Both the position numbers and the translations under genes were made by a program. This document shows, one piece after another, positions 1 to 64,000 of a DNA stretch of 64,000 nt (within the stretch, counting starts at the first letter, position 1; each line of letters begins with the position of its first letter). A model generated the notes under the pieces. It was given only the letters and a program-made list of their open reading frames with translations, did no database searches and was not told where the DNA came from. Source of the DNA: Cymbidium sinense (lineage: Eukaryota; Streptophyta; Magnoliopsida; Asparagales; Orchidaceae); contig CM038225.1 of the NCBI GenBank assembly GCA_021442155.1, forward strand, positions 81,852,925-81,916,924, read 5' to 3'.

Positions 1-1150
1 AACTTTGAGTATGCTAGATGAAGTTCCAAAAATATGTTTTTTTGAAAAGTTTTGAATTTTTGATTTGGAAACTTTACTTAACAAAGTTAGGTATGTTAAA
101 TAAAGTTCCAAATATTGTTTGAAAATTTTGAATTTTGGATTTGGAGATTTCACTTAAAAAATTTGGGTATGTTAAGTAAGGTTCCAAAATGTGTTTTTGA
201 AAATTTTGAAATTTTAGGATTTGGAGACTTCACTTAATAAATTTGGGTATGTTAAGCAAGGTTCTAAAATGTGTTTTGAAAATTTTTGAATATAGATTTG
301 GAAACTTAACAAATTTGGTATGTTAAATGAAGTTCCAAATGTATTTAGAAAATTATGAAATTTTGAATTTGGAAACTTTACTTAACAAATTTGGGTATGT
401 TAAATGAAGTTTCAAATGTGTTTAGAATTTTGAAAATTTTTGGATTTTGATTTTGAAACTTTTACTAGCAAATTTCCATTATGATATGAATGTTAAATGG
501 GTTTGAATCTTTTTGAAGTTTCAAATGTGTTTAGAATTTTGAAAATTTTTGGATTTTGATTTTGAAACTTTACTTAGCAAATTTTATTATGATAAGTGAA
601 ATTCCAAATTTGTGTTTGAATTTTTTTTTGAAATATGATTGTTGATTTTAATTTTGAAAAGAGGACCTCCATTCAACAAATTTAAGTATGTAGAATAGAG
701 ATTGATATTTTTGAAATGTGAAATTTTTATGCGTGATTTTTGCTTTTTGAAAGAGAGGAAATCCAACTTAAAACATATGTGATATATGTTTAAGTAGGAT
801 TTCCTAAATGATATTTTATTTTTAGTTGGGAATGAAATCTTCATCTAATAAATTTAAATTTATTAAATGAAGTTATTCATGTGTGCTTTTTGAAAATTTT
901 TGATTTTGTTTACAAATGAACTTTCCATTCAATAAGTGTGAATGTATTGAATAGAAAAATTCATGTGTGCTTTTTGAGAATTTTTATTGTGGTTATGATT
1001 TTTGGAAAACATGATTGTTCATTTTGTTTTGAAAATGAAATCTTCATCAAAGTGAATTGAAAGAATATGTTCATTTATGCTTCTGGAAAATGTTATTAAT
1101 TTTATTTTTAAAAATTCCTACATGTAACAATTATGTTAACTGTTAAATGA
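1..1150 (-). repeat. Leader hairpin-repeat array of Tat/Ogre-like element A
   Basis: Degenerate tandem units of about 60-80 bp fill the stretch. Read on the minus strand they match the array at 56890-58800. Each unit has two inverted arms around a loop resembling ATACCAAATTT. Clear examples are 757-778 with 784-804 (one mismatch and one bulge), 839-852 with 859-872 (one mismatch) and 922-934 with 945-957 (one mismatch). Arm sequences differ between units but still pair. The array lies on the internal side of the primer binding site at about 1557-1574, so it belongs to the 5' leader of an element that continues past the left edge of the window. No coding potential is visible. Confidence 0.8.
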
Positions 1151-1556
1151 GGGTGAAGAAATTTTGTGGAAAATATTTTATTAAGTGCATTTTTGAAAAA
1201 TGTGCTTTTGAGAAAGCAGAGTTCTTTATGGAAGTTTTATTATTTTTAGGATGAACCTTTCCTTATCATGAAGATGATAAGGGGGAAGTCTTTAAGATGT
1301 TTCTTTTTATATTTCGGATCTTTTCATTTTACCCATTGGAGTAACCCAATGGGGGTTTTTAAGGAAGAATTCCTAAAACCTAAAGATGTTGGCTAACTCA
1401 ATGAAATGAGCAAAGTGTCAATGGAAAGAAGGATAGTCTTTGATTCATACCAAAGTACAAACCCATCATCGATACTCAAAGATAATGATCATTTACCAAA
1501 GATGGAGAGAGGAACCATCCCCAGCAGAGTTGCCAGAAAAATCTGTGATGAAAAAT
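1151..1556 (-). mobile_element. Leader of element A next to the primer binding site
   Basis: Untranslated leader between the hairpin array and the primer binding site. It contains an inverted repeat around 1335-1355 (CCCATTGG with CCAATGGG). The corresponding part of element E, just downstream of its primer binding site, has a similar CCCCCAATAGG motif near 56553. Short open frames at 1406-1651 show no recognisable domain and are not considered genes. Confidence 0.6.
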
Positions 1557-1574
1557 TCTTATATGGGAGTCGCC
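1557..1574 (-). other. Degenerate tRNA-Arg-type primer binding site of element A
   Basis: Minus-strand reading resembles the intact site TGGCGACTCCGCTAGGGA of element E at 56345-56362: the block GGGAGTCGCC on the plus strand is kept and the rest has mutated. It lies about 10 bp from the LTR end, as expected for the site where minus-strand DNA synthesis is primed. It fixes the orientation of element A: LTR to the right, interior to the left. Confidence 0.7.
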
Positions 1575-3063
1575 TTTCAAATCTGTGGGGAGAAAAGAAA
1601 GAGGAACCCTTACAAAAATTCATCTTAGTAAGACGCCATGCAGATCCATAGATGTACTTATTCAGGTGATTGGATATGTCATCAAGGTGTAGTATACTTT
1701 CTCAAAAGACTGAAGTCACTACTCTTTAATAAAACTAATCACCTCAATAAGGACTTCTAAGGATGATGGGTCTGCATATGTGCAAGAGATTCTTCCCCTA
1801 CTTTACATGAAAGGTTTATTTTAAACCTGGCTCATTAAGTTCCCTAGAAGGGCAAGCCCCCATAGATAATTACACCCTAAGGGATGAGATCCCTTAGGAA
1901 AACTCTCGATTAAGGTAAATGATCATTGTCTTTGAAGATTTCAATAGGAAGGACTATCAATCGATTGATTTGTATTTGAAGATCAGATGAGATTGATCAA
2001 AAGAGGAAGTTATTATTGAAGCCAAAATGAGAATAAGTAAGAGATGCTCACGATGCTAGGAAACCTAGCGAGTATCTCAAATTATCCTAAAATTGGGTTT
2101 TACATTTTAGAAATTTATTTAGTTTATTTGAGTTACATTTTTCATTAGAAATTTAGGACTTAAGATTTTTTAACACAAGATTAAGGAAATGCCTAAGAGG
2201 TAAGGAATTATGCTTATGGCCCACAAAGGGGAAAAGCAACCTCAAAACCTAAATCTAGGGAGCTTCGGCAAGGGCTAAAAGTACAACCTAAATCTAAGGA
2301 AAAATGAGCAATTGGTTTGCCTCCATAAGAGAAGACAAATCACGACTTGGACTTACAACTGGGTGTATGCCAACTAACTCCTCCTATAATTTTAAATACA
2401 TGTAGGCAAGTCTTTATGCTTATGCAAGATAGCTAGGTTATTTTTATTTAAAAAGAGACTAAGTCCTTAAACTCACTCCCTAAAGAAACTAGATCATGTA
2501 AAGGGACATGCTTCAAATGACCTAAATCTTATGCATTTCAAATTCCATTTTGTTTCATTTTTGGAAAATCATTTTTGACTCAGGCTAATAGGCTTCTTAT
2601 GACTAATGCATGAGAAAGAGAATTGTTGGCCAAAATCAGCTAGAAGTTTAGGAGATGAGTTTCCACCATGGCCCTCAAAGGTCAAGTCGGGTTCTTTGGC
2701 AAAGGTGGAATCCCTCCAATCAAGAGTGAAATAAGATGCATTTGTGCATGATATTATAAAGAAATGCTCATCTAGCTAAGGGGTTGCTAATTCTTTTATC
2801 TTGATTTTAATCCTAAGTTTTAGGTGAGGTTATGAGTTGTTTAATTTTAATTTAAATTATTAAGTTGGGTAAAAGATTTATTTTTATCTAAAGAGCCTAA
2901 TCCACATCCAGGCCATACATAAAGTAAGGAAGAAACTAGAAAAAGCATGCCACTTAATGCGCAAGTTAAACAAACATGAATCAATTTATAAAATTAACGC
3001 AAAAAAGAAAAAAATGATATTTGTGGTCGAGCACCACTGCACAAACCCGAAAATACCAAATGT

Positions 3064-3082
3064 GGGTAGCCGAGCTCTACCC
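3064..3082 (-). repeat. Conserved GGGTAG/CTACCC hairpin of LTR A
   Basis: Six-base arms GGGTAG (3064-3069) and CTACCC (3077-3082) enclose a 7-nt loop. The same arms and a loop of the form AGCTNGG occur at 27314-27332 (LTR C) and 54844-54862 (LTR E), although the surrounding sequence has diverged. Confidence 0.7.
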
Positions 3083-6001
3083 TTTTACAACCTAGATTAC
3101 AAATGAATTAAATTTACAATTTAAGCAAATGAATTCATTATTATGTGGGTCTTCAAGTTTTATTCTTCTTCTTTCTTCTTTCTTTTCTTCTTTTCTTTAG
3201 TTCCTCCTTTGGATGGTTGGAAGATGGATGCTCCAAGGCTTCACATGGTGCATAAGATAGGATCTTATGACTAATGTTCATCTTAATCCTCATAACAAAT
3301 CATTCCAAAATCTTAAATATACAAATTTTTATATGAAAAGGGAAAAGTATAAATCTAATTAACACCTGCAAAATAAAGGTTAGTCAAATCATACCACACA
3401 AATCCCAAGCATGTATATTGGACTTATCACCCCACACATGCATGACTAAGTCCACCTGACCTATGGATTATGCTAAGGGGTATAAGCACCTGCAAGTAAG
3501 AAGCATTTATATTTCTATTTATGATAGGGCCCCTTTAGCACAATTCCCTACAGAAAAGAATAGTTATACTAAGCAGATTACCATTCATTAAACATCATAA
3601 CATTTATCACAAAACAAAACATAGCATCAAATCATGTACCGACCTAACCTAAAGCTAGAAGGGTGACTTAGGCTAATGTGTGTGATTTAAAGGTTTGTGT
3701 GGTATGCTTAGCTTAGGACTTTAGGTTTAAGTTTTCTAAGTGTAAAGACATGTTCAACATAGAGTAGGGTTTCATTTAATTTGTTTAAATGTTTTGGATT
3801 ATTTTTATTTCATGTTTCAATTTAGTTTAAGTGAAACCTATAATTAATTACTAGGTTATAAAGAGAGGGAAAGAGAAGGGAACTTCTCTTTCCTTCCCTA
3901 ATCCTTAAGTAATTTCTAAGGTAAGTTCACATTTTAATTTCATTTAGGTGAATATTATAATTACATCACTTTATTAATCCTAAGTTTAGATCAACTCTAA
4001 ATAAACCTATCCAAGAAGAAAGGCATTTTAAGATTAATAAAAATGAATCAAAATTCACATTACATACATTACTTCAATTCTTTCCCAACATATATAACAT
4101 GCATATGGATGGACCCTAAGCATATCTATACATGCAAATGAGAATAGTTAACACACTTAATGATGCATGCTAAGTAATCCATTTAAGAAAATTTAAAAGT
4201 TAGATGTATATGATTTTTCTTAAGTAGAAAAGATTTTCCTTATCCAAAATTTCACATACATGCATGAAAGTAAGAAAGGCATAAGTGAGTACATCGTCAT
4301 TATTAACCAGAGGTGTAAGGTACAAGATGTAATTAGGGCTACTTAAAGCCTCACAACCTCAGGATTGTCCAGACTAATATACCACTTTCCTTAAGCACTA
4401 ACATGCATATAAAAGAAATGAGATGGAGAAAGAAGATACAAAAGTTGTTTAATAGTTTCATTTTTGTTTATTCAATTTATTCATGCAAATGTATGCAATC
4501 CTTCTTAGATGAGAGCATAGAGATGAGTAGGATTTATGATTAAGTAAGTGTTGGGTTCCTTTCAAGTGATGCCTGCATCTTACCAACCCATATTCAAAGC
4601 TATGCCGACATAAGAAAGGAAGGATAGGCTACACTAAACATGACTTTATAATCCATCACATGCAAGCTAATAATTAAGATATGAATAGCACACTTTCAGA
4701 TTTGATGTTATATTTATAAGTTTTGAAAATACTTTGAGTTTAGCAGTGATAATGGCCATTCATATTTTACTTTAGCCAACACATGCAAATTTGACATAAA
4801 GTGAATAATTTCATTTTAAAACTTTGAAAACATGAAATCATGGATGTATAAGTCACATGAAATACAATTTAACATGTTGGGAAAGATCTAAAGTAATGTG
4901 ATCATGAAAACAAATTCACTTTACTTAATTCCTAAAGACATTCTTAAAGAATAAAAAAACTTAGAATAAATCAAAGTCAATTTCAAAATGACTTTTGTTT
5001 GTTTGAAGTTAGATTTAATTTTAAAAAGGTGAGATAAGTTTGGTGTTCCTAACCCATTCCCACATGTGTTTTATATTTTTTCTTAATTTTTAGATAATTA
5101 AATCCATTTTTAAGTGTTGATTAGGTTAAGGTATGCATTAAGTGACTTAATTAACCCTTACCTACACCACCTTAGAAAAATTAACTAAGTAATTATGAGC
5201 CAATGAGATGGCATAAAATCCATAAGGTATTTAAATTTGCAATACACCTAGTAATTAAAATGCTGAATGCAATTTGGCTCACAATTAAAAGTTAATTAAG
5301 CTAAGGGGTTTTAGCTTAAGTACTTTTAAAACACCCCTTCACACTTATGAAATGGGTTTTAATTTCTTTAATTAGACTTAGGCTATTGAACACCTAAGAA
5401 TCTACCCAAGGTAGATTAATTAAGCTCTCAAAACTCTTAGAATTTTTGAAAATTATTTAAAGGGATAATTAATGAATTAATCCTTAATTAAAAAGGGGAT
5501 TAAGGAAAGAAAAGGGGGTTTAGGGACTGGCTTAGGGGAAATATCCTAACATTATTCCATAAAATCCTACCCACTGGATCTAACTTTAATCTAACTTAAT
5601 CATAGGGAAAATACACTAATTACACCATAATTGCCCTTAATTACATAAAGGGGATAATTAGAGATTGAGCTAGCAATTTCCTTAATTAAGGCCTCAATAA
5701 ATCTCAAGAAAATTAGGAAAGGCAGAGGTCATCCCCTAAACTAAACCCTATAAGTTGGAAATTAATTGGTGACTTAATTAGGGAATAATTAGCTAATTAA
5801 CATTTCTAAAGAAACCTAAATTCAGAGAAAAAAGGAAATCAAAATACATTGAAAACATTTTTAAAATATTCTAGATGGAATTATCTATCCATTGTAGTTT
5901 TCCCTATATTTTTTTTGATTTTAAAAATTATGATTTTTTTGAAGTTACCTAAATTAATTAAGAATTATAAATAATCCCTAATTAATCCATGGCTAATACC
6001 C

Positions 6002-6146
6002 GCTCACGGCGTGACGCGTGGCGGCAGCGTTCAACACGCTTAACATGCATCACGCTGTGAGCCCATTACTTAAGTTATCAAGTCAATGGAATGGCGGCGA
6101 TGCACATGCTTTTATCCTTAGCTATCCGATAAAAGATCAGACAGCT
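6002..6146 (-). repeat. Two LTR hairpins (H2 and H1) in LTR A
   Basis: H2: GCTCACGGCGTGA (6002-6014) pairs with TCACGCTGTGAGC (6050-6062), 12 of 13 positions. H1: 6120-6130 pairs with 6136-6146 apart from two positions that are G-T/G-U in one strand. H1 is the counterpart of CATCCGATC/GATCGGATG in LTRs C, D and E. The H2 arms are unrelated in sequence to those of LTRs B and D but occupy the same place. Confidence 0.7.
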
Positions 6147-7229
6147 GAGGATACACCCGTGGGTTTAAAAAGAGAATAAATTTCTAAAATGTGTCTAATA
6201 ATCTTAGTCGTCCATCTAAAAATGTGTGGATGAATGGCTAAGATGGGTTGAGTTCTTCCTTGAGGATTAATGTGAATCGTTCATGATCCAAGGGGAGATC
6301 CGAGCTCGATCTTGCCTAGATTCATTCAAGACTCAACCCACACCATCTAAAGGACCAAAGCGGCCAATCCAATGGTGGATTTCACATGAAATGGATATTG
6401 CTTTCATAAAGTACCAACACCTCTTAGCTGAAGTGGTTAGAAAATCATTAACCTCACCGTCACTCGGGATCAATGTGGTAGCTTCATCTGGAGGACACGA
6501 TGCCTTGTTGAAGTTCCTAGGTCTTGAGATAGGGTGGATGAATGGGTGGGCCAACTCCTCTTTATCTCCCTTTGCTTTGATCGAATTGAGTTCTTTCTTG
6601 CTATGAGAACTCAATTGGAACCTTTGGCATGCTCAAATTGATCCTCTGATATTGAGTGTAAGAGGAATTTGGATGAGATTGAGTGTAGAAGAAGTTTTCT
6701 CTTCAATGGACCTCCCCTATTTTGCACTGTGAAAAATCGAAGAATGGAAAATCTCAATCCTCTCTAGGGACCTTGGGGGAGCTCTGTGAAGGCTGCTAAG
6801 AGTTCTTAGGTTCCAATCGATCAAGTGGCAATGAAAATTTTAGTGGATTAGGGGTAGTATATCTCCTCTTATGGCAATCAGATGGCCAACAATGGGCTTG
6901 CCATTTTGATCCAATTAACACCATGGGATGGGTTTTCTGGATTGTTAGAGCAATGCACATGGTGGTTTTGCTAGAGGAGTGGAAGGCTAACTCCCATATG
7001 CATCCAATTGAGCTTAGGGGGAGTTTGAAATTTCAATTTCATGGCTATGGGTCGGCTTTGGTCCATGAGCCAAATGGGTTGACCCAAACCTATTGGGTTG
7101 GGTGCACCACTCATCACTAAGTCCCCTTGAGCTTTTAGGAGAGCCTCAAGTGTTTGTGATGAGTGTATGACCAAAATACCCATGGGCTAGGCCAAAATTT
7201 ATTCTATGGCCTACAGGTATAATTATCAT

Positions 7230-7960
7230 TTTGCTAATTTTTCAATTTGGGTATGTTTGGTATGTTGACAAAATAGGTTGGGCCAAGTTTCAATGGATTT
7301 GGAATCCATTTGATTGGGTTTGGCTCATGTTGACCCATTTAGGTCAAAATGGGTCAACTTGGGTCAAGTTGACCAATAGGTCAAATTGGGTCAAACTAAG
7401 GGTTGGGTCAAGTTCATATGACCATTTGAAATGTTTTGGTGCTTTTGGTTTGGTCTAGTTTGGTCAAGTTCCATAAGTGATTTGGAATGGACTTGACCCA
7501 TTAGTTTCAATCAATTTGGCATAGATCAAAGTTTGACACATTTTGGCCCTTTAGGTCAAAATGGGTTAACTTGGGTCAAGTGAGCCAATTGGGCTAAGTT
7601 AGGCTCAAAGGTTGACTTGGTCAAGTTCAAGCATAGGTCATGAGTGAATTTGGATCAATGGCTTCAATCAATTTAGCCTATGGTGGAATTTGGTTATGTT
7701 AGATTTCATTTTAGGTTAAGTGTTGACTTGGTCAACCCATAGGCTTCACTTGGTTTGACCCAATTTTATTGCTTGATCATTCCATGATGATTGTTGATTA
7801 TGATAGGAGGGATATATAAGTTTCGTTCAATCCAATTTTGTTAGGATGAAAAGTTAGCTCATAAGGGTACTTTAGGTCACTTTGGGTCAGGTGAGCCTAA
7901 GTGGGTCAAATGGCTTGGTCAAAGATTGATTTGAAGTTGATTGATCTTGTATATGGACTT
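7230..7960 (-). promoter_or_regulatory. W-box-like cluster in U3 of LTR A
   Basis: Many closely spaced copies of GGTCAA/TTGACC are separated by variants of AAATTGGG. Equivalent clusters occupy the same relative place in LTRs C, D and E. TTGAC[C/T] is the core bound by plant WRKY transcription factors. The cluster is visible; its regulatory role is inferred. Confidence 0.45.
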
Positions 7961-9154
7961 ATGATTGAAATATAAATCCATTTATAAGTGGTTTGAAGTC
8001 AAATGGATTTTGATATATTTGAAATTTTCATATTCAAAGGAAGAATATGAAGGAGTTTTGGGTTTGGTTTTTTATTTGAGTTTTGATTGTTTGATTGAGG
8101 TTTGGATTTATATATGAGCTCATGATTGTAAGATTGATTGAACCATGAGAGAAAATCAAGGGGTTGGCTTGATTTGAATTGATTTTGTTTGAGTTCAAGA
8201 TTTTGACTTGAAAGGCATAGATTTGATTTTGAGTGGATTTGAGTTTGATTTTTGAATTGGGTTTTGATTGTTTGAATTTATATTTCATTTATATATGTGA
8301 TTATAAATGATAGTATAAATTTATCATGAGAAATATTTCAAGAATTTGAAAGAGTTTAATTATGATTTGGATTAAATCCATTAAAGGGAATTTAAGGGAT
8401 TAGATGGAATTTTTAATTTGATTTTTTTTAATTGGATTTGATTATTTTATATTTATTTTTCATTTATATATCAGAATATAAATGAGGATATAAATTGATT
8501 TTGATAAATTCCCATGTATTTTAATATGTTTGATCAAAGTTTAGAGTTGATTTTGGCTAAGTCCTTTAATGCAAAATTAAAGGAATTTAAGAAAATTTTC
8601 ATGAATGTTTTGGGATTTTGAATTTGATTTGATGGGTTTGAATTTGTATTTCATTTATATAAGGGAATATAAATGAGAATATAAATGGATCTTGAGAATA
8701 TCTCAAAGATTTGAATAGGTTTGAATCATGATTTTGGCTAGGTCCTTAAGAAAGGGTTAAAGACTTAGGAAATTTTGACTTAGGAATTTTTGATGGAATT
8801 TTTTCATGGGTTTCAATCGTGGATTTAAAACATGGATCTCAATCATGGAATTGAATCATGTAATTAATTCATGGAATTTATTTGAGTTTTAGAAAATCAA
8901 ATAGAATTGATTTGGAGTTTGACTTAAAAGAAAAAAAGTGAGAAAAGGTTTAAGCTAAAGGTAGAAAATTTTCCTAACACCCCTGAGGCATGACCTATTC
9001 CTATGGCTAACTCTTCTAAGTCTTCTAGGGATAGGTGAGAGTGTCCACCTAATCACTAGATGTGTCTTAAGACTAAGGAACTCTTAAAGTCTAAGATGAA
9101 GTCCTAAGCCTAAGATGGACGTGTTGAGAGCTAATTCTAAAAATGAGGTCAACA

Positions 9155-10171
9155 ATGTTCTCACTCTATTTCTCTTTGATTTAACATTTATCTACATATT
9201 TGACATATATCTTTTTATTTAACTTAATTTTAGATGATTCCATTTGAATTTATTTAAGTTTAAATTTTGATAGCATTTTGACAATACTCCAGCATCGTCC
9301 CTGCATATGGGGCTATAACGGAACTTTTTTGGCTTACTCAGTATGCCCTAATGAGCATAGTGAGTGGTGTCTTGTGACACTACAATCATCTCCTTACACC
9401 ACTTTGCCCTAATGGGCATTAGCGGGGTCTTGAAACCTGCAAGAAAAAGCCTAATCACAAATATTTTGTATACACATAATATTTTTTTCTCAACACGCCC
9501 TGATGAGCGTGATAGTCGATGTTTTGAAACACCTCGACTGATTTCATCTCATCACACCTTGATGAGTGTGAAGAGGTCTTCAAACCTGAAAAAAAATGAA
9601 CTCCTTGTTTGGCCTATAACAGGCTCGAGTCGTGTAGCAGTTGTGGGTACTTTGCTACAGTAATACAAGAAGATGCCTTAATCGATCGGGATTCATTTCA
9701 TCATTTTTTTATTATTACTATTATTTTTGCTTCAGTTTTAGCTATGGACCAACGAGGGAAATGAAGAGCGAGAGAGAAAAGAGAGAGGGATAGAGAGAGA
9801 GAGAGAGATAAAGAGAGAGGAGGAATTGAATGAAGGCATGGAGAACATCTGTAGTTTTTTTCTTGGGAAACAGACGAAGGTTCTCTGGATGAAGGAATCA
9901 AACTCAAAAGAAAAAGGGGGAAAGGCTGTGATTTTGAGAGAACGAACGATAGTGGGAAGGAATGGTTGAGAGCATCGAACGAAGAGGAGGTGGGAGCGGT
10001 TCTTCGTTTTGATGTAGACGAGGTGAATGACTTTGAGGGAAGAGTAGGAGGAAACAATTGCTCGACTGGGAGGATGCAGGATCAGTTGCTTGCATTAAGA
10101 TTTCAGCTTAGAACAAACCAAACTAGAGAGAACAGTTATCGTACTATTTGGGGAAAACCTGAGAGTTAACA
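9155..10171 (-). mobile_element. Partial 3' LTR of element F, cut by insertion of element A
   Basis: Matches 16379-17269 (the 5' part of LTR F) along its length, including the blocks CCCTAATGGGCATTAGC and GTCTTGAAACCTGCAAG, a GA-rich tract (9765-9825) and the terminal TTAACA at 10166-10171, which is the LTR start on the minus strand. The match stops at 9154/9155, exactly where LTR A ends, so A most likely inserted here and the remainder of this LTR lies beyond A, outside the window. The open frame at 9701-10057 (minus) is low-complexity Ser/Leu-rich translation of the GA tract, not a gene. Confidence 0.75.
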
Positions 10172-10997
10172 AATGTGATTCACCCATGGAGGGAGTCATA
10201 TTTATTGAAAATTGGTTGACCTTTCATGTTTGTCCTAGCTCTTGGATCATTTCATCTTCGATTTCAATAGTTTATAGAGCTTTGATAAGATTTTGTCATT
10301 AGTATGATGCCTTATTTTGGATACGCTAAATGACGAGATTGATCAATTTATTAGGATCAACTTGTTGGATAGATAAAAGCTCTTCCACCATCTACTCTCT
10401 GCTTAGATGAGTTTGTTAAAGATCTCTTTCTTCTATGTTGTTGTATATTTGGGTTTCCCTTGACCCTAGCTTCATGCATGCATGAGTTTATTGGAGGAAT
10501 TAGTTTGCTTATTTTAAGATTTGGAATTCCTTTTATCCTAGCTTTAATCTTAGCAGACTTGATGAAGGATTAACCTGATTTGTCCTCATTGACTTGTCAG
10601 GAAGTGTAAATGACCTAGCCTCCTGGCTTATATAAGGTCAATGTTGAGTTATCAATCTAGCAATGTGTGCTTTGATAGACTAAATAACCATGGAGTTTTG
10701 TTAGTTCAGCCATTGACTTTATATGAACTATGGAATTACTTCCTCGATCTTGTGCTTTCTGTTTTGACAGACTTGATAAAGAGATTGGCTCTGATCTGTG
10801 CTTTGTGCTTGATCAGATTATTTGAGAATAAATTGAAATATCATCCTGCAAGTAATATAAAGATTGACTTGAGGCACCTTTGACTTGAGAATTTCCTCAG
10901 ATTATCTTGGTCTATCAATCAAGTAGAAAGATCTCTTGGATTCTAGCAGCTTGTAGTCTTTAAGCTAGATCTGGTTTAAGATTGAACAACTTTCATC

Positions 10998-11280
10998 ATT
11001 GGACTAACGAGTAGGGGCTCTTTCAATGTGGCATTTTCTTATGGCTTGTTGAGTGAGGAGAGCATCAACAACTCGGCTACATTTGGGCTTATTAAGTTTG
11101 ACCTTTAGAACCTACTTGAGTCTTCAACTTAAGTTATGATGGGTTGGTGATTTGGTCATCGGACTAACGAACGGGGGTTCTTTCACTGTAGCCTTTTCTT
11201 ATGGCTTGTTGAGTGAGGAGAGCATCAGTAACTCAGCCATTTGTGGGCTTGTTGAGTTCAACCTTTAGAACCCATCTGCG
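10998..11280. repeat. Tandem duplication of about 160 bp in element F
   Basis: Two adjacent copies begin near 10999 and 11158, each with GGACTAACGA, then TTTTCTTATGGCTTGTTGAG and GAGGAGAGCATCA. They have diverged by scattered substitutions. Confidence 0.8.
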
Positions 11281-11491
11281 TCCTAGACTTGAGGATGTAG
11301 AGGTTGATATTTTTCCAACTCAGTTGATTGAAGCTTCCAAAATTGGGAGTTCTTCTAACTTGATCTTCGTCATTTGATGAATCTTAGAAAGAAGTTTTTT
11401 TCTTGATATTTTAGGGCTGTCTTTTCATGTGTAGAAATAGATTCTTATTATTCCTTGCAAGAGCCTGCAACTTTAATAAAAATACTTATAG

Positions 11492-12019
11492 ATATATTTA
11501 GGGATCTCAGCATAAAGCTCGATGTCAACCTGAATATATATATACATGAAGGCCCCTTATTTCACAGGAGAGAACTAAATAACCTTGATCATAAAAAAGG
11601 GCTCTTGTCTAACAGGGGAATTATAGATTAGCTCAAAAATGCATCAAAGAGTTTGAACTTCTTTAATATAAATGAACATAGCTCATTCTGATCTTCATGT
11701 ATATTTATCTGAGGATCTCAGCTTGGAGGATAATGTTAACTTAGATAAATATATAAAAAATGTCCCCTGTCTCACAGGGAAATTAGAAAGCACTTTGAAA
11801 AAGTTCTAAAGTAATTTAAGAAAATATACCAACATTTGAGTTGATATATTTGATCTTAAGAGGGTTTTAACATGTAACATTGATTTCATCTATGTATAGA
11901 AATCTAAAAATGCCTCCTGTGTAATAGGAGAATTTTCACGAAATTTTTTTTCATCTTGAGTAGGTATATTTATTTAGGGATCTCAGCTTAAAGCACGATG
12001 TCAACCTAAATAAATATAC
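11492..12019 (-). repeat. Three covarying hairpins in the interior of element F
   Basis: Three units share a 26-nt loop beginning GATCTCAGC, but their stems differ: 11492-11502 with 11529-11539 (one G-T pair), 11700-11713 with 11740-11753 (13 of 14 paired) and 11965-11978 with 12005-12018 (14 of 14). Each is followed by a short CCCCTGT...ACAGG-type sequence. They lie about 1.8-2.3 kb downstream of the primer binding site in element orientation. Confidence 0.8.
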
Positions 12020-13841
12020 TAAAATAATGCCCCGTGCCTGACAAGAGGATGTTCGCTTTATTTCAAAAATGCATTCTTGCGTCAAAAGAGAATTTTCAAG
12101 GAAAACTTACACATGTAATGACGGCGAGGAATAATTGGTATTCTGAGCACCAAAATCAATTCTCCTTCTTGAAAGGTTCAAGGATGCACCATATTATTGA
12201 ATGCTTTGGACATCTTTGCTTGGTAAACTTCTAATTTTAGCTGAGCTTGGAGCCTAATTTTGTCAAGCACATCAAGCTCTTCCATCTATAGATAGACATT
12301 CTCATCTTGAGTAAGATTATGTTGAATGACTACTGGAAGTGAAAGTAATTCAACTTCAAGTGGAAAGACTGCTTCAACTCCAAATACTTTGGCATAAAGA
12401 GTGAATTTTATGGGAGTACATTCTAGATGTCACATGATTATCTTTCTTTAAGGCAGTTTCATTTCGAGGCTCTGGCCTCCAAATTTTCTTATCTTTTTGT
12501 CGGGACCTTTTGGCGATGGATTCTTAGACTTGTGGTCCAAGTGTCTGTGATGATGATATGTGGGACTTGAATTGATTGACATCTTGCAAAGGTTGTAGGA
12601 GGAGGTCTCCTTAGAGGAACGACTCTAGCTTCCTTGATGGCAAGACCTTAATATTTTCTTTTCATCAGTCCTTTCTCCTTAGAAACTTTGAGGACATGAT
12701 GCACTCTTGCATATACAGTTTCAAATATCTTCAAAGGAGAAGCTAGAATCTAACGTTGTCGGGTCCAAAAAGAACTATTTGATTTGACTAGTAGAGTTGT
12801 TTCATTTTACCCATCTTAGGCCATCAAATTTATTATGGGTTAGAACACTCGCTTCTGATTCAACAACTGGTTGTACAATTTTTTGCTTGAACAATAGTTG
12901 TTGAGTACGTAGTTTAATATTTCTCTTTCTTTGTTATCTCTGGGTTAGCTTGCTTCCAAATGAAGAAGCTTCTACGTCGCTACTTCTTCTCGAGACTTCA
13001 GCCTTCATATTTATTTTCCCTTTTTGCTGGGACCTTTCGATAGCGGATTCTCGAACATGCGTTCGGTATCACGCCCGATATTCTTTCTTGAAGACCTTGA
13101 GCACTCTAGAGATAAGGATGCCACCTTTATGGAGTTATAGCTTGGTGTTATTTACCCAAATTGATATCACCCTTTATAAAGTTCCTTTTCACCCACTTGA
13201 GATTTTCAAACTTGTTGTGAATGGGAACACTCGCTTCTAGTATCAAGTCTATTTGCATGGTCAGTGATTTAGGCAAGCTGAGCTCGTAGTTCAGTATTTC
13301 TTCTCCTTCTTTGCCTTCTACTTAATTTTCCACTAAAAGAGGAGGCTTCAGGATCATTCCTTACTAGTGCGAAAGGTTTGATTGGCAGAGTGGTCACATT
13401 CAAAGGCATGATTGAAACTTTTTTCCAGTGATAGTTCTTTTCAAGACTAGCACCTCAGAATGACCCAATCTTTTGAATAGAAAGGCTCTCTTTTGAGGAA
13501 CATTAGTAGTAGTAGTGGCCATTCCAATTGTCCTCTTTCCTTGCAGAAGTTGGTGTGTACAATAAGCATGTGCTTCAGGTAGAGGATTATTTGCAACAAT
13601 AATGCTTGGGAAGTCTACACTACTAAATTAAATGGTAGTTCCAAGATACACAATATTGATAACAGCTTTGCCCAGACTGATAGGGGTTCTATTACCTAAG
13701 TTTATGATGAAGAGATTAGACATGAGGAGAAGACTGATTTAAATTTAATTTCATTGATGATTCATTTTAAATTTAAATTTTTTATTATGCTCCACAGCTA
13801 CTATAGCTCAAATTCAAGCTAATGATGGAAAGAGAAATCTA

Positions 13842-13858
13842 TCCCCAGCGAGTCGCTA
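13842..13858 (-). other. Degenerate tRNA-Arg-type primer binding site of element F
   Basis: The plus strand TCCCCAGCGAGTCGCTA is the reverse complement of a TGGCGACTC...GGGGA-type site with one base missing relative to element E. It is followed a few bases later by the LTR end TATGGT (13865-13870), equivalent to TGTGGT of LTR E read in reverse. Confidence 0.7.
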
Positions 13859-13864
13859 GAAATC

Positions 13865-16717
13865 TATGGTCTCCAAAAATTCACTACCGACCTCTCGCAT
13901 GATGAAGAGGGTTTGATTTAAGTATCTGTGTAATTTTTAGAAGGCAGATGGAATAGTAGATAAGACACTACCCAGAGATTTCTCCCTTATTTTGTGGGGA
14001 CTTTAAATCTAGTTCCAAGTTTCTTATAAGCGCAAGCACCTATAGTTAATTAACCCTCCCAATAAGTGAGAGAGAACTTTTGATTAAGGTTAGTCATTAG
14101 ATTACTGAATGCGTAGTGTATAGTAGCATCATGTGGAATTTTAAAATTTAGAATTTATGAAATTCATCATTATTAGGTTAGGATGGTTGGGAGAGTGATG
14201 ATGTGTCCAATCTAGGTCCCATGGTTCCGTCATTCTGAACTATCACGGTTCATAGTCTACTTAGTCAGAGAAGATAGTCAACCCAACCTAATCGAAGGGT
14301 ACTTATCAATAACATGTGGGTTACGTCATCCAAGAAATCTTAGTAGACTTAGGGTGGTGTTTTTCTAAGGAGACAGGCTTAAGTCCACCTTAGCTGACAA
14401 AAGGACTTTTTTCCCTATCAGGTGTACCCTATGATTCATAACTCAAAGGGTAGAGCCATTGGAGAGCATATGGGCTACGATCGTGATCATAATATGATAG
14501 TTCCATTTGGTGGCAACCACCCGATTAGAGGACTCTGATCATAACTGCATTATATGTAGAGCCTACTGGCCAATCCACACAATCAAAGGACACGGGCCAC
14601 ATCCTTACTAACATGAGATTGACTGAGATTGAACATAGTAGAACAGTTGATTTGACTTTGGCTCCTTTATGAGCTAGAGTTTTCTTAATTTATCACATCT
14701 GATAAATAATTACGGAAGGTGGATTGAGTTTTAGCTTTAAGTTTTTTAAAGATTAAATTTTATTTAAGCATTAATAGATTAATGATATATTAAAGTTTGC
14801 ATTTAAGTTGACATTTGATTTTGATTAATTCAATTTAAGCTTACAAGCACATTTTGATGGTAGGTATCCCCCACGGTAGAAATCTTCATTCAACACAGCC
14901 ATCATCGGGGTAGATTGATTGCTTGATCATTTAATTTATTATTTCAGATTCTGTTGACTCTATCAGTTTAAGAATAGAGGATCAAATCTTCTATTATATG
15001 ACATGACTAACTTCTGAGATATTTCAATAAGTTAGATTTTTTTATAATAATTATATTTTTAGGTTTTGTTAACTCGGACCGATAATAAGACAACCTAAGA
15101 AACAACCCCAGCAGCATCCTCAGACACTTGAATTTAAACATTCAACATTGTGTTGGGGCCCCATGAGGGTATTTAATAATTCAAATAATTTTTTTTCTAA
15201 ATCATGAGATTAATTTCATTTTTTTATTTAATTCCAACTTAGCCTACGCACCATTTCAAACATTAAAATTTGCATTTTAAATCTCTATGTCAGAGCACAT
15301 GCTAGTATTTATAGCTTAGATAATTTTATATAATTAATGAAATCATTGATTTTGAAAATCATAATTAGAATGAAATTCTTTAATGTTTGGATTGAAAGAA
15401 GCTACTTCATTTGTGCAGAATTTAATTTAGTGTCACCTTCTATCTTCTTGTACAAAGAGTTATAGATTCGGTGGCATATTTCTTTAAGTTTTCAAATGAT
15501 GCCTTCTACCCTTTCGCACTTGAGTGTTGCGGATTCGATGGATTTGATTTAGGTTATAATTTAAAATATCCATCGTATTTAGCTTGCTTATTGAATTTTC
15601 TAATTCTCAAATATCATTTAGCTTGTAATAGCTAAAGAACTTTCAATCTTTATCAATTTATCACTTTCAACTTTTATTCTAGCTCAGAAGAGCTAATCTT
15701 ATATAAGTGAGCATCGATTTCATCATAAATCAGATTCAAATTGTATGGATTGTTTTTTGATTCACTCAATGTATCATGTAGTGTAACTTGAGTGACTATT
15801 ATATATGCTTTATATATGATGAATTAGTTAGCCACTTTATAAGTCATTTTGTGGATTTCATTAATTTTGAAGATAAGAAATAAATATATCACAAGTGATT
15901 CAAATTCAACTTTAAATGCAAGCTCCAAATGATCTTTTAAAGGATACATTCATGGTTGCTCATGAGTTGCCTAATTGAACTTGTGCTTGTAAGAAAGCTA
16001 TCAAATTACTTACACACTTTTATTTTCAATTTGGAATTGAACATTTAAATTTACCACCAATCATTTGTCCTTTGACATTTAATTAAAATCCATACTTTAC
16101 TTGATGTCGAATGTGATTATTTAAACATTCAATTGATTTTATTCATATTGATTACTTGTTAATGAATTTAACATTTTAAATATTCAAAGAGAAGCTTTAC
16201 TTACATGAAAAGACATCCAATCTAATATGGATTTACCCTCAACTCCACATCAAATTTCATGCTTGTTAAAAATCAAACTTCAAACTTATTATGAGTCTTT
16301 TGTTAGTTTAGTATTAGCCTCCTCAAATTTTACTTTCATTTTAAATAAGTGTTCTATTCTTTCAAAATTTTTGTTTTAGTGCTCTCACTCTATTTCTTTT
16401 TGATTTAACATTTATCTTCATATTTGTCGTATATCTTTTTGCTTAACTTAAGTTTAGATAATTTTCATTTGAATTTGTTTAAGTTTAGAATTTTCGTCTA
16501 AATTTTGACAGCATTTTGGCAGTATTCCGGCGTCGTCCCCGCATGGGGGGTTGTATCGAAACTATTTTGGCTTACTGTGCGTATGCCCTAATGAGTGTAT
16601 CGAGTAGTATCTTGCGACACCACAACCATCTTTTTGCATCCACTATGCCCTAATGGGCATTAGCAGGGTCTTGAAACTTGCAAGAAAAAGTATAAGCACA
16701 AATGTTCTGTATACACA

Positions 16718-16791
<74 letters not shown>

Positions 16792-17269
16792 GGATGGCGT
16801 GATAATGGTTTTGGAAGATGGCTTAATTAATTAGGATTCATTTCATCATTTTATTTTTTATTTTTTTTTACTTCGGTCTTAGCAAGAGGGAAATGATGAG
16901 TGAGAGAGAGAGAGGAATCAAATGAAGGTATGGAGAACCTGTGCAATTTTTCTTTTTTTTTTGGGAAATGGATGAAGGTTCTATAGATGAAGGAATCAAA
17001 CTCGTGGGAAAAAGGGGGGAAGGCTGAAATTTTAAGATAACGAACGATTGTGGGAGGGAACGGCTGAGAGCATCGAATGAAGAGGAGGCGGGAGCGGTTC
17101 TTTGTTTTGAAGCAGACGGGGCGAACGACTTTGAGGGAAGCGTATGAGGGAACGGTTGCTCGGCTGGGAGGAGGCGGGATCGGTTGCTTACATGGGGCTT
17201 TCGGCTGAGAATGAACCAAACTAGAGGGAATGGTTGTCATGTGGTTTGGGGAAGAGCCGAGGATCAACA
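13865..17269 (-). mobile_element. LTR F: 3.4-kb 5' LTR of a related Tat-like element
   Basis: Begins TGTTGATCCTCGG on the minus strand at 17269 and ends by the primer binding site at 13865. The terminal 250 bp (13865-14110) resemble the end of LTR A (1655-1950), showing kinship, but most of the LTR is different and it is less than half as long. The part 16379-17269 is repeated at 9155-10171. It contains a long (TA)n run at 16720-16789. The open frame at 16851-17291 (minus) is Ser/Pro-rich and is not conserved as a frame in the other copy. Confidence 0.75.
16720..16789. repeat. (TA)n microsatellite in LTR F
   Basis: About 35 uninterrupted TA units. The equivalent position in the other copy (about 9477-9490) reads ATAATATTTTTTTC without expansion, so the run arose after the two LTRs separated. 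Confidence 0.95.
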
Positions 17270-18120
17270 TTTCTTCTATTTTCTCTACCATATCTAATCA
17301 TTATAATTTTTTTTTGTTATGGATGACATCATGTGGTGGTGACGATGCCCCTCATAGATCCATCATAATCATTTTTTAAGAGGAAGAAGAAGACTGTTTC
17401 ATGGAATACTATTCAAACTACCACTACTGTCATTACTATGACCACTATTTTAATCTCATCAACATGGAGTGTTGTACATGCACGTACATATGGCTATATC
17501 ATGCTTTGAAGCTTATAGACACTATGCCATTCTACCCCTTTTTGCCACACATAGATCATATGGAGCTCGGTTATCACCATTCACTAGCATCCATGCCTTT
17601 TGAGCAAGATGAGGTTGAGACACCAACAACACATACTTTTATTGAGCTTAAGGGAGATATCTAAGTTCATTTTCACTTACTCCTAGTTTACGGATTTTTT
17701 AGGTGAAAACTTAGGTTTTTTTTTTTGTAGGTTCAATCCATTGAGGCAAGGGATACATAAGATAATAGATATAATAAAGAGTAAATTTGATGCTTCATAC
17801 ATATCATTGAAGAAGGTACCAATAGAGGTGTGCAACATGTAGTCTAGAGAATTTGAGGTATTAACTGAACTCTTTATTCTTATGCAATGGAATAAAGTTT
17901 ATTAAAGTTTTATTGATTCTTTTTAATGTGTTTTATGTAATAGAAAGAATTTTGGCAGTTGCCAAAACATACCTAAAACTTTCTAAAGAAATTTGAGTCA
18001 AGAGGCGCAACAAGTTTACATGATATGTTCACGAATATATACACATCTGAGTACTGACTTCTTTGGATTGAGGAGGAACTGTGAGTAGAGCTACATAGAG
18101 CCTGGGTCTCCATAGTTTAT
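17270..18120 (+). pseudogene. CACTA (En/Spm) transposase fragment, copy 1
   Basis: Matches the first 870 bp of the CACTA remnant at 39870-40735 closely, with frameshifts and stops in both. The shared part includes a segment encoding a decayed version of the region just upstream of the conserved block of plant Ptta/En/Spm transposases (residues like ESRG and LHDMFTNIYTSE near 18000-18060). It is cut on the left by LTR F and on the right, at about 18120, by LTR fragment B, so the conserved C-terminal block is missing. The frame 17401-17664 is a piece of this remnant and is not an independent gene. Confidence 0.65.
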
Positions 18121-18132
18121 GTTTAAATAACC

Positions 18133-18194
18133 AATCCCATGGTACCACGTGGATAGCATGTTGCGTCAGCATGCCACATGGTGTTGATGGGATT
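18133..18194 (+). repeat. H2 hairpin of LTR B
   Basis: Arms at 18133-18152 and 18174-18194 pair through AATCCCAT/ATGGGATT and CCA[C]GTGG/CCACATGG blocks. It is the counterpart of H2 in LTR D (CCCGTC/GACGGG) and of a differently sequenced stem in LTR A. Confidence 0.65.
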
Positions 18195-19554
18195 AAGGTT
18201 TAATTAGGCCTAATTAATGTGTTTTAATGGCTGAAACTTGTAAAAATCATAACTAATTATAGAAAAATAAAAATATATATAAATAAATACTCATTTTAAA
18301 GATATTTTAGATGAGAATTTAGTAAAAATGTTCTTAATTAACTTTGAATAGTAATTAAGACTTAATTAGGGTTTAATTATTAAATTAATTAACTTTGTTT
18401 CCCTTTCATTACTTATGTAATTAATCCCAAACTTTGTTGGTTAATTTAATGGGATGACCTCTGCCTCCCATGATTTTCTTGGCATTTCTTACTTAGTTAA
18501 TTAGGAAAATTTACTAATCAAGCTTTAATTACTCTCTTAAGTTAATTAATCATTAATTAATCCCATGAATTGTACAAATTAATTAATTAAGTTGTTAATC
18601 ATTATTCAACAGTGAATGAACCCATGGGATAAGGTTAGGTCCTCCTTCCTAATCTATTTCCCTAAGTTCATATCATTAACTAAATTAATTAAGGTTTAAT
18701 TAATTAATCAAATGACTTAATTAATCAAATGGCTTAATTAATTAAATAAAAATCATAATCCCATGAGAACTAAATTAATGAAATCTTGGGGTAGATCTTT
18801 AGGTGTTTAATAACCTAAAGAAGTTTAATGAAATTATGGTTAGTCCACATGTGTGGGAAAACCATAAGAGTAATTAAATAAGTCATTTAATTTAATTAAT
18901 TATTAATTGTGAGCCAATTACATTAGGCCTGCTTATTTCTTAAGTTCATTGCAAATTTATTTTTCATGCATATCATGTTGGCTAATAATTATTTGTTTAA
19001 CTACTTTAAGGTGACATAAGAAAGGGTTAATTAATATATTTAATGTATACCGCAACTTAATTAACTCATAAAATTAACTTAATTACAATTTATTAAAATA
19101 AATTAATTAAGAAACATGGGAATGGGTTAAGATCAACAAACCTCTTCCTTACATCCTTAAATCAAATCAAAACATGAAATTCAAAATAGCATTAAAGAAG
19201 CTTTGGTTTAATTTAAATGATTTTATTTGATATGATTGTCCAGGAATTGTGTTTAATTAAATGTTGTTTGTCATTTGAAATCATGCATTCATCTTTTCAA
19301 AATTAATTAAATCAAATGGTTTTCTTTTATGTGAGCTTGCATGTGTTGAATTAATTTATAATATGTGTGGCTATTATCACTAATAAATTCAAATTACTTT
19401 CCAAAGTCTATAAATCAATTACATTGATTTGAGTGACACAAGTTATGGACACATATAGGTTTGCATGTGCTTATAGCTTAGATATGTGGAGTAAAGTTTT
19501 CTTTTCCTTAATTCATATGTCATCTTACATGTATTTGAATGTTGATAAGTATAT

Positions 19555-20160
19555 ATTCTGGACATCCCAAGAATACGAGGCTTTAACTAGCCCCAAAGAG
19601 GTCATTTGATTATCTCACTTCCTTGATTAATAGCAACATCTTCTTATTTGATTTTATTTACATGTATTTCTATGTTATAATTTGGATATGACTTTATTCC
19701 ACATGCATAAATGTTTTAATCAAATAAAAATACAATCTTTTCATGGTTTTTCTTTCTTTATTTATGTATACATCCATATATATTTAATAAAAGCAAGTGT
19801 TTAGTCTGGACATCCCGAGAATACGAGGCTTTAACTAGCCTAAGGAGGTCATTTGATTGCCTCACTTCCCTGGTTAACAATGGAATGTACTAGCTTATGT
19901 CCATTATACATGTGTGTGTGTGTGTATTTAATTATGGAATTAGAACCCCTTTTCTTTTATCAAAGATACATGCATTCATAATTGACTAAGTGATTGAATC
20001 AATTAGCCATATGATTTGGTGCTTCCTTTCTTATGTTCATGTATATAAATCTACATATGTTTGAATGCAAATGGGTATATAGTTTGGACATCCCGGGAAT
20101 ACGAGACTTTAGTTAGCCCCAAGGAGGTCATTTGATTACCTCACTTCCCTGGTTAACAAT
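19555..20160 (+). repeat. Three dispersed copies of an 80-bp unit in LTR B
   Basis: Units at about 19555-19635, 19804-19882 and 20082-20160 share GGACATCCC, GAATACGAG, CTTTA, TAGCC and GAGGTCATTTGATT followed by CTCACTTCC. They are spaced 250-280 bp apart. Each contains an inverted pair of the GAGGT/ACCTC type. Confidence 0.8.
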
Positions 20161-21034
20161 GACACGTACCTATTTAATTTTATCCTTATATAATTTTATA
20201 TAAGAATTTAGATAAAGCTTTAAATTGATATGATTAAATAATTCAATCAAATTAAAAATATAAACTTTAAATACATATCTACATTCAGCATATAAGTGTG
20301 CTAAATCACATTGCATGTATATATATGATTAGGATTAAATCATATGTATGTTACATGTGATGGAAAGGAATGATTTAATATATGTCATGTGGTGGTAATT
20401 CAATTAAATTAATCTTAAGATGCCTCTTATATTTAATGAGGTTATTTAAAATGAACCTAAACTTAAGATTAATTTTAAATGTATAATAATCCATTCACTA
20501 AAGAGAATTAAATTAAATTTTTATGCTTTAGAAAATGGTTTAAGGTAGGGATGAAGGATAGCAACCCTCTTTCTTCTCTTTATAATATTTATTTGATAAG
20601 TTTAATCAAATGAAATAAAAGAAAACACAAATTAAAATTCTCAAATAAATTAAGCAACTTAAAGTGAAACCAACCCCTTTATGGTAAATTGACCCTTTCC
20701 AAACTTAGAAAATACAACTCTAATGCTTAGCAAGATACACCACACAACCTTAACACACACATTAGAATTAAGTCACCACTTAAGTCCTAAGTTAGGATGG
20801 TGTATGATGTGATGTATGATTTTTTTGTGATGTAATATTTTAGACGGATGTTAGGGTGTATGCTTCAAAGGCTATATGTTAGGACGTTCTTAGCCTAATC
20901 ATATTTTCTGTAGAGATTGTGCTTAAGGGGATACTTAAAAATAAATATAAATACTTTCTATGTAGATTGCTTAAACCCCTAATCATAATCTAAGTTAGGA
21001 CATGCTTGGTTGCAGTAATGCGGTGCTAGTCCAA

Positions 21035-21037
<3 letters not shown>

Positions 21038-21093
<56 letters not shown>
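21038..21093. repeat. (TA)n(GA)n microsatellite at the LTR B/LTR C junction
   Basis: About 20 TA units followed by about 8 GA units separate the broken end of LTR B from LTR C, whose first 17 bp or so (TGTTGACC...) are missing. The microsatellite occupies the recombination junction. Confidence 0.9.
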
Positions 21094-22029
21094 TGAGTTA
21101 TTAATCTCTCCATCTTAGATTTAGGAGTCTTTTAGACACTAAGACTTTCTTAATCATATCATATTTCTAGCACATAGGTGAACACGTAACCTAAGCCTAG
21201 AGACTTAGAAGAGTTAACCACAGGATTAGGTTATGCCTTAAGACTTATGGAGATCCATTTACCCTAGAGCTAAACCCAATCCATGTCTACCTTATTAAGC
21301 CATAATCAAACCTCAAATTCAATTCAAATACCAAATCTAAATCCAAATTCCAAGCTAAATGATTGAAGCTCATGATCAAATCTGAATTCAAAATCAACCT
21401 AAGCCCTATGATTTGATCTTATGGACTTAGCCTCAACCAAATTTAAATCAATCCAAACTCAATTGACTTTCTCAAATATTAATTCAACCCTTCAATCAAT
21501 CTATCAAACTTACAATCAAAATCAATTCCAAAAAGAAATGATTGTAGCCCATGATCAAATCCAAATTTGAAGTCTTTCCTAAGTCCTTTGAATCAATTTC
21601 ATGAACTTAGCCAAAATCCCATCTAAATCAAACCAAAATCAATTGATTTTTTCATAATCAATTTATATCTTCAATCATCTTCCTAAACATAAATCAAATC
21701 TACATCCAAATGATCAAAACTGAATCAAACTGAACCAAATCAAAATCCTTCCTAAGCCACATGACCCAACTCCATGGACCTAGCCAAATTCTTTCATTCC
21801 AAAGACCAAATTCAAATGATTTTCTCTTGAATCAATCATACCTTTAATCATCTCTCCAAATATAAATGAAATCTACAATCATCATGTCAAATCAAAACTA
21901 ATCCAAGTCAAACCCAACTTATCCCCTTTGACTTGAAATATTCAAATGAACCCAAACTAATTCCAATTGAATTTATATATCAATCTCAAATCCATATATA
22001 AACTTAACTAAACTCAAATCAACTCGAAA

Positions 22030-22930
22030 TCAAGCCAACTAAACCCAATTAGTTTTCTTGACCCAAAGTGACCAATTTAACCTATTTGAACCAAAATCTC
22101 ATTCAATCCAAATCAAAGTGAATTAAGTCAATCTAAACTTCATAACATGATTGTTGATCACCCTGAGTTGATCAATTATCATAAACTAGGTCAAACTAAG
22201 TCAACCTAGCCCTTTGACCAAGCCCACACTCTTAACCCATATGAACCCAAACTAGGCAAATTTCAACCTAAGCCAAATCCCTTGAAACCAATGATTATAT
22301 CCAACCCAAAATCAATACTTGGACATGACTTGACCTTCAATTGATCCAAACCAAACCAAATTGGCCCTCTTGACCCAAGTTGACCCAAGTTGACCTGAAA
22401 GGCCAAATTGGGTCAAATAAAAATATAAACAAATTTGATTACAACCAATGGCTCAAGTTCATTCCAAATTGACTATTGAATTTGACCAAAGCCTCAATTG
22501 AGCCCAATTGATCCAGTAGATCTAAATGACATATTGAACTCAACTTGACCTAAAGGACCAATCAAACCTGAAACCTAATCAAATTCAAATTAAACTCAAC
22601 CAAAGCCTACAACATATTCTAAGTGATCAACCAAACCCAAACCAAGTCATGACCGAAGCCAACTTGGCCAATTGGGTCAAATTGATCAACTTGACCCATT
22701 TGACCCAAATGAACTTAGATAAACCAAAACTAAATATAAACCAAATTGAACCAAACTAATGACCAATATATCCCAAATGATCATATGAACTTGACTCAAT
22801 CTTTGGTTTGACCTAATTTGACCAATTGGTCAACCTAACCTAATTTGATCCAATTTGACCTAAATGGGTCAAATTGAGCCAAATCGAACCAAATGAACTC
22901 CAAATGACATGAAATTTGACCCAACCGACT
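22030..22930 (+). promoter_or_regulatory. W-box-like cluster in U3 of LTR C
   Basis: At least 15 TTGACC or GGTCAA motifs in 900 bp, for example three in a row near 22370-22400. It is a counterpart of the clusters in LTRs A, D and E. A WRKY-binding role is inferred. Confidence 0.5.
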
Positions 22931-24034
22931 TTTAACTAATTTCAAATCTAGCCAAATTAAATCCAATGTCAAATGACCATCTTAACCTTAGGCTAGGGGT
23001 ATCACATGAGATAAATCACCTATGTAAGTGGTCATTTCTATTCCTTGGCTACTTGACACTCTCCCATTAGTCCACCTTGGCTCCTAGGATATTGTCCAGC
23101 GCGGTTAGGTTGGCCATGACAATCTCCCCATTGGAGCACTTGAAACACCAAAGACACCCACTACCCTCCTGGGCAGTCACCTCCACACCTTCACCCAACC
23201 AAATTGAACCAATTCATCCACTGAAGGATACCCACGACCCTTTGAGGTGGCTAGATGATCATAAAAAGGCAAACTAGGCCGAGCCATTCGATCAAGAGGA
23301 GGGGGGTATACACCCTAATTTCACTCAAACATAGATGAATTTATTCCTTAGACACCTAGCTACCCAAGATGAGCCTCCAGAGTCATTTCCCAAGCTCCCA
23401 AGCTCATTCCACAATCCCCATTCTCAATTTCCTTCAAGCCAAAACAAGGCACCCTCCTATTTGATCTCATTTTCTCAAATTTCAACCAAAGTATAATTAA
23501 CTTTGCACACATCATCCTTGGAGCTAGTCGAGCAAGAATGAAACATTCCCCAAGCTTCCCGATGACTGGATGGTGGATTTCAATCAACTCCAACCTCCTA
23601 CACTTTGGGTATTGGCCTTCTGAGCAAACCACCTCAAATTGGAGCTCATGCTAATCATTAGAGCTTCATCTCCACTAGACAAAGCTTCCTCAATCAAATT
23701 TGCCATTTGTCTCGAGCTCCGGTGAGGTATGTCATTGAAATCGACCTTAGAGTGAAAACAAGTTAGAGCTTTTTGAAGAAAACTTTCATACCATGGGATC
23801 TTAGCAGTTGGATCCCTTTGGATCCTTTGTGCGAAGGTGTGGGATTCATTTGGAGTCAATTCAAGCTCAGGTGAGCTCGGATCATACGAGCAATGGCGGA
23901 CTGACTCCGTTCCCCCTCGATCACGTGACGATAGATCACGCACCATCCATTACGTGTGATCAGAATGGATGGTCGTGATTAGATCCATTAGAATTATCCA
24001 ATTTAACCTTTAGCTCTGCGGGATTAATCATTGT

Positions 24035-24055
24035 CATCCGATCTTAGATCGGATG
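24035..24055 (+). repeat. H1 hairpin of LTR C
   Basis: CATCCGATC (24035-24043), loop TTA, GATCGGATG (24047-24055): perfect 9-bp stem. The same stem is at 36572-36594 (LTR D) and, extended to 12 bp, at 51097-51123 (LTR E). Confidence 0.85.
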
Positions 24056-25545
24056 GCGCACGAGAAAGTGCGTCCGCCACCGCCTCACAAGTACTGACTA
24101 ATATTATGTTCAAATAACCAATCCTATAGTGCGACGTGGAAAGTGCACCATATGGCATCGATGAGATTAAGGGTTAATTAGGCCTAATTAATGTATTTTA
24201 ATGGCTGAAACTTATAATAATCATATAAAAAAATGGAAAAATATAAATAAATACTCATTTTAAAAGTATTTCAGAGGAGAATTTATTAAAAATGTTCTTA
24301 ATTAACTTTGAATAGTAATTAAGACTTAATTAAGGTTTAATTAGAAAATTAATTAACTTAATTACCCATTCATTACTTAAGTAATTAATCCCAAACTTTG
24401 TGGGTTAATTTAATGGGATGACCTCTACCTCGCATAACTTTCTTGGCATTTATTGCTTAGTTGATTAGGAAAATTGACTAATTAAGCTTTAATTACTCTC
24501 TTAAGCTAATTAATCATTAATTAATCCCATGAATAGTAAAAAATTAATTAATTAAGTTGTTAATCATTATTCAACTGTGAATGAACCCATGGGATAAGGT
24601 TAGGACCTCCTTCCTAATTTATTTCACTAAGTTCATTTCATTAATTAAATCAATTAAGGTTTAATTAATTAATCAAATGGCTTAATTAAATAAATTAAAA
24701 TTATAAACCCATCATAACTTAATTAATGAAATCATTGAATAGATCTTTGGGTGTTTAATAACCTAAAGGAGTTTAATGAAATTATGCTTAGTCCACATGT
24801 GTGGGAAAATCATAAGAGTAATTAATTAAGTCCCTTAATTTAATTAACCATTAATTATGAGTCAATTACATTAGGCCACTTTATTTGTTAAGGTTATTAC
24901 AAATTTATTTTCCATGCATATCATGTTGGTTCATAATTATTTGTGTAACTACTTTAAGGTGACATAAGAAAGGGTTAATTAATATATTTAATGCATACCA
25001 CAACTTATTAACTCATAAAATCAACATAATTACATTTCATTAAACCAAATTAATTAACAAACATGGGAATGGGTTAGGATTAGCAAACCTCATCCTTACA
25101 TGTTAAATCAAATCAAAACATGAAATTAAAAATGGCATTAAAGAAGCTTTAATTTACTTTAAATGGATTTATTTTATATGATTATCCTTATGAATTAATT
25201 TAATTGAACGAAATCATGTGGTTATGTTTATTTATTTCTCTCCAATCATGTTAAATGTTGTATGCCATTTGAAATCATGCATTCATCTTTTTAAAATTAA
25301 TTAAATCAAATGGTTTTCTTTTATGTGAGCTTGCCTGTGTTGAATTAATTTATAATATGTGTGACTATTATCACTAATAAATTCAAATTACTTTTCAAAG
25401 TCTATGAATTAAATATATTGATTAGAGTGATAGTAGTCATGGATACATATAGGTTTGTATGTGCTTATAGCTTAGATATGTGGAGTAAAGCTTTTTTTCG
25501 TTAATTCATATGGTCTTACATGCATTTGAATGTTGATAAGTATAT

Positions 25546-26150
25546 AGTCCGGACATCCTAGGAATATGAGGCTTTAGCTAGCCCCAAGGAGGTCATTTGA
25601 TTACCTCACTTCCCTGAAAACAGTGACACGTACTTATTTGATTTCATTTACATGTGTTTCTATATTAGAATTTGGATAGGACTTTAATCCACATGCATAA
25701 ATATTTCAATCAAATAAAAGTACAATCTTTGCATGATTTTCCTTTTTTTATTTATATATATATCCATATGTATTTGAGAAAAGCAAGTGTTTAGTCAAGA
25801 CATCCTGGGATTACAAGGCTTTAGCTAGCCCTAAGGAGGTTATTTGATTACCTCACTTCTCTAGTTAACAATGACATGTATTAGCTTATGTCTCTTATAG
25901 ATGTGTATGTGTATTTAATTATGGAATTAGAACCCCTTTTCTTTTATCAAGGATACATGCATTCATAATTGACTAAGTGATTGAATCAATTATCCATATG
26001 ATTTGGAGCTTCCTTTCTTATGTTCATGTATATAAATCTACATATATTTGAATGCAAATGGGTATAAAGTTTGGACATCCTGAGAATATAAGACTTTAGT
26101 TAGCCCCAAGGAGGTCATTTGATTAGCTTACTTCCCTGGTTAACAATAAC
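25546..26150 (+). repeat. Three dispersed copies of the 80-bp unit in LTR C
   Basis: Units near 25548, 25794 and 26072 are equivalents of the three units of LTR B, in the same order and spacing. All three therefore predate the separation of B and C. Confidence 0.8.
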
Positions 26151-27313
26151 ACATACTTATTTAATTTCATCCTTATATATTTTTGTATAAGAATTTGGAT
26201 AGAGCTTTAAATTAATATGATTAAATGATTCAATCAAATGAAAAATATAAACTTCAAATACATATCTACATTCATCATATAAGTGTGTTAAAATATATTG
26301 CATGTATAGATATGCTTAAGATTAAATCATATGTATGTTACTTGTGATGGAAATGAATAATTTAATATATGTCATGTGGTAGTAATTCAATTAAATTGAT
26401 CTTAAGATGCCTCTTATATTGAATGAGGTTATTTAAAGTGAACATAAACTTAAGATTAATTTAAAATGTGTAATAAGCCATTCACTAAAGAGAACTAAAT
26501 CAAATTAATATGCTTTAGAAAATGATTTAAGGTAAGGATGAAAGAGGGCAACCTGCTTTCTTCTCCTTATAACACTTAGTTGCTAAGTGTAATCAAATGA
26601 AATAAAAGAAAATACATATTAAAATTCTCAAATCAATTAAGCAACTTAAAGTGAAGCCAACCCTTTTATGTTAAATTGAACTTAGAAAATACAACTCTAA
26701 TGCTTAGCAAGATACACCACACAAGTCTTAATACACACATTAGAATTAAGTCACCACTTCTAGTCCTAAGTTAGGATGGTGTATGATGTGATGTATATTT
26801 TATTTTGTGATGTAATATTTTAAACTGGATGTTAGGGTGTATGCTTCATAGGTTAGATGTTAGGCCATGCTTAGCCTAATCATATTTTCTATAGGGGACT
26901 GTGCTTAAGGGGATGCTTAAAAATAAATATTAATGCTCTTTTGTAGGTTACTTAAACCCCTAAGCATAATCCAAGTTAGGACTGGTGGGGGCTTGGTTAC
27001 CCATGTGCAGGGTGCTAAGGCTAACTGCTTGGAAATGTATCTGTGTTTAGCTAATGCTTATTTTACGGGTGTAGTTAGATTTACTTTTCTTATTTTCAAA
27101 GTAATTTTGCATTAGGAATTAGGGTTAGTGCTATGAGGGTTTAGGATAAGCATTGGTCAGAAGGCTTTATTTTAGGGTGCCATGTGATGCCTTAAAACCT
27201 ACCAAATCAAAGAAGCAAAGAAGTGAAGCACGAAGAATGAGGAAATGAAGCGCCCTTATAGCATTCATTCATTTGTAAATTGTAATTATTATTTTATATT
27301 TTAGGATGCATAA

Positions 27314-27367
27314 GGGTAGAGCTAGGCTACCCAACCTTTCTCTTTTCGGGTTATACGACAGTACCCG
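27314..27367 (+). repeat. GGGTAG/CTACCC hairpin and adjacent CGGGT/ACCCG hairpin of LTR C
   Basis: GGGTAG (27314-27319) pairs with CTACCC (27327-27332). A second stem, CGGGT (27347-27351) with ACCCG (27363-27367), follows 15 bp later. The first hairpin is also intact in LTRs A and E. Confidence 0.75.
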
Positions 27368-28803
27368 ACCGCACCGGCCTCTTATTCTTTTATGCTAGTT
27401 TTATAAAATTGTTTGATGTTGTGTTTATTTTGTGCATTAGAAATGGCATGCCTTTTCATAATTTCTTAAATTATTGATGCTTTAATGTGTGGCCTAGATA
27501 TGATTATGCTCTTAGAAAAAAATTAATTTTTCCTACCCCAATTAATCACTTATAACTAAATTTTAAATAATTAATAACCTCACCATAAAGCTTAGGAATT
27601 AAATAAGATAGTTAAAAGATTTAACAACCGCTTAACTGAATGTTGTATGCCTCACATCGTGCATACATATTTCTTCTTCGTTGAATTTGGGGGATCTTCA
27701 TCCTTGTACGATAGGGGAATGCTTGACCTATGAGGGTATCCCTTGTGGTAGAGAATAATCTCTTCTAGTCAATTTGGCCAATAATCCATTTCATCATGCA
27801 TTTAGTCATATAAAAATCCTAAAGCCTTGTCAAAATAAAGTGTCAAAATTTAAATAAAATTTGAAAATATTTTGCATTATATTATGTCATTATTCATACC
27901 ACTCATACTCTAGTCTCTTAAGGAGTGGTTTAAGGACTTTAGTCCCTTTCTAAATAAATAATAGCCCAATTATCTTGCAAATTCATAAGACTTGCCTACA
28001 TAGATTTAAATTGTGGGAGGAGTTAGCTAGCACCACTCCATGCGATAAGTCCAACTGTTGGGTGGTTTATGCTCTCTTGTGAAGGTAAACCTCATGCCCA
28101 TCTTTGCTTAGATTTAGGTCATACTTTAGCTTATGCTAAAGTACTCTAGATTTAGAAACTGAGGTAGTTGTTTCTTTTAGGGTACAAGCATATAAGTCCT
28201 TACCTCTTAAGCATTTTCATGATCATGTGTTGCTGGATTATAAGCTCTAGCAATCTAATAAATTTCAACTCAAACAAAATAATTCTCTTCACTTTCAAAC
28301 ATATAAAGCCCAACCATATGATATATTGGAATGCTCACTAGGTTTCTTAGTATCATGAGCATTTCTTACTTATTTCAATTGGATTCTAAAAATAATTCTC
28401 CTTGAAGCTTCCCAATTGATTTTCCAAATATAAACAATCCTTTGATAGTCTAACCTTAAAATATTTGGAGATGATGATTATCTACTTTAATCGAGAGTAT
28501 TCTTAAGGAATTTCATTCCTTAAGATGTAATTAACTATGGAGGCTTGCCTCCATAGGAAACTTTATAACCTGGTTTAATATAAACTCTATTTCATTCATC
28601 CATGTAAAGTAGGAGAAAAATCTCTAGTATATTCAAAGACCCATCATACCTTAGGAGTCCTTATTAGGTGATTAGGTTCATTGAAGGGTAACGTCTCTAT
28701 CTTTCAAGATAGTACATCATACCTCAATGTCGTACCAAATCACTTCAATGAGTAGCCTTTATAATATGGGTGGTGTCCCCCACATCAAAAAATAAACACC
28801 ACA

Positions 28804-29100
28804 AAGCCTAGAGAATAAGTATTATTATTTAATGCTATGTTTAAATTATTTACTTAAAATTGTAGCTTAGATGGCCACGACCATTTCTAGATGTTAAAGC
28901 TCACACATATGGTGTTGTTGATATTTATGACTTGAAAATTCAGAATATTTTTAAAGAAATTTGTCAAATATTTGAGCATTATTCTAGGGATGAGATGAAC
29001 TGACTTAAAGAGTTTATTAGCTTTATTTATATTGATGATGATTGAGATATGATTTAGTTAGCTAAAGACTATAATCTAAGTGCTTCTTAGGAGGAAACCC
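28804..29100 (+). pseudogene. Athila-like integrase C-terminus, copy 1
   Basis: A decayed frame near 28905-29035 reads like the end of Athila/Gypsy pol: a Gly-Val-Val-Asp-Ile-like start followed by the equivalent of the F-K-V-N-G-Q-R-L-K-H-Y-F motif seen as FKEICQIFEHYF, then RxEMNxLKEFI. It is the downstream part of the integrase whose upstream part is preserved at 47640-48430 in the other Athila-like copy. Stops and substitutions make it non-functional. Confidence 0.6.
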
Positions 29101-29760
29101 AAGGCATATTTGTTTGTTGTGTGATTTATTTGTTTATATGTTATGTGATATTTGAATAACAATAAAGAAATTATATGTTGGTTTGTAGCATTTAGGCATT
29201 GATTTATCAGCATCGTGATGTTATCTCATTTTATTGTAGTAGTGTGTTAAATTGCATATTTTGTTGAAATTATCAAAATTGCCACAAGTCCTTTGACTAT
29301 GTTACAACGCCGCAACATTAGGATTATTGGCATTGCAATGCTAGTTAACAGTTAGTTCAACTCTAGGAAAATAACATACATAATTATTAGTATAAGAATA
29401 AAAGTAGATAGAGCACCTAAGTGCTATTGATCATGGTCATGGAGCTACATTAATGCATTGAATGACTATCATTATTTTTTGTACTATATTTTTTTTATGT
29501 TAGTTCAGTGAGTATTTATTACTATTTTGAAATTTAAATCACTTTTATTGTTTGACCAACGCTTAGGGATTGTTATCTAGAGTCAAAACATTACACTTCA
29601 CATTAAGAGATAGTAAGTAAAATGCCTAGGTGCTGCAAGTCCAACATGACAATACTACAAAAAATTTTAAATAGGCACATTGATTGGTTGAATTCCATTA
29701 TTCATTTTTTCATAGCCTTCTTGACTAGATCCAATTCCTTTTTAGAATTTTTTTTATAGG
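29101..29760 (+). mobile_element. Athila-like spacer between pol and 3' ORF, copy 1
   Basis: Non-coding AT-rich sequence between the integrase end and the downstream ORF remnant; the same stretch recurs at 31320-31975. It contains Cys/His-poor short frames only. No other feature is visible. Confidence 0.55.
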
Positions 29761-29764
29761 AATA

Positions 29765-30640
29765 ATGTTAATCAAGATCATTTATAAGAGGAAGAAGATT
29801 GCATCCTTTGATTCTAAAGAAATCATTACTGTAAATGTGGAAGAGAGGTATACCACTGCCATAATCTATAAAAATCTCACGCATGAAAATCCTGGGGAGA
29901 AAGAAAGAGTATTTTCACATAGAGGTGTTAAGAATATTTTGCTTGTGAAACCCATTATTGCATAATTCCTGTAATTAGAGAGTTCTTTATCAATGCTAAA
30001 GAGCATCAAATTTTTTGAATTTTTGTATGGAGAAGTGGCTTAATTTTGATAGTGCTACTATTAATAGATTTTTGTAGGTTAAAAGATATAAAATTTGATG
30101 AGTGTACTACCTATTACAATTGTCACCCTAATTTTGATGGAATAGTTAAGTTCTTCACTATTAAGGAATCACAAACACGATAGAAAAAGAGGATGGAAAA
30201 AGAGGAAGGAAAAATTAATAAACTTTTTTTGCTATTGTTATCACCATCAACACAAAACTTTAGTATTATTTCATATCTTTTGGGCCGATGCTAAGCGGGA
30301 ATGTCAGCAAGGTGACTAATGATAAGATTGTCCTCAATTTTTCCATTAAAAAAGGATTATCCATAGATGTAGATAAGGTTATTTATAATTTTATTTTTAA
30401 TATGATTAAGAATAGTACTACTATAAGTTCTGACCATCTCTCACTCATTTATTAACTTTTCACTTGGGTAGGGGCATTAGGTGATCCTAATAAGGAGCAA
30501 TTAAATAATAGGGTTCCTATGTTTAGAGACATGATTATGGCACAAAAATCTCAATATGAGCCTAGTGAGAGCTCAAGCACACAACCCTTAAGACCTCGAT
30601 CCTTTATATGATTAGTGAATAAGTGATAAATCTATAGCAT
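29765..30640 (+). pseudogene. Athila-like 3' ORF remnant (plant retroelement ORF), copy 1
   Basis: Broken frames encode segments such as VNVEERYTTAIIYKNLTHEN at the start and, near 30290-30480, a decayed version of a conserved block found in plant retroelement-associated ORFs (aromatic residue, about 12 residues, then S..S.VTxDK.VL.F.I.KG..IDV.K.I). In Athila-type elements a similar ORF lies downstream of pol, matching this position. At least two frameshifts and several stops are present. I infer the family from this block and the position; its biochemical role is not known to me. Confidence 0.5.
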
Positions 30641-30694
30641 ATGATGAAAGAAAGTAGCCGGCGGTAACAATTAGAAAATATAATATGTAAATTT

Positions 30695-31024
30695 GATGAT
30701 TATCTACTTTAATCGAGAGTATTCTTTGGAAATTTCATTCTCTAAGATGTAATTAACTATGGAGGCTTGCCTCTATAGGGAACTTTAAAACCCGGTTTAA
30801 TATAAACCCTATTTTATTCATCCATGTAAAGCAGGGAAAAAATCTCTGGTATATTCGAAGACCCATCATGTCTTAGGAGTCTTATTAGGTGATTAGGTCC
30901 ATTGAAGAGTGATGTCTCTATATTTCAAGATAGTACATCATACCTCAATGTCGTACCCGATCACTTCAATGAGTACCCTCTACGATCTGGGTGGTGTCCC
31001 CCACATCCAAAAATAAACACCACA
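30695..31024 (+). mobile_element. Duplicated terminal 330 bp of LTR C
   Basis: From TATCTACTTTAATCGAGAG to AATAAACACCACA; matches 28480-28803 and 56005-56336. It was carried here by the 2.2-kb tandem duplication, not by a separate insertion: the following Athila-like junction (GAGCCTAGAGA) is identical in both copies. Confidence 0.85.
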
Positions 31025-31976
31025 GAGCCTAGAGAGTAAGTATTATTATTTAATTCTAAGTTTAAATTATTTACTGAAAAATTGTAGCTTAGATGGCCAT
31101 GACCATTCCTAGATTTTAAAGCTTGCACATATGGTGTTGTCAACATTCATGACTTCAAAATTCAGAATATTTTTAAAGAAATTTGTCAAATATTTAAGCA
31201 TTATTTTGGAGGTGAGATGAATCGACTTAAAGAGTTTATTACCTTCATTTATATTGAAGATGATTGAGATATGATTTAGTTATGCTAAATACTATAAACT
31301 AAGTGCTTCTTAGGAGGAAACCTAGTGCATATCTGTTTGTTGTGTGGTTTATTTGTTTATATGTTGTGTGATATTTGAATAACAAAAAGAAATTATATAC
31401 TGGTTTGTAGCATTTAGGCACTGATTTATCAGCATCATGATGTTATATCATTTTATTGTAGTAGTGTGTTAAATTGCATATTTTATTGAAATTATCAAAA
31501 ATTTCCACAAGTCCTTTGACTATGTTACAACATTGCAACACTAGGATAATTGGCATTGCAATGTTAGTTAACAGTCGGTTCAACTCTAGGCAAATAACAT
31601 ATATAATTATTAGTATAAGAATAAAAGTAGGTAGAGCACCTAAGTGCTATTGATCATGGTCGTGGAGCAACATTAATGCATTGAATGGTTGTCACTATAT
31701 TTATTGATGTTGGTTCAATGAGTATTTATTACTTTTTAAAAATTTAAATCACTTTTATTGTGTGACCAATGGTTAGGCATTGTTATCTAGCATCATAACA
31801 TTACACTTCACATTAAGAGATAGTAAGCATAATGCCTACGTGCTATAAGTCCAACATCACAACACTACAAAAAATTTTAAATAGACACATTGATTGGTTG
31901 AATTCCATTATTTTTTTTTCCATAACCTTCTTGACTAGCTCCCAGTCCTTTTTAGAATTTTCTTTCTAGAAACAGT
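31025..31976 (+). pseudogene. Athila-like integrase C-terminus and spacer, copy 2
   Basis: Second copy of 28804-29764. The frame around 31130-31265 preserves the pol end better than copy 1 (G-V-V then IHDF-like residues, FKEICQIF, GGEMNRLKEFI). The rest is the AT-rich spacer. The motif CACTACAAAAAATTTT at about 31865 looks like a CACTA terminus but also occurs, slightly changed, in copy 1 inside the same spacer. Confidence 0.55.
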
Positions 31977-32840
31977 GTTAATCAAGATCATTTAGAAGAG
32001 GAAGAAGTTTGCATCCTTTGATTCTAAAAAAATTAGTACTGTATATGTGGAAGAGAGGTATACCACTATCATAATCTATAAAAATCTCACTCATGAGAAT
32101 CCTTGGGGGAAAATAAAGAGTATTTTCACATAAAGGTGTCGAGAAATTTTTTCTTGTGAAACCCATTATTGCATAGTTCCTATAATTAGGGAATTCTTTA
32201 TCAATGCTAAAGAGCATCAAATTTTTTTAAATTTTTGTATGGAGAAGTCGGTTAATTTAGATAATGCTACTATTAATAGAGTTTTTAGGTTAAAAGATAT
32301 CAAATTTGATGAGTGTACTACCAATTGCAATTGTCATCGTAATTTTGATGGAATAGTTAGGTTCTTTACTACTAAGGAATCATAAATACAATGGAAAAAG
32401 AGGAAGGAATATGTATAATAAACTTTTTATTGGGTTAAGTATCACCATCGACCCTTGGTATTATTTCATATCTTTTGGGCTGATGCAAAGAGAGAATGTT
32501 AGCAAGGTAACTAATGATAAAATTGTCCTCAATTTTGCCATTCAAAAAGGGTTAATCGTAGATGTAGATAAGGTTATTTATAATTTCATTTTTAATATGA
32601 TTAAGAATAGTAGTACTATAAGGTATGACCATCCCTCATTCATTTATTAGCTTTTCACTTGGGTAGGGGCATTTGGTGATCCTAATAAGAAGCAATTAAT
32701 TAATAGGGCTCCTATGTTTAGAGACAGGATTATGGAATGAGGATCTCAATATAAGCCTAGTGTGAGCTCAAACACACCACCCTTGAGACCTTGATCCTCC
32801 ATATGATTAGTAAGTGATAGATCTATAGCATATGATGAAA
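31977..32840 (+). pseudogene. Athila-like 3' ORF remnant, copy 2
   Basis: Second copy of 29765-30640. The best preserved part is at 32411-32650 (79 codons), with WYYFISFGLMQRENVSKVTN and the following VL.FAIQKG..VDVDKVIYNFIF region intact in one frame, followed after one stop by a segment reading FTWVGAFGDPNKKQL. Frameshifts and stops upstream separate it from the N-terminal part at 31985-32190. Confidence 0.5.
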
Positions 32841-33230
32841 GAAAGTAGTAGGCGATAACGATTAGAAAATATAGATAAAATTTTATCATTACATGGATCA
32901 ACAACAATAGTAGAAGTTTTATTATATTAATGAGTACAATTTTGTCTTGGCCCATATATTCCATAACTACCAACACAATGTAAGTTCTAATCATGTTATA
33001 TCTCTATAGCACCATAGTTTTGGCAACTAAAGTCAAGCATTTGAGGAAGAAGAAGAAGAGGAGGAGGAAGAACAGATGATGACCACAGAATTTCTTTTCC
33101 CATTTTATCTTTCTTGTTTTAATTTTCGTGTCTATTTTTAATTTGTTTTTGTTTTTTTATTTAAATGTCATACAAAACTAAGTTTAGGGGAGTTGCATTG
33201 TGATTTATTTTTATTTTTTATTTATCAAAA
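32841..33230 (+). mobile_element. 3' tail of the Athila-like element
   Basis: Continues copy 2 past the duplication breakpoint. A run of GAA/GAG codons (33035-33078) would encode a poly-Glu tail (AFEEEEEE...), typical of the acidic end of the downstream ORF in such elements. A purine-rich TTTAGGGGAG at about 33183-33192 may be the polypurine tract; no 3' LTR could be defined. Confidence 0.4.
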
Positions 33231-34259
33231 ATTTAAGTTTTTATTCATTACAATAGGTAGTGCCAAAGCAATTAAGCCTATGTTTTGTCTTTATTTAATT
33301 ATATACTATTTTATGAAATTTATGTATATTTTGGTTAAGCAAAACTTTGGAATTTAAAATAAATAAATAATATTTTAATTTTAAAAATAAGAAATATATT
33401 TAAATTATTAAATAATTAATTATTACCTAAATTACTAATAATTAAAATTTCATATAAGAGCTAATAATTTATAATGAGTTAAAAATTTTCATATACTCGT
33501 CATACATAAAAGATTCATTATGAATTTACTTGGTTGTTATGTTACAATTTGATTTTATTTTTTATTTTTAAAATATAATAATGATTAGTTTTAACTAGAG
33601 ATTAGCCCATTTACTGAAAATTAATGATTCATTTGAATTGACATTAGATATATAAAAATAATAAATAAATAAAATTAAAAGATACTTGGCTAATAAGGAG
33701 ATCTTCTAAAAATAAAAGGTGAAGAAGCAAAGGAAAAGAAGAAGAAATATATAAAAAAAATAAAGATGAAAGAAGAAAATATTTGAGGCTATGTATCATA
33801 CATTAATAGTACTTGAAATTCTTCTATAATCTAAGCAAATTAATAAATTTATTGAAGTAACTAAATGTGTTGAATTCAAGAGAGCAAATTATGTTTTGAT
33901 TAGTCAAATAATAAATAATGACTTTTTATACTAATTATAGGAGTCAACTATATTGTTATTGAACATTAATTTGAAGCTATTATAGTTTAGTTATTTTTCA
34001 TATTTAATAATAAAAGTTTCATGCCTATGATAAAATTAAAACTATTATTTAATAATTTAAATTCTAAAAGTTTTGCTTTCAAATAAATTTTAGGATTCAT
34101 AAAAATACATAGGATTACTTGAGGATATGCAATAGATTAAGTTTGGGGATATTTGGTAAGCAAAAAAATTTAATGAATTTTATGTGTTTTAAATTATATA
34201 TTTATGTTTAATTAATATTAAGTTGTAACTATTTAAACTAATTAAGCGAATCTTGCAGC
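33231..34259. other. AT-rich intergenic stretch with no recognisable feature
   Basis: Very AT-rich DNA with short A/T-run and TTTAAATTATTAAATAATTAA-like motifs. I see no coding frame, RNA gene or transposon end. It could hold the lost 3' LTR of the Athila-like element, but no second LTR copy is present to confirm this. Confidence 0.4.
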
Positions 34260-34565
34260 TTGTAAAGTAATTAAGAAGAATCTATCCATTAGGAAGATAC
34301 GCTACGGTACATGCTAGCTATATATCCAAGAATGCATCATGCATAAACAGGGCGGGGTGGCAGTCAACTCAAACTCCACGGCAAGCAGTACGTAGAAGGA
34401 TACGTACGCTCAGTTCAAGTTTTAGCATGTAAAATGAGCAGCTAACCCTCGCACGCTCAAAATATTGTGTATATAAACCGATGCAAACTAATTAACATTC
34501 AGTTAACGCGACAGCAAGCTAGCCAATTAGCTATCTTCACGATTAAGTTAATTAACTAGTTAGCT
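34260..34565 (+). promoter_or_regulatory. Promoter and 5' UTR of the cysteine protease gene
   Basis: A more GC-balanced region with a TATA box, TATATAAA, at 34470-34477, placed 89 bp before the start codon. Transcription would start near 34500, giving a 5' UTR of about 60 nt. Upstream are AATGCATCATGCAT (RY-like CATGCA motifs, about 34331-34344), GTCAAC (a W-box core on the minus strand, about 34353) and two ACGTA-type motifs near 34390-34410. The TATA box is visible; the roles of the other motifs are inferred. Confidence 0.6.
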
Positions 34566-35681
34566 ATGGCACTGATTATGGGAAAGCTCTCGTTGCTGCC
34601 TCTCCTGCTCATTGGGGTATTGGTTGCCGACACGTTGGGGTCCCGAATTTTACCCGGCGAAACATTGTCGATGGTGCAGCGCCACGAACAGTGGATGGCG
34701 CAGCAAGGGAGAGTGTATGAAAATGCAGCAGAGAAGGCGCTGCGGTTCGAAATCTTCAACACCAACATGGAGCACATAGAGAGCTTCAATGCCGAGAAGC
34801 ACAAATACTGGCTCCGCCCCAATCAGTTCACAGACTTGACCAATGAGGAATTCAAGGCTATTTACGCCTCCGGATTCAAGCACTCCACCTCATTTCGTCC
34901 AGCACCGACCAAGTTCAGGTATGAGAATGTATCGGCAGCCACAGCAAACCTAGATTGGAGAACCAAGGGAGCCGTCACTCCAATAAAGGATCAAGGCCAA
35001 TGCGGTGAGAATTCATCCCCTTGCATGACATCGAAGACTATATATATAAATATATGCAATTAAACAGCAATTGTATGACAAGCAGGGGCATGCTGGGCTT
35101 TCTCGTCGGTGGCGGCTACGGAGGGTATCAACCAGATTAAGAATGGGAAGCTAGTTTCCCTCTCGGAGCAGGAGCTCATTGATTGCGATGTGACAGAACA
35201 GAACCAGGGCTGCAACGGGGGCGTCATGGATGATGCCTTTCAATTCATCATCGACAATGGCGGCATCAACACCGAGATCAACTACCCATACGAGGCAGCC
35301 GATGGTTCATGTAACTCCAACAAGAAGTCCATCAGCGCCGTCAAGATCTCCGGCTTTGAGGACGTTCCGGCTAACAGCGAAGCATCACTGCTAAAAGCTG
35401 TCTCAGTTCAGCCAGTCTCTGTGGCCATCGATGGAGGAGATCCCAACTTCAGGCACTACGCAGGTGGCATCTTCACCGGCCCCTGTGACACCGATCTTGA
35501 CCATGCGGTGACCGCCATCGGCTACGGCATCGACACAGATGGGACGAAATACTGGCTGGTGAAAAACTCATGGGGTACTACTTGGGGTGACAATGGCTAC
35601 ATCAAGATGCAGAGAAACATTGATGCGGCTGAAGGACTTTGTGGAATTGCCATGCAGGCTTCCTACCCTACAATTAATTAA
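34566..35681 (+). CDS. Papain-type (C1A) cysteine protease, SAG39-like, two exons
   Basis: Exon 1 is 34566-35004 and exon 2 35086-35681; the 81-bp intron (35005-35085, GTGAGA...GCAG) splits the Gly codon of the active-site loop, a usual intron position for this subfamily. The product has 344 residues, a normal length. Residues 1-25 are a hydrophobic signal peptide. The I29 inhibitor propeptide spans about 38-95 with the ERFNIN signature (E56, R60, F64, N67, I71, N75). The mature domain starts near 125 (LDWR at 129-132). The oxyanion Gln143, catalytic Cys149 (QCGACWAF), His286 and Asn307 (NSWG) are all present, as is GCNGG. N121-V-S is a possible N-glycosylation site. It should hydrolyse proteins in the vacuole or apoplast after propeptide removal; the family is often linked to senescence and defence. 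Oddity: the Gly of the GNFD motif is Arg84. No stops or frameshifts; it looks functional. Confidence 0.93.
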
Positions 35682-35889
35682 TTATGTTATAAAAAAAATG
35701 CATGCATGGCCTCATCCTTTAGAAGGGAAAACTTCATTTAATTGCTTGTATAGCTTCCACTGTGTGTACTATATGTAGCCTCAAATATGGGCAGCTAGTA
35801 TATTGGTCACTCGTTGTTGTTTTTCAAGAATATCAACTCTCGCTTGCCACAGGCTGGCCGTTGTACTTATAATCAATATCTTGTCCATT
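35682..35889 (+). other. 3' flank and probable 3' UTR of the cysteine protease gene
   Basis: Unique sequence between the stop codon and LTR D. It contains an A8 run (35692-35699), and TTGTACTT (35861-35868) followed by AATCAA (35871-35876), an arrangement compatible with a plant polyadenylation region. No other feature seen. Confidence 0.4.
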
Positions 35890-36451
35890 ATGTTATGTAA
35901 TTAATTAAACCATTTAATGAGATGATTAAACTATTAATTAATTACAAATTGATTAAGTGTTACCCAAATGAAATAATCTTAGGGGAAAAGATTAGAGAAG
36001 AAGTCCTGATCTCATTCCCTATGTCCATTCATTATTTCATAATGATTAGCATGCTTAATTAATGAATTTATCACTATTTAACATGCTAATTAATCACTTA
36101 ATTAATTAAGAGAGTGATTAAGAATAAAACAAGCAATTCTCCTAATTAATCAAGCATTAAATTCTAAGAAAATTATGAGAGGTAGTGGTCATCCCACTAA
36201 TCAATCTTAGAATGTTTGGAATAATTGCTAGGGTAATTAGAGAGTGTTTAGCTTAATTATATTTCTAATAAAACCTAAATTACATCAAAATCACTATTCA
36301 AAATAAATTTATTTTAATTTTATAATATTCTCCTTTGAATTATCTTTAAAATGAGTATTTATTTATATTTTTTAGATTTTTCTATAATTAGTTATGAATT
36401 TTGGAAGTTTCACCATCAAAATTAGATTAATTAAGCCTAACTAAACCCCTA

Positions 36452-36594
36452 ATCCCGTCGGGCCATGTGGCGGCTGATGCGACACTTCCACGTGGCTTGA
36501 CGGGATAGGTTATTTAAGTTGTCACATTTGTCGGCTGAGTTAGCTGGCGGCGGACGCGCTTTCTCTACGGCCCATCCGATCTAAGATCGGATGG
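36452..36594 (-). repeat. H2 and H1 hairpins of LTR D
   Basis: H2: ATCCCGTCGGGCCATGTGG (36452-36470) with CCACGTGGCTTGACGGGAT (36488-36506), 16 of 19 paired. H1: CCATCCGATC (36572-36581), loop TAA, GATCGGATGG (36585-36594), perfect. Confidence 0.85.
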
Positions 36595-37308
36595 CCGAGA
36601 TCAATCCCGTAGTTTAGGAAAGAATCAGAGGCGATCTAGAGTGATCTGATCACATCCGTTCGTTCCAATCACACGGAATGGATGGCATATGATCCTTCTC
36701 CTTCGCGAGCGATGAGAGACGACGTCGTTCATCTTTTCTCGTTCAATTTGAGCTCACCCGAGCTCAGATTGGGATCAAAATGATCCCACACCTTTGAAAG
36801 GAGGGGGATTCACATCCAACGGTCAAGATTGCATGGGGTGACAATTTCCTTCGAAAGGACTAACTGAAATTTTCTATAGTTATGGTTTCAAGCAATTACC
36901 TCACCAGAAGCTATCATCGATGCTTCCAGCGGAAGAGGTAGCTTCGTCTAGTAGAGACGAAGCCCTGTTGAAGAAATCCGATCTTGATTTGAAGTAATTT
37001 GCTCGCTCGACCAAGCTCCCCTTCAATGGTGATCGGCCTTGATCGAAATAGTACTTCATGTGGCTTGGAGACTTGGGAATGAGCTCGCCTTAGTCCAAGA
37101 ATGATGTGTGCAAGGTTAATTTGATTTTGGTTGAGAATTGAATGAGTTGGAGTTTAAGTTCACCTCCCTTGTTACGGCTTTGAGTAAAATCAAAAAATGG
37201 GAAATGGGGGAGCTCGGGAATGGCTTGGAAAAGATTGGGGAGGCTTCGATTCAACCTCTCAAGCTCTGAGGAATGGATTGCTTGTGGTTTCAGTGAGAAT
37301 GAGAGGGG

Positions 37309-37316
37309 GTATATCT
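37309..37316 (-). promoter_or_regulatory. TATA-like element of LTR D
   Basis: GATATACC on the minus strand, within a GGGGAGATATACCCCC context that recurs in LTR C as GGGGGGTATACACCC (about 23308) and lies at the place of TATAAAAGG in LTR E. If active it would drive leftward transcription toward the protease gene, about 1.6 kb away. Confidence 0.35.
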
Positions 37317-37719
37317 CCCCCTCCTTGGATCGGATGGTGAGAGGCTGATTTGCCATTTTGGCTCAATTGCTTGGATTGGAGGCACAATTTTAGCTACAAA
37401 ACATCCCACATGGGTCATTTTGGGTAGTGGAGTGAGGGAGAGTGGATGCCCAAGTGCTTAGTGAGTGGAATTGGTGATCAAAGTGTTCAAATGTGATTGG
37501 GGAGGTCGGTTTGGCCTTTCCTTGGGTCATGGCTGACCCAAGCTCATTGGGATGTTCACCACCATCCTTGGTGCTCATGTGGACCAAAAGAAGGATGCCA
37601 AGTGGCCTTGAGAAAGAAATGGATAAATTCTAAGTGAATTTGGTCATAAGATACCCTTTGACCTAAGGGCAAAGTGGTCATTTGGCTATGAGTTTGATTT
37701 GGACAAATTTAAAATGATT

Positions 37720-38300
37720 AAAAAATGGGTTGGGCCAAATTTCAAGTGATTTGGAGTTTATTTGATTTGATTTGGCTCAATTTGACCCATTTAGGTCAAG
37801 TTTGGTCAAATTGGGTTAGGTTGACCAATTACTCAAATTGGGTCAAATCATGGGTTAGGTTAAGTTCAAATGATCATTTGGAGCCTATGGGTATCATTGG
37901 CTTGATTTAATTTGGTTTAGATTTGGTTTTGGTTCATTTAGGTTCATTTGGGTCAAATGGGTTTGACCAATTTGATTTTTGACCCAATTGGGTTAGGTCA
38001 TGAGTTGGTTTAGGCTTGGTTGATCCTTTGAAATGTATTGCAAGCTTTGGTTTTAATCAATTTTGATTTAGTTTGATTTAAAGTTGATTTGACCTTTTAG
38101 GTCAAGTTAGGTTCATGATCAATTAGGCTAGGTTGGGTCTAATTGGTCAATTGAAGCTTTGGTCAAGTTCAATAATCAATTTGGAATGAATTTGACTCAT
38201 TGGTTGCAATCAATTTGGCTTAGATCAAGATTTGAACCATTTTGACTTTTTAGGTCAATTTGGGTCAACTTGGGTCAAGTGGCCAATTAGGCTGTTTGGC
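37720..38300 (-). promoter_or_regulatory. W-box-like cluster in U3 of LTR D
   Basis: Repeated TTGACC/GGTCAA motifs interspersed with CAAATTGGG variants, as in the other LTRs of this family. Confidence 0.5.
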
Positions 38301-39604
38301 TCAATTGATGGCTTGGTCATGTTCAATCATTGATTAGGAATGTGTTTGGGTCAATGGTTTCAATCAATTTGGCATATGACGGATTTTGGCTAGTTTGGAT
38401 TTAATTTGGGCTAAGTGTTGACTTGGTCAAAGGCTAGGTTTGACTTAGTTTGACACCATTTGAGTGATTGATCATTCTAGGATGATTGTTGATCACAATG
38501 TGAGGCTTGGATGGGCTTAGTTCAATCTAATTTGGGTTGGATTAGAATTTGGCTCAAAAAGGTCCTTTAGATCACTTGGGGTGAAGTGAGTTTAAATGGG
38601 TCAATTGGCTTTATCAAGGCTTGATTCAAGTTTGGTTGAACTTACATATGGACTTATGATGGAAATATAAATCCAATTGCAAGTGGTTTGGAGTCAAATG
38701 GATTTTGGTTTATTTGATAATTTCAAGTCAAAAGGATGAACATGGGTTTGACTTGGGTTAGTTTGATTTTGTCTTGGTGATTGTAGTTTATGTTTATATT
38801 TGGGCATGTGATCGAAGGAGTGATTGTTTGAAGAGAAATTCCAAGGGTTTGGGTTGATTTGAGAATGATTTGGCTATATCCAATAATTTGGCTTAAAGGA
38901 TATAAATTGGGTTTGGATCTAAGTTTTGAATTTATATTGATTTGATTTTGGCCATTTGATTTTATATTTCATTTATATTTGTGAATATAAATGAGAATGT
39001 AAATGATCCATGAGAGAATCATGTGAATTTGAAGTGATTTGGAAGCAAATTTGACCAAGCTTAAGGATATAGGTCAAAAGGGCTTAAGTAGGGGATTGAT
39101 TTAGTTTGATTTATATTCATTTGATTTAGATGATTTGGATACCAATTTCATTTATAGTTGTGACTACAAATGATGGAATAAGTGATTTATAAAGAAATCA
39201 CTTGGCTTTGGGTTGATTTGAAGGGTTTGGTTAAGCTTATGGGTGTAATTCATAAGGCTTAGGAAGGTTTTGGATTTGGAATTGATCATGGGTTTTAATC
39301 ATTTGATTTAGAATTGATTCATGATTTAGATTTTTCAAGTTTGGATTTGAATTTGGATTTGAATTTGAGGTTTGGTTTGAAAGAAGGAAGCAAGGATTGG
39401 GTTCAAGCTATAGGGTAGGCAAGTCTTCCTAAACTCTTAAGGCATAACTTTTTCCTATGGCTAACTCTTCTAAGTCTCTAGGCTTGGGTTAAGTATTCAC
39501 CTAATCATTAGAAGTGCCTTAAGACTAAAGAACTCTTAGTGTCTAAAGGAGTCCTATGTCTAAGGTGGAAAAGTTGAGAGCTCACTTCAAAAGTGATGTC
39601 AACA

Positions 39605-39869
39605 GATGTAAAAATATCAAAATTAAAATTTTATAAAATTACAGCTATACAGATCATCATCACAATGTTCAGAATATATCTCCCTTATTTAGTGTTAAAA
39701 TCATATAATTTTGATTGACTTTTTATTAATCATATATCATCTTCTCATGACACACATTATATATACTATAGTTGCACACTATTTTTTATGTTTCTTACAA
39801 ATATTATATTTGTTTCAAAATTTTCTATATATAAATATGTATGCACTATTTTCTTTAAGTTTAATAGAT
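39605..39869. other. AT-rich segment between LTR D and CACTA remnant
   Basis: No coding frame or repeat recognised. It is probably part of the element or flank into which LTR D inserted. Confidence 0.3.
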
Positions 39870-41190
39870 TTATTTTGCTTTTTTCTACCATATATAATCA
39901 TTATAATTTTGTTTTTTTTATGGATGGCATCAGGTGGTGGTGATGATGCCCTTCGTAGATCCATCATGAGCATTTTCAGGAGGAACAAGAAGATTGTTTC
40001 CTGGCATACCATTCAAACTACCACTACTGTTATTACCACAACCACTATTTCAATCTCACCGCCATGGAGTGCTGGGCATGCACATACATATGTCTATATC
40101 ACCCTTCTAAGCCTACATACACCATGCCATTCTACCCCCTTCTACCACATGTAGATCATATGGAGCTCAGTTATCACCATCCACTAGCACATCATAGTGA
40201 TGCATCCACTCCTTTTGAGCATGGGGTTGAGACAGCAACAACACATACTTTTATTGAGTTTTAGGGAGATATGTAAGTTTGTTTGCACTTACTCCTAGTT
40301 TGTAGATTTATGAGGTGAAAACTTAGGGTTTTTTTTTTGGTAGGCTCAATCCATCGAGGCAAAGTATATATAAGATAAGAGATATAACAAGAAAGTAAAT
40401 TCGATGCTTCATACATATCATCGAAGAAGGTACCAATAGAGGTGTGCAACATGTAGTTTAGAGAATTTAAGGTATTAACTGAACTCTTCATTCTTTTACA
40501 ATGGAATAAATTTTAATGAAGTTACTAATTCTTTTTAATATATTTTATGTAATAGAAAAAATTTTGGTAGTTGCCTAAACATAGCCAAAACATTCTAAAG
40601 AATTTTGAGTCAAGAGGCACAACACGTTTACATGATATGTTCACGAATATATACACATCTGAATAGTGACTCCTTTGTATTGGGGAGGAATTGTGAGTAT
40701 AGCTACATAGAGCCTGGGTCTCCTTAGATTATGTTTAGAAAAGGGAGCAAGCTAAACAAAATTGATCATTTGATTATGGGAGCATGGGAAGCTCTTTACA
40801 TACTAAAGGCTTAGTTCATCACACTGAGTACATGAGAAGACTAGTAAGTAGTTGACTACTATTATTTTAAAGATATAACACTATTTATTAAATTCATTAA
40901 TATTTGTACAAAAATAATTCCTTAGAACAGAGCCCATGGCTATAGAATTATACAGTATAACACATTACCACTAGTTGACCAATAGTGGCTTAATGTTTGT
41001 TCATAGAGAACTTATGTAAGTATAGTGGTGGAGGAGAAGGAAGAGGAGGAGAAGGAGGATGACGATGATGAGGAGACTAGTGATGATTAGTTCTATATTT
41101 GTATTTCTAGTTTTCTACATTATACTTTTAGTTTTCTATTTATATCATGTTATTTTGTAAGTTTCACTTCATATAGCAAACATTTAATTT
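39870..41190 (+). pseudogene. CACTA (En/Spm) transposase remnant, copy 2
   Basis: A decayed coding region. Near 40600-40690 it reads FESRGTxRLHDMFTNIYTSE, and near 40745-40840 a frame gives EQAKQN, GSMGSSLHTKG and HHTEYMRRL. This is the hallmark block of plant Ptta/En/Spm transposase-associated proteins (Transposase_24 type), where a run of ExAKxNR is followed by GG(S)LHTGGS and a YMRRL-like helix. A Glu/Asp-rich C-terminus is encoded at about 41028-41088. Stops and frameshifts are frequent, so it is not functional. Frames 39711-40154 and 40064-40264 are parts of it. Copy 1 at 17270-18120 matches its first two thirds. Confidence 0.7.
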
Positions 41191-41439
41191 TAGATAAAAA
41201 ACATGCACTTTTGTGTAATATAAATGTTCAAGAATTTTTGTAATCAAATATTTGCTTAAAACCATTTTGTTTAATGATATAGACTTCTTATGAAATTCTT
41301 ATAATGATGCTAGAGTCTTATTTAGTATTGTTGTAGGTGTAAAAATTGGAACATATGTGAAGCTCTTTTCTTTTTCTTTTTTTCATATATATACCAGATT
41401 TTGATGTATCTTTAATCACTAAGATCAATACAAAACATT
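41191..41439. mobile_element. 3' non-coding part of the CACTA remnant
   Basis: AT-rich sequence between the acidic transposase end and the subterminal repeats. No separate feature is visible. Confidence 0.35.
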
Positions 41440-41760
41440 ATGAAACCTTTTGACCGACAAGAAATTTTTGATGATGGAATGCCGGTGGATTTCTTGCATA
41501 CCCATACTATCAAAAAATTTAGCAGAATTTTTACCAAAAATTGTATCGATGGAATTTTCAGTCGAAATCACCATAGAAAATATTCCTATGGCTAAGTTTG
41601 TTAGTTTATAAATTTAATCTTGACAAAATTTCCACTAGAAATCAATTGAAAACCCCTTTTTGATGGATTATTTGGCTGTCAAAATTTATTTCCAACAAAG
41701 GTTTTTTGAATGGAAGTGAATTCATTGAAAGCTTATATTCCTGAAGGAAAAAGTGTGATT
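41440..41760. repeat. CACTA-like subterminal repeat region
   Basis: Contains repeated variants of ACCGACAAGAAATTTT, TTTCCA[A/C], GATGGA[A]TTTTC and AAATTTC in both orientations, resembling the TTTCCGACGGAA-type subterminal motifs common in plant CACTA elements. No intact CACTA terminal inverted repeat or target duplication was found. Confidence 0.4.
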
Positions 41761-43960
41761 TTGAATGATTTTTCTTCAAAAATCGATTGTCAATAAACCA
41801 ACCAAATAAGCACAAGAGATATTCCTAGATTTGTAGAATTTTATGAATATTGTGATATTAATAACAAATGATAGATGATAAAAATTAACAAAGCATATAT
41901 TTAGAAATTTCAAATGTTGGTAAATTGAGACAGTTGCCATTCTCATGGATGAAAAAAATTGTGGCATCTTATTTAGGTTCTTCTCCCTTCCTCTCGAGCA
42001 CTCCATATTTAATACAATTAATGCCCTAAATATATAGTTTGAGCTTAAAAAATATTCCAACATAACCATCCTTGATTAAGAGTACTCTCACATAAGTGGA
42101 AGGGATAGTTAACTATGTGGGCTTGCATTTTAAAAAATTTAGACCTTAGATCCAAATAATACAAATGTAAATATTAGAGAAAATCTGGTTAAGTAAAATT
42201 TGATATACCTCACAAAGAACAAAGTCCTAATTTAAAAAAAAACAAGCTTAGTCATTTTTCTTGAGTGGCAAGTTACAATATATTATTACTATTAATAATC
42301 TAATTCTTTTAATAATTAGCAAGTAAAAATATCATTCTATAAAAAAATGTCTCAATTTTTGAAGTACCAACCTAATAATACAAAAATATAACAACATATT
42401 TCATTTCAATTGGATATTTTGAACAATGGGAATATGTTTGACCTCAGACTATCCTTCCTACTTTATAAACTATCATTCCTCATTTATAGGGGTTCTTCCT
42501 AGTGTAGGTCCTCCCCATATAGATGTCTGGGAAACCATCCTTGTTGCAAGGTAGAAACTTCACATCATTGACCTCCAAACCAAATTAAATTAAATGAAAT
42601 TCAAATTATTCAATCTAATCTCATGCAAAGCCACTCAAGACCTATGGTAAATCCACCCTAGATTTCGGTTAAAGGCTTTAAACCCACTATGACCCATTAA
42701 AGCCATCTAAATCACTCAATAAAAGAGACTTAGATAATTCAATGAAACTCTAATATGCCAAATTAGCTTAAATCAGAAGCTAAAATAAAATTATTTTGAG
42801 ACAACTCAAAATAGGATCAATTTAAATAACACAAAATCTAATTAATATTAACTTAAAATTTCAACTAGGTGTTTAAATCATAATTTAAGTTGACCTATAT
42901 GCATCACATAATACCAAATTCAATGAACATTATATTAATCAAGTGACCAATCTGAATAATATTCATATAATGATTTAATCAATTCTAATTTGTTGATAAG
43001 TCTAAATGGAAGCATAATCCCTTATTAGGTCTATGAATGGACCCAGGAAGTGGCCAATAGTTAGTAAAATTAAGTACCTTAAAATAAACCTACAAAAGTG
43101 GCATGATATTAGTGTTAATTCAATATCATTGATTAGTCAATTTTAAATTTAAAATGTCAGTCAAATTATTCATATACTTGTTGAATTAAAATTTGTATAA
43201 ATCATATTTAATTGAAGCTCAAATTTGAATTAAGAATATATATAGACACCTTCAAAATTCCGAATGATGAAATTAAATTGAACCAAAACCAAAGTTAATT
43301 AACCTCTAGTTAAAACATGACTGGGTAAGGCCTTAATCAGAACCAAGACTTAGCTAAGACATAACCAAAATGGTTTGTACTAAGGACGTTGAATTTGTGA
43401 AGCTTAATAAATAAATATTTAATGAAACCACCAAGGTTTCACTTAAAATGAAAAAGGAAAGGATATACTTGTTCATGACTAACAACTACATAATATAAAT
43501 TCACATTTATAAAATTCATAAAATGAACAATGAACCATAAATTCATACTATGTTTTCTAAAATTACTAAAAAAACTTTATTTTAAATAATAATTTTATTA
43601 TTTTTTAGCAATTTTAATTTAAAATTTCTTTTCATTTTTACTTAGTTGGATAAAAATTAGTGTAGCATAAGATTCGTACATAACATACTAAAATTATATA
43701 AAAAATTATTATGAGAACAATATTCAACTCATCATTATTTTACTTGAACAACATGTATGCTTATGTACATCAATTTAGCAAAATTAAATTTTTATCACAA
43801 TTATTAAGGATTTGATAAAGTTTTAATTAGTTAAGTTAATATTAATCTAGCTAATCTATTTTTAGTTAAACATGTTAATTATGTTCAGTCATTTTATATA
43901 AAATTTATTTGTAATTTCATTTTGTATTTAGAATTTTAGTGTTTTTAATGTTGTATATGT
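41761..43960. other. AT-rich stretch, origin unclear
   Basis: No coding frame or RNA gene recognised. It lies upstream of an Athila-like gag remnant and could be its 5' LTR and leader, but no Athila-type primer binding site (TGGCGCCGTTGC-like) and no second copy of an LTR are visible. The open frame at 41776-42069 (minus) has no recognisable domain. Confidence 0.35.
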
Positions 43961-44061
43961 GCAGTGATATAAGTATAAAACTTGTGCTGTTAAACTTTGA
44001 GAATGGAAGAACTTATAGAAAACTTAAGAAATATAAGAGAAATCAAGTTAAAATTTTGGAA

Positions 44062-44790
44062 ATGGATAATCAACCTAGAGTAATAGAACATCTTAAACCA
44101 TTTTGAGATTATACTACACCTTTAGTAGATGGAGAGCATCAAAGCATTAATAGATCTGTAATTTCAGCAAATAATTATGAGATAAAAAATTTCAATAATT
44201 TAAATGGTTTAAAATTATCTATTTGGGGGCTCAACCATAGAAGATCTAGCATGCACATAACAAACTTCATAGAGGTTTATGTTACCTCTAAATATAATGG
44301 GGTTAGTGATAATACTATTAAACTTAGGTTATTCACATTCACACTTAGAGTTAATGCTAAGATCAATGTGGTTGAATTCATTGCTCTAAGGAGCTATCAT
44401 TATTTGGAATGATTTATCTTAGAAGATTTTAGCCAAGTATCTTCCACCTTCTAAGATAGCTAAGCTTAGAAATGACAATACATCTTTTATTCAAAAAAAT
44501 CATGAATCAGTTTATGATGTTAGGAAAGGTATAGAGATTTATTCAGATGATGTCCACATTATTCCTAACCTATTTGATTAATTATTCAACACTTTATTTT
44601 GTACTTATAACCATCATAGATGTAGCAATAGGGGTAGTCTTATATCTAAATCTTTTGAGACATATACTTTATTGAGAAAATGACTTCTAATAACTCTCTT
44701 TTTCCATCTGCTATACTAAACACTAAGAAAGTAGCTAATTTGTACAACTCTAATGCTTAACTTCATAAGTAGTAGCTTTGTTTAAGAAAA
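44062..44790 (+). pseudogene. Athila-like gag remnant
   Basis: Starting at ATG 44062 (MDNQPRVIEHLKPF) the sequence encodes a decayed Athila-type Gag: ANNYEIK (about 44167-44187), WGLNHRRSSMHITNFIEV with the expected GL..EDP..HI..FIE pattern, then NGVSDNTIKLRLFTFTLR, the counterpart of the NGV..DA.RLRLFPFSLRD motif of plant gypsy Gag. After about 44400 frameshifts interrupt it, but an SLYEAWERFKEL-like stretch is visible near 44510-44560. Gag would form the cytoplasmic virus-like particle. No functional product is expected. Confidence 0.7.
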
Positions 44791-45600
44791 TTGATTGCCA
44801 ATTTAACTAGTAAACCCCATAGCAGTTTGTCTAGTAAAATTGAAGTAGATCCTAAAAATAAGCTTAAAAAGCAATGTAAAGACATAAAATTGATGAGTGA
44901 AAATAAGCGACAAGAGGTGAAATTTGATAAGAGAAAACTTGAAGATAAAATTGAAGATTTATATGATTTAGTAGAGGAAAAGAAAGAAGAAAAAATTGAG
45001 ATGGGTGAGAAAAAGAAAGTTGAAAGAAAAGCCTTTAAGAAAATGAGAGAGAGGCAGCCACAACCATTTCATCAGAGACTCTAAAAATAAATTGATAAAC
45101 AATTTTTAAAATTTTCAAATGTATTTAAAAATATCAATTAATATTCTATTTACATAAGCTTCATAATAAATGCTAGCATATGCAAATTTTGTGAAAGATA
45201 TATTATGTAGAAGAAGAAAGTTGAGTGAAAATGAGACAATGACATTGATTGAAGAATATAGTGCTATAATTAAAAAAAAAATTGAAAAATTAAATGCTCT
45301 TGTAGCTTTACTATACCAAGCACTATATAAGATAACTTTTTTAAAAAAAGCATTGTGTGACTCATGAGTTAGTATAAATTTGATGTCATTATCTATATTT
45401 AAGAATTAGGCTTAAGAGAGTCCAACCCAGTTGTGTGACTATTTAGTTTGCAAATAGATCTTCAACTTACTTTAAGGGGATTATAGAGAATGCTTTAGTT
45501 AAAGTGGAAAAATTTATAGTCCCTAAAAATTTCATTATATTACATATGTAAGAAGATAAAATATAAAGAAGACTTTTCTTAATAATAGAAAGAAATATGA
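44791..45600 (+). pseudogene. Athila-like gag C-terminus and aspartic protease remnant
   Basis: A Lys/Glu-rich stretch (44791-45084) ends in QPQPFHQRL, the counterpart of the PxPFPQRL motif before the protease of Athila elements. At 45170-45367 a frame reads YANFVKDILCRRRKLSENE..TLIEEYSAI, typical of the segment preceding the protease. It continues with KALCDS, a stop, and VSINLMSLSIFK. This corresponds to the catalytic ALCDLGASINLMPLS motif, with the catalytic region broken by TGA and with the Gly changed. The remainder of the protease is frameshifted. Not functional. Confidence 0.7.
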
Positions 45601-46990
45601 TAGATGTGTAAAAAGAGAATTGATTGTGGTAATTCAAGATTAAGAAATCATTTTTATTATTTTCAATCCATAAAATTCTTTAATGATAAAAATGAATAAT
45701 GTTTTAATATTAGGCTTAGTGATGAGTGTGTAGTGGAGGATTTGAAAATATCTTTGATTGAAGGATTCATTAGAACAAGCATTAGTAGAGGAAGAGGAAG
45801 AAAATGAGTATGTTTCTTTCATTAGATCTACACCCAGATAATTAAAGAAAAAATGTGATGTATCTATAAGCACTCTTATTTTTAAGCCATTTATCTTAGA
45901 AGCATTTGAGTGAGAGATGAAATCTTCACCTGATCATTTGAAGTATTCATACTTAAGAAAATCATCAATTTTGCCCATAAGAATTTCTATAAACTTAAAC
46001 AAAAATTAATAAGATAAGTTAATGAGTGTGCTTAGAGAACTAAAGGGGGTATTTGGTTGGACTATTGTAGATATTATGAGAATTATCCCATTTATTTGTA
46101 TGCATAGAATTATAATGAAAGATAATTGCAAACATGTTGTTGATAATCGAAATAAACTAAACCCAATTATGAAAGAAGTAGTGAAAAAGGATATTTTTGA
46201 AGTGGTTAAATATCTCTGATAGTTCATGTGTTAATCCAATTCTTTGTGAGCCTAAAGAAGAGCGGGATAACAATTATAATAAATGAAAATAACAAAATCA
46301 TATCCACTAGGACCGTTACATGTTGGAAAATTTGAATATCTTATAGAAAATTACTTTGGAAGATCATTTTCATTACCATTTATTAATTAGATGTTAAATA
46401 GGTTAGGAGGGCATCCATTCTATTATTTATTTGATGGGTATTCAAAATATTTTCAGATAGCTATAGCATCTAAATATCAAGAGGAAACCACTTCCACTTA
46501 TCCTTATGTTACTTTTTTCCTTTAAGAGAATATCTTTCAGAATATATAATGCCCCTAAAACATTTTAACATTGTATGATGACTATATATTCTTATTTGAT
46601 TAAAAACTACATAAAAATATTCATGGATGATTTTTCTTTATTTGGAGTATCATTTTAAATTTACTTAGAAAATCTAGAATTAGTCCTTAGGAGATGTGAG
46701 GAGAAAAACATAGTACTAAATTGAGAGAAATGTCATGTATAGTTAGAGAAGGAATACTTCTTAATCATACGATACCTAAAGTTTGGAATTAAAGTTAATA
46801 TCGTTATGATTGAAACCAAAAATAGATGCAACCTCTAATTAAAGTCAAAAGAATTAGGAGTTTTGTAGGACATATAAGATTTTATAGGAGATTCATTAAT
46901 GATTTTTCAAGACTTCAAAACCCTTATATAACTTGTTATAAAAAGATATCCCATTGAGTTTACCCCTAAATGTTTAAATGCATTTAACTT
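45601..46990 (+). pseudogene. Athila-like reverse transcriptase remnant
   Basis: Frames at 45895-46225 give LKYSYLRKSS, then LRELKGVFGWTIVDI, IPFICMHRI and LNPIMKEVVKKDIFEVV, matching the start of Athila RT. Then come GHPFYYLFDGYSKYFQIAIA (RT motif A, with the catalytic Asp kept, about 46412-46471) and KIFMDDFSLFG, which preserves the F-M-D-D active site (about 46613-46645). Near 46860-46960 a frame reads RSFVGHIRFYRRFINDFS, the RT thumb. Many stops and frameshifts; inactive, though the catalytic aspartates survive. Confidence 0.75.
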
Positions 46991-47460
46991 ATTAAAAATT
47001 AAACATATTCATGACATATCATTATAACACCTGATTGGAATAGTTCTTTTGAATTTAGGTGTGATGTCAGTGACTATATTATAGGTGTAGACTTTGGCAA
47101 AGATGGGAAAAATTTCATATTATTTACTATGTCGGTGAAACTCTTAAAGAATCATAATTAAACTATTCTATATTTGAAAAAGAGTAATTAACAATAGTAT
47201 TTACCTTTAATAAGTTTAGGCTTTATTTAGTTGGTGTTAAAGTCATTATATATACTAATCATGTAACAATAAAATTTCTTATTGATAAGAAAGATGTTAA
47301 ACCTAGATTGATTAGATGGGTTCTTCTTTCATAAGGATTTGACTTGGAAATTAAGGACATGAGAGAAATACATATTGACCAAATAACTAGATTAGAAGTA
47401 GGAGAAGAGTTTAAATTTAGCAAAAAAATTAAAGAACAATTCTCTGATGAACACTTATTT
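46991..47460 (+). pseudogene. Athila-like RNase H remnant
   Basis: A frame near 47050-47090 reads FEFRCDVSDYIIGV, the first catalytic motif of gypsy RNase H (F.L.CDASD.A.GAVLGQ). Further on, [34 protein letters not shown] (interrupted) corresponds to the terminal TDH...LL..KD.KPRLIRW region, followed by GFDLEIKDMREIH. Broken by stops; inactive. Confidence 0.7.
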
Positions 47461-48729
47461 ATATTTGAATATTAAGTTATTCTTTGGTAAGTAAACATTG
47501 TGAATTTTTTAGTGAGTGGGATCTTACCTTAAGAGGTAACTTGTCATCAATAGAAATTATTTTTACCTGATATTAAAATTTATTTTTATGATGAACCTTT
47601 TCATATAAGAAATATTTAGATCAAATTATGAGGAGGTGTGTTCAAGATGATGAGATAAATGGAATTTTAAAGTTATGTATGATTCTCAGTTTGGGGGGCA
47701 TTTTAAAGAAAATAAGACAACAGCCAAGGTGTTACAAAGTGAGTTTTAATAGCCTACTCTATTAGAGATGGTAATGAATATATGAAGAAATGTGTGGGGT
47801 GTCAAAAAAAATAGAAAATATATCAAAATGTCATGAAATTCTTTTCAGCTATATACTTGAGGTTGAGATCATTTATGCATGGGAAATTGACTTTATAAGA
47901 CCTTTTATTTCATCTTTTAAAAATGAGTACATTTTGGTTGATGTAGATTATGATTTTATGTTGACTGAAGCAATTGCTACTCTTAATAATGATTATAAGA
48001 TTGTTTTAAAATTCTTAATAAAAAATATTTTTCACTAGATTTGGTACACCTAGAGTCATTATTAATGAAGAGAGCACTTATCTTTCTAATAAATTTTGAA
48101 AATTATTTTTGATAAAATATGGTGTGAAGCATAGGATAGCTATTGTTCAGGTCTAACTAAGGAAGCTTGGTCAAATAGATTAGATGATGCATTGTAAGCC
48201 TATTAACCATTATAAATTATTATTTTGAAAAGCTTGTTACTTACCCTTAGAATTGAAACAACAAGCATATTGGGCAATCAATAAGCTAAACTATGATATA
48301 TAGAGAATGTATGAAAGACTCTTACAATTAAATGAATTGGATGAGATAAGATTGGGAATTTATGCAAATGCTAAAATTTATAAAGAATAAATTAAAATAT
48401 TCCATTTTAAGAAGACCCTTAAAAAGAAATTGAGCCTAGAGAATAAGTATTATTATTTAAATATAAGTATAAATTATTTACTAAAAAATTATAGCTTAGA
48501 TGGCCACGACCAGTCCTAGATGTTAAAGCTTGCACATATGGTGTTGTCGATATTCATGACTTGAAAATTCAAAATATTTTTAAAGAAATTTGTAAAATAT
48601 TTGAGCATTATTTTTAGGGTGATGTGAACCATCTTAAAGAGTTTATTAGCTCCATTTATATTGAAGATGATTGAGATATGATATAGTTAGGCTAAAGACT
48701 ATAAATTAAGTGCCTCTTTGGAGGAAACC
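47461..48729 (+). pseudogene. Athila-like integrase remnant, interrupted by element E
   Basis: RRCVQDDEINGILK (about 47630-47675) and MKKCVGCQK (about 47785) represent the zinc-binding region. EIIYAWEIDFIRPFISSFKNEYILVDVDY (47860-47950, continuous frame 47790-48038) is the integrase core with its first catalytic Asp. FTRFGTPRVII (about 48030-48060) corresponds to the second motif. The tail reads AYWAINKLNYD and LLQLNELDEIR..IYANAKIYKE (48262-48390), the conserved end of Athila integrase, and continues into the same segment found at 28804-28990. At 48729/48730 the LTR of element E interrupts the copy after GAGGAAACC. Confidence 0.75.
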
Positions 48730-49539
48730 TGTTGACCTCACTTTTGGAGTGAGCTCTTAACCTCCTCTTCTTAGACTTAGGACTCTTATAGACACTAAGA
48801 ACTCCTTAGTCATAAGACACTTCTAGTGATTAGGTGAACACTTAACCTAAGCCAAGAGATTTAGAAGTGTTAATCATAAGATAAGGCTATGCCTTAGGAC
48901 TGAAGGAAATTACCTATCTCATAGCGTAAATCTAATCTAGATACACCTTCTCAAATCAAACCCAGATTCAATTCTCAAGCCAAATCTCAAATTGAAATTC
49001 AAATTCCAAATTTAATTTCAAATTTGACTCCAAATGATTGAAACCCAAAATCAAATTCAAATCCTAAGACCCTTCTTAAGCCATATGAACCACATTCATA
49101 AGCTTAGCCAAAACTCCCCTTAGATCAAATCAAACTCAATTGATCTCTTTATAAATCAATTATTCCTTCATTTATATTCATAAATATAAATGAAATCCAA
49201 ATTCAAATGGCCAAAACTATATCGAAAATCAAATCCAAACTCAATCTAAGCCCTTTAAGCCAATTCTTTGGACTTAGCCAAATTCTATCCAAATCAAGTC
49301 AAAAACTAATGAATTTTCTTTTGAATCAATAATTCATTCAATTATCTACCCAAATATAAATGAAACAGACAATCATTAAATCAAATCGAAACCAACCCAA
49401 GTCAAATCCAACCTTGCCCTTTTGACTTGAAAATTTCAAATGAGCCAAAATCCCTTGAACTCCAAATTGATTGTAGTTGAATTTATATTTAAATCTAGAG
49501 ACACATATATAAGTTTAGTTAAACTCAAATCAAACTAAA

Positions 49540-50060
49540 ACTAAACCAATTGACCCACTTAGGTCCACTTGACCCAAAGTAACCTAAAGGACCCATTTGA
49601 GCTAACTTTTGATCCAACCCAAATTGGATTAAACCAAGATCACCAAAATCTTCCACCGTGATTGTTGATCACCCTAGGATGATCAATTCCAATCAATTGG
49701 GCCAAACCAAGCCCAATTGGCCATTTGGTTCACTTGACCCAAATTGGCCTATAGGACCAAATCGTCAAATCCTGCTCTAACCCAATTTGATTGTAACCAA
49801 TGGCTTAAGTTCATTCCAAATTGATTATTCAACTTGACCAAAGCCATAATTAAATCTAATTTGATCAATCGAGCCCAATTGGTCAACTTGACCCAAAATT
49901 GGCCTAAAGGGTCAATTTGGCCTAAATTCAAATTAAATCCAAATTAATTCAAACTGATTCATTTTTAGTCAATTGAACATGAATCAACCCATGGCCCAAG
50001 CTAATTTGGCCAATTTTGGTCAAATTGGTCAATTTGACCCAATATGGCCCATATGACCCA
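49540..50060 (+). promoter_or_regulatory. W-box-like cluster in U3 of LTR E
   Basis: At least ten TTGACC or GGTCAA motifs within about 520 bp, 350-900 bp upstream of the TATA box. A WRKY-binding function is inferred. Confidence 0.5.
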
Positions 50061-50404
50061 AATTGGGCCAAATCCCATAAAACCAAGCCATGACCCATTG
50101 GGGGCTGATCAAACCCAACCCAAACCCATTTGAGATCAGCCCAAAATCAACCCAACCTATTTAAATCTCTCATGGATCCTCCCCATAGGATTCCACCCAA
50201 CCTCATTTAATTCTCCCCCATCACATGCACTTAACTCCTCCCCAATATTTGCATTGAATTGAGCTAATCATATGGTAGCAAGAGAGGACTTTGGAGCAAA
50301 AATCTAAAGTTCTCAATCAATCCATCATCCATCCCAACCACTCCAAGCAAGATGACAATCAATTTGGAGCCAAATAATTTAGAAAAGAATGTATTTTTGA
50401 CCAT

Positions 50405-50413
50405 TATAAAAGG
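50405..50413 (+). promoter_or_regulatory. TATA box of LTR E
   Basis: TATAAAAGG, followed by GAGGGGAAATGAGG and a pyrimidine-rich CTTCACCCCTCTTCCCC about 30 bp downstream, where transcription would start. This would place the U3/R boundary near 50435-50445, making U3 about 1.7 kb. Confidence 0.65.
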
Positions 50414-51096
50414 AGGGGAAATGAGGCTTCACCCCTCTTCCCCACCACCATTCAGCCCCCAAAAGCTCTCCAAATAAAAAAAGGAACCCATCCCTCACCT
50501 TTTTGAGCCATTTTTGAGCCATTTTTGAGTCCCAAAAATACAAATAGTTGCTTTTCGGTAAACATCAGAGAAGACGATGTTCCGAAGGGAAGCAATGGTT
50601 AAAGATAATTCCGAAGCTTTCTCAGACACCTAGGAGTTCACTCGGATCTTCACTATTGCCAAAAACCATCCTCGGCGAGGTAAATTTCGCCAAACTTTAG
50701 CTGGCCTTAGAATTTCTCACATTTTGTGTTAATTTTCTTGCAATTTTAGGAATTTCTCCTAGATAATCCCGTATTTTTACTTTAAATCATCCTAATTAAA
50801 AATAGAATTTTTTGGTGTGAATTGATGTGAAAATGAGTCCATTTGGACAAGTTTTGGCTTAGACTCTCATTTTAAAAAAAACTATTTTTTTCGTTCAACG
50901 CTGGCTACGGCCGTCGATCCGCGGTTCCGCTTGGATGGGTCAAATCATGCAATTTGGGCCTTTGCATCACTTGATGCAATCTGGACCGTCCGATTGCATG
51001 GTTTGCACGATCAGATGGCTCAAATCAAGTGTTGATCGTGCGATCCTGGCCTCTCGATCGAGCGATCCTTGCCGATGGCTCGAGCGATCTGATCCA

Positions 51097-51123
51097 GACC
51101 ATCCGATCTATGATCGGATGGTC
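51097..51123 (+). repeat. H1 hairpin of LTR E
   Basis: GACCATCCGATC (51097-51108), loop TAT, GATCGGATGGTC (51112-51123): a perfect 12-bp stem. Further CGATC/GATCG and TTGATGCAA-type palindromes surround it at 50960-51090. Confidence 0.9.
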
Positions 51124-52589
51124 CAGAGCGAGCCACGAATCACTTTTTGTGGGTTGACTTGTCTTCCCGCCCAACGCTGACGCCGCACTGTGCATGAATC
51201 GGATTTCCCGATTTAAAAATTAATTTAAATCACCTAAAATTTTAAAAATTCATAAAAAAATGAAATACTTAACCAAAAATAACAAACAAGGGCTTGTTGG
51301 ATTTGTCTTTACGAGAGAATTTTGAGAAACCAAAAATCATTAACTTTTACTAAGTACATTGAGCTTAATTTGAGTTTTAGGGATAATTAAATTTCATTAA
51401 TTAAACCAAAACTATATGTCAGATTAAGTTGAAATTTTCAAGTTTTAAAGTTAATGTTAAAACACACCTACCATATAAATTTCAAGTGAAAATCACTTCT
51501 AGATTAGGAGAAATTAAATTTTGAAATTCAGATTATCCATTTTAATAAAATGAATTAAATAAAAATTCAGAAATTTACAAAAATCTTCAAAATGGCTTAA
51601 ATCAGTTCAATTGACATCTAGGAATCTCAAGAAAATAATGTGATTTTTGTGAATCCTAATGAACCCCAAACAAACACTTGAGATTAAAGTTTAATCAATT
51701 AAGGAGTTAATTAAAACATAATATAAAAAAAATTTAAATATCAAATCAAAATCTTAAATGAAATAACAATTAAGCAATCATTAATCAAACCTCAAATTAG
51801 AAAAATATCATCCTTAGAGGAAATTAAATTAAATATGATTTAAGCTAATAAAACTCAATTAAATGATTAAATCTTAAATCAAACTTAAAACTAAACAAAT
51901 CCAGGAAACTTTAGCATGGGTGATCCCAGTATAACTAAACCTACACTAAGCATAAAATCTTAATCATATGAAACCCCTTAATGAGTTTAAATAAACTGAA
52001 ACTAATTAATCATTAAATAAACTAAAAAAATCAAATTGATTAATAAACCAATATAACATAATCATTTAATACTAATCAAATTAAACCAAATAAAGTTAAA
52101 GTAAACTTAATTAACATATGATTAAATCACATCCATTTGGAATAAGATAATTAATTAACCATTAAATATTTCAACCTAATAACTAAATCAAATATGTTAA
52201 TGAAATCAAACAAACAAAATAAATGAATTAAATCAAATAAAACTCTAATTAGAAATAATCAAACTTAATTGAAATGAAATAAATAATTAATTCACTTAAT
52301 AATAATGATGGTAATAACAATAATCCTTTAATAAAATCAAACTTAAGTAAAACACTTAACTAAATCAAACCACTCACATGTGGGTAATTAAGTCATTAAT
52401 CTTTAATTAAATAAACCCTTAATTAATCTAATGATTTAAAAATTTAATTACCCTTAATCAAACTTAATTAGTCAAACATCTAATTAATGAAAACTTAATG
52501 AATTAATCCATCATCTTAATTAATCAAATTAATTTAAAATAAGTTACACTAAAGATTATAAATTTTATCAAACCCTAATTAAATTTAAT

Positions 52590-53335
52590 AATCATCACAC
52601 AAGTAAGCTAATTAAGTTAATCAAATTAATCATATTATTAAACTTAATCAAACATAATCAAAATGTAATTAAATACTAATCAAAACCTAAATTAAACTTA
52701 AATCATTTCATTAATTAATTCATCATTGTTAAATAAATCTTTATATAATTTAATAATTAACAACACTTAATTAAAATTAAGCTAATCCAATTGAATAAAC
52801 ACCTAATTACAAACTTAATAAATTAATCCACCATCTTAATAAACCAAATTAACTTTATAAATTAGATTAAAATTAATTCAAATCAAACACTTAATTAATC
52901 TACTAATTAATTTGATCACATCTTAAGTAAACTAATTAAAGTCAATCAAATTAATCATATTAAACTTAAACTTAATCAAACATAAATGCAATTAAATACC
53001 AATCAATTCTTAATTTAAACTTAAATCATTAAGTCATTAATCATATCATTAACCTAAACAAATATGAAATCAAATAAAAAAATTAAACAAAGTTTTATTT
53101 AATTTAATAATTGATTAGACCTCTTAAATAAGCTAATTAAGTTAATCAAATTAACCATATTAAACTTAAGCTTAATTAAACATAAATTTGAACATAATCA
53201 AAATGCAATTAAATACTAATCAAAACTTAAATTAAACTTAAATTATTAAGTCATTAATTACATCATTGATCTAAACAAATATAAAATCAAATTAAAAAAT
53301 TAAATAAATCTTTATAATTAACATAAATACACTTC
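52590..53335 (+). repeat. Three tandem units of about 200 bp in LTR E
   Basis: Units begin near 52600, 52930 and 53130 with AAGCTAATTAAGTTAATCAA or a variant. They share CATATTAAACTTAA, CAAACATAA, AATTAAATAC[C/T]AATCAA and TAAACTTAAATCATT. Divergence is moderate. Confidence 0.7.
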
Positions 53336-53739
53336 TTAATTAAACTAATTACATAATCATATTGAACCTAAGCAAACCCGTTGTCTAATAAAGCTAATCA
53401 AATTAAATTAATCAAATAAATTAAATTAAGAAAGACTCTCATCAATTTAATATGCAATCAAATCAAATCTCATTCAACCTACTTAAATAAGATATACTAC
53501 TTAACAATCCAATGTATGAAATCAAAATGCAAACCAAACTTTAATAAACATGACAAATGGATGGGATTAAAAGATAAAATCCTAATTATAAGGAATCAAA
53601 CTCAATTAAAATTAAAATAAAATCTCAATTAATCAAATCTGATCAAACTATAAATGAATGAACCATAATCAAATCAAATAAACATAAAGTCAAGTCACAT
53701 AACCATAATCAAAGAAAAGAATTAAATATTAATTTAAAG

Positions 53740-53930
53740 GATATTGAATTATCAATATTTAATTAAACCAAAACATCTAATTTGAAATTAATCAATCAAA
53801 AATACATGAATTTAAACAAACTTAAACTTCATTAAATATCAAAGATATTGAATTATCAAGATGTAATTAAACCAAAACATCTAAATCAAAATCACATAAA
53901 CCAAAACATCTAAATCAAAATCAATCAATC
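53740..53930 (+). repeat. Short direct repeats in LTR E
   Basis: GATATTGAATTATCAA followed by TTAATTAAACCAAAACATCT occurs at about 53740 and 53843, and CCAAAACATCTAAATCAAAA occurs twice near 53871-53920. Confidence 0.75.
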
Positions 53931-54843
53931 AAATACTTAAACCAACTCAAATTCTAAGCTCTAAGACATATCAAATAAATCAAATAAAAAATGTTACACA
54001 AATTTAAATGGGCTAGTTAAGATACTTAAGGACCTTAGTTAGATTCTTTAGGAATTAGGATCTAGAATAGGATGAGTTCCATCTACAATTAGAATTCATT
54101 CTACTCTTCATTCTTGAAAACCTAAATATCATTTTAACCAAATAAAAGTAAAATAAAAATTAAAAATAAATGATTTAAATTGAAATCACCCAAAGGTAAA
54201 ATTTAAACAAATTCAAACTCCAAATTGAAACTTAAATTAAAGAAGCTAGTAAAGTCTTATCACACAAGCCTTAAGCACACATATTAGAATACTAAGTCAC
54301 CACTTATAGTTCTAAGTTAGGGCATTGTATGTATGATGTTGTATTTTATTTTATGATATAATATTTTAGACTAGATGTTAGGATGTATGTTTCGTAGACT
54401 GGATGTTAGGACATTACTAGCCTAATCATGTTTTATGCAGAGGGTTGTGCTTAAGGGGCCGCTGTAATAAAAATATAAATACGTTTGATGTGCAAGTTGC
54501 TTAGTCCCTGAGCATAACTAACATTAGGACAGGTGGGCTTGGTTACCCATGTGTGGGGTGCTAAGTCCAAATTAATCATATAACTGCTTAGGTTGTATAG
54601 TATGTTTAACTAACATTTGTTTTGCAGGTGTAGCTAGATTTATTTTTCCTATTTTTGATATAATCTTGCATTAGGAAATAGGATTAGTGTTATGGGGGAT
54701 TAAAATGAGCAATGGCCAGAAGGCTTAGTCCCTGTGGTGCCCTATGATGCCTTTGGAGCAAATCAAATCAAAAGAAAGAGAATGAAGAAATAAAGAAAAA
54801 AGACCCCCATAGCATATATTTTTTTTTAATCTGAGTTGTATAA

Positions 54844-54862
54844 GGGTAGAGCTTGGCTACCC
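54844..54862 (+). repeat. Conserved GGGTAG/CTACCC hairpin of LTR E
   Basis: GGGTAG (54844-54849), loop AGCTTGG, CTACCC (54857-54862). It has the same arms and loop pattern as in LTRs A and C. Confidence 0.75.
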
Positions 54863-56344
54863 ATCTTTTTTTCTCTTTTCGAGGTGTACAGTAAAACCTG
54901 ACCGCACTAGCCTTTTATTCTTTTGTCATAGTCTATAAAATTATTTGATGTTGTGTTTAGATTGCGCATTAGAATATCATGCTTTTCATAGTTTCTTTAT
55001 GATTGATAATGGCATTCTGATGCGATAGGCTCTTAGGATAAAATTAACTTTTTTACCCTAATTAATAACTCATAACTAAAATTTTAAAAGAACTCATAAC
55101 CTCACATAAAAGCCTATGAATTAAATCAAGATAATAAAATTTTCAGCAACCCCTTAGCTGGATGAATGAATGTATAATATCATGCATGTCATATTATTCC
55201 ACTCTTGTTAAGAGGGGCTTCCATCTTTGCCAGAGAATGAAGGCTTAACCTATGAGAGCCTTTGATGGAGGAACACCCCTTTCTCTCTTGATTTGGTTCA
55301 TAGTCAAGTTCTCATGCATTTAGGCATACAAAATCCCATAGCCTGTGTCAAAATAAAGAGTTCAAAAGAATCAAATAAATTTGATAAAATTTGCATTAGA
55401 TTAAGTCATGAATTCATACCACCCATGCTCTAGTCTCTTAGGGAGTGAGTTTAAGGACTTAATCTCCTTTCTAAATAAATAACAGCCTAGCCATCTTGCA
55501 AAGCATAAGACTTATCTACATGGATTTAAAGCGTAGGATGAGTTAGTTGGCAACCACTCCAGGTGGCTGTAAGTCTAACAGTCAGGTGGTTCATCCTCTC
55601 TTGTGGAGGTGAATCAAATACCCACTTTTTGCTTAGACTTATGTCGTGTCATTATTTTGTACCATGGCTCCTTAGTTTAGGAATGTTAGGTAGCTATTTT
55701 CTTGGGCTACAAGCATAAATCCTCACCTCTTAGGTATTTCCATAATCTTATGTTGTGGAATTATAAGCCCTAGCAATCTAATAAAATGTCAACTCAAATA
55801 ATTAACTCTCTTAAAATTTCAATAAAAAATATAAAGCCAAATTATAGGGTATATTGGAATGCTCACTATGCTTCCTAGTATCATGAGAATTTCCTACTTT
55901 CCCCCTTTGGATTCCAAAAATAAGTCTTCTCCTTGATCTATCCCATTTGATTTTCTAAAATAGCCATCCTTTGATAGTCTTAACCTTGAAATCTTTGGAG
56001 ACCCTAATTGTCTACTTTAATCAAGAGTATTCTTATGGAATTTCCATTCCTTAGGATGTAATTAACTATGGTGGCTTGCCTCCATAGGAAACTTAACAAA
56101 CCTATTTTAAAAGTAAACCCTACTTTACTCTTCCATGTAAAGTAGGGAAAAGATCTCTGTTATATTCGAAGACCCATCGTGCCTTAGGAGTCATTATTAG
56201 GTGATTAGGTCCATTATAAGGTGGTGATTTCTATCTTTCGAGATAGTACATCATTCCTTAATGTCGTACTCGATCACTTCAATAAGTACCCCCTAAGATC
56301 TACGTGGTGTTTCACATCTCAAAAATAAACACCACAGATTTTTT

Positions 56345-56362
56345 TGGCGACTCCGCTAGGGA
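56345..56362 (+). other. tRNA-Arg-type primer binding site of element E
   Basis: TGGCGACTCCGCTAGGGA begins 8 bp after the LTR end and starts with TGG, complementary to the CCA tail of a tRNA. The same TGGCGACTC...GGGGA-type site is used by Ogre/Tat elements, where it is assigned to tRNA-Arg. This fixes the LTR boundary and the plus orientation. Confidence 0.9.
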
Positions 56363-56889
56363 TGGTTCCTCTCTCCATCTTTAGTAGACAATCATTGTCT
56401 CCAAACATCAATAGTGGACTTATATTTTATATAGGCCCAAGGCTATCATTCTTTCTGTTGGCACTTAGCTTATTTCATCCTTAAGCAAAGCTCGACAACT
56501 TCCTTTAAGTTTTAGGACCTTACTTCGTGTAGGTCTTAAAATTCCTATTAGATTCCCCCAATAGGTGAAAAATTAGAATTAATCAAACAAGGAGATGACC
56601 AAAATTAAGAACCTCTTCACCATCCTGATGGTGAGGCAAGGTTCATCCCATTTACAATAAGAAAATAAAGCTCTTCTACAAAATAACATGTCTTTATAAA
56701 AGCACTTTTTCAAAATCCACATAGTAAGAGATCTTTACACAAAAATTTGTAAAAAATTTTCAAAAAAGGCATAAAACACATATAACCAAACCTTGTTTAA
56801 CAAATCCTATGGGTTTTACATGGTGGTTCTTTTCAAATTCAAAATCAACCATTTTTAATGTCTTTTTCAAAAGCTCATTTTCTTTAGAA
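56363..56889 (+). mobile_element. Proximal leader of element E
   Basis: Untranslated leader between primer binding site and hairpin array, matching the leader of element A (about 1557-1150) only weakly. It contains CATCCTGATGGTGAGG and similar short palindromes (56621-56640). No coding frame. Confidence 0.55.
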
Positions 56890-58800
56890 ATAGCTATCTC
56901 CATCCCACGCACTCAAATTTGTTGGATGGAGATTCTATTTTTGAATTAAATTATAATATAAAATTGAAACTCCATTTAGCATACTTCACATGTGCTAGAG
57001 TTAAAGTTTTCCCCTTTTTTCGAAAAGCAATAAATCATACACACACAAAAGAGAAGTAAAGACATATTTGAACCCCACTGACATACCCAAATTTATCAAA
57101 TGGGAGTACCCCTTCCCTTGGAGAAGGTAAAGCAAATTGAATTCTATTTGATACTCTTTGCATTTGTCTAATAAAACTCCTTCTTGCCAAAGTCTTGGAC
57201 TTTAAAACACATTGGGAGCTCATTTGACATGCCCAAGTATGTCAAATGAGAATGTCCTTTTGAAAATCATAAAAACAAATTGAACTCCATTTAACATAAC
57301 TAAGTTTGTTAAATAAGTTCTTTTCTTTCAAAAATCATAAACACATTTGACTTTCACTTATCATACCAAATTTGTTAAGTGAGAGTTTTATTTTCAAAAA
57401 TCCATAAACACATTTGACTTTCACTTAACATACCAAATTTGTTAAGTGAGAATTTCATTTTAAAAAATCATAAACACATTTGACTTTCACTTAACATACC
57501 AAATTTGTTAAGTGAGAGTTTCATTTTCAAAATTCATAAACACACTTGACATTCACTTAACATACCAAATTCGTTAAGTGAGAGTTTCATTTTCAAAAAA
57601 ATTATAAACACATTTGACTTTCACTTAAAATACCAAATTTGTTAAGTGAGAGCTTCATTTTCAAAAAAATCATAAACACATTTCACTTTCACTTAACATA
57701 CCAAATTTGTTAAGTGAGAGTTTCATCTTCAAAATCATAAACACATTTGACTTTCACTTAACATACCAAATTTGTTAAGTGAGAGTTTCATTTTCAAAAA
57801 AATTATAAACACATTTGACTTTCACTTAACATACCAAATTTGTTAAGTGAGAGTTTCATCTTCAAAATCATAAACACATTTGACTTTCACTTAACATACC
57901 AAATTTGTTAAGTGAGAGTTTCATTTTCAAAATCGCAATCATATTTGACTTTCACATAACATACCAAATATGTTAAGTGAGAGTTTCATTTTCAAAAATC
58001 ATAAGCGCATTTGACTTTTGCTTAACATACCAAATTTGTTAAGAGAAAATTCCATTTTCAAAATCATAAACACATTTGACTTTCACTTAACATACCAAAA
58101 TTGTTAAGTGAGGGTCTCTTTTCAACACACATTTGATCCCTATTTTAACATATCAAATTTGTTAAATGAGAATCCAATTTTTCATGTCAAACCACACTTG
58201 AGCTTTCACTTAACATACCAAATTTGTTAAGTGAGAGTCTCATTCTCAAAAAAAAAAAAAAAAATAACATATCTCAAACACATTTGGGGCTTTCACTTTA
58301 CATACCAAATTTGTTAAGTTGGAATCTCATCTTCAAAGAAAAGCAATCTATCTCACAATCACATTTGACTTTCACTTAACCTACCAAATTTGTTAAGTGA
58401 AAGTCTCATTATCAAGCATAAATTATACACATGTGGCCTTTACTTAACATACCAAATTCGTTAAGTAATAAGCCCCATTTTCAAAATATCACACAATCGA
58501 ATCTTCACGAGCAAAAATATTTTAAGCACACAATCACAACCTCTTCTTAGCATACCCAAATTTCTAAAGTAGTGGTCTTTCAAACTATCAATATTTTGAA
58601 ACAAGATGCACAAAACACAAATATATCCAATAAAATCTCTCCTCAAATTTTTGAACCCCATCCAACTTACCTAAATTGGTTGAGTATGGGTTCAAAATTG
58701 AAATCAAATAGCAAAGATTCTCCTCAATATCCAAATCTCTCAAATGAACCCCACTTAACACATTTGAATCGTCGAGTGTGGGTTCAAAACTCCAAATTTT
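56890..58800 (+). repeat. Leader hairpin-repeat array of element E
   Basis: About 25 units of 55-90 bp. The typical unit has CACTTAACA, loop TACCAAATT, TGTTAAGTG, then a spacer rich in TTTCATTTTCAAAA and CATAAACACATTTGA. Stems vary between units and stay paired: ATCTCCATCC/GGATGGAGAT (56896-56905, 56924-56933), CTCATTTGACAT/ATGTCAAATGAG (57219-57230, 57239-57250), CACTTAACA/TGTTAAGTG (57422-57430, 57440-57448), GACTTTCACTTAAC/GTTAAGTGAAAGTC (58367-58380, 58392-58405) and TTACTTAAC/GTTAAGTAA (58440-58448, 58460-58468). It lies between the primer binding site and ORF1, so it would be in the 5' part of the genomic RNA. Confidence 0.9.
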
Positions 58801-58910
58801 TGTTACTTATGTGGAACAAATATCAAGGCAAAAATCTGATATAAGTTATATTTCCACCAATGCAGACATATAGCTTAGTTCAGCCAGAACAGTCTTTTTA
58901 GTTTTCATAC

Positions 58911-59640
58911 ATGGCAGCTCAGAAGTACGTGTTTACTTTTTCTTTCGAAATGGATTTGGCCTTGGATCGGGCTAGCCTCCCGTAGAATGACTTTGCCTAC
59001 CACATTCATTTTGGCCAAGATTTTGAGGGAGCTAGGATCACTTGTGAGGGGACCACCCTCACAACCGCCGAGAAGTGGGTAGAAGTCGCCATCTAGGTTG
59101 AGATGTCATCCACTGACTTCCTCACTAAGAGGAAGGCGTGGTTCCCATGTAGTGGTATTCTAGTGCACTTTGTGGTTTCCCTTTACCCCTACGAGCACCT
59201 ACTCCTTGGCTCCTTCCAAGGGGAAGGCTACTATCTTGGGATAGTCTCCCCACCCAGGTGTTGGGTCTAGTTCTCAGTGCCTTCGCAGTAGGACTGCAAA
59301 CCTGGTGCAAGATCAAGCGGCATCATGACCGCATAGCCAAGGAGCTAGAGGTAGTTTCCCAGTCTACAATAGAGGAGTTACCTAGGATAGTGTCTCCTCT
59401 TATCATAGAGAATAAGTTTCACCCCTCTCTGGTTCTGATGGAGAGGAAGACATTAGGAGGATCTCAGTTTCACCTCCACCTGCAGTTCATTTTGAGGCTC
59501 CTATCAGTGACAGGAGAAGGTCATATGCCAACCTTAGATCTATTCTGTGCTAAGTTGGTAGAGCTTACAAATGATCAAAGTTTGGGGCTCAATTTGATTT
59601 ATGTTTTATCATTCCTCATAGTTTAGACACATCGATAGAG
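58911..59640 (+). pseudogene. Decayed ORF1-like frame of element E
   Basis: The first long ATG frame after the leader starts at 58911 (MAAQKYVFTFSFEMDLALDR) and is interrupted by stops near 58983 and 59094. It continues with WFPCSGILVHFVVSLYPYEH to about 59260 and then shifts to the frame 59258-59626. Tat/Ogre elements carry an extra ORF of unknown function between the leader and gag, and this remnant is in that position. I do not recognise a domain in it. Base composition is much less AT-rich than the leader, consistent with former coding DNA. Confidence 0.5.
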
Positions 59641-60287
59641 AGGCTAGAGGCTCAGTATCGATATTACTAGAGAGAGAGACATAGGTATGCGGGCCTCCTC
59701 TTGTGGACTTTCTCACGACTACCCACATTGATCATACTGATATCATTCTACTGACGGGTACTACCCACCATAAGAGAGAAGCTCCTGCCTAGAGAAAGCT
59801 GGTGTTTCCTCCACCACACGATCCACTCCTCGCCCACCATCACCTGTTCAAGTCTCTCCATCCACCATGCCTATAAAGGCACATAAGATAACATCCGGGG
59901 AGAAGAAAGCCCCATTGGTGATCCGGCTACAGTCAAAGGGTCCCACTTCATCTACTCGACTGACTGAGATGAGGGCGAGTTCCCCTACTCAACCTCCTAC
60001 TTTAGTCTTGGTGAAGAAGGAGTGGCAACCTCACAGTGTCGTGGTCGCACCACCACAACCACCACCATCAGAGGTAGTGATTGCCGCAGCCGCAAAAGGG
60101 GAAGACATGTCCCCATGGTAGATCTCCCAGACACACTACTCCACCCATGAGCCCAGCATATCTCTTCCAGATCATGACCTCCCAAAGCCATCACTCTAAT
60201 GAAAGCGTGTTAAGTGCATCTCGTGAGCATCCTCCACCGTGAGTGTTTATCCTATGATTAGACTTCTTTAGATGAGATTGTCGCAAG
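59641..60287 (+). pseudogene. Pro/Ser-rich remnant between ORF1 and gag of element E
   Basis: Frames rich in Pro, Ser, Thr and Lys (for example 59867-60121, APPQPPPSEVV) with stops and frameshifts. It probably represents the low-complexity C-terminal part of ORF1 or a linker to Gag. No domain seen. Confidence 0.4.
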
Positions 60288-61858
60288 ATGCCGAGAAGAG
60301 GGAACGCAGGGGATTATTCTAATGAAGATGATGCTAGGGTCAATCTTGATCCAGATGAGGATGATCTCTTGGAGGATTTAGTGGAAGTCTATATGGTCAA
60401 CACTAGGGGTTCCCTCTTTAGGGATCAACATAGCCAGGAGGGTGTTGTAGTTGAGGAAGAAGACACAGCTCATTCAACCCAACACCTTCATCAATAACTA
60501 AGGCAGAGAGATGAGCATATAAATAAGATGGAGAAAAGAGTTGAAGACTTATTAGCAGTAGTCTTAGTACTTCAAGGCCAAGCTGCATCAATACAACCTA
60601 CTCCCTTAGAGGTCAATCACCCTGGGTTGTTGCATGTTCTAGATCAACCTAAGAGTACATCTCATGATAGTGGTACAGATGTAGTCAAGGTGGATAACAC
60701 CTCTATGCACGAAAGAATATAAATCATATGGTGGAACAACAAGTGAAGGAAGCTATGGTGCAAGTATGAGGTGGCTCATCTGTTCCAAAGGGTAGACCCT
60801 ACCCAAAGGAATTCGATGTAGTCCAATATCCCAAGGGTTTTATGCCACCATCCTTCAAGATCTTTGATGGCAGTGAAAACCATCGATATCATATAATACA
60901 CTTTAGAGCTGGCAGTTGTAATGCCGGTGTGATAATGATGCACTTTTATTCCATCTCTTCATCAATAGTTTGATAAGGATTGCATTTGATTGGTACGCTG
61001 AATTGTCCAATGATTCAGTGAAGACTTTTGCTGAGTTGGAGCACCTCATCATCAAGAGGTTTGTTGGAGCCCAGGAAAGGGTAACTATGGGTGACCTCAT
61101 TATGACACAATAAAATCCCAATGAGTCCCTTGTTGATTATATTCTCGGTGGAAAAACTTGAGTATGAAATGCGAACCACAGCTGACCGAACAACATGCTA
61201 TAAAAATTCTTCTCAAGAATATTCATGGCCTAGTTTCTTTCATGCTCAAGGGATTTATAATCAAAATCTTTGAGAAATTAATCAACAAGGCATCTAGCCT
61301 ACAAGGGGAAGCCAAATAGTTACCTTTTCAAGACCAATCATTCAAGCTCAAGCCACAGAAAGCATTCGAGAAGAAGCTAGAGGTAGTAGTGTCAGTAGAC
61401 AAAGGGAAATATCCAACTAGAGCTCAATATGAGAGACCTCATGTTCAATAGCCTCCATTACCTCCTCCTCTACCATCACCTCGGCCAGCATACTGACCAC
61501 CATAACTGCCACAGCGACCGCCGCTGCCTCCTCTATAATATACTCAACAACATTACTCATATCCACCACCAGGTAACTATTACCCACATACATTCCTGAT
61601 AGATTGAATAAGCCATATTCATTCAAGAGGGAGGTAGTTAGGAAGATCTTTAAGAATCTCTTAAAGAAACCTGACTTTAAGTTACCCAAGCCCAAGAGGC
61701 CGGAAGATGTGGCCAAGAATAATGATCCTAACTATTGCCCCTACCACCACATGGTTAGTCATGTCTTGGAGGATTATGTCAGCTTTAAGAACTGGCTTGA
61801 GCGCAACTACAAGTCAGGAGATATTGTTATCCCTAAGGAATACTTGTTAGAATAACCT
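60288..61858 (+). pseudogene. Gag remnant of element E
   Basis: Starts MPRRGNAGDYSNEDDARVN at 60288 with an acidic N-terminus and a probable coiled coil (KMEKRVEDLLAVV..LQGQ, 60525-60580). The retrotransposon Gag domain follows in shifted frames: YPKGFMPPSFKIFDGS (60829-60876), FDWYAELSNDSVKTF, HLIIKRFVGAQERVTMGDL (to about 61100) and NLSMKCEPQLTEQHAIKILLKNIHG (about 61153-61228). The end (61604-61855, one open frame) has KPKRPEDVAKNNDPNYCPYH, then SHVLEDY. This is the Cys-His box typical of Tat Gag, in which the last Cys is replaced by Tyr. At least three frameshifts; not functional as is. Confidence 0.75.
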
Positions 61859-62748
61859 CCTATCGAGTAATTCTTGGAGACTAATCCTAGATAAAGAAGG
61901 TTGGGATATTGCCTTACCCTGAACCTCTAAAATAGTGGTCTCTAAGATCAAGAAGCTTTCTTTATAGATGCCTGAAGTAACTCAAACCTCCAACAACAAG
62001 GAAGGTTTGCAAGTTGCCAAAGATAACTTGAAGAAAGTGTCAGCCTAGCAGCAGCAACAACCTACCTTACTTGCTCGGGATAGCACAACAACACAACCAC
62101 CGTCCGATCCCGACACTCCATCCACTGTTGCAACTACTATTTCTTCCTCCACTAGCACCTCTATTGTCAATAGAAGAATTTTATCAGTGGACAAGGGCAC
62201 TACACCCCTTACCCTGCTTACTTTATTAGATTTCTATCATATACCTCCATCTAAGAAGAAATAAATGGAGAAAGCTTTCACTTACTTCTTGTCCACTTCT
62301 AATACTCTAGATTTTATTCCTCTCAAAAACTCTCCAAGTCTACAAAATAATAATGATAACTCTAGTTCCGATCATTCTTCTTTTGAGAAATGGATTTTAA
62401 ATCACACAGTTCACCTCTTGAGATTGATTTGGAGTCATCCGACTCTGATGATCCTATAGGAGAAGTGGTAGGTACACCTGATGAGAAGGTAGAACTTCCT
62501 ACAAATTCATCATTCTAAGAGGTCACTGAAGTTAACCTTCGCAGTGGCAAAGTTTTACCTCCTAGGGTGGCACCTTAGGATAAGGGTACACAAATCATTG
62601 GTTCTAAAGAACAAATAGCCCCTCTATAGGATGCTCCACCCATGGATATGCATATGGAGGATCAAGTCAAGGTTGGCTACAATGTCCTAACACATCTTAG
62701 AAAATTGCCAAGTTAAGCATATATGATGCCCTTATCTTATCCAAAGAG
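61859..62748 (+). pseudogene. Linker region between Gag and protease of element E
   Basis: Ser/Thr/Pro-rich translation with stops (for example 62265-62459). Near 62520-62560 EVNLRSGKVLPPRVAP and near 62670-62745 VGYNVLTHLRKLPS, then a frameshift and YDALILSKEMRESLIKAL. These correspond to the linker motifs V.LRSG..L and YNVLAHLRKIPA..S.YDAL..S.E.R..LI.AL that precede the protease in Tat elements. Confidence 0.6.
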
Positions 62749-63225
62749 ATGAGAGAATCTCTAATCAAGGCTCTTCTTGATCCAGAGATATGCTTAGCCA
62801 AGTTGACCGCTACTGAGGAGGAAGCTCACAGTTTAGAGGACACTCTAGGAGTTACACTCGGTGATGAAGACTTGCTTCTACGAATGATCAAGCAAAACCA
62901 CCCTCTTTACATTATAGTGGATATTGGAAGCTATAGGATATCCAGAGTTCTTGTTGACCACGGTGCATCAGTGAATATTATGAGTCTAAAAACCCTCTCT
63001 TACTTGAGAATTGACATCTCCAAACTTTCAAAAGAGAGGATGATGTTGAGAGGATTCAATGAACAAGGCAAGAGGGCTTTAAGCTTTATAGTATTGCCAT
63101 TAGAAGTAGATGATTGGAAGACTACCACTAAGTTTCATATTATAGACTCAGATACATCTTTTAATGCTTTGCTTGGGAGACCATGGATACATGAAAATAA
63201 TGTGGTTCCATCCTCTCTACACTAG
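62749..63225 (+). pseudogene. Retroviral-type aspartic protease domain of element E
   Basis: An uninterrupted 158-codon frame. After SKEMRESLIKALLDPE (the frame opens upstream of the usual domain start) it has the active-site loop LVDHGASVNIM (about residues 66-76), where the usual D-[S/T]-G is D-H-G with the Asp kept. The hydrophobic region ALSFIVLPLEVDDWKTTTKFHIID and the conserved DTSFNALLGRPWIHENNVVPS end follow. It would cut the Gag-Pol polyprotein inside the particle. The frame stops at TAG 63226 just before the usual HQC/YKY segment, and downstream sequence is frameshifted, so the polyprotein is broken although the domain looks almost intact. Confidence 0.8.
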
Positions 63226-64000
63226 TGCAAGAAGTTCATGAGGGGTGGGATTGAATACTACATCAAAGGAGATCTTAAGCCATTCACAGTTCATGAGGTC
63301 AGAATATATGAGGATGCGACCTACTATCTCCCTCAAAATCAACAAGTCTATTCTTGTAAACTTGGCAAAAGTTCAAAAATAAAAGAAAAATAAAAGAAAA
63401 AAGAGAAAGATAAAGAAAAAGAAAAAGAAAAAGAAAAAAGGAAATGACAAAGAAAATGAAAGGGAGCGAGAAATAGACATGGAGGAGAAAGTAGTGCCTA
63501 ATATTAAATTCCACCCACAGTTCATTACTCCATTCAAACATATGGGTAGGATGATTTGATCTCCACCAGGTAGAGGAAGATGCAGATCCAGAGACATGCC
63601 TAGGGATGGAAGACCTCCTTATTGGCCATCCAATAGGAGTTATATCCCTACTACCAGGACTACACCTACTATCTATATAGACTTAGAATCTAATTCATAG
63701 GATGAGTCATATATAAATAGTACACTAGCTAGCGCTTCTAGATAGCAGATCCCCATGCAAGTGATAGTTGAGCCAGATATCGATGAAGACTGGGCTCCTA
63801 AGCAAAGCATAAGTGTATCCAAGTCTATTTATAAAATAGTGAGGCATCAGTTGGGAACTTTAGCTCTAACCCCACTTTCCTTACAAAACGTTGAGGGTTT
63901 AGTAGTTATGGAAGCCCCTAAGTCTTCTACAAATGTAAAGGTGCAGAAGTTCTTTCTTGGAGCATCATCCTTAAGTCAAAAAGCTGATGTAGTTGAGGAT
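63226..64000 (+). pseudogene. Protease-to-RT linker of element E, truncated by window end
   Basis: Continues FMRGGIEYYIKGDLKPFTVHE and EDATYYLPQNQ, typical of the segment after the protease in Tat elements, then a low-complexity A/G run (63375-63450) encoding Lys/Glu-rich sequence. It then passes through mixed frames with many stops. Reverse transcriptase motifs are not reached within the window. The open frames at 63299-63597 on the minus strand are the complement of the A/G run and are not genes. Confidence 0.6.
63375..63450. repeat. Purine (AAAGA)n low-complexity run
   Basis: Nearly pure A/G stretch of AAAAGAAAAA-like units within the polyprotein linker of element E. Confidence 0.9.

Follow-up and report, generated by a model that had tools for sequence, protein, structure and literature searches.

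Covarying hairpins arrayed in tandem in the leader of a giant-LTR Ty3/gypsy-type retrotransposon of Cymbidium sinense

LTR retrotransposons fill much of many plant genomes, and the packaging and dimerization signals of these plant elements are, to our knowledge, little known. In retroviruses, dimerization of the genomic RNA involves the DIS, an element close to its 5' end. For Ty1, a role of PAL sequences in dimer formation and in protein binding was suggested (PMC4974528). Retand elements often feature family-specific tandem repeats in their non-coding internal part (PMC11963269, PMC6317226), which are located between pol and the 3' LTR (PMC11963269), and neither main text contains the word "hairpin". 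High-copy palindromic motifs in non-coding retrotransposon DNA are represented by the RMs of Sireviruses, which mostly have a CGG-CCG core and reside either in LTRs, 5' of the TATA box, or next to ENV (PMC2829016). Within the titles and abstract openings of the open-access literature, with subscription journals mostly uncovered, no report of a hairpin array in the leader of a plant retrotransposon was found.

The locus described here shares traits with all of these systems. Like the packaging and dimerization elements of retroviruses, Ty1 and Ty3 (DIS, PAL), it is structured, partly palindromic and placed near the 5' end of the genomic RNA; those systems possess a few unique elements, whereas the present one comprises some 15-30 units in tandem, in which the loop is conserved and the stems drift. 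With the Tat lineage (Ogre, Retand) it has in common that a large Ty3/gypsy element carries tandem repeats, but in contrast to Retand, the repeats lie between the primer binding site (PBS) and the first gene and their units are covarying hairpins. The Sirevirus RMs are likewise palindromic, while the present array has an AT-rich core and is found in the leader; an identity with these motifs was rejected, as a core of TTAACA...TGTTAA in the leader was found instead of a CGG-CCG core in the LTR.

The host of the array is a decayed Ty3/gypsy-type LTR retrotransposon with giant LTRs (family A) of about 28 kb in total, the first half of which (15 kb) lies in the window, i.e., the whole stretch of 64,000 nucleotides analysed here. 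Its parts are:

48730-56336, plus strand: 5' LTR (TG...CA), 7.6 kb, found by blastn against the downstream genome, with the ends read directly
C12:81923130-81929712, outside the window: 3' LTR, about 6.6 kb, found by blastn
56345-56362, plus strand: PBS, TGGCGACTCCGCTAGGGA, 8 bases past the LTR, read from the sequence
56363-58910, plus strand: leader from the PBS to the first candidate start codon, from the sequence and a fold of 56356-58911
58911-58985, plus strand: first candidate start codon past the array, with a frame ending after 24 codons, read by eye
62701-63222, plus strand: protease-like piece (Pfam Asp_protease_2 and RVP_2, E 0.0023 each, below the curated cut-offs)

A blastn comparison of the right end of the window with the next 20 kb revealed that 48730-56334 is collinear with L067:6206 to L068:2812 in five main pieces of 80-89% identity. 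TGTTGACC opens both LTRs, and their 3' ends read CACCACA (5' LTR, at 56336) and CACCA (3' LTR), so that two direct LTRs with TG...CA ends are present, as is typical of a Ty3/gypsy retrotransposon. GGAAAC flanks the element on either side and looks like a target-site duplication. The PBS at 56345-56362 is presumably similar to the complement of tRNA-Arg; its assignment relies on its position behind the 5' LTR and on recurrence, as PBS-like stretches are also found after the LTR end of families B and C, described below. In Ogre, the PBS is complementary to tRNA-Arg (PMC2206039). No tRNA gene was found within the 64-kb window. The copy is regarded as decayed because the frame from the ATG at 58911 stops after 24 codons. 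The coding direction of the element follows from the protease piece (62701-63222) and from the reverse transcriptase (RT) and RNase H pieces, which Pfam places downstream of the window in L067, with 29.3 bits for RVT_1 (just below the cut-off of 29.6) and 79.7 bits for RT_RNaseH_2. The gag and protease matches are weak and lie below the Pfam cut-offs, no integrase match was obtained in the open pieces searched, and, as a candidate for an additional RNase H (aRH), a weak RVT_3 match (E 0.18) was obtained after the first RNase H. A placement of family A in the Tat/Ogre lineage is plausible. The 5' LTR also features, at 52001-54000, an extremely AT-rich part (GC 0.18) with a C-over-G skew of -0.50 and short irregular TAATCAAAT-like repeats.

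Between the PBS (56345) and the first candidate start codon (58911) about 25 hairpins are arranged, the units of which have the core TTAACA...TGTTAA (near-invariant core TTAACATACCNAAATTTGTTAA) and a near-invariant loop, ATACC(N)AAATTT:

56896-56933, plus strand: PBS-proximal single hairpin, from the inverted-repeat scan, with a family B counterpart at about 650-710, minus strand
56968-57002, plus strand: single hairpin around CATACTTCACATGTG, with a family B counterpart at window positions 756-805, minus strand
57072-57107, plus strand: diverged hairpin unit, its local pairs missing from the minimum-energy fold
57205-58490, plus strand: tandem array of 19 hairpin units with a near-invariant loop and variable paired stems
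58545-58576, plus strand: diverged hairpin unit, its local pairs missing from the minimum-energy fold
58653-58693, plus strand: single hairpin with a GAACCC/GGGTTC outer stem, with matches to its stretch in all 28 family A copies
58746-58785, plus strand: single hairpin with a GAACCC/GGGTTC outer stem, with matches to its stretch in 21 of 28 A copies and all 6 long B leaders

The 19 array units are spaced 58-87 bp apart, mostly 65-68. A strict hairpin scan of 56336-58850 gave 21 hairpins versus a mean of 2.6 and a maximum of 6 in 100 dinucleotide shuffles, i.e., an approximately eight-fold density. The first-pass annotation of this DNA had described about 25 hairpins between the PBS and the first gene in the leader of a giant-LTR retrotransposon, which agrees with 25 centres counted by eye and 21 units of the family A copy found by a profile that was seeded from the window array and iterated on sequence only. 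Within the window, matches of this profile at E < 0.1 are confined to 57072-58767 and 71-691 and fall on either strand, as palindromes do. The five inverted repeats quoted in that annotation are present with perfect arms in the inverted-repeat scan, with lengths of 10 bp (56896-56933), 12 bp (57219-57250), 10 bp (57422-57448, within 57421-57449), 14 bp (58367-58405) and 9 bp (58440-58468). Its statement that the stems change between units while pairing is restored holds mainly for the units at both edges and for other copies and families; in the regular part (57326-58252), most units share one stem. Some units are not clean hairpins, as seven of the 25 retain two local pairs at most when the leader is folded to minimum energy (none at 57090, 57567, 57635, 58032 and 58560, one at 58307 and two at 58155). 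Upstream of many hairpins (57607-57643 and similar units), AACACATTTG can pair with CAAATTTGTT of the loop and 3' arm in 9 of 10 pairs; this alternative fold was set aside, as its four cross-loop column pairs are all missing from the 12 highest pairs listed by mutual information.

An array of the same kind is present at the left edge of the window:

1-1550, minus strand: leader, truncated at the window edge, of a second element related to family A (family B)

The family B LTR is about 69% identical to that of family A and the B hairpins extend to about 960, with the strict scan giving 7 hairpins in the minus-strand leader (1-1600) versus 2.5 in shuffles, a number that equals the shuffle maximum of 7 and is thus not clear by the scan alone. 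The whole genome (3.5 Gb, 2174 contigs) was searched for further copies, and 40 of 1874 first-look candidates for A and 40 of 8031 for B were scored, so that the copy numbers of both families are lower bounds. The resulting sample comprises 28 A copies (the window copy being L003) and 30 B copies (the window copy being L011). As the A copies were chosen with an array query, the presence of the array in them is uninformative; the B copies were chosen with a PBS-side query ending before the regular array, and all 30 contain at least four units at E < 0.05. The number of units per locus is 16-22 in eight A loci and 15-30 in six B leaders read further, and the single-hairpin stretches outside the regular array were matched in 21-28 of the 28 A and 29-30 of the 30 B copies. 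A third LTR type (window 28440-28803) led to 40 LTR copies in the genome. Ten stretches downstream of such copies were inspected, two of which (L073, L078) run into a PBS and a leader, both with the array (family C), while the other eight contained no unit at E < 0.01. Family C is 67% identical to A in the array and 80-83% on the PBS side. Its array starts about 400 bases past the LTR end, closer to the PBS than the regular array of A, and many of its units have a GAAC/GTTC outer stem. Relatives from the same genome, the inspection of which the first-pass annotation had proposed as a check, possess the array in families A, B and C. A search of IMG/VR with the exact loop-core pattern yielded two viral contigs (L001, L002) with one exact match each and without an array, and Rfam gave seven matches for 56000-59000 with E up to 5, none of them at the gathering score.

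The remainder of the window contains two pairs of long direct repeats, 18117-21001/24104-26982 (87% identical) and 28472-30702/30694-32891 (88% identical). The latter comprises an LTR end and about 1.9 kb of flank, as after a duplication, and the profile detected no hairpin units in this flank. A papain-family cysteine protease gene is located at 34566-35681 in two pieces (Pfam propeptide I29, then Peptidase_C1) and is likely a host gene between elements.

Covariation of the stem arms was analysed on 35 window units (33 distinct), the alignment of which was made without structure. In this set, 84.5% of the cells are paired compared to 76.9% after shuffling, 11 of the 13 stem pairs changed on both sides, and 45 paired cells carry a two-sided change versus 19.2 in shuffles (sd 3.6; 0 of 500), a number dropping to 9-16 if the partner is slid by 1-3 columns. 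From the genome, 965 units were aligned, of which eight were skipped (locus ends or missing anchor columns); 957 remained, 943 of them with a loop of 9 or 10, and 845 were distinct. The two arms of a unit form 10.53 of 13 pairs on average in 518 A units and 9.81 in 439 B units, whereas 3' arms shuffled within the same array form 9.79 (sd 0.038) and 8.66 (sd 0.057), respectively, which places cis pairing about 20 sd higher. In family C, 26 units from two copies show 7.23 of 10 pairs versus 6.10 after shuffling (sd 0.19; 0 of 2000); these were anchored by loop sequence only, since anchoring by maximal pairing is biased, and all 26 were counted, including three anchors with four mismatches each that look false and one that is shifted by a single base. 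When all 1540 column pairs were ranked by mutual information, the stem pair k=2 came first, together with high values for many neighbouring, indel-bearing flank columns, and the ranking was then restricted to the 576 cross-loop pairs. Among these, with A and B pooled, the stem pairs k=2, 7, 12, 11 and 3 occupy ranks 1, 2, 5, 6 and 7, the remaining 11 stem pairs range from 18 to 482 (k=0, 5, 10 and 13 at 177-482), and in A alone only k=2, 3 and 8 reach the top 7. By eye, paired changes are also visible between the single hairpins and their B counterparts, i.e., C-G to T-A at 56896-56933 and G-C to A-T at 56968-57002.

The least variable parts of the units are the core positions k=0, 3, 4 and 5 and most of the loop. 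This would also be expected if a plant DNA-binding protein recognized TTAACATACCNAAATTTGTTAA as a site of dyad symmetry and the repeats of this site formed an enhancer behind the LTR promoter, and dyad motifs are said to be typical of retrotransposon transcriptional activators (PMC2829016). Such a cis-regulatory array acting at the DNA level is considered unlikely, as the outer stem positions k=6-12 covary too and k=2 is found both as A-T (182) and as G-C (202) in the 439 B units.

The time at which compensation arose was addressed with a tree of the 845 distinct units, in which changes were permuted among branches with an equal parental pair. The 843 internal branches contain 12 compensatory double changes versus 1.3 expected (maximum of 5 in 1000 permutations), or 8 versus 1.25 without k=2, while the 845 terminal branches contain 7 versus 4.8 expected (P 0.19), alongside 528 one-sided changes. 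Non-partner control pairs on internal branches also gave an excess (5 versus 1.8, P 0.033), which means that part of the internal stem excess is an artefact of the tree; it is about nine-fold for stem pairs and under three-fold for non-partner pairs. In a cruder and weaker count of branch coincidences, k=2 is the single pair to stand out (P 0.0015, uncorrected for the 576 pairs); totals lie below expectation for stem pairs (37 versus 48.6) and, with a larger shortfall, for non-partner pairs (270 versus 477.7). Compensatory changes beyond phylogeny, as looked for in conserved structured RNA, are nevertheless present, and the two-sided stem changes exceed the shuffled, slid and non-partner controls, in accordance with the covariation proposed for the aligned units; the contrary outcome, stem columns without a compensatory surplus, did not occur. 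We infer that the changes on terminal branches are mostly decay after insertion. When copies of 11 hairpins were compared, conservation of both arms exceeded that of the flanks in only 6, with no clear difference, and such a slight conservation is as expected if most differences are decay.

As the compensatory excess is internal but not terminal, compensation belongs to replicating lineages and not to repair after insertion. DNA palindromes are known substrates for hairpin repair and duplication events, and correction of one arm by the other in the chromosome had been named as an alternative in the first-pass annotation. Chromosomal hairpin repair, or the simple tandem duplication of a palindrome with no force acting on its pairing, is nonetheless highly improbable, given that private changes lack a clear compensatory excess (7 versus 4.8, P 0.19, beside 528 one-sided changes) and that shuffled and trans arms pair less well. 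Correction of one arm by the other could also take place during reverse transcription, by template switching in a quasi-palindrome, without selection on RNA and only in the course of replication, for which an internal rather than terminal excess would be expected.

The units are palindromic, so that neutral decay should yield approximately equal numbers of G-U and A-C, whereas selection on the sense RNA should favour G-U. On terminal branches, 138 pairs were lost to G-U and 127 to A-C. On internal branches, the losses amount to 69, 67 and 65 (G-U) versus 85, 78 and 86 (A-C) for three tie-breaking orders, and new pairs arose 17, 10 and 11 times via G-U and 18, 16 and 17 times via A-C. Shared haplotypes over k=0-9 comprise 17 G-U versus 23 A-C in A and 29 versus 29 in B; over k=0-12 the numbers are 51 versus 27 in A, an excess mostly due to one T-G at k=10, and 37 versus 40 in B. 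Family C has 10 G-U versus 29 A-C. On the transcribed strand, a preference for G-U over A-C is thus absent in A and B (k=0-9, internal branches), and G-U is the rarer in C. As G-U is no commoner than A-C, the polarity test lends no support to RNA. The proposal of an RNA leader built as a chain of stem-loops is supported in part, in that hairpins covary beyond controls, also in relatives, but without the wobble preference. The missing preference would be expected if reverse transcription corrected any mismatch alike; since such correction predicts both this and the timing, it is the leading alternative explanation. It is still rather unlikely, because common non-Watson-Crick positions persist inside long stems (362 of 518 A units have T-G at k=10, and 163 of 439 B units have C-A at k=8), and because it leaves the near-invariant loop and the same position between PBS and first gene in three families unexplained.

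An argument for the sense strand comes from folding of the leader (56356-58911, 24 shuffles each), which resulted in a minimum free energy far below that of shuffled sequences, with z -15.9 for the sense and -6.7 for the antisense strand. The sense and antisense values are -19.2 and -9.9 for the array, -13.7 and -10.3 for the B leader, and -5.2 and -2.9 for the 5' part of the leader, while its 3' part shows no sense-strand excess (-2.1 versus -2.4); comparison folds gave -4.5 and -1.1 for an LTR piece and -2.0 and -2.0 for a piece past the leader. Single hairpins have a mean energy of -9.0 kcal/mol on the sense versus -7.6 on the other strand in A and of -7.5 versus -6.9 in B, an advantage which comes partly from U-G at k=10, and swapping of arms weakens them to -7.4 (A) and -5.5 kcal/mol (B). 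Across the 19 array units, the 13 best local pairs have a mean probability of 0.69. A chain of this kind might also act in translation, either by blocking scanning and thereby causing shunting or internal entry at the first gene, or by separating translated from packaged RNA. Array regions contain 4.9 (A) and 3.6 (B) AUGs per kb on the sense strand versus 44.5 and 30.7 on the antisense strand, and the window leader has 23 AUGs versus 32.4 after shuffling (P 0.02), with 8 versus 16.7 in the A array. A role as a translation device is nevertheless quite improbable, as the leader still contains 23 AUGs and that of B shows no depletion (21 versus 17.1 shuffled).

The loop hexamer AAATTT, which is self-complementary, occurs in 852 of 957 units, a conservation that is overstated because the profile favours units with a conserved loop. 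Based on this sequence, dimerization by kissing loops appears possible. A self-complementary loop is one property of dimerization sites; variation among palindromes, another one, was not found, as none of the 105 non-AAATTT hexamers is palindromic and DIS-like covariation of the loop is absent. The more specific idea of a multivalent array for packaging and dimerization, in which tens of tandem stem-loops capable of kissing would form a repeat-based packaging signal in the leader, free in copy number and with stems drifting under selection on pairing alone, is tentative and somewhat doubtful.

The chain of hairpins, its conserved loop, its place between the PBS and the first gene and the compensatory stem changes in the shared ancestry of the units are shown by the sequences; we infer RNA as the selected molecule and a role as a cis-signal in packaging or dimerization. 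In the preferred explanation, to which a probability of roughly 0.5 is assigned, the leader of the genomic RNA would fold into a chain of about 15-30 stem-loops, which selection on folding would have maintained as long as the element was active. The chain would represent a multivalent cis-signal on the unspliced genomic RNA, most likely serving Gag binding, packaging or dimerization. With so many equivalent units, no single one would be indispensable, in agreement with the looseness seen in individual stems.

Each copy contains many natural stem variants and the genome very many copies, so that the array constitutes a ready-made mutational experiment, in which structure, loop and copy number are separable by comparison alone. 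Moreover, it would be an example of tandem repeats in such elements that are more than neutral satellites.
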